Positions 1 through 64,000 of a DNA stretch of 64,000 nt are shown piece after piece. Position 1 is the stretch's first letter, and each line of letters starts with the position of its first letter. The notes beneath the pieces were generated by a model, which worked only from the letters and a program-made list of their open reading frames with translations, made no database searches and was not told the origin of the DNA. The DNA comes from Enterobacteriaceae endosymbiont of Plateumaris rustica (GTDB lineage Bacteria; Pseudomonadota; Gammaproteobacteria; Enterobacterales; Enterobacteriaceae). The position numbers and the translations under genes are program-made. The stretch covers positions 434,938 to 498,937 of the forward strand of contig NZ_CP046228.1 in the NCBI RefSeq assembly GCF_012562965.1, written 5' to 3'.

Positions 1-354
1 ATTTTAGCCCAATATAAAGAATTAGCTATTTTTTCTCAATTTTCGTCAGAATTAGATAAAAAAACTAAAGAATATTTAATAAATGGTAAAAAAATAATAG
101 AAATTTTAAAACAAGAACCATATAAACCATTATCTATAAAAAATCAAGTTCTTATATTATTTGCAATACATAAGAAATATATAAATTTAATAGATTTAAA
201 AAATATTAAAAATTTTGAATATAATTTAATATATTATAGTAATTTAAATTTTAAAAAATTTTTATATAAAATTAATAAAAATTGTATTTATAATCAAGAT
301 ATTGAAAATAAATTAAATTTTATTTTTAATAATTTTTTATCTAATTTTAAATAA
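1..354 (+). CDS. atpA: ATP synthase F1 subunit alpha, C-terminal part
   Basis: The window opens inside this gene, in frame from base 1, and 117 codons remain before a TAA. The segment matches the C-terminal helical domain of the alpha subunit: LAQYKELAIFSQF near its start and EIENKL-type residues near the end align with the E. coli protein. Alpha forms the catalytic hexamer with beta; this domain lies near the membrane-facing side of F1. The upstream nucleotide-binding domain is outside the window. It is followed 28 bases later by atpG, as in the canonical atpIBEFHAGDC operon. The gene looks intact here; the truncation comes only from the window edge. Confidence 0.95.
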   Translation: MLAQYKELAIFSQFSSELDKKTKEYLINGKKIIEILKQEPYKPLSIKNQVLILFAIHKKYINLIDLKNIKNFEYNLIYYSNLNFKKFLYKINKNCIYNQDIENKLNFIFNNFLSNFK

Positions 355-382
355 AAATAAAATTTCCTAGGTAATAAAATAA

Positions 383-2667
<2,285 letters not shown>

Positions 2668-2693
2668 TATTATATTTAATTGGAATAATATTT

Positions 2694-3113
2694 ATGTATA
2701 AAGAATATTTTTTAAATATTATTAGTGTAGAAAAAAAAATATTTTCTGGTTTAGTAAATAAAATAAAAATATCAGGAATAGAAGGTTATTTAAGCATATA
2801 TCCTGGTCATATACCTTTATTAACTTTAATAAAACCAGGAGTTATATATATAACTCAAAAAAATAATAATAAATATATTTATATCTCAAGAGGAATATTA
2901 GAAATCAAAAAAAAACAAGTTAATATTTTAGCAGATATCGCTATAAAAAGTTCTGATTTAAATGAATCAAAAATTTTATTAAAAAAATATCAAATAGAAA
3001 AAAAAATAAAAAAAAATATTTTTAATCAAAAATATTTTTTAGATAAAAAAGAATTAAACAAAATTATAGCTCAATTGAAAGTAATTCAATTAACAAAAAA
3101 AAATAATAAATAA
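2694..3113 (+). CDS. atpC: ATP synthase F1 subunit epsilon
   Basis: Epsilon joins gamma to the c-ring and can inhibit ATP hydrolysis. The 139-residue length equals that of E. coli. The N-terminal beta-sandwich is recognisable (EGYLSIYPGHIPLLTLIKPG), while the C-terminal helical hairpin is reduced to a lysine-rich sequence (ILLKKYQIEKKIKKN). The inhibitory C-terminal helices are the less constrained part of this family. It closes the atp operon; in E. coli glmU and glmS follow, but here the next sequence is non-coding and then the nrdA remnant. Confidence 0.93.
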   Translation: MYKEYFLNIISVEKKIFSGLVNKIKISGIEGYLSIYPGHIPLLTLIKPGVIYITQKNNNKYIYISRGILEIKKKQVNILADIAIKSSDLNESKILLKKYQIEKKIKKNIFNQKYFLDKKELNKIIAQLKVIQLTKKNNK

Positions 3114-3172
3114 TTTTAATTATTAAATATTTAATTTTATAAAAAATATCTATTAATTAATAAAATGTTCCC

Positions 3173-3196
3173 AACTATATTTTAATTCATATAGTT
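3173..3196. terminator. Possible hairpin after the atp operon
   Basis: An exact 8 bp inverted repeat (AACTATAT / ATATAGTT) with an 8-base loop lies about 60 bases after the atpC stop. It could end the atp transcript, but there is no clear U-run and such short AT-rich repeats arise easily by chance here. The surrounding 3114-3419 stretch holds no recognisable gene. Confidence 0.3.
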
Positions 3197-3419
3197 AAAT
3201 TATGTAATTTAATTATTATAATTATTTTAGCAGTATATAAACTTAATAAAAAAATTGTAATGATATTTATATTTTTTATTAATTAAAAAATATAATTAAT
3301 AAAATTACTATTTTTTTAAAATATTATTTTTAAAAATTTTTTATATTTAAAAAATTTTATATATTTATTAATAAATATTTATTTATAAAAAAATATTTTT
3401 AATATAGTATATATTATAT

Positions 3420-5194
3420 AAATAATATTTTAACTATAATAAAAAAATGAAGTATTAAATCTATAAATTTAAATAAAATTTATAAAATAATTGATAGATT
3501 TGTTAAAAAATTAAAAAATATATCTATATCAAAAATAAAATTTATATTTACAATTTTATAAAATATTACTATTTTTAATATTCATATTATAATTATAAAA
3601 ATTATAGCTAATCTTATTTCAAAATAATCTTAACTATTAATTTATGACAATAAGATTATTTATTAATTCTTCATTTAAAAAAAAATTTTATAGTTTAATT
3701 TCAACTATATAAATTATATTATCATATTTTATCTATGATGAAATAAATAAATATTATTAATTTCTTTTAAAAGTATATTTAAAAATAATTTAAAATTATG
3801 CATAAATTTATTGATTATAAATATAATATAAAATTTTCTTATAAAGTTGTTAAATAATTAGAAGGAAAATATTTAATTAAAAATAGAATTACAGGAAAAA
3901 TTTATTTAAATACTCAATTTTTATATATTTTAATATTTTCATGTTTATTTACTAAATATTATTCTTCAAAAAAAATAGATTATATAAAAAATTTTATAAT
4001 GCTATTTTTAATTTTAAAATTTCTTTACCTACAATAATTCTGAAGTTTTCATACTTAATAAACAATTTAATTCATGTACTTTTACATTGAATATTATGTC
4101 ATACAATAATTAATATTATTATTAAATATATTTTTCATAAATATAGAACATATTCGTACTGAAGAAAATCCTATTAGAAATAAAAAAATTTTTAGATGTA
4201 TTCCTTTTTATAAATATTTTAAACTAAAATAAAATTTTGTTCTTAAGTAGGACTTAAAAAAAAAAGAAGAAATATTTTTTTCTATTATAAAATCTTAAAA
4301 TTATTAATTTATTAGTATTAAAAATAATATAAGAACAAAAAATAATAAAGTTTATTATATAGATTATAAAGTACAAAATAAATAAATTATTATATAAATA
4401 ATTAATTAATAAAGAAATGATTACATTATTTATGTCTTTCAAATGTACTAAATTTATATGATTTTTTCAGATTAAAAAAATTCAATTACTTTATAAAAAA
4501 TATAAATAAATATTTATTTTCATAAAAAAATCTTACTGATACAAATTTATTTTTATTAATTATTCAATAATGTACATCTACTAAAAAACATATATTTAAA
4601 ATATTGATGGTTATAATATTATTTTAATTTTATTTCTAGTATAACTCTAATTAAATAATTTAATTTATATTTAAAAATTACTCTTTTAACAAAATTTTTA
4701 AATAATATTTTAATATTAATATAGAAATTGGATTATATATGTTATCTACTTTTAATTTAAGAATAATAAATAATTTAAGTGAATTAAAAATATTATCAAA
4801 TTTAATAGTTAAAATATTAAATTATTTATTAAATTATCAAGAATATTTTATTACAGTAGCAAAAATATTTCTTTAAGAAAAAGATCTTTAAGTATAGATG
4901 TAATTAATTTTATTTATTATTTAAAAAAATAACTTTCATTATTTTGATAATAGTGAATATTTAAATTTAATTAGTTTAATACAAAAATTTATAGATTAAT
5001 CAATTTCATCAAATATTAATTATTACTATAAAAAATTTATTAACAGTAAAATATCAATGTAATAATTATTAAAAGATTTGTTAAGAAAATATCAATTAAG
5101 AATAAAAACTTTATACTACTAAAATACTATAGATAAAAATAACATAAATTCCATAAAATCTGATATTTTTCATTATGAATCTTATATGATTTGA
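3420..5194 (+). pseudogene. nrdA: nrdA remnant (class Ia ribonucleotide reductase, alpha subunit)
   Basis: Fragments in shifting frames follow E. coli NrdA in order: SINLNKI near 3449; FSYKVVK-stop-LEGKYLIKNRITG near 3830; QFNSC near 4060; ENPIRNKKIFRCIPFYKYF near 4160-4220; MLSTFNLRIINN from 4739; LIQKFID near 4977; LLKDLLRKYQ and IKTLYY near 5070-5120; and a YESYMI end before the stop at 5192. The catalytic region is destroyed: where NrdA has N-L-C-L-E, 4649-4663 reads N-stop-I-I-stop, so the thiyl-radical cysteine codon is ATA. The C-terminal cysteine pair is also gone. Much of the segment between the YYL and LIQKFID homologies is deleted. The normal product reduces ribonucleoside diphosphates. 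Identification is by ordered similarity recalled from the family; ends are approximate. Confidence 0.88.
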
Positions 5195-5205
5195 TAAGAT
5201 TTATT

Positions 5206-6290
5206 AATTACTATTTTAATAGTAAAAAATAATTAATTAAAAGAACCTATATTTTTAGAAAAATTTATAAATATAACTAAATACGATCAACTAAAACATT
5301 ATATTTTTAAAAATTAATTGAAAAATAATTAAGTTTTTTTGGAAACTTAAAAAAATAGATATATTATGTAATCATATTTACTATCAAAATTTATCTGAAT
5401 ATGAAAAACATATATTTATTAGTAACTTAAAATATCAAATTTTACTAGATTCTATTTAAAGAAGGAATGTAAATATAATATTATTAATATTAATATTAAT
5501 TTTTATTTTGAAATTGAAAAATTGTAATTGAAACGTTATCTTTTTTTGAAACGATATATTTTAATCCTTATACTAATATTATTAATGATCCTTCATTAGT
5601 TTTTTATGATATTATTATAAATAAAAATATTATTTTAAAAATAATAGATATTATTAATTATTATAAACTTATTAAAATGACAAATTATTAAAATGTATTT
5701 ATGAAGAAATTCATTTAATTAATAAAACAAAAATTATTATTGATGTATAAGAATTAAAAAAATTATATTTATGTTAAATGAATATTAATATTTTAAAATT
5801 AATAAGATTTTATATTACTTTTGTATTTTTTTTTACTTTTGATAAAAAATAATTAATAGAAAGTAATGTAAAAATTATTCGTTTTATAGCACATGATAAA
5901 TATCTATCTATATATATAATATATAAAGAAAATAAAGATATAGATAGAAAAAATTATTATTAAATATTGTTTTCTGAATATTATTAATTATTTTGAATAC
6001 TATCTAATAGAACAAAAATAAATTAAATATTTATTTTCTCATGAAACTATAAAGGTTTTAAATAAAAAAATTTTATGTCAATATATTAAATATATTACTA
6101 ATGTAAGAATAAAAAAATTATATTAACTTTATTTTTTATGATTAAAAAATTTATAATATGGATTAATTCTTAGTTAATTTCAGGTAATATAAAATAGTTC
6201 TTCAAGAAAATAAAAGTTAATTCTTATTTAGTTAAACAAGTTAATTCTATAGTAAATATAAAAGATTTTAATAATTTTAATTATAATTTC
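5206..6290 (+). pseudogene. nrdB: nrdB remnant (class Ia ribonucleotide reductase, beta subunit)
   Basis: Directly after nrdA', as in E. coli, short frames match NrdB in order: LKEPIF near 5239, then [33 protein letters not shown] at about 5395-5455, an ETI..YT..INDPS segment near 5545-5600, ELKKLYLC near 5750, ESNVKIIRFIAHD near 5860-5895, KILCQYIKYITNVRIKK near 6070-6110, and SYLVKQVNSIV near 6220-6255. Many stops and frameshifts interrupt it. The intact protein holds the di-iron centre and tyrosyl radical. A tyrosine matching the radical tyrosine seems kept, but about four residues after it are deleted. Ends are approximate. Confidence 0.86.
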
Positions 6291-6293
6291 ATT

Positions 6294-6321
6294 ATGACTG
6301 TTATAAAATTATAACAGTCAT
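6294..6321. terminator. Perfect 12 bp hairpin at the end of the nrdAB ruin
   Basis: ATGACTGTTATA at 6294-6305 and its exact reverse complement at 6310-6321 enclose a 4-base loop. Three G-C pairs in the stem make it stand out from the AT-only palindromes around it. It overlaps the point where nrdB would end, so it is probably the old nrd terminator, still intact although the genes are not. There is no strong U-run. It may also serve the convergent arcD gene ending at 6449. Confidence 0.5.
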
Positions 6322-6448
6322 ATAACTATATTGAATAATATTATTATATATAATATATTTCTATTAAATTTAATAAAGAAAAAATTGATCATAATAATAA
6401 AAAAATAAAATAAATTTTTCTTTATTATTTAATAATAAAAATTTTAAA

Positions 6449-7747
6449 TTATATATTTTTAATAATAATAAAAAATATTAATCCAGGAGCATATAAAATT
6501 AATGATAATAATAAATGCAAAAGACCAGAAGCATATAACAACCACATACCATATATACACGATCCCATACCTATAAATATATGTAATATATTTTTTTTGT
6601 AAAAAGATATTTTTAATAAATAAGCTCCAACTAAAAAATAAGGAACTAATATCATTTCAGATGATAAAACTAATAAATTATTATAATTTAGTTTAGTTAA
6701 CCAAATTAGAATTAAACATAATTGCATACTACTACTTGTAAACCAAAGTGCAAATGAAGGTGTTTTATTAATATTTTGTTTAGAAAAACATTTAGGAAAA
6801 ATTCCATGTTTTGAAGCTATGTATGGAACTTCAGCTGCCATAATTGCCCAACTCAAATATGCTCCACAGACAGATATAATTAATCCTAAAACTATAATTA
6901 TATTACCCCATTTACCAATTAATATTGTCATTAAACCAGCCATAGATGGATTTTTCATATTAGCTAAATCTATTCTATTAATAACTCCTAGAGATAATAA
7001 TGTAACTAATAAGTACACACATAATGCTATTAGAACTGCTAATAATGTAGCTTTACTTACATCTTTTTTATTTTTAGCTTTAGAAGATAAAATTACCGCT
7101 CCTTCTACTCCAATAAATACCCATAAAGTAATTAACATTGTATTTTTTACTTGTTCCCATATCGGAAATCCAGATTTAATTCCAATAAAATCAATACTAA
7201 ATTTTTTAAAATTAAAAGCTAATATAGATAAAAATATAAATATAACTAATGGAAGTAATTTTCCTAAAGTAGCAATTATATTAATAATTGCAGCAGTTTG
7301 AGTACCATTTAATAGTAAAAAATGTACAGACCAAAGTAAAATAGAAGCTGCTAATATAGATTCCCATGTATTACCATTACCAAAAATTATATAATTATAA
7401 TGATCAGTAAAAAAACTTATCGCAGAAAAAACAATAACTAAATAAGAAACATTAGCAATAACTGCACATAACCAATAACCCCAAGTAGAACAAAATCCTA
7501 TAAGTTCACCAAATCCATCTTTAGCATATGCAAAAATACCACCATCGAGATTAGGTTTTAATTTATGAAGTAATAACATTGAAGTAGCTAAAAAAGTAAT
7601 TCCTATACCAGTAATAATCCATCCTATAATTAATGCAGCAGGACTTGCAATAGCTGCCATATTTTGGGGTAAACTAAAAACACCTGCACCCAACATAGAA
7701 CTAATAACTAATGCTGTTAATGATTTAAGATCTAATTTTTTATCCAA
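6449..7747 (-). CDS. arcD: ArcD-like basic amino acid antiporter (APA family)
   Basis: This 432-residue membrane protein has about 12 hydrophobic segments and belongs to the amino acid-polyamine-organocation family. The N-terminal LGAGVFSLPQNMAA matches the substrate-binding G(S)G-type turn of helix 1, and GGIFAYAKDGFGELIGF and VWVFIGVEGAV resemble ArcD arginine/ornithine antiporters more closely than AdiC or PotE. It would exchange arginine for ornithine across the inner membrane, or act as a net basic amino acid uptake system. The start is TTG, supported by AAGGAAT seven bases upstream; no ATG gives the full N-terminus. No arcABC catabolic genes are nearby. The family is certain; the exact substrate is inferred. 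Confidence 0.82.
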   Translation of the reverse strand: MDKKLDLKSLTALVISSMLGAGVFSLPQNMAAIASPAALIIGWIITGIGITFLATSMLLLHKLKPNLDGGIFAYAKDGFGELIGFCSTWGYWLCAVIANVSYLVIVFSAISFFTDHYNYIIFGNGNTWESILAASILLWSVHFLLLNGTQTAAIINIIATLGKLLPLVIFIFLSILAFNFKKFSIDFIGIKSGFPIWEQVKNTMLITLWVFIGVEGAVILSSKAKNKKDVSKATLLAVLIALCVYLLVTLLSLGVINRIDLANMKNPSMAGLMTILIGKWGNIIIVLGLIISVCGAYLSWAIMAAEVPYIASKHGIFPKCFSKQNINKTPSFALWFTSSSMQLCLILIWLTKLNYNNLLVLSSEMILVPYFLVGAYLLKISFYKKNILHIFIGMGSCIYGMWLLYASGLLHLLLSLILYAPGLIFFIIIKNI

Positions 7748-7870
7748 AATAATTCCTTTAAATATATAACATTATATTAATTTTATATAAATTTAAATAA
7801 AAAATATTTTATTATTAAAATATTCAATTTTAAATAAATAATATTTTACAAAATCATTATTATAATATAA

Positions 7871-8623
7871 TTACACAGGATTATTTATATCAATAAAATT
7901 AATTTTTAGATTATAATTATTTTGTAACCATTGACCTAACATAATTAAACCACCTTTTTCAGTAGCATGATGTCCTGCTGATATAAAATTAATACCATAT
8001 TCTGTGGCTATATGTATAGTTTGTTCTGATACTTCACCTGTAAGAAAAACATCAATATTAAAATTTACTATTTCTTCAAAAAATTTTTGTCCTGCACCAC
8101 TACACCAAGCAATATTATTAATAATTTTCGGTGCATTTTTTCCAAAATGTAAAGGTATACAATTTAATTTAAATTTAATAAGATTTATTAAATCTTTAAT
8201 ATTTAAAGGAGGATTAAAATTACCATAAAAAATAAAAGGATTAATTTTATCTATAAAATTAATATTTAATAAATTTGCTAAAAAAATATTATTACTTAGT
8301 TTATTATTAATATCTAATGGAATATGCCAACTATATAAATTTATATTATTAGATAATAGTGTTTTTAAACGACGACGTTTCATTCCTCTAATAATTAAAG
8401 GTTCATTTTTCCAAAAATATCCATGATGTACTATAATTGCATCTACTTTTTTAAAAACAGCTATATCTAATAAATTTTGACATGCACTTACTCCAGTAAC
8501 AATATTTTTAATATTATTTTTTCCTTCTATTTGTAATCCATTAGGGACATAATCTTTGATATTAATAGAATTTAATTTTTTATTGATGATTCTTTCTAAT
8601 TCAATATTATTTATCATTTTCAT
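7871..8623 (-). CDS. ybgI: Nif3-like dinuclear metal-binding protein (YbgI family)
   Basis: The protein aligns from end to end with E. coli YbgI. Conserved metal-ligand blocks are visible: IIVHHGYFW near residue 65, and GEVSEQTIHIATEYG followed by SAGHHATEKGG near the C-terminus. The family forms toroidal hexamers with a dinuclear metal site; its role is poorly defined (a GTP cyclohydrolase-like or repair-linked activity has been suggested). The longest frame opens with TTG, but ATG at 8623 gives MKMINNIELERI, which fits the YbgI N-terminus, so I start there; ATG at 8617 is also possible. Length is 250 residues against 247 in E. coli. Confidence 0.9.
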   Translation of the reverse strand: MKMINNIELERIINKKLNSINIKDYVPNGLQIEGKNNIKNIVTGVSACQNLLDIAVFKKVDAIIVHHGYFWKNEPLIIRGMKRRRLKTLLSNNINLYSWHIPLDINNKLSNNIFLANLLNINFIDKINPFIFYGNFNPPLNIKDLINLIKFKLNCIPLHFGKNAPKIINNIAWCSGAGQKFFEEIVNFNIDVFLTGEVSEQTIHIATEYGINFISAGHHATEKGGLIMLGQWLQNNYNLKINFIDINNPV

Positions 8624-8753
8624 TTGAAACAAATATATATATAATATTAATAAAATTAATTTTAAATTATATTTAATTTATTTTTAATAATATATTAATT
8701 ATATATTATTTAAAATTTAAATAAATAATATTTTATTAATAATAGGAATATAA

Positions 8754-10130
8754 ATGTTTGAAAATTTACGCAACAAATTATTAAAAACATTATCTAAAAT
8801 AAGTAATTATGGTAGATTAACAGAAAAAAATATAAAAGATACATTAAATAAAATATTTAATAATTTATTAGAAGCAGATGTATCATTAAAAGTAATTAAT
8901 AATATTATTAATACTCTTAAAAAAGATGCTATTGGAAAAAAAATTAATAATAGTTTTACTCCAGGACAAGAATTAATTAAATTAATTAAAAATAATTTAA
9001 TAAAAATCATGGGAGAATCTAATGTTAATATTAATTTATCTATTCAACCACCTGCAGTAATTTTATTAGCAGGATTACAAGGTGCTGGTAAAACTACTAG
9101 TGTTATTAAATTAGCATATTTTTTAAAAAAAAAATATAAAAAAAAAATTTTAGTTGCATCAACTGATATTTATAGACCTGCAGCTATGGAACAATTAGAA
9201 ATTTTATCTAAACAAGTAAAAATAGATTATTTTACTTCTAATAAAAATATTTCTTCAGTAAAAATTGCTCAAGATTCGTTGAATTATGCAAAGATTAATT
9301 TTTATGATATATTAATTATAGATACAGCTGGAAGATTACATATAGATAATAATATGATGAATGAAATAAAAAACATTCATAACTATATTAATCCTATAGA
9401 AACTTTATTTGTTGTTGATTCAATGACAGGACAAGATGCTGTTAATAGTGCTAAGACTTTTAATAAAATATTACCATTGACAGGAATTTTTTTAACAAAA
9501 ACGGATGGTGACTCAAGAGGTGGAGCAGCTTTATCAATTAGATATATAACTAATAAACCAATAAAATTTATTGGTACTGGTGAAAAATTAGATAAAATAG
9601 AAGTTTTTTCTCCGAAAAATATTGCTATCAGAATTTTAGGAATGCAGGAAGAATTATCTTCTATTAAAGATATTAAAAATAAAATTAATAATATTAAAAA
9701 TCAAAAATTAATAAATAAATTAAAAAAAGGAAAACAGTTTAATATTGTTGATTTTTTAAATCAAATTAAACAAATTAATAAAATAGGTAATAATAATATT
9801 ACAAAATTAATAAATACAATAAATTTTAAAAATATAAATTATTCTACCAATCCAATGTCTAATATTCTTAATATTAATAATAATATGATTAAAGAAACTA
9901 AAGCTATTATTAATTCTATGACTGCTATAGAAAAAATAAATATTAATATTATGAATTATTCAAGAAAAAAAAGAATATCTATAGGTTCTGGTATTTCTAT
10001 ACAAAAAATTAATATTATTTTTAAACAATATAATCAATTTAAATTAATATCTAAAAAAATGAAAAATAATTATGGAATAAAAAAAATGTTTCGTAATATA
10101 AAAAATATTTTTCCAAAAAAAATTTTTTAA
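8754..10130 (+). CDS. ffh: Signal recognition particle protein Ffh (SRP54)
   Basis: Ffh binds 4.5S RNA and signal sequences and docks ribosomes to FtsY at the inner membrane. The order is N domain (residues 1-90), then the GTPase G domain with LAGLQGAGKTTS near residue 105, DTAGRLH near 190, and TKTDGDSRGG near 245, then the M domain. The M domain is less methionine-rich and more asparagine/lysine-rich than usual but keeps SRKKRISIGSGIS near the end. At 458 residues it is close to the 453 of E. coli. It lies just upstream of rpsP and in the same direction, as in E. coli. Confidence 0.97.
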   Translation: MFENLRNKLLKTLSKISNYGRLTEKNIKDTLNKIFNNLLEADVSLKVINNIINTLKKDAIGKKINNSFTPGQELIKLIKNNLIKIMGESNVNINLSIQPPAVILLAGLQGAGKTTSVIKLAYFLKKKYKKKILVASTDIYRPAAMEQLEILSKQVKIDYFTSNKNISSVKIAQDSLNYAKINFYDILIIDTAGRLHIDNNMMNEIKNIHNYINPIETLFVVDSMTGQDAVNSAKTFNKILPLTGIFLTKTDGDSRGGAALSIRYITNKPIKFIGTGEKLDKIEVFSPKNIAIRILGMQEELSSIKDIKNKINNIKNQKLINKLKKGKQFNIVDFLNQIKQINKIGNNNITKLINTINFKNINYSTNPMSNILNINNNMIKETKAIINSMTAIEKININIMNYSRKKRISIGSGISIQKINIIFKQYNQFKLISKKMKNNYGIKKMFRNIKNIFPKKIF

Positions 10131-10150
10131 AATGTATAAGGTATTGTAAT

Positions 10151-10390
10151 ATGATTAAAATTCGTTTATCTCGTCATGGAATAAAAAAAAAACCTTTTTA
10201 TCAAATAGTTGTAACTAATAGTAAAAGTCCAAGAAATGGACGTTTTATTGAACGTATTGGTTATTTTAATCCATTTTCTTCAAATAAAAATAATAGTATT
10301 AAAATTAATAAAGAAAAAGTTAATTTTTGGTTATCTAAAGGTGCACTTCTTTCTAAAAGAGTAAATTTTTTAATAAAACATAATAATTAA
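10151..10390 (+). CDS. rpsP: 30S ribosomal protein S16
   Basis: S16 is an early 30S assembly protein. The 79 residues begin MIKIRLSRHGIKKKPFYQIV and contain SPRNGRFIERIGYFNP, the family signature. E. coli S16 has 82 residues; the C-terminus is slightly shorter. It is the first gene of the conserved rpsP-rimM-trmD-rplS operon, 20 bases after ffh and with only 3 bases before rimM. Confidence 0.98.
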   Translation: MIKIRLSRHGIKKKPFYQIVVTNSKSPRNGRFIERIGYFNPFSSNKNNSIKINKEKVNFWLSKGALLSKRVNFLIKHNN

Positions 10391-10393
10391 TGT

Positions 10394-10939
10394 ATGAATA
10401 TTATTAAAAATATAGTTTTAGGTCAATTTGGTTCAGTATATGGTATACAAGGATATATAAGATTATTTTCTTATACTTCTAATAAAAAAAATATTTTTTT
10501 TTATAAAAATTTATTTGTTATTGATAATAATTCTTTAATATTACCAATAATATTTACTAAATGGATATATAATAATAATTATTATATTGTTAAAATTAAT
10601 AATTTTAATAATCGTAATGATGTATTTAAATTGGTAAATTATAAAATATATATTTTATATAGTTGTTTAATAAAATATAAAAAAATAGATGAATATTATT
10701 GGAATGATATAATTGGATGTAAAGTTTTTAATATAAATAATTATAAAAATTTAGGAAAAGTAAAAAATATTATATCAACAGGAGCTAATGATGTTCTTGT
10801 TATTCAATCTATTATTATTATAAAAAATAAAAAAAATATTAAAAAACAATTAATTCCTTTTATTAAAAATCAAGTAATTAAAAATGTTGATTTAATAAAA
10901 AATACTATTGAAGTAGATTGGAATTTTCATATTTATTAA
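10394..10939 (+). CDS. rimM: Ribosome maturation factor RimM
   Basis: RimM binds S19 and helps the 30S head mature. The N-terminal barrel is visible in LGQFGSVYGIQGYIRLFSYT, and the C-terminal PRC-barrel has DEYYWNDIIGCKVFN and GANDVLVIQ, close to the family motifs YYW.DLIG and GA.DVL. Length is 181 residues against 182. The linker is diverged and rich in Asn, Ile and Lys. Its place between rpsP and trmD supports the call. Confidence 0.95.
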   Translation: MNIIKNIVLGQFGSVYGIQGYIRLFSYTSNKKNIFFYKNLFVIDNNSLILPIIFTKWIYNNNYYIVKINNFNNRNDVFKLVNYKIYILYSCLIKYKKIDEYYWNDIIGCKVFNINNYKNLGKVKNIISTGANDVLVIQSIIIIKNKKNIKKQLIPFIKNQVIKNVDLIKNTIEVDWNFHIY

Positions 10940-10956
10940 TATAAGAAAAATTATGT

Positions 10957-11718
10957 ATGTGGATTGGTATTATTAGTTTATTTCCTGAAATGTTTAAATC
11001 AATTACTAATTATGGAATTATTAGTAAAAGTATTAAAAAAAATCTTTTAACAATAAATTATTGGAATCCTAGAGATTATACAAAAAATAAATATCATGAT
11101 GTAGATTATAAAATTTACGGTGGAGGAAGTGGAGTTATATTAAAAGCAGAACCTTTAATAAAATCTATTCATGCTGCAAAACATAAAGCGAATAGTTATG
11201 TAAAATTAATTTATTTATCTCCTCAAGGAAAAAAAATTAATAAATCATACATAAGTAATTTATTAACTTATAAAAAAATAATATTAGTTTGTGGTAGATA
11301 TAAAGGTATAGATGAACGTATTATAAATTATTATATAGATGAAGAAATTTCTATAGGAGATTATATTCTTAGTGGTGGAGAATTACCTGCTATGGTTTTA
11401 ATTGATGTTTTAGCTAGATTAATTCCCGGTGTTTTAAATAAAAAATCGTCAAATGATACAGATTCTTTTTTTAATAATGGTTTATTAGATTGTCCATATT
11501 ATACTAGACCTAAAATATTAAAAAATATAGGAAAAGTTCCAAAAATTTTATTGTCAGGACATCATGAAAAAATAAAAATATGGAGATTACAGCAATCTTT
11601 AGGAAGTACATGGTTAAAAAGACCTGATTTATTAAAAAAAAGAAAATTAACAAAAGAAGAAAAAATATTACTTAATGATTTTAAAAAGAATTATTTTAAA
11701 AAAAAATTTAAAAAATAA
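10957..11718 (+). CDS. trmD: tRNA (guanine-37-N1)-methyltransferase TrmD
   Basis: TrmD makes m1G37 in tRNAs read by CCN, CUN and CGG codons and prevents +1 frameshifting. It is a SPOUT-fold enzyme; the trefoil-knot S-adenosylmethionine site is visible as VCGRYKGIDERI near residue 112 and IGDYILSGGELPAM near 133. The loop YGGGSGVILKAEPL has Ser where E. coli has Pro. Length is 253 residues against 255. An ATG four bases upstream is out of frame, so 10957 is the start that yields MWIGIISLFPEMF. It is the third gene of the operon. Confidence 0.97.
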   Translation: MWIGIISLFPEMFKSITNYGIISKSIKKNLLTINYWNPRDYTKNKYHDVDYKIYGGGSGVILKAEPLIKSIHAAKHKANSYVKLIYLSPQGKKINKSYISNLLTYKKIILVCGRYKGIDERIINYYIDEEISIGDYILSGGELPAMVLIDVLARLIPGVLNKKSSNDTDSFFNNGLLDCPYYTRPKILKNIGKVPKILLSGHHEKIKIWRLQQSLGSTWLKRPDLLKKRKLTKEEKILLNDFKKNYFKKKFKK

Positions 11719-11738
11719 TATAATATTAGGAATATATA

Positions 11739-12089
11739 ATGAATATTATTGATTCTATAGAAAAAAAACAGATTGAAAAAAGTTCAGTTTCGCTTTTATT
11801 TAGACCTGGAGATACATTAGAAATAAAAGTCTGGGTTGTTGAAGGTTCTAAAAAAAGATTGCAATTGTTTGAAGGTATTGTAATTGCTATACGTAAAAAA
11901 AGTTTAAATACTTCATTCACTGTGAGAAAAATATCCAATAATATTGGTATAGAACGTGTATTTCAATTATATTCAAAAGTAATTGATTCTATAACCATAA
12001 AAAAACATGGATATGTTAAAAAAGCAAAATTATATTACTTACGTAAATTAACAGGAAAAGCAGCACGTATAAAAGAACGTTTAGTATAA
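11739..12089 (+). CDS. rplS: 50S ribosomal protein L19
   Basis: L19 sits at the 30S-50S interface. The 116-residue protein carries [29 protein letters not shown] and, at the C-terminus, [19 protein letters not shown]. The match to E. coli (115 residues) is complete. A TAGGAAT ribosome site precedes the ATG. It is the last gene of the rpsP operon; recD then converges on it from the other strand. Confidence 0.98.
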
Positions 12090-12127
12090 TAAAATTATTC
12101 GTAATAAATTATATTTATGAATAAACT

Positions 12128-12151
12128 AATAAAATTAATATTAATTTTATT
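12128..12151. terminator. Perfect 24-base palindrome between rplS and recD
   Basis: The segment is an exact self-complementary palindrome of two 12-base arms made only of A and T. It lies between the convergent ends of rplS (12089) and recD (12198), where a shared bidirectional terminator is expected. In DNA this AT-rich a perfect arm of this length is uncommon but not impossible by chance. Confidence 0.35.
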
Positions 12152-12197
12152 TAAAATAATAAATATTATTTATAAAACATATTTTTATATAATTAAG

Positions 12198-14042
12198 TTA
12201 TGTATGAATACTTTGTAAAATACGATTTTCTAAATTAGAAAATCGTATTATTTTAGACTTTATTGATTTAAATAATATTGAAGTATTACTATAAATTGAT
12301 ATTGTTAATTTTGATCTTGTAATAGCTGTATAAATCAATTCTCTAGTTAATAAAGATGAATATTTATTAGGTAATACTAATGATGTATTATTAAATTCTG
12401 AACCTTGAGATTTATGTACAGTAATTGCATAAGCAATATTATATTTAGGTAAATTATTAATAAGAATATTATGATATTTACCATTAGATAAACTAAATTT
12501 AACTTTTAATTCATTATCTGATGTATCTAAAAAAGTAATTCCTATATCACCATTATATAAATTTAAAAAATCATTATTTTGAGTAATAATAATTGGACGA
12601 CCTATATACCAATCATTTTTTTTATAAGTATTATCTAAAATATTTTTTTTAAAAAATTCATTTTCTAATTGATTATTAATTTCTTTTGTACCAAAAATTC
12701 CATGTTTTACTGCACATAAAATTTGATATTCATTAAAGATTTTAAAAAAATCATGAATATTATTTTTTTTATTCATATAAACAAAATATTTTTTATATTC
12801 TATAATAAATTGATTTATCATGTATTTATATTTTTTTTCATTATTAATATTAATAAATTTAATATCATTAAATTTTTTTTTTAAAAATAATTCTTTAATT
12901 TTTTTCACATTACCTTCTTTTACTAAAATAGATAATTGATTTATTCCTGAATAACATTTATAACGATAATTATATTTTAATAAGCTAATAAAATTACGTA
13001 AAAATAAACATTCATTATTATTTTTATTTTTAATATTATAATTAATTATGCTATATAACCATTCTGAATATTTTTTAGTAAAATTAAATTTTTTAAAATT
13101 ACAAATATCTTGAAAAATAAAACCAAGTTCTATTGGAGGTAATTGATTATCATCACCTAACAAAATTAATCTACTATTAATAGATAAAACATTTAATATT
13201 ATTGACATTAAACTTAAATCAATCATAGATGCTTCATCTATAATTAATAAATCTGTATTTAATTTATTATTAATATTATATATAGTTTCTTTATTATACA
13301 AATTAATTTTTAATAAATGATGAATAGTTGTTGCTTTGTTAGGAATATTTTTTTTTTCTGTTTTAGTTATTAAAAAATTATTTTTTATAAAGTATTGGTT
13401 GATTGATTCTGTTAATCTATTAGCTGCTTTACCTGTACTAGCGACTATTTTAATATTTAATGGAATAGAATATATTTTTATAAAAAAGGTAATTAATTTT
13501 GCTATAATATGAGTTTTTCCTGTTCCAGGAGACCCTGAAATTATACTTATTTTATGTGTATATGCCATAGCTATAGATATTTTTTGATAAATATCACTTG
13601 GTTTAAATAAAGTATTTAATATTTTTTTTATATTATTTACCGGAGGTAAAATAAAATGATTGTTTATTAAATTTTTAATAATTATATTTTCTTCTTTCCA
13701 TATTCTATATAAATAAAGACAATTATTTTGTATTACTAATGGTGTAACTTTTTTTCCATTACTAACAATTGGATAATTTAATAAATTTTTTTCCTGTTTT
13801 TTAATATTATCAATTAATTGCGTTTCTTTTTTTGATAAAATAATATTATTTTTTTTTAATATTTTTTTTATATTAAATTTAATTAATGGTAAACAAGTAT
13901 TACCTTTACCAATAAAATAACTAAGATAAGCAATAATAAACATTAAATATGGTTCATTTTTAGATGCCATTATATATGAAAATTGCAAATCAATTAAACG
14001 AATAAATTTTTTTTTACATAATTTTTTTAAAAAATTATACAT
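12198..14042 (-). CDS. recD: RecBCD subunit RecD (5'-3' helicase)
   Basis: RecD is the fast 5'-3' helicase of exonuclease V. The 614 residues (608 in E. coli) include the P-loop SGSPGTGKTHIIAKL near residue 170, DEASMIDLSLMSI (motif II) near 265, LLGDDNQLPPIELG (motif III), and AYAITVHKSQGSEF plus LIYTAITRSK near the C-terminus. All helicase motifs are intact. The N-terminal RecB-contacting domain is diverged. It is the last gene of the recC-recB-recD cluster and starts 39 bases after the recB stop. Confidence 0.96.
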   Translation of the reverse strand: MYNFLKKLCKKKFIRLIDLQFSYIMASKNEPYLMFIIAYLSYFIGKGNTCLPLIKFNIKKILKKNNIILSKKETQLIDNIKKQEKNLLNYPIVSNGKKVTPLVIQNNCLYLYRIWKEENIIIKNLINNHFILPPVNNIKKILNTLFKPSDIYQKISIAMAYTHKISIISGSPGTGKTHIIAKLITFFIKIYSIPLNIKIVASTGKAANRLTESINQYFIKNNFLITKTEKKNIPNKATTIHHLLKINLYNKETIYNINNKLNTDLLIIDEASMIDLSLMSIILNVLSINSRLILLGDDNQLPPIELGFIFQDICNFKKFNFTKKYSEWLYSIINYNIKNKNNNECLFLRNFISLLKYNYRYKCYSGINQLSILVKEGNVKKIKELFLKKKFNDIKFININNEKKYKYMINQFIIEYKKYFVYMNKKNNIHDFFKIFNEYQILCAVKHGIFGTKEINNQLENEFFKKNILDNTYKKNDWYIGRPIIITQNNDFLNLYNGDIGITFLDTSDNELKVKFSLSNGKYHNILINNLPKYNIAYAITVHKSQGSEFNNTSLVLPNKYSSLLTRELIYTAITRSKLTISIYSNTSILFKSIKSKIIRFSNLENRILQSIHT

Positions 14043-14081
14043 ATTATTGTTAATATTAATTAAATCATATTTATAAAAATC

Positions 14082-17000
14082 TTAAGAAATTAATTGATCT
14101 AATTTTTTAATTAATTTATAAGAAGGTTTTTTTTCCCAAATACCATTTAAATTATTTTTTAAGTTATTAATACCTCTAATATATAAGTATATAACACTTC
14201 CAAAATGTTTTTCATAACTGTAATTTTTAATACGAGAATAAAGATATTTATGTAAGGCTAATGTATATATTTGATATTGTAAATCATATCTATTTAAATA
14301 AATATTTTTTTCTATATATTTTTTAGTGTATTTATTATAATCTTTTCCTAACCAATTAGATTTATAATCTATTATATAATATTTATTTTTCCATAAAAAT
14401 ACCAAATCGATAAATCCTCTTAATATTCCTTGAATATTATTATTAAATATTGGTAATTTCCTAGATATTCTATCATACTTACATATTATTTTATTTAATT
14501 CAATAAAATATAATTCTTTTTTTATATTTAAATAGAATTCTAATTCTGTTATTTTATTTTTGTTTTTTAATTTATTTAAAATAATTTTATCTTTTCCTAA
14601 TGGATGATTTAATATATTTGTTAACCATTTTATTAAAATTATATGCCAAGAATTATCGATCTTTTTATTAGATAATTTATTTTTAATGAAAGAACATGAA
14701 ATTTTTTGAGTAAAATCTAATTTTTTAAAAATATTATGTAAAATAATTCCACTTTCTTTTCCTCTAGGAAAAGTGTGTGATGTTTTTTTTTTATTTTTTT
14801 TAGAATTAAATAATTTATATTTACAAATATTATTATTTAAATGTAAATCATTTTTAAGTTTAGAATAACTTGTAATTAATAAAGTTTTATATTCATCAAT
14901 TTTTAATTTATTATTATATTGAGTAGTATCTTTTTTTTCTATAGGACAAATATAATTATATTTTATTTGTTTTTCTTTAGTTATGATTTTAATATTAATA
15001 TCTTTATTTGCTAAATTAAATAAAAATTTTTTAAAATTTTTTTTATCTATATTATTATTAATATTTATTAAATATTCTACAGCATTTTGATAAAATAAAT
15101 ATTTTTGATATTTTTTTTTATTATTTTTAATATTTCCTATACCAATACTGCAATGAAAAATTGATCTAGTTAAAGATACATATAATAATCTTAAATTTTC
15201 TGATAATAATTCTTCTAATGCATATTTTATGCTATTATCATTTTTTTTAAAATCTATAATTGTTTTTAATGTTTTTCTATCATGAAAAATTATTGCTTCA
15301 TCATTTACTAAATCTAAAAAATTAGAAGTAATAAAAGGTATCCATACTAATGGAAATTGTAATCCTTTAGCTTTATGAATAGTAATTATTTTTATTTGAT
15401 TAAGGTCATTTTGTATTCTTATTTGTTGATCAATTGATCTATTATTTGGAAATGAAATTTGTTTTAATAACCAAATAATTATTTGTTTTTTATTTTTAAT
15501 TTTTATAAATTCTATTTCTATTAATTCTGCTATATGTAATATATTTTGTATTTTTTTTTTATAAACACTATTAATTATATTTTTTTTACATAAAAAATTT
15601 TTTTGTAAAAAAATTTTTTCTAACATGAATAAAATACCATTTTTATCCCATAAATTTTTATATTCAATAAATTGATTAATACTTTTTTCTAAAAATAATT
15701 TTTCTTTTATATAGTCTAAATTAGATAAATTTATATTAAATAAATCACTTACTAGAACATTTTTTAATTGTTTTATTTTATGTGGTTCCAAAATAGTTTG
15801 TAACAATAATACTAATTCTTTTGCTTCTATTGTTTCAAAAACACTATTAGAATTAGATAAATAAATAGAAGGAATATTAAATTTAATAAATTCTTTTTGT
15901 ATAATATTAGCTTCGTATTTATTACGTACTAATACTGTTATATCTGAAATATTAATATTTCTACTATTATTTATATTTTTTTGTAAAAAAATTTTTTTTT
16001 GTTGACCTAGTATAAGCCATTGACAAATTTCATAAGCACATTGATATGACATTTTTTGTTTATATAAATTTATATTTATTTCTTCAGGAAAAAACCAAAA
16101 AGTAATTCCTGGTTGAATTATATTATTTATAATAAAATTATAATTTAATTTTTGTTTTACATATGATATAGGATAAAAAACTATATTTTTTAAAAAAAAA
16201 GAATATTTACAATTGGAAAATATTTTATTAACACTATTAACCATAGTTTTAGATGATCTCCAATTATTTTTTAATGTATAACGATTTTTAATCTCAAAAG
16301 AAGCTTTGATATAAGTAAAAATATCAGCTCCTCTAAAAGAATAAATTGCTTGTTTAGGATCTCCGATTAATATTAATGTACAATTAGAATGATTTATATA
16401 TATTTTTTTAAAAATATTATATTGTTGAACATCTGTATCTTGAAATTCATCTATCAATGCTACAGGATATAATTTTCTTATATCTGCTGCTAAATTTTTA
16501 TTGATAATAAAATTATCTAGTGATTTATTTAATATTGATAATAAGTCATTAAAACTAATTTGTTCATTTTTTTCTTTATTTTTTTTAACAAAATATTTAA
16601 TATATTTTATAGCTTTAATAATTATTAAAGTTTTTAAATTTATTATTTTATTTAGATATGTATCTATATTTTTAAATAGAATATGTTTTGGGAATTTTTT
16701 TTCATTTATAGTTTTTATAATTAAAATATTTTGAGAAAATCTTTTTAATTGTTCTGGAATAAAATTATCTTTAGTATTACTTAATGCCCATTTATTTATA
16801 CATTTTATCCAAAATTTTATAGATCTATTATTATAAATATGTTTGTTAACATTAGATTCCATAATTATATTAAAAATAATATTATTATATTGAATCCAAT
16901 TTTTTTTTAAAATATTTATATATTTGATATTTTTATTAAATTGTTCTACTAAATTAAAATTATTAAAATAATGTTTAAAATTAGGTAATTCATTTTGTAA

Positions 17001-17615
17001 TAAAAATGGTAATAATTTATTCATTAAATCACTAGGTGTTTTCCAATATTCTAATACAATTTCAGCAATTTTATTCGGTAAAGGATATAAATATTTTCTC
17101 CAAAAACTTATAGATGCATAATTTTGCAAATCAATTTCATTATTAATTAATTTTTTATTATAAACAAAACCATAAATCTCATAATTTTTAATATTTAATA
17201 TTTTTTGACAAAATGCATGAATAGTTAAAATTGTTGCATTATGAAAATTTAATTCTGCTTTTAATAAAATTATACTTGCTTTTTTAAAATTTTTTATTTT
17301 TTTAAGAATTTTATTAACAATAGAAAATTGACTATTACCTTTTATACATGCTATACGTAATATATTTATACTATTTTTTATTCTCTTACATAAATCTTTT
17401 GTTGAAATATCAGTAAATGTAACTACTAATATTTCTTCTACTGATAATGGAATACTAATTTGATTTTTTTTATATAAACCTAATAAAAAACGTAAATACA
17501 TTATAATTATTGTAAAAGTTTTTCCAGTACCAGCTGAAGCTTCAATTAGACATTGTTGATTTAAATTATCTGTAAAAGGATTAAATTCTTTATTTTTTGT
17601 CAAATTCGTTATCAT
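14082..17615 (-). CDS. recB: RecBCD subunit RecB (helicase/nuclease)
   Basis: RecB is the 3'-5' helicase and the only nuclease of RecBCD. The SF1 P-loop IEASAGTGKTFTI lies about 25 residues from the start, VALIDEFQDTD is motif II, and IITIHKAKGLQFP is a later motif. Near the C-terminus, LRGFIDLVF and YIIDYKSNWLG supply the nuclease Asp, Asp and Lys. All catalytic residues seen are intact. The frame is open from 17693, but ATG at 17615 gives 1,177 residues (E. coli 1,180), puts the P-loop where expected, and avoids overlap with recC, which ends at 17630. ptrA, found between recC and recB in E. coli, is absent. Confidence 0.95.
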   Translation of the reverse strand: MITNLTKNKEFNPFTDNLNQQCLIEASAGTGKTFTIIIMYLRFLLGLYKKNQISIPLSVEEILVVTFTDISTKDLCKRIKNSINILRIACIKGNSQFSIVNKILKKIKNFKKASIILLKAELNFHNATILTIHAFCQKILNIKNYEIYGFVYNKKLINNEIDLQNYASISFWRKYLYPLPNKIAEIVLEYWKTPSDLMNKLLPFLLQNELPNFKHYFNNFNLVEQFNKNIKYINILKKNWIQYNNIIFNIIMESNVNKHIYNNRSIKFWIKCINKWALSNTKDNFIPEQLKRFSQNILIIKTINEKKFPKHILFKNIDTYLNKIINLKTLIIIKAIKYIKYFVKKNKEKNEQISFNDLLSILNKSLDNFIINKNLAADIRKLYPVALIDEFQDTDVQQYNIFKKIYINHSNCTLILIGDPKQAIYSFRGADIFTYIKASFEIKNRYTLKNNWRSSKTMVNSVNKIFSNCKYSFFLKNIVFYPISYVKQKLNYNFIINNIIQPGITFWFFPEEININLYKQKMSYQCAYEICQWLILGQQKKIFLQKNINNSRNINISDITVLVRNKYEANIIQKEFIKFNIPSIYLSNSNSVFETIEAKELVLLLQTILEPHKIKQLKNVLVSDLFNINLSNLDYIKEKLFLEKSINQFIEYKNLWDKNGILFMLEKIFLQKNFLCKKNIINSVYKKKIQNILHIAELIEIEFIKIKNKKQIIIWLLKQISFPNNRSIDQQIRIQNDLNQIKIITIHKAKGLQFPLVWIPFITSNFLDLVNDEAIIFHDRKTLKTIIDFKKNDNSIKYALEELLSENLRLLYVSLTRSIFHCSIGIGNIKNNKKKYQKYLFYQNAVEYLININNNIDKKNFKKFLFNLANKDINIKIITKEKQIKYNYICPIEKKDTTQYNNKLKIDEYKTLLITSYSKLKNDLHLNNNICKYKLFNSKKNKKKTSHTFPRGKESGIILHNIFKKLDFTQKISCSFIKNKLSNKKIDNSWHIILIKWLTNILNHPLGKDKIILNKLKNKNKITELEFYLNIKKELYFIELNKIICKYDRISRKLPIFNNNIQGILRGFIDLVFLWKNKYYIIDYKSNWLGKDYNKYTKKYIEKNIYLNRYDLQYQIYTLALHKYLYSRIKNYSYEKHFGSVIYLYIRGINNLKNNLNGIWEKKPSYKLIKKLDQLIS

Positions 17616-17629
17616 ATAAATAAAATTTT

Positions 17630-20600
17630 TTATTTTATATAAATTTTTATAGGTAACAACCATTTTTCTATTAATTTTATTGTTTTTAACCAATTTTTTT
17701 CATCAAAAAAATAATTAATTTTATTAAAATATAAATTTTTATTTTTCTCTATAAAATTAAAATTCATATTCCAAAAATGAAAAAAATATTTTTTTGCTTT
17801 TTTTTGTATAAAAATATCATAATTAATACATTTATTTTTTTTATCATAACAATAATCTAACCATTTCCAAGCACTTTTCATAGGTAATATAATCGGATTA
17901 TTTAATCCACACACATATCCATCGATATATTTTTTTAATAAAACTATTGCTATATTAGAATTAATATAATTAAAACTATATTTAGTATTTTTAAAACCTA
18001 TAATTGTTGAAGTAAATTCTTTTCCTTTTCTAATATTTATTACACATAAAATTAAATGTTTAATCCAAAAAGATATAATAGATTTTATATCTATAATTTT
18101 AGGTTCATATCTTATATACCCTTTATTATAACTTATAAAATTTATTTTTCCATATAATATTATTTCTGATATATTTATATCAATATACTTAATAATATTA
18201 TTATATTTATATAATTTTAAATCATTATTAAGTAATTTACATATTTTTTTTTTTTCATTATTCCATAATATTTTTCCATAATTACCATAAGGTAAAATTC
18301 CTTTATTTAAATAATTATAATAAATTAAGTTAATATTTGTATTAAATATTAAGGAATATAATATTTTTTTATCAATTTGGTATTTTGTTAAATAATCTAA
18401 TGAAAAAGGTTCTATTTCGGAAAATTGAATTTGATTTAAATCATGTAAATATACTCCTAATCTTTGATTAAAAAATCCTTTTACAGGATCTTTCCAAAAA
18501 TTTAAAAGATTTTTTATAATAATTTTTTTTATTTTTAATTTTGATAATTTACTAAAATAAATATTTTGTTTTTTTAAAAAATTATAATTATTAATATTAA
18601 AATTTATAAAAATATCATTTTTTTTATTTACATGATATATGTGTTTGATGATACAATCAGATATTTTATTTTTTTCAATATAGTAGTTATTGTAAATATA
18701 TTCTAATAACTCAGTAATCAAAATAGAAGGGTATATTTTATTATAATTTATATTTTTATTATCAATATAACTTAAATATAATTTTTCTTTAGAAGACATC
18801 AATAATTCAAGAAAAAAATATTTTTCTTTATCTAAATTATTTTCATCATGTTTTTTAGGGTATTTCTTTATTAAATTAAAAATAACTGGATATGAATTTT
18901 TAAGATAATATTTACTATTCATACCTATTACAAAACTAACTTTAAAATCTATTCCATTTAATTGTTCAAAATTACAAAAATTAATTTTATTTAAAGAATA
19001 ATGAAAAAAATATTTTTTTTTTTCTAATAGATTTTGAAATTCTTTAATAATAATATTAATAGATATTTTTTGTTCATAATTTGAATTTAATCCACTGTCA
19101 ATAAATAATATTATATTTTTAATAATATATTTCATATATTTATTTGAATCAATATTTGAACAAAAAAAATCTGAATATAATTTAATTAAAATTTTTTTCC
19201 AATTTTTTATTTTTTGTTTTTTATTTAATTTTTTTTTCCATTTATATAATGTAAATAAAAAATGAGTAAATTTACCTAATAATTCTCCTAATATTCCATA
19301 TATACCATTATATGGTAATATACCATTCCAATTTCCTGAATTATTATCTATAGCATATCCATAAAACATACGATATAATCCAAATTTCCAGGTATATTGA
19401 TCTTTAGTTAAAGAAATTTTTTTGAAATTACTAAAATCTAAATTATATTTAATACCAATATCATTTATCCAATAACGTAAATATATTAAATCATCTTTAT
19501 TATTAATAGAAAATTTTTTCGAAATTTCATTATTATCTAATAAATAAAATATTTCTTCAGGATTAAATTTTTTTGTTGATAAATTTAATAAAAAAAAAAA
19601 ATATCTGGTATATTAAAAATATTATTTTTATTAAAATCTAAATAAATGTTAAAAGGTATTTGTTTTTTATTAAAAATAGAATAAATAAAAGGTAAATATA
19701 TATTTATATTAGGAGAAATTACAATAATTTCATGTAAATAATAATTTTTATTATTTATTAATTTAATAATATTAAATGATAAAAATTCTATTTCTTGTTT
19801 AAGATCTGTAAAAACATTTATTTGTATAGAATCATCTGACATATTAATTTTTTTTTTATTATTCTTTAATAAAAAATTTTCTTTTAATAAACTAATATCT
19901 TTTTTTATATTATTTAATAAATTTAAAGATTTTATTTTTACAAATGATTCTATCATTCTTGATGATACATTTATTAATTTATTTATATTATTTATTCCAT
20001 AATTTCCCCAAGAAAATAATAATGAATTATAAAAATTATAATTATTATTTATTTGAATATTATCCCAATAATGTATACAAGGATTTTTAATTAAGATATG
20101 AATTTCTATATATTTTGTTAATTTTTCTAATAATTGTAAATATATTAAAGGTATATTTTGTGTTTCTAAAATAAATATTCTTTCCGGTAAAACGGAATAT
20201 TTAATTTTTTTTTTCTTATTTATAAAAAAATTATATAATCTACTAAGATACCATAATTTTTTACCTAATATAATTTTATTATATATAATTATTTGTTTCC
20301 ATAATTTTGCTTGCCAAATTTGATCTTTATTATTTGGAAAAAATGAGATTTTATCTTTTTCCCATAAATATAACCATTCTGGACGATATTTTTGATATTC
20401 ATCATATAAATTAGCAATTTGAATTGATATTTCATATAAATAATTAGTATTATTTATATTATTTAAATATTTATGAAAATTTTTAAATTCAGGTAAAACA
20501 ACTGTTTTTGGAATAATATTCATCAATTGCCAAGTAATCATTTTTTTATTAAAAATATTACCTTTTTTAATTTGTGGAATAATTTTTATAAATAAATTCC

Positions 20601-20808
20601 AAATAAATTTTTCTGGATTTATATAACTAATATTAGTATGTATTCCCATTATTTTAGAAAAATAAATTTTTAAATATGGAATAAATGTTGAATTTGGTAA
20701 AATTATAATTTCTGTTTGTAATGGATTATTTAATGGTTTTTTTATAATATTATATTTTATTAAATTTAATAAAATATCTAAATTATTAGAACGATATATT
20801 GTAAACAT
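17630..20808 (-). pseudogene. recC: recC with a single frameshift in a 12-base homopolymer
   Basis: RecC recognises Chi and holds the RecBCD complex together. Two open segments, 20808-19585 and about 19600-17630, together give about 1,058 residues (E. coli 1,122) and match RecC in order: MFTIYRSN at the start, IFILETQNIP, then TWKFGLYRMFYGYAID, FKVSFVIGMN and KYFFLELLMSS. They are split only at a run of 12 T on the coding strand (19601-19590), where the frame hits TAA at 19587-19585. One added T (or loss of two) restores reading through FLLNLSTKKF, which matches RecC. The rest is well kept, so polymerase slippage or a sequencing error is plausible. I call it a pseudogene with reservation. Confidence 0.85.
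19590..19601. repeat. 12-base A/T homopolymer that breaks recC
   Basis: Twelve A on the plus strand (twelve T in the recC sense) sit at the point where the recC frame is lost. Runs of this length slip readily in replication, transcription and sequencing. The run explains the whole recC disruption. Confidence 0.9.
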
Positions 20809-20871
20809 ATTATATATTTTTTATTTATATTAATTATTTTAAAATTTTAAAAAAATTATTAATTTTTCATC

Positions 20872-21729
20872 TTAATTAAATTTTTTATATATAGTGTAAT
20901 ATAACATTATTAATCCTATTAATACCATTGGAAAAGATAATATTTGTCCCATAGTTATATAACTATAAAAAAAACCTAATTGTATGTCAGGTTCTCTAAA
21001 AAACTCTATAAATATACGAAATATACCATAAAATAATAAAAAAACACTGGTATTATAACCTAACATTTTTCTTTTATTATAATTTATATTTAAAATAATA
21101 AATAATATTATTCCTTCAAAAAAAAATTCATAAATTTGTGATGGATGTCTAGGTAAATTACCATATTTTATAAATAAATTTATAAAATTTTTATGATTTT
21201 TAATATAAATTAAATCTAATTCGGTAGAATTAGGAAATAACATTGCCCAGGGAATATTAATAGTAACTCTTCCCCATAATTCATCATTAATAAAATTACC
21301 TATTCTTCCCATACCTAATCCAAAAGGAATCAATGGAGTAATAAAATCAGTTAATTGTAAAAATTTTTTTTTATAATAAATAGAATATATAAAAATTACT
21401 AAAATAGTTCCAAGTAATCCTCCATGAAAAGACATACCTCCTTCTCTAAATTTAATTAATGATATAGGATGATTTAAAAAATATTTTAAATTATAAAGTA
21501 ATATATATCCTAATCTACCACCTAATAAAAGTCCTATAAAAGATAAATATAATAAAATTTCATTTTCTCTATTTGTCCAATTTAAATTATTATATGATTT
21601 TAACTTTGATATATTAATTATAAATAAAAAACTAATTAAATACATTAAACTATACCAATAAATATCAATACCATATATTGTAATAGCAACTGGATTAATT
21701 TTTGGAAACAATAAATATTGCATTTTCAT
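20872..21729 (-). CDS. lgt: Prolipoprotein diacylglyceryl transferase Lgt
   Basis: Lgt moves diacylglycerol from phosphatidylglycerol to the lipobox cysteine of prolipoproteins, the first step of lipoprotein maturation in the inner membrane. About seven membrane segments are visible. The signature region GMGRIGNFINDELWGR lies near residue 140 and keeps the Arg, Asn and Glu known to matter, though E. coli has Gly where Asp follows the second Asn. GGMSFHGGL, PRHPSQIYE and FRIFIEFFREPD are also conserved. Length is 285 residues against 291. In E. coli thyA adjoins lgt; here only 63 bases separate lgt from recC and thyA is not there. Confidence 0.96.
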   Translation of the reverse strand: MKMQYLLFPKINPVAITIYGIDIYWYSLMYLISFLFIINISKLKSYNNLNWTNRENEILLYLSFIGLLLGGRLGYILLYNLKYFLNHPISLIKFREGGMSFHGGLLGTILVIFIYSIYYKKKFLQLTDFITPLIPFGLGMGRIGNFINDELWGRVTINIPWAMLFPNSTELDLIYIKNHKNFINLFIKYGNLPRHPSQIYEFFFEGIILFIILNINYNKRKMLGYNTSVFLLFYGIFRIFIEFFREPDIQLGFFYSYITMGQILSFPMVLIGLIMLYYTIYKKFN

Positions 21730-21776
21730 TTTTTAAATATAAGCGTTATTATTTCTAATAGGTATAATTTATATAT

Positions 21777-22460
21777 ATGTATATAAAAAAAATTTTTTCT
21801 AATACTATTAATAGTGAAAAAATATTATTTCTAAGAGCATCCTTAATAATAGGTCATTCTTTAAATGATATTGCAAAATGGTTAAATTATAATAATATTC
21901 CATTAAATTTAAATAAAGATAAAGGATGGATAGGTAAATTAATTGAATTATGTTTATTAGGTATACAACAAAAAAATATATTTAACCAAGATATACCTCA
22001 AATAGGCATAGAAATAAAAACTATTCCTATTGATGAAAAAGGAAATACTATCAATAATACATTTATATGTTCTTTTCCTTTAATAAATAAAAATATTCTT
22101 ATTTGGAAAAAAAGTAAATTATATAATAAATTATCAAAAATTTTATGGATTCCTATTATAACTAAAAGTAAAAATACTCCTATTGGTATGAGAATAATAG
22201 GAAATCCAATTATATGGACACCTTCAAAAAGAGATTATAAAAAAATATATAATGATTGGATTGAATTGATGAAATTACTTATTTCTGGAAATATAGATTA
22301 TATTAATCATTATAATGGAACTATTTTATTAGTGAAAACAAAATCTAATAAAAATAAATTAATAGAAATTATAAATCAAGATAATAAAATTATACTAACT
22401 ACACCTAGAGCTTTTTATTTAAAAAAAAAATTTACAAAAACATTATTAAAAAATTCATAA
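21777..22460 (+). CDS. mutH: DNA mismatch repair endonuclease MutH
   Basis: MutH nicks the unmethylated strand at hemimethylated GATC when activated by MutS and MutL. The 227 residues (229 in E. coli) include DKGWIGKLIE, then QDIPQIGIEIKTIPID, which supplies the Asp...Glu-x-Lys metal site, and a TTPRAFYLKKKFTK end. It is a rare gene in heavily reduced symbionts. MutH makes sense only if mutS, mutL and dam are elsewhere in the genome. In E. coli mutH also lies in the lgt-lysA neighbourhood, so the order is ancestral with intervening genes lost. Confidence 0.95.
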   Translation: MYIKKIFSNTINSEKILFLRASLIIGHSLNDIAKWLNYNNIPLNLNKDKGWIGKLIELCLLGIQQKNIFNQDIPQIGIEIKTIPIDEKGNTINNTFICSFPLINKNILIWKKSKLYNKLSKILWIPIITKSKNTPIGMRIIGNPIIWTPSKRDYKKIYNDWIELMKLLISGNIDYINHYNGTILLVKTKSNKNKLIEIINQDNKIILTTPRAFYLKKKFTKTLLKNS

Positions 22461-22550
22461 ATATTTATTTAAAATAAGAAATTAGATATTTAAATTTTAC
22501 TAAAATGAAATACTAATTAAATTATTTAAATTTTTTTATAAATAATTAAG

Positions 22551-22579
22551 TTAAAATATTTTTTATAAAAATATTTTAA
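22551..22579. terminator. Perfect 13 bp hairpin between mutH and lysA
   Basis: Arms at 22551-22563 and 22567-22579 are exact reverse complements with a 3-base loop. It lies between the convergent mutH and lysA genes, so a bidirectional terminator is likely. All pairs are A-T. Confidence 0.4.
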
Positions 22580-22610
22580 TAAAAAAATAATTTATTTATT
22601 TTAATTTAAC

Positions 22611-23879
22611 TTAATAAAGTTCTAAATTAATTAATTCTTGTATTTTTTGATGACGACGAATTTCTCTTGGAATACCATTTTCAATTAATACTTCTGGTAT
22701 TAAAGGTCTACTATTATAACAAGATGACATAGATGCACCATAAGCTCCTGTGTCATGAAAAATTAAATAATCTCCAACATTAACATATGGTAATAAACAA
22801 AATGTTACTTCTCCATTATTTAATTGTGTAAATACATCTCCTGCCTCACATAAAGGACCTGCAACTACAGATTCTATTTTTGGTAAATACGACATATCTA
22901 TTCCTTTTGAAGAAATAGCTGATATATAATGGTAACTACCATATAATACAGGTCTCATAAAATCATTAAATCCTACATCTACTAAAATAAATCTTTTTTC
23001 TTTTATTTTTTTTATAGCCCATATTTTACATATTAATATTCCTGATTCTGCTACTAAGAATCTACCAGGTTCAATTTCTAATTTTATATTTTTTTGTAAA
23101 TGATTATTAATAATATTACGTGTCTGATTCCATAAATTAAAATAATGATTTGTATCAATAATTTGATCATATAATTTATATGGAATAGATAAACCACCAC
23201 CTGCAGATATTACATTAATTTTTGGAATATAAGGTTTTAATACATAACTAACCATAGAATTACATACTTTTTTTAAATGAGAATAATTAACACCTGATCC
23301 TATATGGATATGTATACCTATTAATTTTAATTGATATTTATTTATAATATTAATTGATTTTTTTAAATCTTTATACCAAATGCCATGTTTACTATTTTCA
23401 CCACCAGTATTAGTTTTTTTACTATGTCCATGTCCAAAACCAGGATTAATACGTAACCAAATATTATGATTTTTAGATAATTTTCCTAATTGATGTAACA
23501 TATCTATAGAACCAATATTAACAGTAATATTTAAATCTAAAATACGTTTTAATGTATTAAAATCAAAAATATCAGCTGTAAAGATAATATCATTTTTATT
23601 TTTATTATCATATCCAGCTACTAGTGCTCTTTCTATTTCTCCTAAAGATACTGCATCTACTTTTACACCTTCTTTTCTCATTAATTTTAAAATATTTATA
23701 TTAGAACATGCTTTTTGAGCAAATCTAATAGTATCAAATTTTTTTAATTGTAAAATACGTTTTTTTATAGTTTCTGCACAATATAACCAAATTGGAGAAT
23801 TATATTTTTTTATAATAGAAAATATAGTTTTTGTTAAAAAATTATTTTTATTATGATAAGAATCAAATATTTGTGTCAT
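22611..23879 (-). CDS. lysA: Diaminopimelate decarboxylase
   Basis: LysA converts meso-diaminopimelate to L-lysine, the last lysine step, using PLP. The 422 residues (420 in E. coli) include the PLP-lysine motif RFAQKACSNI near residue 55, HIHIGSGVN near 195, GGGLSIPY near 225, EPGRFLVAESG, GPLCEAGDVF and HDTGAYGASMSS. Everything needed for catalysis is present. In E. coli the divergent lysR follows upstream; here 820 bases without a recognised gene separate it from ptsH, and lysR appears lost. Retention suggests the symbiont makes its own, and perhaps the host's, lysine. Confidence 0.97.
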   Translation of the reverse strand: MTQIFDSYHNKNNFLTKTIFSIIKKYNSPIWLYCAETIKKRILQLKKFDTIRFAQKACSNINILKLMRKEGVKVDAVSLGEIERALVAGYDNKNKNDIIFTADIFDFNTLKRILDLNITVNIGSIDMLHQLGKLSKNHNIWLRINPGFGHGHSKKTNTGGENSKHGIWYKDLKKSINIINKYQLKLIGIHIHIGSGVNYSHLKKVCNSMVSYVLKPYIPKINVISAGGGLSIPYKLYDQIIDTNHYFNLWNQTRNIINNHLQKNIKLEIEPGRFLVAESGILICKIWAIKKIKEKRFILVDVGFNDFMRPVLYGSYHYISAISSKGIDMSYLPKIESVVAGPLCEAGDVFTQLNNGEVTFCLLPYVNVGDYLIFHDTGAYGASMSSCYNSRPLIPEVLIENGIPREIRRHQKIQELINLELY

Positions 23880-24701
23880 AATTAATATAACCTATATTAT
23901 TTTAGTAATTTTCAATAAAATTATTAATTTTAATTTTAATATATATTTATATATATATAAAAAATACTTGAAAAAAAAACAAAAAATTATAATAATTATT
24001 AAGATAATTTAAAAAAAATTTATAAATAAAATATAAAATTATTTTTTTCTTCTTTAAGAAAATAAATATAAATTAACTAATTAATAACAATTTTTGTTGT
24101 ATAGAATATAAATAATTTATGTTTTTATTTTAGATCTATTTTATAAAAAAATTATTTCTTTCTAAAAACACTTCTATTATAATATTAAAATTTAATATAC
24201 AAAAAAAATTTTATTTTTAATAAATATATTAGATATTATAATTATAGAAATTTTATTATTTAATTTAAATTATTCTAGACTAGAAATAAGTAATAATATT
24301 ATAATAGATTATTAAAAAAAATTAAAATAATACTATTTATTCATAAATAATAATAAATTATTATAATAATTTATTATTATTTATAATTAGAATATATATA
24401 ACTAATAATTACTAAATAATTTAAAATATAATTTTATTATATAATAAAATTATCTAATATTTATTAAAATATTGTTTAATAAATAAATTTATTGTAATTT
24501 GTATAAAAATTATAATTATTGTTTACTTATAGTAATTAGTAGCCAAGATGATTTATCTATGCTATTTATTAAATTTTATAATAATTAATATATAATTATT
24601 TATTTTCATAAAAAATTCTTTTTTTTAAAATAAATTTAATAATAATTTTAAAATATAAAATTTTGAAAAAAATAAATTAATTAAAAATTAGGAAAAAAAT
24701 A
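23880..24701. other. Gene-free spacer between lysA and ptsH
   Basis: No intact gene is visible in these 820 bases. In E. coli cysK lies directly before ptsH. A short reading around 24520-24588 (IVISSQDDLSMLF, then a stop) faintly resembles the C-terminal end of CysK, so a cysK ruin is possible but not established. A perfect 26-base AT palindrome lies at 24428-24453. The segment should also hold the promoters of the divergent lysA and ptsH, but I cannot assign them with confidence. Confidence 0.5.
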
Positions 24702-24956
24702 ATGTTTCAAGAAGAAATTATTATTAATAATACTCATGGTTTACATATTCGTCCAGCAGCACTTTTTGTAAAAGAAGCTAAATCTTTTATTTCTGATATA
24801 ACAATAACATCTAACGGAAAGACAGTTAATGCTAAAAGTTTATTTAAAATACAAACATTAGGTATGACTAAAGGAACTTCAATTATTTTAACAGCTTCTG
24901 GCAAAGATGAAAAAAAAGCAATAGAACATTTAGTAAAAATTATTAAAAAATTATAA
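24702..24956 (+). CDS. ptsH: Phosphocarrier protein HPr
   Basis: HPr passes phosphate from enzyme I to the sugar-specific IIA proteins. The active histidine lies in [18 protein letters not shown], at about residue 15, and [10 protein letters not shown] is the conserved regulatory helix region. Length is 84 residues against 85 in E. coli. An AGGAAA ribosome site precedes the ATG. It heads the ptsH-ptsI-crr cluster; the wide 168-base gap to ptsI contains a hairpin. Confidence 0.98.
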
Positions 24957-24991
24957 TGTATATATATTCATTTATAATAATATTATTCTAG

Positions 24992-25034
24992 AATATTAAT
25001 AGAATAATTATAAAAAAATAATTCTACTAATATT
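24992..25034 (+). terminator. Hairpin between ptsH and ptsI
   Basis: Arms of 14 bases at 24992-25005 and 25021-25034 pair except for one A-C mismatch, around a 15-base A-rich loop. The position suggests partial termination or RNA processing after ptsH, which would leave more HPr than enzyme I. That function is an inference from position. Confidence 0.38.
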
Positions 25035-25124
25035 TATTAAATAATTAATTTATATTTATAATGATATATTGTTGAAATTAATAATATTTAATACAAAATT
25101 ATTAGATGATAATAGAGGTAAATT

Positions 25125-26843
25125 ATGATTTCAGGAATTTTAGCTTCTCCTGGTATTGCTTTTGGTAAAGCATTTTTATTAAAAGTAGATAATATTATTA
25201 TTAATAATAATAAAATTGTGAATAATCAAATAGAATTAGAAATTAAAAAATTTTTTGACGGACAAAAAAAATCAATAAAACAACTTGAACTTATTAAAAA
25301 AAATTCAACTAAAAATTTTAATGATGATAAAAAATGTATATTTGAAGGACATATTATACTTTTACAAGATGAAGAAATGGTTAAAGAAGTTATTTCATTA
25401 ATAAAAAATAATTTTTTATCTGCTGACGCTGCTGTTAATTATGTAATAAAATGTCAAATAAAATCATTAAAAAATCTTGATGATGAATATTTAAGATCTA
25501 GAATAATTGATATTAAAGATATTGGAAATCGTTTAATAAGAAATATTTTAGGTCAAAATATCATGAATTTAAATGAAATAAAAAATAAAGTAATTTTAAT
25601 TGCTAAAGACCTTACACCATCAGAAACAACTCAATTAAATTTAGAAAAAATTTTAGGATTTATTACAGATTTTGGTAGTCAAACTTCTCATACAGCAATA
25701 ATAGCTCGTTCTTTAGAAATACCTGCTATTGTAGGTACAGGAAATATTACTAGTAAAGTAAAAACAAATGATTATTTAATATTAGATGGTATTAATAATT
25801 ATATATATATCAATCCTAATAATACAATAATTAATAAAATTAAATTAATACAAAATAAATATATTTTTGAAAAAAATAAATTAATAAAATTAAGTAAATT
25901 ACCAGCTATAACTAAAGATCATTTTAAAATTGAAATATGTGCTAATATTAGTTCATTAAAAGATTTAAATAGTGTAAAAAAAAATGGTGCTGAAGGAATT
26001 GGTTTATATCGTACAGAATTTTTATTTATGAATCGTAATTCTTTACCCTCAGAAGAAGAACAATTTTATGCTTATAAAACAGTAGCAAAAAGTATGTGTG
26101 GAAAACTTGTTATTATTCGTACTATGGATATAGGAGGAGATAAAAATATACCATATATGAATTTACCTAAAGAAGATAATCCTTTTTTAGGATGGAGAGC
26201 TATAAGAATAACTATGGATCGTAAAGAAATATTACATACACAATTAAGAGCTATTTTACGAGCATCAGTATTTGGTAAATTATCTATTATGTTTCCAATG
26301 ATTATTTCTATTGAAGAAGTTTATTTTTTAAAAGAAGAATTAGATTTTTTAAAAAAACAACTTCAAAAAGAAAAAAAGAATTTTAATGAAAATATTCCAG
26401 TAGGAATTATGGTTGAAACTCCTGCATCTGCAATTATTGCAAATCATTTAGCAAAAGAAATTGATTTTTTTAGTATAGGTACAAATGATTTAACTCAGTA
26501 TACATTAGCAGTAGATCGTGGTAATGATTTAATCTCTCACTTATATAAACCTATATCTCCATCTATTTTTTATTTAATTAAAAAAGTTATTGAAGCATCA
26601 CATTCAGAAGGAAAATGGACTGGTATGTGCGGAGAATTAGCTAGTAATGAACATGTTATTCCTATCTTATTAGGAATGGGTTTAGATGAATTTAGTATGA
26701 ATTCAGCATCTATTCCTAAAATAAAAAATATTATTAGAAATACAAAAATGAATAAAGCAAAAATTTTAGCAGATAATATTTTATTACAATCTACTAATAA
26801 AGAAATTAATAATCTTATATATGAATTTAATAAACAATATTAA
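25125..26843 (+). CDS. ptsI: PTS enzyme I (phosphoenolpyruvate-protein phosphotransferase)
   Basis: Enzyme I takes phosphate from PEP and gives it to HPr. The phospho-histidine motif is [13 protein letters not shown] near residue 190, followed by [10 protein letters not shown]. The C-terminal PEP-binding barrel shows [41 protein letters not shown] and GMCGELASN with the acid-base Cys. Length is 572 residues against 575. The GAGGT before the ATG is a good ribosome site. The PTS is intact at this locus; a sugar-specific EIIBC must be elsewhere. Confidence 0.98.
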
Positions 26844-26880
26844 TATATTTTATATATAAATATACTTTAGGAGATATAAA

Positions 26881-27399
26881 ATGAATTTTTTTTCTGATAT
26901 TTTTCGTAAAATAAAAAAAAAAATAATAAAAAAAACTACTACTATTAAAATTTTAGCACCTATTTCTGGAGAAATAGTCGATATAAAAACTGTTCCAGAT
27001 TCTGTATTTGCAGATAAAATTATAGGTGATGGAATAGCAATTTATCCTACAGGTAACTTTATTGTAGCTCCAATGGATGGAACAATTGGAAAAATTTTTG
27101 ATACTAATCATGCTTTTTCTATTATATCAAATAATGAAATAGAACTATTTGTTCATTTTGGTATTGATACAATTAATTTAAAAGGAAATGGATTTAAACG
27201 TATATTTAACTTTAAAAAAAATAATATAGTTAAAAAAGGTGAAATAATTATTAAATTAGATTTAGATTATTTAATAAAAACAGCAAAATCTATATTAACT
27301 CCTATAGTAATTTCTAATACTGAAGATATTAAAAAAATAAAAAAATATTCTGGTAAAGTTATTGCTGGAATTGATCCAATATTAAAAATTACTAAGTAA
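26881..27399 (+). CDS. crr: Glucose-specific PTS enzyme IIA
   Basis: EIIA-Glc receives phosphate from HPr and passes it to EIIB-Glc; in free-living relatives it also controls adenylate cyclase and permeases. The two active-site histidines are in TNHAFSI and [10 protein letters not shown]. The core aligns fully; the N-terminus [18 protein letters not shown] is more basic than in E. coli, where this amphipathic tail touches membrane. Length is 172 residues against 169. An AGGAG lies before the ATG. It is 37 bases after ptsI, so cotranscription is likely. Confidence 0.97.
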
Positions 27400-27802
27400 A
27401 ATTAATAGATACTAAATATTATTTTTAAATAATATATACATATTTTTTAGGAGTAAAAATATAGAAAATAAATTTTAATTATTAATTTTCAATTTTTTTA
27501 TAAAATAAAGATAATTTTAATATTATATTAATTAAATAGTATTTTATATACTAATTAAAATGTTAAATTTTTAAAATTATAAAATATATATTTTTTTATA
27601 TATTTTATAAAAATTTTATTAAATATTTTTATATTAAAATATATTTTTATTTAAAATAGTTATATTAAATATAATGATGTTTATCATATAAAAAGTTATT
27701 TTAAAATTAATTATATATTTTTAACTAATTTTAATTATTTGTATATTTTAATATATATTTTCTATTAATAGAAAATATAATTAAAAATTAAATTAATATT
27801 TA
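27400..27802. other. Gene-free spacer between crr and yebC
   Basis: No gene is recognisable in this 400-base convergent interval. A strong Shine-Dalgarno-like TAGGAG at 27448-27453 is followed by an ATA-TAG instead of a start codon and open frame, as if a gene after crr had been lost. A perfect 26-base palindrome lies near the yebC end and is listed separately. Confidence 0.6.
27754..27779. terminator. Perfect 26-base palindrome between crr and yebC
   Basis: Two exact 13-base arms, including one G-C pair, are centred at 27766/27767. The palindrome lies 24 bases beyond the yebC stop and between convergent transcripts, so it is a likely bidirectional terminator, mainly for yebC. Confidence 0.42.
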
Positions 27803-28528
27803 TTAAATATTTGCATTATGATAAATTTCTTTTATATCATTATTTGATTTTAATATATTTAAAAAATTTAATAATTTATTTTTTGTTAATAAATCAATAT
27901 TATTTTTTATTAAAGGTATCATAGTTAATTTAAATTTTATTGGTTTAATTAAATTTTTTTTTATATCTAATAAAAGAGTTTTATATTTTCTTTTATTAAA
28001 AATTACATCAATAATTTTATCATTAAAAATAATATCTTCAGCTTGTAATTTTTCAGCAAAATCAATTATATAATCTAGATTATTTTTATTAAAAAATGAT
28101 ATTATAATTTTTTTTTTAAACATATAATAAACAGAACCATTATTTCCTAAACGACATCCTATTTTATTAAAAGAGTTTCTTATTACAGAAACTGTTCTAT
28201 TTTTATTATTTGTAATACAATTAATAATTAATGCAATATTTCCAGGACCAAAACCTTCATAAGAAATATGTTCTATATTATTTGATAAATATTTTTTTTT
28301 ATTTAATTTATTAGATAATATTTTTTCTATTGTAGATTTATTCATATTATTTAATAAACCTTTTTCTATAGCTAAACGTAATTTAGTATTATATTGTGGA
28401 TTAATTGTTCCACCTAATTTACTAGCAGTACTTAATTCTCTAGCAATTTTAGTAAAAATTTTATCTTTTTTTATATCTTGTGATGCTTTACGATAACGCA
28501 TATTGGACCATTTACTATGTCCTGACAT
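27803..28528 (-). CDS. yebC: YebC/PmpR family protein (transcription or translation factor)
   Basis: The protein begins MSGHSKWSNMRYRKASQDIKK and contains NPQYNTKLRLAIEKG and EGFGPGNIALIINCITNNKNRT, the family hallmarks. YebC-type proteins were long called transcriptional regulators and have recently been linked to relief of ribosome stalling. Length is 241 residues against 246; the last third is diverged and lysine-rich. It follows aspS by 29 bases, as in the E. coli aspS-yebC-ruvC cluster; ruvC is missing downstream. Confidence 0.94.
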   Translation of the reverse strand: MSGHSKWSNMRYRKASQDIKKDKIFTKIARELSTASKLGGTINPQYNTKLRLAIEKGLLNNMNKSTIEKILSNKLNKKKYLSNNIEHISYEGFGPGNIALIINCITNNKNRTVSVIRNSFNKIGCRLGNNGSVYYMFKKKIIISFFNKNNLDYIIDFAEKLQAEDIIFNDKIIDVIFNKRKYKTLLLDIKKNLIKPIKFKLTMIPLIKNNIDLLTKNKLLNFLNILKSNNDIKEIYHNANI

Positions 28529-28557
28529 AAAAATTTTCCTTTATATTAAGAATTTTT

Positions 28558-30300
28558 TTATATATAAAATAATCCTAATTCTTTTAAAATATCTTGATTA
28601 ATTAGAGTTGGAGATTGGGTCATTAAACATGTACCTGAAGTAGTTTTAGGAAAAGCTATTACATCACGAATATTTTTTGTATTTGTAAGAAGCATAACTA
28701 ATCTATCTAATCCTAAAGCTATACCTCTATGTGGAGGTGTACCAAATTTTAAAGCTTCTAAAAAAAAACCAAAATCTTTTTTTTGTATTTTTTTGTCTAT
28801 TTTTAATATATCAAATATTATTTGTTGTATTTTATTATTATATATTCTTCCTGATCCACTACCAATTTCATATCCATTAATTACTATATCATATGAATCA
28901 GATATAATATTTTCTGGATTATTTTTTAAATTATTTACATGATATTTTATTGGTGATGTAAATGGATGATGCATTGAAATGAAATTTCCAAACTTATCTT
29001 TTTTAAATAAAGGGAAATTAATAATCCATAATGGGAACCACATACTTTTTTTTATTATATTTAAATCTATAGATAACTTTTCTCTTAAAATACCCATAGA
29101 ACTTAATGTTCCATTAATTTTTTCTGTTCCTAAAAAAATAAGATCATTATTTTGAGCTTTATTACGTAAAATAATGTTTTTAGATATTTGATCAGTTATA
29201 AAAAAATTTAATTTATTATATTTTTTAAATAAATTAATCAAATTATTCTTATATACTTTAAATATATGAAGATCATTAGTACCATATTTATTAATATATT
29301 CTTTATAAAAAAATAATTTTTTATTATTTATATTTTGAATATATTTATATTTAATACAAATTGATATTTTTCTTTGAAAAATATTATTTTTAATTTCATT
29401 ATTAATAAATAAATCTGTTAAATCTATTAATTTTAATGGATTTCTTAAATTAGGTTTATCTGTACCATAATTATTCATAGCATCATAATAAGTCATTATA
29501 AAAAATTTTTTTAATTTAATATTTAAAATATTTTTCCATAAATAAAATATCATTTTTTCTATTAAATTTTTAAAATCCTCAAAATTTATAAAAGATGCTT
29601 CTATATCAATTTGAGTAAATTCTGGTTGACGATCAGATCTTAAGTCTTCATCACGAAAACATTTAGCAATTTGATAATAACGATCTAATCCAGCAATCAT
29701 TAATAATTGTTTAAAAATTTGAGGTGATTGTGGTAATGCATAAAAATTTTTTTTATGTATACGACTAGGTACTAAATAATCTCTAGATCCTTCTGGAGTA
29801 GATTTAGTTAAAATTGGAGTTTCAATATTTAAAAATTTATTTTTTTCCAAAAATAATCTGATATAACTTGTAATAAGTGATCTATTTTTTAGTATTTTTG
29901 ACATTTTAAATTGTCTCAAATCTAAATATCTGTATTTTAATCTAATTTCTTCTGTATTAAGAATATTATTATCTATAGGTAATGGTTTTGATTTATTTAT
30001 TAAAAATAAATTAGATGCTAAAATTTCTATCTCTCCTGTTAATAAATTTAAATTTTTTTTTTTTCTTTTTACTACTTTTCCAATAATCTTAATACAAAAA
30101 TTATTACGTAATGTTGAAGCTAATTCAAAAATTATTTTATTTGAAGATTTAAAAATAATTTGTATAATACCTTCACGATCTCTTAAATTAATAAAAATTA
30201 ATTTACCTAAATTTATATAATTATCTACCCAACCATAAAGAACTATTTCTTGATTTATATGTTGTATATTAATTTCTCCACAATAAATTCTATTTTTCAT
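28558..30300 (-). CDS. aspS: Aspartyl-tRNA synthetase
   Basis: AspRS charges tRNA-Asp. The N-terminal OB-fold anticodon domain ([23 protein letters not shown]) is followed by the class II core: [20 protein letters not shown] (motif 1 region), [20 protein letters not shown] (motif 2) and [13 protein letters not shown] (motif 3). The bacterial insertion domain is present but diverged. Length is 580 residues against 590. It is transcribed towards yebC and is probably cotranscribed with it. Confidence 0.98.
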
Positions 30301-30569
30301 AAAATAAATGCCTATTTAATAGTTTTAAAATTTTTTTTACCATATTAACTAATTTAATTTAAAATATAAAATAATTCATAATTAATTTTTCAATAAAATT
30401 TTTTTAATAAAATTAAATAAAAAAATATAAAATAAATAAAAATATTTATTTTAAATAATAAATATTTATTTTCTAATTTTTTATTTATATTAAAATTAAA
30501 TAAAATATTTTTATAATAAATTAATTTGATATAATTTATATATTTATATTTTAAATTAAATTAGTTAAT

Positions 30570-31718
30570 ATGGTAAAAAAAATTTTTGATTTTAATAAAT
30601 TTATTGATAGATTTAATAGTGATAGTTTAAAATGGAATAAATATAATAAAAATATTATACCTTTATGGATAGCTGATAGTGATTTTTCTTGTCCTCCATG
30701 TGTATTAAAAGCATTAAAAAAAAGAATTAATCATGGTGTTTTAGGATATGGAATTATTCCAAAAAATTTATCAAATATTATTATTGAAAGATTATGGAAA
30801 AATTTTAAATGGAAAATTAATCCTGAATGGATTATATATATTAATGGAGTTGTTTGTGGATTACATTTAGCCGTAAGAACTTTTACTACTAATAAAAATT
30901 CTATAATTATACCAACTCCTATATATCCTCCATTTATATATGCTGCTAATATAGCTAAAAGAAATAAAAAATATATAAAATTAATACAGATAAATAATAG
31001 GTTAATTATAGATTTAAATTTTTTAAACAAAAATATGTATGGTAATGAAAAATTAATGATGTTATGTAATCCACATAATCCAGTAGGAACTGTATATAAA
31101 TATAATGAATTAGAAAAAATATTAGAATTTGTTAAAAAATATAACTTAATTATTTGTTCTGATGAAATACATTGTGATTTAATTTTAGAAGAAGGTACAA
31201 AACATATACCATTTGCATCTATTAATAATGATGCAGAACAATGTAGTATAACTTTTATGTCTCCTTCTAAATCATTTAATTTATCAGGATTAAATTTTGC
31301 AATTGCTATTATTCCAAATAAAAAATTACGAAATAAATTTAATTTATTTAAAAAAGGTATTCATCCTAATATAGATATATTATCATATATTGCAGCAGAG
31401 TCTGCATGGATGCATGGTAATGATTGGTTAAATCAACAAATTAAATATTTAAAAATAAATCGTGATTATTTATTTGATAATATAAATAAATTACCTTATT
31501 TAAGCATGTTAAAACCAGAAGCTACATATCTTGGTTGGATTAACTGTTCTAAAATAAAAATTTTAAATTTAATATCTTTTTTTGAAAAATATGGAATAGG
31601 TTTATCTTCAGGAAAAGAATTTGGAAATGATAATTTTATTAGATTTAATTTTGGGTGTACTCATGATATATTAAAAGAAGCATTAAAAAGAATAAAAAAT
31701 GCAATTTATCAATTATAA
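30570..31718 (+). CDS. malY: MalY/PatB family PLP-dependent C-S lyase / aminotransferase-fold protein
   Basis: This class I/II aminotransferase-fold enzyme is closest to E. coli MalY and Bacillus PatB, which cleave cystathionine to homocysteine, pyruvate and ammonia. PLP contacts are visible: CNPHNPVGTVY near residue 165, SDEIHCDL near 197, and the Schiff-base lysine in SPSKSFNLSG near 235. RFNFGCTHDILKEAL is the C-terminal arginine region. Length is 382 residues against 390. In a reduced genome it may replace MetC in methionine synthesis. The family call is firm; substrate and symbol are tentative. It stands alone between divergent aspS and downstream argS. Confidence 0.8.
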   Translation: MVKKIFDFNKFIDRFNSDSLKWNKYNKNIIPLWIADSDFSCPPCVLKALKKRINHGVLGYGIIPKNLSNIIIERLWKNFKWKINPEWIIYINGVVCGLHLAVRTFTTNKNSIIIPTPIYPPFIYAANIAKRNKKYIKLIQINNRLIIDLNFLNKNMYGNEKLMMLCNPHNPVGTVYKYNELEKILEFVKKYNLIICSDEIHCDLILEEGTKHIPFASINNDAEQCSITFMSPSKSFNLSGLNFAIAIIPNKKLRNKFNLFKKGIHPNIDILSYIAAESAWMHGNDWLNQQIKYLKINRDYLFDNINKLPYLSMLKPEATYLGWINCSKIKILNLISFFEKYGIGLSSGKEFGNDNFIRFNFGCTHDILKEALKRIKNAIYQL

Positions 31719-31761
31719 AAAATTAATTTTATTAAAAAATTTATTAAATTAGGTAAAATTA

Positions 31762-33495
31762 ATGAATATTAAAAAAATTCTTTCAGAGAACATTCAAAAA
31801 GCAATGATAGAATCAGGAATTCCATTAGAATATGATGTAATATTACGCAAATGTAAAAAAATAAAATTTGGACATTATCAAGTTAATGGTATTATATCAG
31901 CTGCTGTAAAATTAAATAAAAACCCTAAAGAATTGGCTATTAAAGTAAGAAAAAATATAAATTTAAAAAATATAATAAAAAAAATAGAAGTATCTTCATT
32001 AGGATTTATTAATATTTTTATAAAAAAACAGTGGATATCTAAACAAATAAATTTATTATTAAATGCTTCAAAATTAGGTATTTTAAATAAAATAAAATTT
32101 AAAAATATTGTTATAGATTATTCTAGTCCTAATATTGCAAAAGAAATGCATGTTGGACATTTAAGATCTACAATAATAGGAGATTCAATAGTACGCATAT
32201 TAATTTTTTTAGGACATAATGTAATTAAAGTTAATCATATAGGTGATTGGGGTACACAATTTGGTATGTTAATTGCTTTTTTAGAATTTAAACAACAAAA
32301 TAAAAAAAAAATATTTTTATCCGATTTAAATCAATTTTATAAAGAAGCACAAATTAAATATAATAAAGATATAACATTTGCTAAAAAATCTAGAAAATAT
32401 GTTGTAAAATTACAAAATAATGATCCATTTTGTATAAAAATTTGGAAAAAATTTGTTCAAATTACTATGAATTATAATTATTTTTTATATAAAAAACTTA
32501 ATGTTTTATTAACTTCTAAAAATACTTTTGGTGAAAGTACATATAATTATATGTTACCAAAAATTGTTTTAGATTTAAAAAAAAAAGGTTTAGCTATTAA
32601 TAGTAATGGTGCAATTGTTGTACCTATTAAAAAACTAAAAAATAAAAATGGTACAACAATGGCAATTGTTATACAAAAAAAAGATGGAGGATATCTTTAT
32701 GCAACTACAGATATAGCTTGTATAAAATATCGTTGTAAAATATTAAAAGCTGATCGTATTATTTATTATGTAGATTCTAGACAAAGTCAATATTTACAAC
32801 AAATATTTTTAATAGCAAAAAAAGCAAACTATGTTCCCTTTCATGTAAAATTAGAACATCATATGTTTGGAATGATATTAAATAATAATAATAAACCATT
32901 TAAAACTCGTACTGGAGAAAATATAAAATTAAAAGTTTTAATAGAAGAATCTATAATTAGATCAAAAAAAATAATTTTAAAAAAAAATCCTATGATAAAA
33001 AAAAATGAATTAGAAAATTTATCTTCTGTAATAGGTATATCAGCAATTAAATATTCTGAATTATCTAAAAATAGAATAACTAATTATATTTTTAATTGGG
33101 ATGAAATGCTTTCGTTAAATGGAAATACAGCTCCTTATATACAATATGCTTATGTGAGAGCAAAATCAATATTACTTAAATCAAAAATTAATTTTAATAA
33201 TTTTACTACATTTGAAATAAATTTTTCTAGTGATTATGAAATTAATTTAGCTATCAATTTTTTAGAATTTGAAGAAGTAATTTTAAAAGTTATAAAAAAT
33301 GGTACACCACATATATTATGTAATTGGTTATATAAAATTACTACATTATTTTCCAATTTTTATGAAAATTGTAATATATTAAATATTAAAAATGATTTAA
33401 TTAAAATTAGTAGATTAAAAATAGTATTTACTACTATTAAATTTTTAAAAACAGGATTAAATCTTTTAGGAATTAAAACAATTAATAAAATGTAA
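31762..33495 (+). CDS. argS: Arginyl-tRNA synthetase
   Basis: ArgRS is a class I synthetase that needs tRNA for amino acid activation. SSPNIAKEMHVGHLRSTIIG carries the HIGH-like motif near residue 125. As usual for ArgRS there is no clear KMSK; the corresponding loop is FKTRTGENIKL near 387. The C-terminal DALR anticodon domain includes YIQYAYVRAKSIL. The 577-residue length equals that of E. coli. It lies 43 bases after malY and 57 bases before mnmA. Confidence 0.97.
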   Translation: MNIKKILSENIQKAMIESGIPLEYDVILRKCKKIKFGHYQVNGIISAAVKLNKNPKELAIKVRKNINLKNIIKKIEVSSLGFINIFIKKQWISKQINLLLNASKLGILNKIKFKNIVIDYSSPNIAKEMHVGHLRSTIIGDSIVRILIFLGHNVIKVNHIGDWGTQFGMLIAFLEFKQQNKKKIFLSDLNQFYKEAQIKYNKDITFAKKSRKYVVKLQNNDPFCIKIWKKFVQITMNYNYFLYKKLNVLLTSKNTFGESTYNYMLPKIVLDLKKKGLAINSNGAIVVPIKKLKNKNGTTMAIVIQKKDGGYLYATTDIACIKYRCKILKADRIIYYVDSRQSQYLQQIFLIAKKANYVPFHVKLEHHMFGMILNNNNKPFKTRTGENIKLKVLIEESIIRSKKIILKKNPMIKKNELENLSSVIGISAIKYSELSKNRITNYIFNWDEMLSLNGNTAPYIQYAYVRAKSILLKSKINFNNFTTFEINFSSDYEINLAINFLEFEEVILKVIKNGTPHILCNWLYKITTLFSNFYENCNILNIKNDLIKISRLKIVFTTIKFLKTGLNLLGIKTINKM

Positions 33496-33552
33496 AAAAA
33501 TTAAATTCAATAATTTATATATTTTACATTAAAATTTTTTATAAATAAAATT

Positions 33553-34644
33553 ATGTCTAAAAAAAAAGTAATAGTTGCTATGTCTGGTGGTGTTGATTCT
33601 TCTATTTCTGCTTGGTTATTAAAAAAACAAAATTATCAAGTAGAAGGATTATTTATGAAAAATTGGGAAGAAGATGACAATAAAAATTGTAATATTAAAA
33701 AAGATTTATATGATGCACAAAAAATTTGCAATCAATTAAATATTCATTTACATAAAGTAAATTTTTCTTTTGAATATTGGGAACATGTTTTTAAAAATTT
33801 TCTTTATGAATATAAAATAGGTAATACACCAAATCCTGATATTTTATGCAATAAAATAATAAAATTTAAATATTTTATGAATTTTGCCTTAAAAAATTTA
33901 AAAGCAGATTATATAAGTACAGGACATTATGTCCGATGTAAAAAAATTAGACATAAATTTTATTTATTAAAAGGAATAGATAAAAATAAAGATCAAAGTT
34001 ATTTTTTATATACAATAAAAGAACAACAATTACAAAAAATTTTATTTCCTATTGGAGGATTAAATAAAATTGAAGTTCGCAAAATAGCAAAAAAATTAAA
34101 TTTTATTAATGCAAATAAAAAAGATTCTACAGGAATATGTTTTATAGGTAAAAAAAATTTTTTTGAATTTTTAAATAAATATTTATCCACGAAAAAAGGG
34201 GATATTATTGATTTAAATGGTAAAATTATCGGAAAACATAAAGGTTTAATACATTATACAATAGGACAACGTAAGAGAATAGGAGTAGGAGGTATATTAA
34301 ATAATTATAATCATAAACCATGGTATGTTATTAAAAAAGACATGAAAAAAAATATTTTAACTGTTGCTCAAGGTAAAAATAATTCTAATTTATTCTCTAT
34401 TGGATTAATAGCAAAAAATATTAATTGGATTAATTATCCAATAAAAAAAATAAATATTTGTTCCATTAAAACTAGATATAGACAAAAAGAAATAAATTGT
34501 AAAATTAAATTTTTAAATGAAAAAAAAATTCAAGTCTATTTTAATACCCCAATATCTAGTATTACTCCTGGACAATCAGCAGTATTTTATTCTGGGTCAA
34601 TTTGTTTAGGTGGAGGTATAATTGAAAAAAAAATTCATGTTTAA
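33553..34644 (+). CDS. mnmA: tRNA-specific 2-thiouridylase MnmA
   Basis: MnmA puts the 2-thio group on U34 of Lys, Glu and Gln tRNAs, using sulfur relayed from IscS through Tus proteins. The PP-loop AMSGGVDSSISAWLL is at the N-terminus, and the two catalytic cysteines are in NPDILCNKIIKF and DSTGICFIGK. Length is 363 residues against 368. It works on the same wobble base as MnmE, encoded at 39175-40539. The downstream E. coli neighbours hflD and purB are absent and replaced by a gene-free stretch. Confidence 0.97.
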   Translation: MSKKKVIVAMSGGVDSSISAWLLKKQNYQVEGLFMKNWEEDDNKNCNIKKDLYDAQKICNQLNIHLHKVNFSFEYWEHVFKNFLYEYKIGNTPNPDILCNKIIKFKYFMNFALKNLKADYISTGHYVRCKKIRHKFYLLKGIDKNKDQSYFLYTIKEQQLQKILFPIGGLNKIEVRKIAKKLNFINANKKDSTGICFIGKKNFFEFLNKYLSTKKGDIIDLNGKIIGKHKGLIHYTIGQRKRIGVGGILNNYNHKPWYVIKKDMKKNILTVAQGKNNSNLFSIGLIAKNINWINYPIKKINICSIKTRYRQKEINCKIKFLNEKKIQVYFNTPISSITPGQSAVFYSGSICLGGGIIEKKIHV

Positions 34645-35542
34645 TTTATTAATTTAAAAATTTTATATAAATAAAAATATTTATCTTAATATTTTATTCT
34701 TTAAAAGAACAAATATAATAATATTATTATATTAAAATTCATTCATTATATTATAAGATATTAGTAATTTATTAAAAATAATTATGTATAAATATATTAA
34801 AATTTTTTTATCCATATAACTAAAAATCAGATTTATTATATAATAAATCTTAATATTAATTAAATATAAATTAAGTAAAAGTTTTATTAAATTATTAAAA
34901 ATTACTTAAACTATTTATTCTCTTAATATAGATCCTTAAAATTATACTACTGAAATATTTTTTATATGATATATTATTAACAATAATATTATTAATTTTA
35001 ATAAAAATATTTCACAATATATATCATATAAAATATTTTGATAAAATATTATAAAAAATATATTTATTTATCAAAACTATCTTATAAAATTAATCATATT
35101 TTATTTAAAATAAATAGGAAAAAATTTAATAATGACTAATATAATTATATAGTTTATTACAAAAAAACTACTTATTTTAAGATAGTAAATCCTTAATATA
35201 TTATTTTAAAAAATTGTTTTAAAAAATTCTATAATATTTATTATTATAATTAAAAATATTAAATATTAATAAAAATCATTTAAAAAAATTAAAAAAATCA
35301 GTAAATAATTGATAAAATAATAAAAATTATTTTAAATATAAGTAATATGAAAAATTTATATAAAATAATAAAAAATTAATTTAAAAAAATATTTTATTAG
35401 AATTAATATATAATTATATTTAAAAAATATTATTAATAATAATTACATTAATAATTCTATAGAATTAACTAAAAATTTTTAAGTAATAAAATTTAATATA
35501 TATTAAATTTATTAATTATATTATATTAGCTAGAGCTTATTT
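34645..35542. other. Gene-free, inverted-repeat-rich spacer between mnmA and potA
   Basis: No protein or known RNA could be recognised in these 900 bases on either strand. They contain a perfect 22-base palindrome at 34829-34850 and a near-perfect inverted repeat of about 20 bases, with a two-base bulge, between 34953-34975 and 35016-35039. Further short arms follow: TTTTGATAAA against TTTATCAAAA, and CTATCTTA against TAAGATAG, within 35036-35190. In E. coli hflD, purB and phoPQ lie near mnmA and pepT lies near pot, so this may be the erased site of one or more of these. Confidence 0.55.
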
Positions 35543-36658
35543 ATGAAAAAAAATATTCAAAAAGTATTGGTTAATCTTAATAATATTAGTAAATCTTATT
35601 TTGGAAAAAAAATTATTTCTAATTTTTATTTAACTATAAATAATGGTGAATTTATTACTTTATTAGGACCATCAGGTTGTGGTAAAACAACTATATTAAG
35701 ATTAATAGCTGGACTAGAAAAAGTTGATAGTGGTTCTATAACATTAGATCAAAAAATAATTACTCATACTTCAGCAGAAAATAGACAAATTAATACTGTT
35801 TTTCAAAATTATGCTTTATTTCCTCATATGTCTGTATTTGATAATATTGCTTTTGGATTAAAAATGCAAAAAAAACCATATAAAGAAATAATATCTAGAG
35901 TAAAAAATATCTTATATATGATTCAATTACAAAATTTTGCTAATAGAAAACCTTACGAATTATCTGGAGGACAACAACAAAGAGTAGCTATAGCTAGAGC
36001 TATTGTAAATAAACCTAGAATTTTACTTTTAGATGAATCATTATCAGCTTTGGACTATAGATTAAGAAGAAAAATGCAAAATGAATTAAAAATGTTACAA
36101 AGAAAATTAGGAATTACTTTTGTATTTGTTACTCATAATCAAGAAGAAGCATTAATGATGTCAGATCGTATTGTTGTATTACGTAATGGTAAGATAGAAC
36201 AAGATGGAACACCTAGAGAAATATATGAAGAACCAAAAAATTTATTTGTTGCTAAATTTATAGGTGATATAAATATATTTAATGCTACTATTATTAAAAA
36301 ATTAAATAATACACAAGTTACAGTTAATTTAGAAGGATATTTATGTAATATACAAGTTCCATTTACTGTAATTCTAGGAGAAAAGATACATGTCTTATTA
36401 AGACCAGAAGATTTAAGAATAAAAGAAATAGATATCCATAATCAATATATTCATGGTTTAATTGGATATGTTAAAGATCAAAGTTATAAAGGCATGACAT
36501 TAGAAACTATTCTAGAACTTGAAAATGGTAAAATAATTACTGTAAGTGAATTTTTTAATGAAAATGATCCAGATTTTAATCATTCTATTAATCAAAAAAT
36601 GATAATTAATTGGGTTGAAACATGGGAGGTAGTATTACCTTATGAAAAAAATAACTAA
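35543..36658 (+). CDS. potA: Spermidine/putrescine ABC transporter ATPase PotA
   Basis: PotA powers polyamine import through PotB and PotC. The Walker A is [10 protein letters not shown] near residue 45, the signature [14 protein letters not shown] near 140, Walker [13 protein letters not shown] near 160, and the switch His is in THNQEEAL. The C-terminal regulatory TOBE-type domain ([24 protein letters not shown]) matches PotA and not the broader MalK group. Length is 371 residues against 378. It overlaps potB by 17 bases, indicating translational coupling. Confidence 0.96.
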
Positions 36659-37508
36659 ATATTCTAAAAAAATAATAATTTTTATAGTAATAAGTTGGTT
36701 ATTATTATTTATTTTCCTTCCAAATTTAATAATAATGATTATTAGTTTTACAACAAAAGATGATATTAATTTTATTAAATTTAATTTCAATTTAAATAAT
36801 TATAAACTTATATTAGATAATTTATATATGAATATATTTATATATTCTTTATATATATCATTCATAACAACAATAATTTGTCTTATTATTGGATATTTAT
36901 TTTCATGGTGTTTAATTAAAATATCATATTATTACAGATCTATAATGTTATTTTTTTTATTTTTACCTTTCTGGGTTAATTCATTAATTAGAATTTTTTC
37001 TTTAAAAAATTTTTTCAGTGTACATGGTTATTTTAATAAAACACTTATTTATCTAAAATTAATTAATCATCCTATACATATTATATATACTTCTTTTGCT
37101 ATTGTTTTAGGACTAGTATATATTTTATTACCTTTTATGATTATACCAATATATTATAGTCTAGAAAAATTAGATATGTTCTGCGTAGAAGCTGCTAAAG
37201 ATTTGGGAGCTAAACCATGGAAAAATTTTTTTTATATAATATTACCATTAACATTATCAGGAATTATTTCAGGATCTTTATTAGTATTTTTACCTTCTAT
37301 GGGAATGTTTTATATTGCAGACTTAATGGGTGGTACAAAAAATTTATTAATAGGAAATATTATAAAAAATCAATTTCTTAATATAAGAGATTGGCCATTA
37401 GGTGCTAGTTTAAGTAATATAGTAATATTAATTACAGGAATATTTTTAATATTATATTATAAATTAATACAAATTTTTAATAAAAAGGAATTTTTAAAAA
37501 ATGTTTAA
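36642..37508 (+). CDS. potB: Spermidine/putrescine ABC transporter permease PotB
   Basis: PotB is one of the two membrane subunits. The 288 residues contain about six membrane helices and the EAA loop [20 protein letters not shown] near residue 180, which contacts Pot[32 protein letters not shown] and [12 protein letters not shown] match E. coli PotB (275 residues). The overlaps with both potA and potC keep the operon tight. Confidence 0.95.
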
Positions 37509-38313
37509 AAATTTTTTACGTAATATTTTTATAATTTTAATATATAGTTGGTTTTATATTCCTATAATTATTCTTATAATAGATTCTTTTAATTCATCTA
37601 ATTTTAGTACTCAATGGCAAGGATTTAGTATAAAATGGTATTATTACATAATAAATAATAATTTTTTATTAGAAGCAACATATCATTCATTAATAATTGC
37701 TATAATTTCTGCAACATTTTCGACAATAATAGGTTTTTTAACTGCCATTACATTATATTATTATTGTAATTTATATATTATGAAATTATTTATTAGTATT
37801 TTATTATTTATAGTTATTGTATCACCTGATATTATTATGGCTATATCTTTATTATTATTATTTATATTATTTAATTTAACATTAGGTTTTTGGACATTAT
37901 TATTATCTCATATAACTTTTTGTATTCCGTACGTTGTTATTACAATCTATTCTAGATTAAAAAATTTTGATAATCATATTTTAGAATCAGCTAAAGATCT
38001 AGGAGCAAATAATAATATTATTATCTTAAAAATAATATTACCATTAATATTTCCTGTAATATTATCTAGTTGGTTATTAAGTTTTGCTTTATCTATGGAT
38101 GATATAACAATTTCAACTTTTGTAACTGGACCAACTTATGAAATATTACCATTAAAAATTTATTCTATGGTTAAAATAGGTATTTCTCCTGAAATAAATG
38201 CTTTAGCTACTATATTAATTATAATTTCTTTATTTTTATTTTTATGTAGTAGAATAATTTTAAATAAATTTTATAAAAATAATCATCAAATTAATTATTT
38301 TAAGAAATTTTAA
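37501..38313 (+). CDS. potC: Spermidine/putrescine ABC transporter permease PotC
   Basis: PotC is the second permease subunit, 270 residues against 264. The EAA loop is ESAKDLGANNNIIILKIILP near residue 160, and LSMDDITISTFVTGPTYEILPLKIYSM near 200 is the conserved PotC region. It overlaps the end of potB by eight bases. In E. coli potD, the periplasmic spermidine-binding protein, follows; here the next gene is mutM on the other strand, 39 bases on, so the transporter lacks its usual receptor at this locus. Confidence 0.95.
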   Translation: MFKNFLRNIFIILIYSWFYIPIIILIIDSFNSSNFSTQWQGFSIKWYYYIINNNFLLEATYHSLIIAIISATFSTIIGFLTAITLYYYCNLYIMKLFISILLFIVIVSPDIIMAISLLLLFILFNLTLGFWTLLLSHITFCIPYVVITIYSRLKNFDNHILESAKDLGANNNIIILKIILPLIFPVILSSWLLSFALSMDDITISTFVTGPTYEILPLKIYSMVKIGISPEINALATILIIISLFLFLCSRIILNKFYKNNHQINYFKKF

Positions 38314-38351
38314 AAAAATATTAAATTAATAATTAGATATTTATAAAAAAA

Positions 38352-39164
38352 TTAAATTTGACATATAGAACAAAAAAAAGTACTTCTATTTCTATGAATC
38401 ATTTTAAAAATTTTTGTTTTACATATTTTACATAATTTATTATTTCTTCCATATACAAATAAAAATTTACTAAAATTTCCTTTTTTACCATAAGGATCGA
38501 TATAATTACATATTGAAGTACCTCCATTTTTTATGGATATATATAAAATATGTTTAATATTTTTAACTAAAATATCTATTTCTATAAAAGTTAAAGTATT
38601 AGATTTTCTATAAGGTAAAATTTTTGATATGAATAATGATTCGTTAGAATATATATTCCCAATTCCTACAACTATTTCATTCATCATTAATAAAACTTTT
38701 ATTGGTATTTTTTTTATTTGAGTAATTTGATATAAATAAGTACTATTAAATTTATTATTAAGAGGTTCAGGACCTAATTTGTTTAAAAATTTATTTTTTT
38801 TATAATTTTTATCACTCCATATCCAAAAACCAAATTTTCTGATATCTGAATAACGTAAAATAATATTATTATTAATAATTAAATCTATATGATCATTTTT
38901 CAAAATTTTTTTATATTTTTTAATAATTAATAAATTTCCTGTCATACCTAAATGAACAATAATTGAATTATTTTGTAATAAAAATATTATATATCTTCCA
39001 CGACGTTTTATATTTATAATTTTTTGATTATTAATATTAATTATTTCTTTTGGTATTAAATATTTTAATTTTTTATTTCTTACTATAGAATAATTGATAT
39101 TATAACCTTTTAAATAAGGTGATATTATATTTTTAATAATTTCTATTTCTGGTAATTCTGGCAT
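38352..39164 (-). CDS. mutM: Formamidopyrimidine-DNA glycosylase (Fpg)
   Basis: MutM removes 8-oxoguanine and opened purines from DNA and cuts the abasic site. The mature enzyme needs Pro2 as nucleophile, so the start is ATG at 39164 (MPELPEIEII), although the frame is open seven codons further up. The H2TH region and IGNIYSNESLFISKILP are present, and the C-terminal zinc finger has paired cysteines in CKICKTK and CSICQI. Length is 270 residues against 269. It lies 10 bases after mnmE; in E. coli mutM is elsewhere (rpmG-coaD), so this is a rearranged junction. Confidence 0.96.
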   Translation of the reverse strand: MPELPEIEIIKNIISPYLKGYNINYSIVRNKKLKYLIPKEIININNQKIINIKRRGRYIIFLLQNNSIIVHLGMTGNLLIIKKYKKILKNDHIDLIINNNIILRYSDIRKFGFWIWSDKNYKKNKFLNKLGPEPLNNKFNSTYLYQITQIKKIPIKVLLMMNEIVVGIGNIYSNESLFISKILPYRKSNTLTFIEIDILVKNIKHILYISIKNGGTSICNYIDPYGKKGNFSKFLFVYGRNNKLCKICKTKIFKMIHRNRSTFFCSICQI

Positions 39165-39174
39165 TTTAATAAAT

Positions 39175-40539
39175 TTATTTACCAATACAAAATTTAGAAA
39201 AAATATTTTCTAATAAATTTTTTGAAGTAAATTTTCCTGTTATATTATCAAGTTCTATTTGAGCTAATTTTAAATTTTCAGATAATAATTCAATTGGAGA
39301 ATCAATAGACGAAAATATTAATTTTCCTTCCTGGATATAATTAAATACTAATTTTAATATATTAATATGTCTCGCTCTTGAAGTAAACATATCTTCAGTA
39401 TTATGTTTATAAGTAATATTTTTTTTAATATAATTTATTAATATAGGTATACCTTTTTTAGTTTTTACTGATAATTTGATAGTGATAAATTCACTGTTTG
39501 TGATAATTTCAGGATTGTTATTTGTTAAATCTATTTTATTTCTAATAATAATAATTGGTATTTTTTTTATAAAATTACTTAAATAATTATTTATAATTTT
39601 TGATAAATTATTATTAGTTATATTATCATTTACTATTAAAAATAAATAATTTGCTTTATTAATTTCATTAATAGTTTTTTTTATTCCAATATTTTCAATT
39701 ATATTTTTTGTTTTTCTAATACCAGCTGTATCAATAATTTGTATTGGAATAGAATTAATATAAATTTTTTCATATAAAATATCTCTAGTAGTACCTGGAA
39801 TATTAGTAATAATAGATACATTTCTCTTAGAGAGTAAATTTATTAAACTAGATTTTCCAGAATTAGGTGGACCTACAAAAATAATTTTTATTCCATCTCT
39901 AATACTTATTCCATAATTAACATATTTTATTAATTTTGATAAATCATTTAATAATGTTTCTAATTTTATTAAAATATCTACTTTAAATAAATTTATATTA
40001 TTTTCTTCAAATTCAATAAAAGATTCAATATTAGATCTAAGATCAATAATATTTTTTTTAAATTTATTTAAAAAAACTGAAAAATTTCCATTAAGTAAAT
40101 TCATAGCTGAAAAAACAGCCGTTTTAGAATTAGCTGAAATTAAATCACTAATAGCTTCTGCTTGTGTTAAATCTATTTTTTTATTTAAAAAAGCTCTTTC
40201 TGAAAATTCTCCAGGATTTGCTATCCTAATTCCAGGAAAAGTCATAATATATCTAATTAATAAATCTAATATAATAGGTCCTCCATGACATTGTAATTCA
40301 AAAACATCTTCTCCTGTAAATGAATTAGGTTTCGGAAACCATAATGCTATTCCTTTATCTATTATTTTTGTTTTATAAAAAAAAGGTAGATAATATGCAT
40401 ATCTAGGTTTCATATAGGAAATATGTAATATATTTTTCATTACATTAATAGAATTATTTCCTGATACTCTTATAATACCTATACTACCCTGACCTAAAGG
40501 AGTTGCTCTTGCAATTATTGTATTTGTATTTTTTTGCAT
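39175..40539 (-). CDS. mnmE: tRNA modification GTPase MnmE
   Basis: MnmE with MnmG builds the 5-carboxymethylaminomethyl group on U34 of several tRNAs. The N-terminal tetrahydrofolate-binding domain has GEFSERAFLNKKIDLTQAE near residue 115. The G domain has GPPNSGKSSLINLL near 225, a DTAGIRKT switch and an NKIDL motif. The C-terminal SKFCIGK keeps the functional cysteine. The length of 454 residues equals E. coli. It follows yidC by 21 bases, matching the E. coli rpmH-rnpA-yidC-mnmE order. Confidence 0.97.
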   Translation of the reverse strand: MQKNTNTIIARATPLGQGSIGIIRVSGNNSINVMKNILHISYMKPRYAYYLPFFYKTKIIDKGIALWFPKPNSFTGEDVFELQCHGGPIILDLLIRYIMTFPGIRIANPGEFSERAFLNKKIDLTQAEAISDLISANSKTAVFSAMNLLNGNFSVFLNKFKKNIIDLRSNIESFIEFEENNINLFKVDILIKLETLLNDLSKLIKYVNYGISIRDGIKIIFVGPPNSGKSSLINLLSKRNVSIITNIPGTTRDILYEKIYINSIPIQIIDTAGIRKTKNIIENIGIKKTINEINKANYLFLIVNDNITNNNLSKIINNYLSNFIKKIPIIIIRNKIDLTNNNPEIITNSEFITIKLSVKTKKGIPILINYIKKNITYKHNTEDMFTSRARHINILKLVFNYIQEGKLIFSSIDSPIELLSENLKLAQIELDNITGKFTSKNLLENIFSKFCIGK

Positions 40540-40560
40540 TATTATTAAATTAAAATTTAA

Positions 40561-42153
40561 TCATTTATATTTAGAATAAATAAGTTGTTGTTGTACTATT
40601 GTTACTATATTACTGATTATATAATATAAAACTAAACCAGAAGGAAACCATAAAAAGAATAAACTAAAAAAAAATGGTATTATATTCATAATATTTTTTT
40701 GAATAGGATCATCATATGTATTTTTTGAAGTTTTTTGAATAAAATACATAGTAAAACCCATTACTATAGGTAATATATAATAAGGATCTTGCGATGATAA
40801 ATCTTTAATCCAAAAAATAAATGGAGCATGACGTAATTCTACGGAATTAATTAACATATAATATAATGCTAAAAATATTGGCATTTGTATTATAAAAGGA
40901 AAACATCCTCCTAAAGGATTTAATTTTTCTTTTTTATATAATTTTATTATTTCTTGACTTAAAAGATGTTTATTATTTGAATATTGTTCTTTAATTTTTT
41001 GAATTTTTGGTTGTAAAATACGCATTTTAGCAATTGTAATATATTGTGTCCTAGATAAAGGATACATTATAATTCTTACTATTAAAGTGATAATAATTAT
41101 AGCTATTCCCCAATTTCCTATTAATTTATATAATAAATTAAGTAATTTAAATAATGGTTTAGATAAAAACCATAAGATTCCATAATCAACAGTGAAATCT
41201 AAATATGGAGCAATTTTTGACATTTGTTCTTGAATTTCAGGACCAATCCAGAGAGTTGATGACAAAATTTGCTTATGTTTAGGTAAAATAATATTTGTAG
41301 ATGATTTAAAATTAATACCTACAGTATTGTTATCAATTTTTTTTGTATATATTATATTATTTTTATTTTTTGGTAAAATCCAAGCAGAAACAAAATATTG
41401 TTGTAACATTGCAATCCATCCCTGATTTGAATTTATATTAATATTTTTATTTTCTAAAACATCATTAAATGTGTGTTTTTTAAATTTATATTTTTCAGTT
41501 GAATAAGCTATTCCTCTAAAAGCTTTCATAGATAAACTATTTTTTTTATCTAAATATTTTTGAGGTATATTAACTGACTGTTTTATTTCACCAAACATTC
41601 CTATTTCTATAGGTTTTTTACTATTATTAAAAAATTCATGTTCTATATTAATAGAAAAATTATTTTTTTTAAAAATAAAAACTTTTACATACAAAATATT
41701 ATTTTTTAAAAAAAATAAAGGAACTTTTAATATATTTTTATATTTTTCTAATTGAAAATAAAATTTATTTGTAAAGAAATTAGGACTAATAAAAGATTTT
41801 TTAAAATTATTATTTTTTTGAAAAATACCACTATTTACTTGATAAATAAAATCTGAATGATTACTTAATAAAGTAAATAATTTTTTAGAATGTAATGTTT
41901 CTGAATAATTTATTAATTGTACTTTATCAATATTACCTCCATTAGGATTTATAAATAATAGAAATTTATCAGTTTTAACTATAATTTTTCTATTACTATA
42001 TAAATTAATTTGTTTAAAATTATTTTTTGTAATATTTTTATATTTTACATATTTACTAATATTTACATAATTATTTATTTTTTGCCAATTATACCAAATA
42101 AAAAAACTAATTAAAATAAAAGTAATAACAATAATATTTCGCTGTGAATACAT
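40561..42153 (-). CDS. yidC: Membrane protein insertase YidC
   Basis: YidC inserts inner-membrane proteins, alone or with SecYEG; the F0 c subunit is a classic client. It has one N-terminal membrane helix (ITFILISFFIWYNW), a periplasmic domain of about 300 residues that is diverged here, and five C-terminal helices. Conserved stretches are GNWGIAIIIITLIVRI, PLSRTQYITIAKMR, LNPLGGCFPFIIQMPIFLALY and SGLVLYYIISN. Length is 530 residues against 548. The small yidD gene normally between yidC and rnpA is absent; only 119 bases separate them. Confidence 0.96.
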   Translation of the reverse strand: MYSQRNIIVITFILISFFIWYNWQKINNYVNISKYVKYKNITKNNFKQINLYSNRKIIVKTDKFLLFINPNGGNIDKVQLINYSETLHSKKLFTLLSNHSDFIYQVNSGIFQKNNNFKKSFISPNFFTNKFYFQLEKYKNILKVPLFFLKNNILYVKVFIFKKNNFSINIEHEFFNNSKKPIEIGMFGEIKQSVNIPQKYLDKKNSLSMKAFRGIAYSTEKYKFKKHTFNDVLENKNININSNQGWIAMLQQYFVSAWILPKNKNNIIYTKKIDNNTVGINFKSSTNIILPKHKQILSSTLWIGPEIQEQMSKIAPYLDFTVDYGILWFLSKPLFKLLNLLYKLIGNWGIAIIIITLIVRIIMYPLSRTQYITIAKMRILQPKIQKIKEQYSNNKHLLSQEIIKLYKKEKLNPLGGCFPFIIQMPIFLALYYMLINSVELRHAPFIFWIKDLSSQDPYYILPIVMGFTMYFIQKTSKNTYDDPIQKNIMNIIPFFFSLFFLWFPSGLVLYYIISNIVTIVQQQLIYSKYK

Positions 42154-42272
42154 TATTTAATTTTCTCTATTATATTTAATAATATAGAAATTATTGAATT
42201 TCTATATAAATTTATTTTTTAATATTTTATATATTTTAAATTAATAATTTATTATTTAAAATAATATAATAA

Positions 42273-42617
42273 TTATATTATATATATATTCCATAATTTT
42301 TTTAAATATTTTTTATATTTAATATAATTAATATTAATTATATTTTTATTTGTTAATATAACAACAAAATCTCTAATAGGAAATTTATATTGATTTAAAC
42401 GAAAATATTCACGAATAATTCTTTTTATTTTATTTCTAATATAGGATTTACTTATATTTTTTTTAGGTATAATAATACCTAACCTTGAATATTGAAATAT
42501 ATTTTTTTTACTTAAAATTATATAATATTTATTACTTTTTTTATATGAATTATTTGAAATAAAATTAAAACAGTATGATAATAAACGCTTTTTTTTAGAA
42601 AAATTTAAATTATTCAT
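42273..42617 (-). CDS. rnpA: Ribonuclease P protein component
   Basis: RnpA is the protein cofactor of RNase P, which trims tRNA 5' ends. The 114 residues (119 in E. coli) keep the RNR-type motif as YIRNKIKRIIREYFR near residue 60, plus RLGIIIPKKN. The rest is diverged and very basic, as expected. The RNA partner is not in this window. It lies 14 bases after rpmH on the minus strand. Confidence 0.92.
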   Translation of the reverse strand: MNNLNFSKKKRLLSYCFNFISNNSYKKSNKYYIILSKKNIFQYSRLGIIIPKKNISKSYIRNKIKRIIREYFRLNQYKFPIRDFVVILTNKNIININYIKYKKYLKKLWNIYII

Positions 42618-42631
42618 TTAAATTTTATAAT

Positions 42632-42778
42632 TTATTTTTTATCAGATACACTTAAATTAACACGACCTTTGGCACGACGTCTATTTAAAATTTGACGTCC
42701 ATTTTTTGTTGACATTCTAACTCTAAATCCATGAACTCTTTTTTTTTTTAATATAGATGGTTGGAAAGTACGTTTCAT
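42632..42778 (-). CDS. rpmH: 50S ribosomal protein L34
   Basis: This 48-residue frame reads [19 protein letters not shown] and continues through [18 protein letters not shown], an unmistakable L34 (46 residues in E. coli). The lysine-rich part is encoded by a run of 11 A (42739-42749), which keeps frame. It starts the rpmH-rnpA-yidC-mnmE-mutM leftward group and faces dnaN across 233 bases. In E. coli dnaA lies between dnaN and this divergent junction; it is absent here. Confidence 0.97.
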
Positions 42779-43011
42779 TATAAATTACCTAATTAAATAC
42801 AATTTTTCTCTATAATTATTATTACATAAATAAAATTTAATTTATATAATTTTAATAAAATTAATTATTTCAAAATTTAAAATGAATATTATTGATTAAT
42901 AGAATTAAATTAATGTATAATAATATTATATTATTTAACAATACATTATTATAATAGTTAAAAACTACAAAATAATATTTAAAATTTAAAATAGTAACTT
43001 TTTATATAAAT

Positions 43012-44130
43012 ATGAAACATATTATTATTAATAGAGAACAATTAATTATTCCATTAAAAAATATAGTAAGTATTATTAATAATAAACCAATAATACCTAT
43101 TATTAATAATATTTTAATAGAAATTAAAAATAATAATATTATATTTAAAAGTACTAATTTAGAAATAGAAATAATTACGTTTTTAAAAAACATAAAAAGT
43201 ACACATAATTTTTCTATTACTATATCAGGTAAAAAATTTTATGATATATGTAAAAGTTTTCCTATTAAATCTAATATAAATATATCAATTAATAATAATA
43301 ATCAAATAATAATTTCATCTAAAAAATGTAAATTTATTATGTCTACATTACCTTCTATAAATTTTCCAATAATTGAATATTGGAAAAGTCAATTAAAATT
43401 TTTTTTAACAAATAAAATATTAAAAATGTTAATTGATGCAACATATTTTTCAATAGCAAACCAAGATGTTAGACAATATTTAAATGGAGTACTATTTCAA
43501 ATTAAAAATAATATATTAAATATGGTTTCTACTGATGGTCATAGATTATCAATTTGTAATATTTTAATAAATGAAATATTAATAAATTATTCAGTTATAA
43601 TTCCTAAAAAAAGTATAATAGAATTATTACGTTTATTAAATAATACTAATGATATAGTAATAATTAAAATAAATAATAATAATATTAGTTTTACATTAAA
43701 AAATTTAAAATTTACATCAAAACTTATTGAAAATTCTTTTCCAGAATACACAAAAATTATACCTCAAATTTTTTACAAAATTATTAAAATAGATCGAATA
43801 AATTTAAAAAATGCTTTAACTCGTATTTCTATTTTAGTTAATGAAAGAACAAAAGGTGTAACACTATTATTTAATAAAAAATATTTAAAAATATTAGGAA
43901 GTAACATTGATAATGAACAAGCAGAAGATATTTTATCTATAGAAGAAAAATATAATGATATAAAATATAATATAGAAATATCTTTAAATATTCAATATTT
44001 AATAGATGTTTTAAATACATTAAAAAATAAATATATAAAAATTTCATTAATAGATTCTTTTTCTAGTATAAAAATAGAAGATTTTATTGAAAATAATAAA
44101 ATTTATTTAATTATGCCCATGAGAATTTAA
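43012..44130 (+). CDS. dnaN: DNA polymerase III sliding clamp (beta subunit)
   Basis: The clamp encircles DNA and holds the replicative polymerase. The 372 residues (366 in E. coli) follow the three-domain clamp pattern: FSITISGKKFYDICKSFP in domain 1, YFSIANQDVRQYLNGVLF and STDGHRLSI in domain 2, and the C-terminal YLIMPMRI in place of the usual YVVMPMRL, which forms the partner-binding cleft. It is diverged and rich in Asn and Ile but complete. recF, normally between dnaN and gyrB, is missing; gyrB begins 79 bases later. Confidence 0.96.
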   Translation: MKHIIINREQLIIPLKNIVSIINNKPIIPIINNILIEIKNNNIIFKSTNLEIEIITFLKNIKSTHNFSITISGKKFYDICKSFPIKSNINISINNNNQIIISSKKCKFIMSTLPSINFPIIEYWKSQLKFFLTNKILKMLIDATYFSIANQDVRQYLNGVLFQIKNNILNMVSTDGHRLSICNILINEILINYSVIIPKKSIIELLRLLNNTNDIVIIKINNNNISFTLKNLKFTSKLIENSFPEYTKIIPQIFYKIIKIDRINLKNALTRISILVNERTKGVTLLFNKKYLKILGSNIDNEQAEDILSIEEKYNDIKYNIEISLNIQYLIDVLNTLKNKYIKISLIDSFSSIKIEDFIENNKIYLIMPMRI

Positions 44131-44200
44131 TAATTTACTTAATAGTTTTTATTATTAATTTATATAATTAATAAAATTAAATTATTATAAACATAAATGA

Positions 44201-46621
<2,421 letters not shown>

Positions 46622-46732
46622 AATAATAAACACAAAATATTATTAAATATATAATTATTACTAATATTTTTGAGATTATTTTAATATAATTATTTAATAT
46701 AAAAAATATATTTTTATATATTATATATATAA

Positions 46733-46993
46733 TTAATAGTAATTAATAGGTTTTATTTTCATAGAATGAAATTCTTGATTTTCAATTTGTTCATAATCAT
46801 TTAAAATTTTTTTATTTATTAATCCTTGTTCAATTTCTCTTAATGCTAAAACTGTTGTTTTATCATTTTTTTTAGATAATAAAGGACTTTTACCTCTTAT
46901 TTGTATTTGTCTTGCTCTTTTTGCAGCTATAAGTACTAAATCAAAACGATTACCAATTTTTTTAATTGCATTTTCTACGGTTAATCTAGCCAT
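46733..46993 (-). CDS. rpoZ: RNA polymerase omega subunit
   Basis: Omega helps fold and stabilise the beta-prime subunit. The protein opens [33 protein letters not shown] sequence, with [10 protein letters not shown] later, which is the omega signature. Length is 86 residues against 91. It follows gmk by 39 bases, as in E. coli gmk-rpoZ-spoT; spoT is absent, the next feature being the convergent end of gyrB, so this locus gives no ppGpp hydrolase. Confidence 0.96.
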
Positions 46994-47032
46994 TATGAAC
47001 CTATATATAAAAAAATATAATATAAAAATAAA

Positions 47033-47659
47033 TTACTCATTTAATAATTTATTAATAAGATTATTATATCTTATGGATTGTATTTGTGTTTTTAAATGTT
47101 CTGCATAAATAATATTTTTTAAATCAAATATTGCATGATTAATATCATTATTAATAATTAAATAATTATATTCATGATAGTGATATATTTCTTTTTTTAA
47201 TTGTAACATACGTTTATTAATTATATCTATATGATCTTTACCTCTAAGATATAATCTTTTATATAATTCCTTTTTTGATGGAGGTAATATAAATATACTA
47301 CAAACTTGAGAAATTTTATTTCTCACTTGTTTAGCTCCCTGCCAATCGATATTTAAAAAAACATTTATATTATTTTTTAATATATTCTTAATATTTTTTT
47401 TAGAGGTGCCATAATAATTTCCAAATATTTTAGCATGTTCTAAAAATTCATTATTTATTATCATTTTTTTAAATTTTTTTTTTGATATAAAAAAATAATC
47501 TTTACCATTTATTTCACCTATACGTTTAATTCTAGTTGTATAAGAAATCGATAATTTTATATTAAAATTTAATACATTATTTTTTAATAATAGTTGTAAA
47601 AGTAAAGATTTACCAGTACCACTAGGTGCTGAAATAATAAATAAATTTCTTATAGTCAT
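47033..47659 (-). CDS. gmk: Guanylate kinase
   Basis: Gmk phosphorylates GMP and dGMP to the diphosphates. The P-loop SAPSGTGKSLLLQLLL is at the N-terminus; ISYTTRIKRIGEINGKDYFF and FLEHAKIFGNYYGTSK bind GMP; LNIDWQGAKQVR is Walker B-like. The frame opens at 47674 with TTG, but ATG at 47659 gives MTIRNLFIISAPSG and 208 residues (207 in E. coli), so I use it. It is needed for nucleotide salvage, relevant because nrdAB and pyrG are broken in this genome. Confidence 0.96.
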   Translation of the reverse strand: MTIRNLFIISAPSGTGKSLLLQLLLKNNVLNFNIKLSISYTTRIKRIGEINGKDYFFISKKKFKKMIINNEFLEHAKIFGNYYGTSKKNIKNILKNNINVFLNIDWQGAKQVRNKISQVCSIFILPPSKKELYKRLYLRGKDHIDIINKRMLQLKKEIYHYHEYNYLIINNDINHAIFDLKNIIYAEHLKTQIQSIRYNNLINKLLNE

Positions 47660-47742
47660 AATCTTATTAAACAAATATCAATATATAAAAATTATAATTT
47701 ATTTATAAAATATTACTTAAAATAATATTAATTATATAATAT

Positions 47743-49083
47743 TTAAATTCCTGAAATCATCATTTCAGATATAAGAATAGATCCACACTGTATAATATTT
47801 CTTTTTTCAATATCATTACTAATATCTGAAATAGATAACCATATTTTTTTTAAATTTGAAGATATTGTTACTTCACTAACTGGAAATATTATCTTTCCAT
47901 TTTCAACCCAAAAACCACATACTCCACGAGAATAATCTCCTGTAATATTATTAACTCCATTAGACATCAATTCTGTTACAATTAATCCATTATTCATTTT
48001 TTTTATTAAAGTATTATAATCTATATTATTTTTATTATTAATATACCAATTATATATTCCTCCAGAATGTCCATTATTTTCTATATGTAATTTATTTGAC
48101 GTATAATTATTTAGTAACCAATTTTTTAAAATTCCATTTTGTACTATTACTATTTTTTTTGTACTTACTCCTTCATTATCAAAAGGTTTAGATCCTAAAC
48201 CTTGTAAAACATGAGGATCTTCTATAATATTTAACCATTCTGGAAAGATTAATTTATTTAATGAATTAGATAAAAATGTTAATTTTTGATAAACATAATA
48301 TCCATTAATTAATTCAGCTAAATGTTTAAATAAAGAACATGATATTTCACTTGAAAAAATTATTGGAGATTTTTGAGTTTTAATCTTACGTGATCCTAAT
48401 TTTTTTAATGATTTTTTTGCACTATCTTTTCCTAATATTTTAGCAGAATATAAATTAGGAATTGATCTTGATATAGAATATGAATAACTACATTCCATTT
48501 TATTATTTTCTTGAGCTATAATAGAAAGATATAATGAATAATATGTAGAAATATAACTCTGTAGTATTCCTAAACTATTTGCAAATATATGAATTGTTGC
48601 AAAACTATTAAAATCTCCTCCGTTACTAACAATACGTTTATCTGTATTTACCGCAATTTTTTCACTTTCTTTAAGAATAAAAATATATTTATTTTTATCT
48701 ATATTAGAAATATGAAAAAGATCTAAATCAATTTTATTAAAAGCTAGTAATTCATATTTAGGTAATCCTAAACATATATCATATGTTGTATAATTACTTG
48801 AATTTATCGCATAATATATAGTTTTTTTTATATTATTTAATGATAAATTATTTGTTTTAGCAAATCCTTTTTGATAATTTTTATAAACATTAATAGAAAA
48901 TGATTCATTATTATAAAATTCTGATGTTTGTGTAGTTCCATTACGAATATTTATATTAAATCCTATTATTTTTTTAATTGTCATTTCAAAATTTTTAATT
49001 TCTTTTTTAGTTAATATTATATAATTTAATATTTTAGATTCTAATATACTACGTTCTTTTATAATTTTTGAAAATATTTTCAT
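47743..49083 (-). CDS. pmbA: TldE/PmbA, TldD-TldE protease partner
   Basis: PmbA (TldE) pairs with TldD to form a metalloprotease that degrades unfolded peptides and, in E. coli, processes microcin B17 and the CcdA antitoxin. The 446 residues (450 in E. coli) keep IRNGTTQTSEFYNNES, KAL-type GSRKIKTQKSPIIFSSE, SKPFDNEGVSTKKIVIVQNG and the C-terminal NNITGDYSRGVCGFWVENG block. TldD, which holds the zinc site, is not in the window. It is unusual to keep in a reduced genome. It is divergent from ppa. Confidence 0.93.
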   Translation of the reverse strand: MKIFSKIIKERSILESKILNYIILTKKEIKNFEMTIKKIIGFNINIRNGTTQTSEFYNNESFSINVYKNYQKGFAKTNNLSLNNIKKTIYYAINSSNYTTYDICLGLPKYELLAFNKIDLDLFHISNIDKNKYIFILKESEKIAVNTDKRIVSNGGDFNSFATIHIFANSLGILQSYISTYYSLYLSIIAQENNKMECSYSYSISRSIPNLYSAKILGKDSAKKSLKKLGSRKIKTQKSPIIFSSEISCSLFKHLAELINGYYVYQKLTFLSNSLNKLIFPEWLNIIEDPHVLQGLGSKPFDNEGVSTKKIVIVQNGILKNWLLNNYTSNKLHIENNGHSGGIYNWYINNKNNIDYNTLIKKMNNGLIVTELMSNGVNNITGDYSRGVCGFWVENGKIIFPVSEVTISSNLKKIWLSISDISNDIEKRNIIQCGSILISEMMISGI

Positions 49084-49132
49084 TTTATTATTTTTTATTT
49101 ATATTTTATATTAGTTAATTATATATTACTCT

Positions 49133-49162
49133 TTGACATAATTAATATATATTTGTTATTAT
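49133..49162 (+). promoter_or_regulatory. Likely sigma-70 promoter of ppa
   Basis: A perfect TTGACA (49133-49138) is followed after 18 bases by TATTAT (49157-49162), which is preceded by TG at the extended -10 position. It lies 38 bases before the ppa start and points towards it. It is the best promoter match I noticed in the window; the AT-rich background makes -10-like boxes common, so the exact TTGACA carries the weight. Confidence 0.55.
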
Positions 49163-49199
49163 TTTAAAATTCATTATATTAAATATTAAAGAATATACT

Positions 49200-49733
49200 A
49201 TGAACTTAAATAAAGTATCATCTGGAAATAAAGTACCAGATGATATTAATGTAATTATTGAAATATCTTCAAATTCAGAACCTATAAAATATGAAATAGA
49301 TAAAAAATTAGGAATATTATTTGTTGATCGTTTCATTTCTACAACAATGTTCTATCCATGTAATTATGGTTATATAAATAATACATTATCTTTAGATGGT
49401 GATCCTTTAGATGTTTTAGTACCTACTCAATATTCTATTTTACCAGGATCTGTTATTAGGTGCCGTCCTATTGGTATATTAAATATGACAGATGAATCTG
49501 GAGATGATATTAAAATAATAGCTGTACCTCATAAAAAAATTTCTTCAGAATATAATAATATTAATAGTATTGATGATTTATCTGTTTTTTTAAAAAATAA
49601 AATAGTTCATTTTTTTAAACATTATAAAGATTTAGAAAATAATAAATGGGTCAAAATTAATAAATGGGAAAATATAGATATTGCTAAAAAAGAAATTTTA
49701 TTATCTATTAAAAGAATTAATGAAAAATGTTAA
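49200..49733 (+). CDS. ppa: Inorganic pyrophosphatase
   Basis: Ppa hydrolyses pyrophosphate and so drives biosynthetic reactions. The family I motif is visible as [12 protein letters not shown] with the metal-binding Asp residues near residue 65, plus [13 protein letters not shown] and [11 protein letters not shown]. Length is 177 residues against 176 and nothing is missing. It is preceded by a good promoter. Downstream is the pyrG pseudogene on the same strand. Confidence 0.97.
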
Positions 49734-49889
49734 TTATATTATATAATATATAATTATTATTAATTTAATAAGTAATATAATATATTATTATATATAATGG
49801 AAGTTATTTTTTTATAAATTATATAATAAAAAATATTATAAATATATATTTGTATTAGTTTTTAAATACTAAAATTATTGTAATAAAAA

Positions 49890-51478
49890 TATATATAAAT
49901 TATATTTTTATTACTATAAGAGTAACTTCTTTTTTAGTTAAAGAAGTAACTACAAACTAGTTAAATTCAATTTTTGAAAATAGAAATAAAAGTCAATATA
50001 ATTGAATTAAATTCATATATTAATTTTAGTAGTAAAATTAAATTTCCATCAATGTGGAAAAGTATTTTTTAACGATAATGATGCTGAAATTAATTTAAAT
50101 TTTGAATATTATGAATTATTTATAAAAACTATAATGTCTCATTTTAATAATTTTAATACTTGTTATATATTCTAAAGTATTAAAAAAAGAAAGAGAAAAA
50201 ATATCTTGGATATAATAATTAAAGTTATTCCATAATTATTAATATTATAAAAAACATATAACTGATTTATAAAAAATAAAGGATATAATATAATTTTAGT
50301 AAAAATAGAATATACAGTTAAAAATATAGAATTTTTATCTTTTCTTGAAAATATCAATTAAATATTATTAGATATAGGAAAAGATAGAATAATTTATATT
50401 TATTTAAATAACTAAAAAAATAAAAATAAAACCTACAAAACTTTTCATGAAAGAATTACTATCAATAAAAATATAATCAGATATATTATGTTAATTTAGT
50501 TACTCAATATCTAATTTTAAAAATATTAAAATTATATCATTTTGTAATTTATCAAAAAAAGTTATTATTTTTTTAAATGATATTAATTTTATATATAAAA
50601 TACTTATTTTATTAAATAAATAAAGTTTAGATAATTATGTATATAATAAATTTAATTTAACTTACAGAAACTAAACTTACTAAATAGAAAAAAATATTAA
50701 ATAAAGAATTTAATTTTAAAGATTATGTTAATATTAGTATAATATGAAAATATACTAAATTATCAGATACATATAAATCAGTAATAGAAACATTAAAACG
50801 TGAGGGATTAAAAAATCAAATTTATGTAAATATTAAATTCATTAATTCTGAATTAATGAATATTAAGGGAATAAATATTTTAAATAAATTTAATAAAATT
50901 TTTATTTTTGATAGTTTTAATTCTAGAGGTATTAAAGAAAAATTGAAAACAGTAGAATAAAAGAATAATATTCCTTATTTTGAAATATGTTTTAAAATGC
51001 ATATAATTTTAATTAAATTTTCACGTAATGTTTTTAAAATAATTTATGCAATTTAATTGAATTTAATTTAAATTACAAAAAATTAATTATAAAATTAATT
51101 AATCAAAATAATAATTTCAATTATAATCTAAATATAAAAGAATTATAAAGTAAAATGAGATTAGATAATCAACAATGTCAATTAAATGAATTAAATTTAT
51201 TATATCAATTTTATAAATTTAATAATATTATTAAAAGACATCGTCATAAATATAAAGTAAATAATTTATTAATTTATAAACTTATTCAACATGATTTGTT
51301 AATAGTAATAAGATCAAAAAATAAATTATTTGTAGAAATTATTAAAATTTCTAATTATTCGTGGTTTATTGGTTATCAATTTCATCCAGAATTTATTTTT
51401 AATTTTCATAATAATCATTTATTATTTATAGATTTTATAAAATCTTCTATGAAAAAAGTCAATTTAAATATTAAATAG
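49890..51478 (+). pseudogene. pyrG: pyrG remnant (CTP synthase)
   Basis: Pieces of CTP synthase follow in order: LNSIFENRN and IELNSYINF near 49965-50030, HQCGKVFF and AEINLNFEYYELFIKT near 50048-50130, YKSVIETLKREGLKNQIYVNIKFINS near 50770-50850, NNIPYFEICF near 50960-50995, then an open 107-codon segment (51155-51478) with MRLDNQQCQL, ERHRH-like KRHRHKYKVNN and GYQFHPEF. The last piece keeps the glutaminase His and Glu, but the synthetase half is wrecked by stops, frameshifts and deletions. pyrG directly precedes eno in E. coli, which confirms identity. The enzyme turns UTP into CTP. The upstream edge is approximate. Confidence 0.9.
49921..49951. terminator. Possible hairpin after ppa
   Basis: Arms of 11 bases at 49921-49931 and 49941-49951 pair except for one mismatch, around a 9-base loop. 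The element may be an old terminator of ppa, but it lies 190 bases after the stop and overlaps the presumed pyrG N-terminus. Confidence 0.28.
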
Positions 51479-51487
51479 GATAAAATA

Positions 51488-52774
51488 ATGTCTAAAATTA
51501 AAAAAATTATTGGTAGAGAAATAATAGACTCTAGAGGTAATCCAACTGTTGAAGCAGAAGTACAATTAAATTGTGGTACTATTGGTATAGCTTCAGTTCC
51601 ATCTGGTGCTTCAGTTGGTTCAAAAGAAGCTATGGAATTACGTGATAATGATAATCGTTTTTTAGGAAAAGGAGTTTTAAAAGCTATTAATTCAATTAAT
51701 AAACATATAAATAAAATTTTAATGAATAAAGATTCATTAGATCAATCTAATATTGATAATCTTATGATTAATTTAGATGGTACTGAAAATAAATCTATTC
51801 TTGGAGCAAATGCTATTTTAGCTGTATCATTAGCAAATGCTAGAGCTGCTGCTATATTTAAAAATATTCCATTATATCAACATATTTCTGATATAAATGG
51901 AACATCTAATAATTTTTCAATGCCATTACCAATGATTAATATTATTAATGGAGGTAAACATGCAGATAATAATCTTGATATTCAAGAATTTATGATACAA
52001 CCTGTCTGTGCAAAAAATATAAAAGAAGCTATTAGAATAGGTTCAGAAATTTTTCATCATTTATATAAAGTACTAAAATCTTATAAATTAATAACTTCTG
52101 TAGGAGATGAAGGTGGTTTTGCACCTAATTTAAATAAAAACAGTGATGCATTTGATATTATTTCAGAAGCTATAAAAAATTCTGGATTTATTTTAGGTAA
52201 AGATATTACTTTTGCTATTGATTGTGCTGCTTCTGAATTATTTTATAAAAAAAAATATCATTTAAAAGGTGAAGGGTTAAGTTTAAATTATAAAGAATTA
52301 ACTCATTTTTTTTCTAATTTAATTAAAAAATATCCTATATCTTCTATAGAAGATGGTCTAGATGAATCCGATTGGAAAGGATTTGCATACCAAACAAAAA
52401 TATTAGGTAATAAAATTCAATTAGTTGGTGATGATTTATTTGTTACAAATACAAAACTTTTAAATAAAGGTATAAAACTTGGAATAGCTAATGCTATTTT
52501 AATAAAACTTAATCAAATTGGTTCTTTATCTGAAACATTATCTACTATTAAAATAGCAAAAAAAAATGGATATAAAGTAATAATATCTCATCGTTCTGGA
52601 GAAACAGAAGATACTTTTATTTCAGATTTATCTGTAGGTACAAATGCTGGACAAATAAAAACAGGATCAATGAGTCGTTCAGAAAGAACAGCTAAATATA
52701 ATCAATTAATAAGAATAGAAGAAAAATTAAATATTTTAGCTCCTTTTAATATTAATAATAATTTTATTAAATAA
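51488..52774 (+). CDS. eno: Enolase
   Basis: Enolase interconverts 2-phosphoglycerate and phosphoenolpyruvate, the latter feeding the PTS. The 428 residues (432 in E. coli) include [64 protein letters not shown] and [15 protein letters not shown], which together cover the metal and catalytic residues. The TAGGAT before the ATG overlaps the end of the pyrG remnant, so the ribosome site survives inside the decayed gene's tail. Confidence 0.99.
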
Positions 52775-52839
52775 AAATTTTATAAATTATATTTTTTTAT
52801 ATTTAAAAAAGTATATAAAATATAAGTAATTATATTACT

Positions 52840-54555
52840 ATGAAAAAATATCAAGAAAAAAAATTAATAAAATGGTTAAATAATCAAAGTTTTTTTGCAA
52901 GTAAATTATTAAAATTATCTTTTTTATTAAATATTTTAAATATAAGTATAATTATTTTTCAAAATTGGATTTTAGCTATTCAAATTCAATATTTATTTTT
53001 TAAAGTACAAATAAATAAATTATTGTATTATTATGTAATATTAATTATATGCTTTATATTTAGAGCGTTATTAAACCTTATAATTAATAAAATTAATTTT
53101 AATTACAGTCAATCAATAAAAAATATTATTAGAAAAAAAATTTTAGATAAATTTGAACAAATTTATATAATTAATATAAAAAATAAAACTTTAGGTAGTA
53201 TATTATCTTTAATAATAGATCAAATTGAAAATTTACAAGATTTTTATAACAAATATATACCTCAATTATTAGTATCTATTATATCTCCTATAATCATATT
53301 AATAACAATAACATTTATTAGTTGGCTTGCAAGTTTATTATTAATAATAATTAGTATATTTACTATAATTTTTATAATTTTAATTGGTAGTCAAACTGCT
53401 GAAAAAAATAAGAAAAATTTTAAAATATTATCTATTTTAAATGGTTTTTTTTTAGACAGATTACTAGGTATAGAAACAATACGTTTATTTAATTTAAGTA
53501 AAATAGAAATTAATAAAATAGAATTTTTTATTGAAAAATTTAGAAAAAAAAGTATGGAAATATTAAAAATTGCTTTTTTAACATCTTCTGTTTTAGAATT
53601 TTTTTCTTCTATTGCATTAGCTTCTATTGCTATTTATTTTAGTTTTTCATATTTAAATATAATTAATTTAGGTTTTTATGGTAATAAAATTACTATATTT
53701 AATAGTTTTTTTATATTAATTTTAATTTCTGAATATTTTCAATATTTTATTAATTTAGGATTACTTTACCATATTAAATGTAAGTCTATAGGAGCAGCAG
53801 ATTTAATTTTACAATTTTTACAAAATAATCCTACAAAAATTAATTTACAAACAAAAAAAATACCTTTTAATAAAACACATTTTTTTATTCAAGCTAAAGA
53901 ATTAATAGTAAAAAGTATAGAAGGAAATATATTAATAGGTCCTATATCATTTAAAATTCTTCCAGGAGAACGTATAGCTATAATAGGTTCTAGTGGTTGT
54001 GGAAAAACTACACTATTTAATGTTTTTTTAGGATTTTTACCATATAATGGATCATTAACAATTAATAATATTGAATTAAAAAATATAAATTTAAATGATT
54101 GGTATAAAAAAATATCTTGGGTAGGACAAAATTCTAGTATTCCTTCAAAAACAATAAGACAAAATTTATTTTTTGATAAAAATATTAATACAAATAAAAT
54201 ACAAAATATTATTAAAATTACAAAAATCCAAGATTTTTTAAAAAATTTTCCTAAGGGATTAGATACAATAGTTGGTGAACAAAATATAAGATTATCAGTA
54301 GGACAAATACAAAGAATAATTATAGCAAGAGCTCTAATTAAAAATCATAATTTATTATTATTAGATGAACCTACTGCAAATATTGATATTAATAGTGAAA
54401 AAGATATTATAAATTCTTTATATAATTACCAAGATATAAAAACAGTTTTAATGATAACACATAAATTATATCAAACTAAATTTTGTAATCAAATTTGGAA
54501 AATGGATAATGGAAAAATTATAAAAAAGATAATAAATAATAAAATAATTAGATAA
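52840..54555 (+). CDS. cydD: CydD, ABC exporter subunit for cytochrome bd assembly
   Basis: CydDC is a heterodimeric ABC exporter of glutathione and cysteine needed to assemble cytochrome bd. This 571-residue subunit has an N-terminal membrane domain of about six helices, then an ATPase with IGSSGCGKTTLFN, signature RLSVGQIQRIIIARAL and LLLLDEPTANID. ESARK-type EKWLNNQSFFAS near the N-terminus and FLDRLLGIETIRLFN match CydD. E. coli CydD has 588 residues. cydC follows in the same direction after 52 bases. Retention predicts that cydAB is present elsewhere. Confidence 0.93.
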   Translation: MKKYQEKKLIKWLNNQSFFASKLLKLSFLLNILNISIIIFQNWILAIQIQYLFFKVQINKLLYYYVILIICFIFRALLNLIINKINFNYSQSIKNIIRKKILDKFEQIYIINIKNKTLGSILSLIIDQIENLQDFYNKYIPQLLVSIISPIIILITITFISWLASLLLIIISIFTIIFIILIGSQTAEKNKKNFKILSILNGFFLDRLLGIETIRLFNLSKIEINKIEFFIEKFRKKSMEILKIAFLTSSVLEFFSSIALASIAIYFSFSYLNIINLGFYGNKITIFNSFFILILISEYFQYFINLGLLYHIKCKSIGAADLILQFLQNNPTKINLQTKKIPFNKTHFFIQAKELIVKSIEGNILIGPISFKILPGERIAIIGSSGCGKTTLFNVFLGFLPYNGSLTINNIELKNINLNDWYKKISWVGQNSSIPSKTIRQNLFFDKNINTNKIQNIIKITKIQDFLKNFPKGLDTIVGEQNIRLSVGQIQRIIIARALIKNHNLLLLDEPTANIDINSEKDIINSLYNYQDIKTVLMITHKLYQTKFCNQIWKMDNGKIIKKIINNKIIR

Positions 54556-54607
54556 TTTAATATAAAATATAAAAAAATTTAAATATAAAAGTAGGAGTTT
54601 AAATTCA

Positions 54608-56368
54608 GTGTTTTATTTATTATATTTTTTAAAAAATTATAAAAAATATTTAATAATTCTTTTTTTTGGTATAATAATAACAATTATTACTAATTTGATG
54701 AGTATATCTTTATCAATTATATCTGGTTATTTATTAACTTCTACTTTTATATTTAACTTTAATAGTGTTAATTATAATTATGTAGTTCCTTCAGTTATTA
54801 TAAGAATTATTTCAATAATAAAAACTGTAACAAAATATTTCGAAAAAATTATAAAACACGATAGTACTTTACAAGTTTTAAAAAACTTAAGAATTATCAT
54901 TTTTCGTAAAATTTTTCCTTTATATCCTTCTAACTTAAAATATTTAAATAATAGTGATATATTAAATACATTAATTTCAGATATCCAAACCTTAGATCAT
55001 TTATATATACAAATTTTATCTCCTATTATTAGTTTATTTATAACAATTATCATTATATTAATCAGTTTAAATTTTTTTAGTTATATACTTTCTATTATAC
55101 TTTTTATAATTTTATTTTTTTCATTATCATTATATATGATATATTTTTATAATTTAGGTAAACCTATTGGTAAAAATAATATTGATTTAAGAAATCAATA
55201 TTATTTTTATATAAGTAATTATTTATTTTATCAAACAGAATATAGAATATTTGAAGGTATTAATATAATTAGGAAAAAAATTAATTTTTTAGAAAAAAAA
55301 TGGCAAAATATACAATATAAAAAAAATAATTATAATGCAAGATCACAATCAATAATAATTATTATTAATGGCATTAATATAATTACTTTTTTAGTATATA
55401 GTAATTTATATTTATCTAAAAATATTAATTCTAAATTTTATATTATATCATTTTTACTTTGTTTAATTACATTATCTAATATGTTATATACTATAAGTGA
55501 TATTTTTCACAATATAAGTGAAGTTTTATTATCTGCTAAAAAAATTTTTATGATTATAAATCAAAAACCAATTGTAAAATTTTCTAAAAAAAATAAAAAT
55601 ATTCAGGAAAAAAATAATTATATTATTATTAATATTGATAATATTTCTTTTCATTACCCTCAACAGCCTTTATTAATTTTAAAAAAATTATCTTTATTTA
55701 TAAAAAATAATGAAAAAATAGCTATTACTGGACATAATGGTTGCGGTAAATCAACATTACTAATGTTATTAACTAGAGCTTGGGATCCTATTAAAGGAAT
55801 AATTTATTTAAATAATATTAATTTAAAATTATGGAATTTATCTACTTTACGAAAAAATATAAGTGTAATAAATCAACGTGTATATCTTTTTAGTGATACA
55901 TTAAAAAATAATTTATTATTAAACAATCAAAATAATTACGATTATAAATATTTAATAAAAATTATTAATCTTGTAGGTTTGAATAAATTAATTAATAATG
56001 ATAAAGGATTAGAATTATGGATGGGTGAAGGAGGTAGAAGTTTATCAGGTGGCGAATTAAAAAGATTAGCTATTGCAAGAACAATATTACATAATGGACA
56101 ATTAATATTATTAGATGAACCAACAGAAGGTTTAGATAATATTACATCTTATAATATATTAAAATTAATATTTTCTATATTCAGAAAAAAAACAATAATA
56201 ATTATTACTCATAATATTAATATTATTAAAAAAATGGATTGTACATATTTTATGGATAATGGTTGTTTTATTGAAAAAGGACATCATAATTATTTAGTTA
56301 ATAAAAGAGGAAAATATTGGAATTATATAAAAAATAATATAATGAATGATAATAAAAAAATTATTTAA
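54608..56368 (+). CDS. cydC: CydC, ABC exporter subunit for cytochrome bd assembly
   Basis: The partner of CydD: about six membrane helices, then an ATPase with [16 protein letters not shown], signature [17 protein letters not shown] and [27 protein letters not shown] near residue 30 and [12 protein letters not shown] linker sequence fit CydC. Length is 586 residues against 573. The start is GTG with a TAGGAGT ribosome site 8-14 bases upstream. In E. coli cydDC is followed by aat and infA; here aat is lost and infA starts 27 bases after the stop. Confidence 0.92.
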
Positions 56369-56394
56369 TGATAAATTATAAAGGAAATAAATTA

Positions 56395-56613
56395 ATGTCT
56401 AAATCAGATAATATAGAAATGCAAGGAATCGTTTTAAATACATTACCTAATACTATTTTTCATGTAAAATTAGAAAATGGACATATAGTCACTGCTCATA
56501 TTTCAGGAAAAATGAGAAAAAATTATATTAGAATACTTACAGGAGATAAAGTTACTGTAGAATTAACTCCTTATGATATAAATAAAGGAAGAATAATTTT
56601 TCGTAGTCGTTAA
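56395..56613 (+). CDS. infA: Translation initiation factor IF-1
   Basis: IF-1 occupies the ribosomal A site during initiation. The 72-residue protein ([13 protein letters not shown]... to GRIIFRSR) matches E. coli IF-1 in length and almost in sequence, including [19 protein letters not shown]. The frame is open nine codons earlier, but ATG at 56395 has AAGGA upstream and gives the universal start. It is the last gene of a cydD-cydC-infA rightward group. Confidence 0.98.
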
Positions 56614-56679
56614 TTGTTTATTAATATATACTTAAATATTTTAAATTTATTATTTATAAATATAAATTTTTTAAACTAT

Positions 56680-57645
56680 TTAAAAATTTTTTCTTAAATA
56701 ATTTTGAGCATCTAAAGCAGCCATACAACCAGTAGCAGCTGATGTAATTGCTTGTCTATATACATTATCCATTACATCACCAGCAGCAAAAACTCCTGAA
56801 ATACTAGTTTGTGTAAAATTAAAATTATTTTTCGGTATACTATTAGTAATAATATATCCATATTTATCTAATTTTAATTCATTTTGAAATAAAACAGTAT
56901 TTGGTACAGTTCCTATAGAAATAAATATACCATATAAATTTATTATTTTATTTTTTTTTATATTTTTTAAAGAAAAAATTTTTATTCCAGTTACTCCAAC
57001 TTTATTACCTAATATTTTTTTTACTATATAAGGATAATGTAATATAATATTATTATTTTTAACTTTTTCTAATAATTTATCGATTAATATTTTTTCAGCA
57101 CTAAAATAAGATTTTCTATGGATTAAATGAACTTCTGATGCTATGTTAGATAAATAAAGAGCTTCTTCTACAGCAGTATTACCACCACCTATTACTGCAA
57201 TTTTTTTATTGTGATAAAAAGATCCATCACAAATAGCACAAGAAGAAACTCCTTTTCCTATAAATTTTTTTTCTGAATTTAATCCTAAAAATTTAGGAAT
57301 AGCTCCTGTAGCAATAATTAAACTATCACATGTATAATTAAATAAATTTCCTGTTAAATAAAAAGGTTGTTGTTTTAAATCTACTCTTATTATATAATCA
57401 TTTATTATATTTGTATTAAAATATAATGCATGATTACATAAATTACTCATTAATTTATTTCCAGATATACTAGGAAAATTTCCAGGCCAATTTTCTATAT
57501 TTGTAGTTTTAATTAATTGACCACCTATATCTATTCCTGTTATTAAAATTGGATCAAGATTTGCTCTTGCAGAATATATAGCTGCAGTATAACCTGCAGG
57601 TCCTGATCCTAAAATTAAAAGTTTTGTATGTTGTATATTATTCAT
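56680..57645 (-). CDS. trxB: Thioredoxin reductase
   Basis: TrxB reduces thioredoxin with NADPH through FAD. The FAD motif GSGPAGYTAAIYSARAN is at the N-terminus, the redox disulfide is CAIC near residue 137, and the NADPH motif is VIGGGNTAVEEALYLS. The C-terminal GVFAAGDVMDNVYRQAITSA completes the FAD site. ATG at 57645 gives 321 residues, as in E. coli; the GTG two codons earlier is less likely. Class Ia ribonucleotide reductase, a main client, is broken in this genome, so remaining roles would be protein and peroxide reduction. Confidence 0.97.
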   Translation of the reverse strand: MNNIQHTKLLILGSGPAGYTAAIYSARANLDPILITGIDIGGQLIKTTNIENWPGNFPSISGNKLMSNLCNHALYFNTNIINDYIIRVDLKQQPFYLTGNLFNYTCDSLIIATGAIPKFLGLNSEKKFIGKGVSSCAICDGSFYHNKKIAVIGGGNTAVEEALYLSNIASEVHLIHRKSYFSAEKILIDKLLEKVKNNNIILHYPYIVKKILGNKVGVTGIKIFSLKNIKKNKIINLYGIFISIGTVPNTVLFQNELKLDKYGYIITNSIPKNNFNFTQTSISGVFAAGDVMDNVYRQAITSAATGCMAALDAQNYLRKNF

Positions 57646-57785
57646 AAACACTTCTATATTTTTTATATAAATTTTATTTATTCATTATTAATTAAATATA
57701 TTAATTATATAATTTTTATTATAATATATAAATATATAATTTATAATAAAACATAAAAATAAAAATCTTTAAGGGATTAAAATAT

Positions 57786-59072
57786 ATGTTAGATCCTAAT
57801 TTATTTCGTTGTAATATAGACTATGTATCTCAAATGCTTAAAAAAAGAAATTTTATATTAGATAATAATTTGATAAGTAAATTAGAAAAACAAAGAAAAA
57901 ATTTACAAATAAAAATAGAAAAATTACAAGTAGAAAAAAAAAATCAATCTAAACATCTAATAAAAAAAAATTCAGGGGATTTTGACCATATTAAAAATCA
58001 AATAAATAAAATTAATAATGAATTATTTTTATTAAAAAAAAAATTAATAAATATAAAAAAAAATATAAAAAATATTTATGATAAAATTCCAAATATTCCA
58101 TTAGATGATGTTCCTTATGGAAAAAATAGTAAAGATAATAAAGAAATAACAAGATGGGGTAAAATTTTATTTTATGATTTTCCAGTAAAAGATCATATAG
58201 AATTAGGATCATTAAATAATGGAATAGATCTTGAAGCTGGAGTTATTTTAAGTGGATCAAAATTTGTTGTAATGAGAGGTTTAATAGCATACTTACATAG
58301 AATTTTAATTCAATTTATGTTAGATTTACATGTTTTTTATCATAATTATGAAGAAATTTATGTGCCTTACATAGTTAAAAATAAAATTTTATACGGCACT
58401 GGACAGTTACCTAAATTTAGTAATGATATTTTTCATATTGAATCAATTAATTATTTTGATAAAAATAAATATTCTTTAATTCCTACAGCAGAAGTACCAT
58501 TAACTAATATAGTTTACAATAAAATTATAGAAGAAAATAAATTACCTATAAAATTGGTAGCACATAGTCCATGTTTTCGATCTGAAGTAGGATCTTATGG
58601 AAAAGATAATAAAGGATTAATTCGTACACATCAATTTGATAAAGTAGAATTAGTACAATTAGTACGTCCTGAAAACTCAGTAAAAACATTAGAAATTATA
58701 ACTAAACATGCAGAAACAGTATTAAAACTTTTAAAGTTACCATATAGAAAAATGCTTTTATGTACAGGAGATATGAGTTTTTCTTCTGCTAAAACATATG
58801 ATCTTGAAGTATGGTTTCCATCAAAAGAAAAATATTATGAGATTTCTTCTTGTTCTAATATGTCTGATTTTCAATCACGACGAATAAAAGCAAGATACAA
58901 AAAGATAAATACAAATAAAAATATTTTTATTCATACATTAAATGGATCAGGACTAGCTGTTGGAAGAACTTTAGCTGCTATAATGGAAAATTATCAACTA
59001 AAAGATGGTAGTATTAAAATACCTAATATTTTAAAACCATATATGAAAAAATTTTCTTATAATGATAAATAA
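57786..59072 (+). CDS. serS: Seryl-tRNA synthetase
   Basis: SerRS charges tRNA-Ser. The N-terminal antiparallel coiled-coil arm (about residues 30-105, very lysine-rich here) grips the tRNA long variable arm. The class II core has LIPTAEVPLTN, FRSEVGSYGKDNKGLIRTHQF (motif 2) and GSGLAVGRTLAAIMENYQ (motif 3). Length is 428 residues against 430. A long A-rich stretch in the arm stays in frame. Confidence 0.98.
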   Translation: MLDPNLFRCNIDYVSQMLKKRNFILDNNLISKLEKQRKNLQIKIEKLQVEKKNQSKHLIKKNSGDFDHIKNQINKINNELFLLKKKLINIKKNIKNIYDKIPNIPLDDVPYGKNSKDNKEITRWGKILFYDFPVKDHIELGSLNNGIDLEAGVILSGSKFVVMRGLIAYLHRILIQFMLDLHVFYHNYEEIYVPYIVKNKILYGTGQLPKFSNDIFHIESINYFDKNKYSLIPTAEVPLTNIVYNKIIEENKLPIKLVAHSPCFRSEVGSYGKDNKGLIRTHQFDKVELVQLVRPENSVKTLEIITKHAETVLKLLKLPYRKMLLCTGDMSFSSAKTYDLEVWFPSKEKYYEISSCSNMSDFQSRRIKARYKKINTNKNIFIHTLNGSGLAVGRTLAAIMENYQLKDGSIKIPNILKPYMKKFSYNDK

Positions 59073-59090
59073 AAAAATTTATTTTTATGT

Positions 59091-59573
59091 TTATTTAAAA
59101 TTTTGTTCAAATAAAATTTTAATATTTTTATATAAATTAACAGTTTTATATAATCTTGTAGGAATAATAAAAATAGTATCATCTCCAGCAATAGTACCAA
59201 GAATTCCTTCTGATTTACCTAAAGAATCTAACAAACGAGCTATTAATTGAGCAGCTCCAGGACTAGTATGAATAATAATTAAAATATCGTTATAATCAAT
59301 ATCTAAGACTAAGTTTTTTAATGGACTAGTAGTGTTTGGTACTCCTAAATCTAAAGGAAAACAATAAACCATTTGCATTTTAGCATTTCTAGTTCTTATT
59401 GCACCAAATTTAGTTAACATTCTAGAAACTTTAGATTGATTAATATTATTAAAACCTTCTTCTTGTAAAGCACGTACAATTTCAATTTGTGTACTAAATT
59501 TTTCTTCTTTAATTAAATTCTTAAATATTTTTACTAAAATTCCTTCTTTTTTTCTTATTGAAGTAATATGCAT
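59091..59573 (-). CDS. argR: Arginine repressor ArgR
   Basis: ArgR is the hexameric arginine-responsive repressor of arg genes and also a recombination cofactor at cer sites. The winged-helix DNA-binding domain has [16 protein letters not shown], and the C-terminal arginine-binding domain has [19 protein letters not shown] and [11 protein letters not shown]. Length is 160 residues against 156. Dedicated regulators are usually lost in reduced symbionts, so this well-kept gene implies a real target, perhaps an arginine pathway or the ArcD-like transporter. It converges on serS with an 18-base gap. Confidence 0.96.
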
Positions 59574-59880
59574 AAAATCACCAACAAAATAAAAAACAAT
59601 ATTATTTTTATATATGACAAAATTATTAACAATATAGAAAATAAAATTTCTTATTTTATATAAGTATTTTATTCCATATTATAATTAATTATTTTATTCT
59701 AAATTTATTTAAATTGTCAATCATTATCTATTTTTTTATTTACATAAAATGAATAATTTTAATTGTAAAGATAAATTGATTTTATTAATTAACTATATTA
59801 TTATTTAAATATTTATAAAAATTTTTATTTTATAAAAATTAAATAAAATAAAAAAAATTGTATTTTAGGTAATTTTTAAT
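59574..59880. other. Divergent spacer between argR and rplM
   Basis: This 307-base interval must hold the promoters of argR and the rplM-rpsI operon. Only the argR promoter candidate is clear. I found no convincing ARG box; a TGAAT half site at 59749-59753 lacks a proper partner. No gene is visible. Confidence 0.6.
59691..59720 (-). promoter_or_regulatory. Possible argR promoter
   Basis: On the minus strand a perfect TTGACA (59720-59715) is followed after 18 bases by TAAAAT (59696-59691), pointing to argR, 118 bases from its start. The spacing is at the long end and the -10 is imperfect. Confidence 0.38.
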
Positions 59881-60306
59881 ATGTATTATTTTAAAAAAAA
59901 TATAACTAATCATCATAATTGGTATCTTATTGATGCTAAAAAAAAAATTTTAGGTAGATTAGCTACAATAATAGCTTATTATTTAATGGGAAAACATAAA
60001 GTAACCTATAGTCCTCATATAGATATAGGAGATTATATTACTGTAATTAATGCAGAAAAAATTAAAGTTACAGGAAATAAAAAAAAAGATAAAATGTATT
60101 ATAATCATAGTGGTTATTCTGGAGGAATAAAAAAAATATCATTAAATGAATTAATTATTAATTATCCTGATAGAGTAATAAAAAATGCAGTAAAGGGAAT
60201 GTTACCTAGAAATAAAATAGGTCATTTAATATTAAATAGATTAAATATTTATTCTGGAATAAAACATAAACATATAGCTCAAAAACATTATATTTTAAAT
60301 ATTTAA
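59881..60306 (+). CDS. rplM: 50S ribosomal protein L13
   Basis: L13 is an early 50S assembly protein. The 141 residues (142 in E. coli) include [32 protein letters not shown] and [13 protein letters not shown], all family hallmarks. It is followed after 13 bases by rpsI, the conserved rplM-rpsI operon. Confidence 0.98.
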
Positions 60307-60319
60307 TAGGATTATTATA

Positions 60320-60712
60320 ATGATTATATATAAAAATTATGCAACAGGAAGAAGAAAAAGTTCTTCTGCTAGAGTATTTCTTAAAGAAGGTAGTGGATTA
60401 ATTAATATAAATAAAAAATCTTTAGATAAATATTTTTCTAGAAAAACATCTAGAATGATAGTTTTACAACCTTTAGATTTATTAAAAATTAATAATAAAA
60501 TAGATTTATATATTACAGTTAAAGGAGGTGGTATTTCTGGACAAGCAGGAGCTATACGTCATGGAATTACTAGAGTTTTAATTAAATATAATAATAATTA
60601 TAAAGAAGAATTAAGAAAAGCTGGATTTATTACTCGTGATGATCGTAAAGTAGAACGAAAGAAAGTAGGTTTAAAAAAAGCTAGAAAAAGTCCTCAATTT
60701 TCTAAACGTTAA
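60320..60712 (+). CDS. rpsI: 30S ribosomal protein S9
   Basis: S9 places its C-terminal tail next to P-site tRNA. The 130-residue length equals that of E. coli; [20 protein letters not shown] at the start and [12 protein letters not shown] at the end are diagnostic, including the terminal Lys-Arg. A TAGGAT ribosome site precedes the ATG. Confidence 0.99.
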
Positions 60713-60876
60713 AATATAGATAATAAATTACTATTTATTATTAATATAAAAATATTTTTTATTTATAATAAATAAAAATTTAAATTTTGATTTTAAATTA
60801 TTAATTAATTATAAAAAATTCAATTATTTATAATTATTTTAAAATCTAAAAATTTTTATTGTAGAGAATAATTATA

Positions 60877-62133
60877 GTGGATAAATTTATTATTAAAGGA
60901 CCCGTAAAACTTAAAGGTAAAATAATTATTTCTGGTTCTAAAAATTCAGCATTACCAATATTATTTGCATCACTTTTAATTGAAGATTCAGTAGAAATAA
61001 AAAACATTCCTCAATTAAAAGATATTGATATAGTAATGAAAATTTTAATCAAATTAGGAGTAAAAATTAAAAAAAAAAAATCATTAATAATAGATGCTAG
61101 TAATATTTTACAATATAATATACCTTCTTATTTAATTAAATCAATTAGAGCATCAATTTGGATTTTAAGTCCATTATTAACAAGACTTGGAAAAGTTAAT
61201 ATAGCATTTCCAGGAGGATGTTCTATTGGTAATAGACCTATTGATTTACACATAAATAGTTTAAAATTATTAGGAGCTAAAATTAATATAAAAGAAAATT
61301 TTATTAAAGGATATATTAAAAAAAAATTTATAGGTAATATTATACGTATGAAAAGTATTAGTGTAGGAGCAACTATTACTATAATATTAGCAGCTACATT
61401 AGCATCTAATATTACAATTATAGAAAATTCAGCTAAAGAACCAGAAATAAAAGATTTAGCTAATTTTTTAAATACAATGGGAGCTAATATACAAGGTGCT
61501 GGTACAAATAAAATTGTAATTGAAGGAGTAAAAAAATTAAAAGGAGGTGTTTATAAAATTATACCTGATAGAATAGAAACTGGAACTTTTTTAGTAGCTG
61601 CAGCAATATGTAGAAGTAAAATATTATGTAAACATACTAATCCTAATAATTTAAATATAGTTTTAAATAAACTACAAAAAGCAGGTGCTGAAATAAAAAT
61701 TGGTAAAGATTGGTGTAGTATTAATATGCATAATCAAAGACCAAAATCAGTAAATATAATAACAGGTCCATATCCTAATTTTCCTACTGATATGCAATCA
61801 CAATTTGCATTATTAAATTTAGTTTCAAAAGGTACTAGTACAATTAAAGAAAATATTTTTAAAAATCGTTTTATGTATGTACCAGAATTAATACGTATGG
61901 GTGCAAATATAATTTTAAAAAAAAATATATTAAAATGTAAAGGAATTAAATTACTTTCTGGAGCTGAAGTTACGGCAACTGATTTAAGAGCTTCAGTAAG
62001 TTTAGTATTAGCTGGATGTATTGCTTCTGGAATTACTATTATTAATAATATTTCTTATATAGATAGAGGATATGAAAATATTGAAAATAAACTTTCTAGT
62101 TTAGGGGCAAATATTCAAAGAATAAAATATTAA
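60877..62133 (+). CDS. murA: UDP-N-acetylglucosamine 1-carboxyvinyltransferase
   Basis: MurA starts peptidoglycan precursor synthesis by moving enolpyruvate from PEP to UDP-GlcNAc. The catalytic cysteine is in PGGCSIGNRPIDLH near residue 115; SGSKNSALPILFASLL and GAEVTATDLRASVSLVLAG are conserved. Length is 418 residues against 419. The start is GTG, with GTAGAG upstream. Codons 65-68 are four AAA within a 12-base A run (61069-61080), the same length as the run that breaks recC, yet in frame here. It implies that some cell wall is made. Confidence 0.97.
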   Translation: MDKFIIKGPVKLKGKIIISGSKNSALPILFASLLIEDSVEIKNIPQLKDIDIVMKILIKLGVKIKKKKSLIIDASNILQYNIPSYLIKSIRASIWILSPLLTRLGKVNIAFPGGCSIGNRPIDLHINSLKLLGAKINIKENFIKGYIKKKFIGNIIRMKSISVGATITIILAATLASNITIIENSAKEPEIKDLANFLNTMGANIQGAGTNKIVIEGVKKLKGGVYKIIPDRIETGTFLVAAAICRSKILCKHTNPNNLNIVLNKLQKAGAEIKIGKDWCSINMHNQRPKSVNIITGPYPNFPTDMQSQFALLNLVSKGTSTIKENIFKNRFMYVPELIRMGANIILKKNILKCKGIKLLSGAEVTATDLRASVSLVLAGCIASGITIINNISYIDRGYENIENKLSSLGANIQRIKY

Positions 62134-62210
62134 AATATTTATAATTAATATAATTTAAAATAATTTAAAATAATTTTATGCAAAATTTTAATTAATAAGG
62201 AAATATAAAA

Positions 62211-62522
62211 ATGTATGCTATTTTTAATAATGGTGGAAAACAATATAAAGTTATAGAGGGACAAATTATAAAATTAGAAAAATTTAAAGGTAATGTGGGA
62301 GAAAAAATAAAATTTAATGATATATTATTAATAAATAATAAAAATAGTTTAAAAATAGGACAACCTTTAGTTAAAGGAGCATCAATCACAGCTAAATTAA
62401 TTTCTCATATAAGAGATAAAAAAATTAAAATAGTTAAATTTCATAGAAGAAAACATTTTCGTAAAATTCAAGGACATCGTCAATTTTTTACTAATATTAA
62501 AATAATTAAAATTAAAATTTAA
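62211..62522 (+). CDS. rplU: 50S ribosomal protein L21
   Basis: L21 binds 23S rRNA and L20. The 103 residues equal E. coli in length; MYAIFNNGGKQYKV at the start and FHRRKHFRKIQGHRQFFT near the end are the signature. An AAGGAA ribosome site precedes the ATG. It forms the rplU-rpmA pair. Confidence 0.98.
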   Translation: MYAIFNNGGKQYKVIEGQIIKLEKFKGNVGEKIKFNDILLINNKNSLKIGQPLVKGASITAKLISHIRDKKIKIVKFHRRKHFRKIQGHRQFFTNIKIIKIKI

Positions 62523-62544
62523 AAAGATATAGGAGATATTATTT

Positions 62545-62802
62545 ATGGCTCATAAAAAAGCTGGAGGATCCTCAAGAAATGGTAGAGATTCACATTCTAA
62601 ACGATTAGGTATAAAATGTTTTGGTGGAGAAAAAATACAAGCAGGATCTATTATTATACGTCAAAGAGGAACAAAATTTCATGCAGGAGAAAATGTAGGA
62701 TGTGGTAGAGATCATACTTTATTTGCTATAAAAGATGGAGTAGTAAAATTTATTACTAAAGGTATAAAAAATAGAAAATATATTCATATTATTACTATAT
62801 AA
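62545..62802 (+). CDS. rpmA: 50S ribosomal protein L27
   Basis: L27 reaches the peptidyl transferase centre with its N-terminus. The 85 residues begin [20 protein letters not shown] and contain [16 protein letters not shown], as in E. coli. The N-terminus has no cleavable leader of the kind found in Firmicutes. A TAGGAG-like site lies upstream. Confidence 0.99.
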
Positions 62803-62924
62803 AAAAATTAATTTATTTTTATAATGTTAAAAATTATTTATATAATAAAATTTCCATAAAAATATCTATCAAATTTTGAATATATTAAATTTATAATCTT
62901 AAAGTTATTTTATTTGAGGTAATA

Positions 62925-63950
62925 GTGAAATTTTTTGATGAAGTAACAATATCTGTAACAGCAGGTAAAGGAGGAGATGGATGTATTAGTTTTCTTAGGG
63001 AAAAATATATATCTAAAGGAGGACCTAATGGTGGTAATGGTGGTAATGGTGGTAATATTTATTTATTAACAGATAATAATCTTAATACACTAAATAAATT
63101 TAATTTAAAAAAAAATTATCTAGCTGAAAATGGATTTGCTGGAAAAAAAAATCAATGTACAGGTAAAAAAGGTAAAGATTTAATTTTAACTATTCCAATA
63201 GGAACAAGAATTATTGATTTTAAAAAAAATATAATTTTAGCAGATTTAAATAAAAATAATCAAAAATTTTTAATTGTTAAAGGTGGTAAACATGGTTTAG
63301 GCAATATAAATTTTAAAAATTCTATTAATAGATCACCTTATCAAAATACAAAAGGTGAATTAGGTGAAACAAAAATATTAAAATTAGAATTAATTTTAAT
63401 AGCTGATATAGGAATGTTAGGTCTGCCTAATACAGGTAAATCAACATTTGTTAAAATAATATCTAAAGCAAAAACTAAAATTGGAAATTATCCATTTACT
63501 ACAATCAAACCAATATTAGGAGTAGTTAAAAATAATATTGGTAATTCTTTTTTAATAGCAGATATTCCTGGTATCATTAAAGATGCTACTTTAGGAAAAG
63601 GTTTAGGTTTAAATTTTCTTAAACATTTAGAAAGATGTAATTTATTATTACATTTAGTTGATATTTCTAATATAAATACAGAAATAATAAATATTATTAA
63701 TAATATTTATATTATAAATAGTGAATTAAAAAAATTTAATCAAAATCTTTTTTTAAAAGAACAATGGTTAATTTTTAATAAAATTGATTTATTAAAAAAT
63801 AGAAAAAAAATTAATATATATATAAAAAAAATATTAATAAAATTTAAATATATAAAAAAATATTATTTAATATCATCTAAGAATAAAATTGGAATAAAAG
63901 AATTATGTTATAATATTTTCAAATATATGAAAAAAAAATATAATAAATAA
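62925..63950 (+). CDS. obgE: Obg family GTPase (ObgE/CgtA)
   Basis: ObgE is a GTPase that acts in late 50S assembly. The glycine-rich Obg fold ([20 protein letters not shown]) precedes the G domain with [14 protein letters not shown] (G1), DIPGI (G3) and NKIDLL (G4). At 341 residues it lacks the acidic C-terminal tail of E. coli ObgE (390 residues). The start is GTG with GAGGT 5-9 bases upstream. It belongs to the rplU-rpmA-obgE order of E. coli, with yhbE lost. The remaining 50 bases of the window hold nothing recognisable. Confidence 0.96.
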
Positions 63951-64000
63951 GTCTTATTAATATTTTATATATTAAATATAATTTATTTGGATTATAAAAA

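Follow-up and report, generated by a model that had tools for sequence, protein, structure and literature searches.

The recC gene of the Enterobacteriaceae endosymbiont of the reed beetle Plateumaris rustica is divided into two open reading frames by a single one-base shift inside a run of 12 T, and the same shift is present in the symbionts of P. braccata and P. consimilis. Slippage on the run appears to be the most likely explanation because the shift is old and shared by several species and yet recC evolves like a working gene. Hence, we consider it probable, from comparison of the genomes, that recC here is a working gene dependent on RNA polymerase stuttering on the run.

The window, i.e. 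the whole 64,000-nucleotide stretch that was analysed, carries recC on the minus strand. The upstream part (19585-20808) is an ORF of 407 aa with 402 codons before the run, and the downstream part (17630-19585) follows in the -1 frame with 651 codons and a stop. Between them lies the homopolymer (19590-19601, minus strand), which is the site of the -1 shift common to the three symbionts. The forward strand reads A12 at these positions; in the sense of recC the run is therefore T12 (U12 in the mRNA) rather than poly(A). In an uncorrected message, TAA follows directly on the codon in which the run ends, so that the stop of the upstream part adjoins the run. The downstream open frame measures 660 aa in all, and its first ATG lies 72 codons in, at 19369, leaving an ORF of 579 aa (17630-19369). 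With the intact recC of the P. sericea and P. pusilla symbionts as queries, the P. rustica gene was recovered as two pieces in two frames with no stops. The claim of the first-pass annotation that recC is broken only by a one-base shift in a 12-base run was thus confirmed, as 402 and 651 codons remain open and are parted by the -1 shift alone.

Both parts were identified by profile searches. The upstream half matches Exonuc_V_gamma (PF04257, E 4.1e-59) and the downstream half RecC_C (PF17946, E 2e-35), each above the cut-off, and the two halves correspond to successive parts of the NCBIfam RecC models. Each part scores below the whole-protein NCBIfam cut-offs; the intact P. sericea RecC is also under the cut-off of TIGR01450 (565 vs 582.9 bits). 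The shift site falls at a position corresponding approximately to residues 453-457 of Escherichia coli RecC (alignment by eye). A search of the window against Rfam returned no match.

The same shift was found in three of the 24 genomes of the genus, with open frames of 411 and 660 aa (G000), 411 and 659 aa (G012) and 417 and 659 aa (G019). The remaining 21 are not split at the site; 20 of them have an open frame of 1025-1082 aa, and G003, in which an N gap lies here, one of 889 aa. The spacer from the last shared GAT codon to a shared AAT codon is 17 bases in the trio and 18 bases in the intact P. sericea and P. pusilla genes. P. rustica has a run of T12 and the other two split species T10 each, whereas in P. 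sericea and P. pusilla the run at this site is interrupted. T10 runs are also found near the site, in frame, in four unsplit genomes (G014, G022, G007 and G017), so such a run need not break recC. Outside the genus, a recC match in one genome (G033:C1:346642-347709) counts a single inner TAA, which may reflect the match running past an end.

A tree built from other genes of the region without recC (13,160 columns, three outgroup genomes of the genus) groups the three split species as a monophyletic clade with 100/100 support; the downstream recC part alone recovers this clade weakly (78/59). A single ancestral deletion is the simplest history of the shift because the three split species form one clade; two parallel deletions would be a less simple account. 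A crude clock, accurate only to an order of magnitude as it assumes a strict rate, a midpoint root and a calibration of 75-100 My quoted in PMC7289800, dates the ancestor of the trio to 21-27 My and the crown of Plateumaris to 24-32 My. The deletion would then be, very roughly, 20-30 My old.

Under a single origin, the differences within the trio arose after the shift. RecC residues differ by 12-23% among the three split species; neither part has acquired a stop or a further frame change in any of them, and codon-sized gap columns in the recC parts number at most three per comparison. When P. sericea recC was the query, one stop was counted in P. braccata and two in P. consimilis, in pieces that overlap and run past the junction; with the P. 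pusilla query the recC pieces of both species contain none. Using our own pairwise codon model on the recC parts together with 39 genes of 140 codons or more, omega within the trio was estimated at 0.099, 0.064 and 0.065 for the downstream part and 0.237, 0.238 and 0.134 for the upstream part, compared with 0.106 and 0.245, respectively, in the intact pair (P. sericea and P. pusilla). The balance of amino-acid-changing to silent codon differences in the trio is likewise similar to that of the intact pair (Fisher p 0.12-0.75). Relative rates, trio over intact pair, are ordinary: 2.42 for the downstream part (9 of 38 genes are higher), 1.82 for the upstream part (31 of 38 are higher) and 3.05 for recB, on 38 genes after shorter or little-changed genes were left out. 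Judged by these comparisons, both recC parts are under purifying selection in all three split species.

The partner subunits are also retained. recB (14082-17663, minus strand) and recD (12198-14042, minus strand) are full length, and their products score above the TIGR00609 and TIGR01447 cut-offs, respectively. The catalytic residues and motifs, which the first-pass annotation had described as fully kept, were compared with the known motifs solely by visual inspection of the translations. recA, recB and recD are present in all 24 genomes of the genus. The recB search counted a TAA inside the match in eight of the 24, and G003 and G023 were matched in two pieces; each of the eight loci with a TAA is one open frame of 1178-1188 codons, that of G023 containing N.

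The probable history is as follows. The common ancestor of the trio would have had a long T-run at the recC site from which one base was lost, and the gene would have been kept since RNA polymerase stutters on a run of 10-12 T. A fraction of the transcripts would gain one U, joining the two frames into full-length RecC, and the remainder would meet the stop at once and give a 407-residue fragment; the reduced supply of RecC would be sufficient for RecBCD. PMC5574713 describes insertions at A/T runs in Buchnera as mostly of one base and as rising exponentially with run length, and in PMC5009743 corrected transcripts of frameshifted symbiont genes amount to 12-50%. The proposal of the first-pass annotation that slippage may yield some full-length RecC is thus favoured by the comparative data, from which we infer the slippage itself. 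That run length acts as a dosage knob setting the supply of RecC for RecBCD, moved from 10 to 12 in P. rustica and kept for some 20-30 My, is a doubtful extension of the idea.

The split recC is a new case, in reed beetle symbionts, of a kind known from Buchnera and Blochmannia (Tamas et al. 2008 and Wernegreen et al. 2010, as cited in PMC3017870 and PMC5009743). These are likewise AT-rich insect endosymbionts, and the genes concerned resemble recC in having a single one-base shift in a long homopolymer, in being otherwise open and in being shared undegraded between species. For Blochmannia, PMC3017870 reports frameshifts at poly(A) and poly(T), some of them conserved between species without degradation, and cites slippage as the rescue; four to eight frameshifted genes per genome are given in PMC4389277. 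Two genomic features of slippage-kept symbiont genes are found in recC, namely one shift inside a long A/T run in a gene that is otherwise open, and a shift shared across species with continued purifying selection. The present case differs in the symbiont lineage, in the T-run on the coding strand and in that the slippage is deduced from sequence. A further parallel is tssM1 of Citrobacter rodentium, which also has an early stop near a long run (11 A); according to PMC4256274, its full-length protein arises by transcriptional slippage, measured at ~20-25%, and both products are needed, whereas the products of the split recC are predicted from its sequence. No title on this recC shift was found in the open-licence literature.

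Because the coding strand reads poly(T) here, ribosomal -1 slippage would serve equally: a ribosome slipping back one base on the U-run would continue in the downstream frame and produce the same protein. It may contribute alongside RNA polymerase; that the ribosome rather than the polymerase makes the correction is, in our assessment, distinctly less probable, at somewhat below one chance in five. The downstream frame is indeed -1, the heptamer U UUU UUU lies in the right phase (by eye), and a -1 shift at the run gives the residues seen in the intact sister species. E. coli dnaX is an example of -1 ribosomal frameshifting and likewise offers a slippery homopolymer and a possible -1 shift. In contrast to frameshifting of the dnaX type, the 90 nt after the run contain no stable structure in any of the trio (z 0.78, -0.09 and 0.53), as assessed with simple, pseudoknot-free folds; of the marks of programmed -1 frameshifting, the slippery heptamer in phase was found and the stimulatory structure was not. 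The runs of 10-12 also exceed the seven bases that a slip site needs, and T runs of at least 10 on the coding strand of intact genes are rare (3, 5 and 4 per genome in the trio, in the halves surveyed), both of which speak against the ribosome.

Under either form of slippage the two frames would be joined. RecC might instead consist of two separate polypeptides, the second started afresh past the run, and the second part does appear in public records as a separate protein, of 652 aa for P. braccata and 639 aa for P. consimilis; we regard such a two-part RecC as highly improbable. The start sites given in these records differ between the species, and no ATG, GTG or TTG common to the trio occurs before codon 72. 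The 72 codons from the run to this first shared ATG remain protein-like and are at least as conserved as the remainder, with 11 of 72 vs 138 of 578 residues changed between P. rustica and P. braccata and 8 of 72 vs 130 of 578 between P. rustica and P. consimilis. The site also lies inside a helix (residues 398-407) in the model of the intact P. sericea RecC, which has a mean pLDDT of 82.8.

It is equally improbable that recC is dead, was broken recently and survives as leftover open frames, although decay is evidently ongoing in these genomes. The shift is older than three species whose RecC proteins have diverged to the extent given above free of stops, and omega is the same as in the intact pair. 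In a neutral simulation, an average of 12.3 stops per 650 codons had accumulated at 0.05 substitutions per site, and none of 2000 runs was free of stops at this distance. Ordinary decay could be seen in the remnants of nrdA and nrdB (3421-6278, plus strand), which served as the control: P. rustica nrdA has 12 stops with 36% of its length matched and nrdB has 27, vs none in the recC parts. The contrast with nrdAB drawn in the first-pass annotation therefore holds, and its view that recC is not decaying by neglect is favoured by purifying selection on both halves and a shift present in three species. Elsewhere, pyrG contains 13 stops in several frames in P. rustica and 14 stops in P. consimilis, where pmbA has 21 and tldD several stops and frames. 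P. braccata pmbA has one shift, away from long runs, and an in-frame stop, and its tldD, in the first 200 kb of the chromosome, has three shifts, one of them at an A10 run; P. rustica tldD is open. The decaying genes nrdAB, pyrG, pmbA and tldD thus carry several to many lesions, unlike recC.

That the shift is a sequencing or assembly error, the alternative raised in the first-pass annotation, is close to negligible: although the site is within a 10-12 base run, a single laboratory and pipeline produced all five Plateumaris genomes, and P. braccata tldD has one shift at A10, three separately sequenced species share the break at the same orthologous position although their run lengths and flanking bases differ, the genomes are SPAdes assemblies of Illumina reads, and full-length genes in the surveyed halves of the three genomes contain 206 A/T runs of at least 10 (59, 72 and 75).

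The survey for frameshifts at runs covered about half of each chromosome (200 kb and the region of the window) and required at least two frames and coverage above 0.7, a rule by which shifts near gene ends would be missed. Within the trio it flagged tldD of P. braccata and, in all three species, one P. sericea ORF, which was rejected as a broken gene as it is, by its sequence, an in-frame leader before another gene. Another P. sericea ORF has four stops in P. consimilis. When searched against P. sericea, ORFs of 292 aa (taken from three species) and 75 aa (taken from one) are split at T4 and T3 contexts; our guess is that these splits stem from an assembly gap in P. sericea, which has 575 N in the stretch. 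Among 55 P. sericea ORFs of the homologous region, 48 are intact-like in P. rustica and 51 in each of P. braccata and P. consimilis. Retention of the run was tested as a sign of selection and given up, since intact genes often retain such runs as well: of 23 runs of at least 10 in intact genes of P. rustica, 10 persist in both other split species.

The case extends the list of endosymbionts living with old frameshifts by a lineage, the reed beetle symbionts, and by a gene, which encodes a subunit of the main enzyme of double-strand-break repair. It also illustrates how a gene in an AT-rich genome can be wrongly called broken at a run, the downstream part of recC being listed as a short protein in two species. 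The three split and two intact sister species provide a natural comparison for slippage and its cost.

Several other losses were observed in the same genomes. nrdA and nrdB are open in the other four Plateumaris symbionts examined and decayed in P. rustica. pyrG, the CTP synthase gene (window 49895-51469), remains open in P. braccata and P. sericea; its decay in P. rustica and, at the homologous loci, in P. consimilis and P. pusilla apparently represents several separate losses. In the homologous region, purB (P. sericea homologues L068:15901-17277 and L068:5183-5761, listed jointly) has no good match in the three split species, nor has the 5-formyltetrahydrofolate cyclo-ligase gene (same pair of loci) in P. 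rustica. The metalloprotease genes tldD (L091:9313-10782) and pmbA (homologues of window 47743-49083) lie far apart and are lost together, both being broken with few lesions in P. braccata, decayed in P. consimilis and open in P. rustica. In P. rustica, alone of the trio, a basic amino acid antiporter gene (window 6359-7696) is interrupted by four stops in its final portion, so that its end is truncated. In the P. braccata homologue of window 36642-37508, the coding strand carries T14 vs T8 in the other four species, a six-base difference by which the frame is preserved, and the gene is open.
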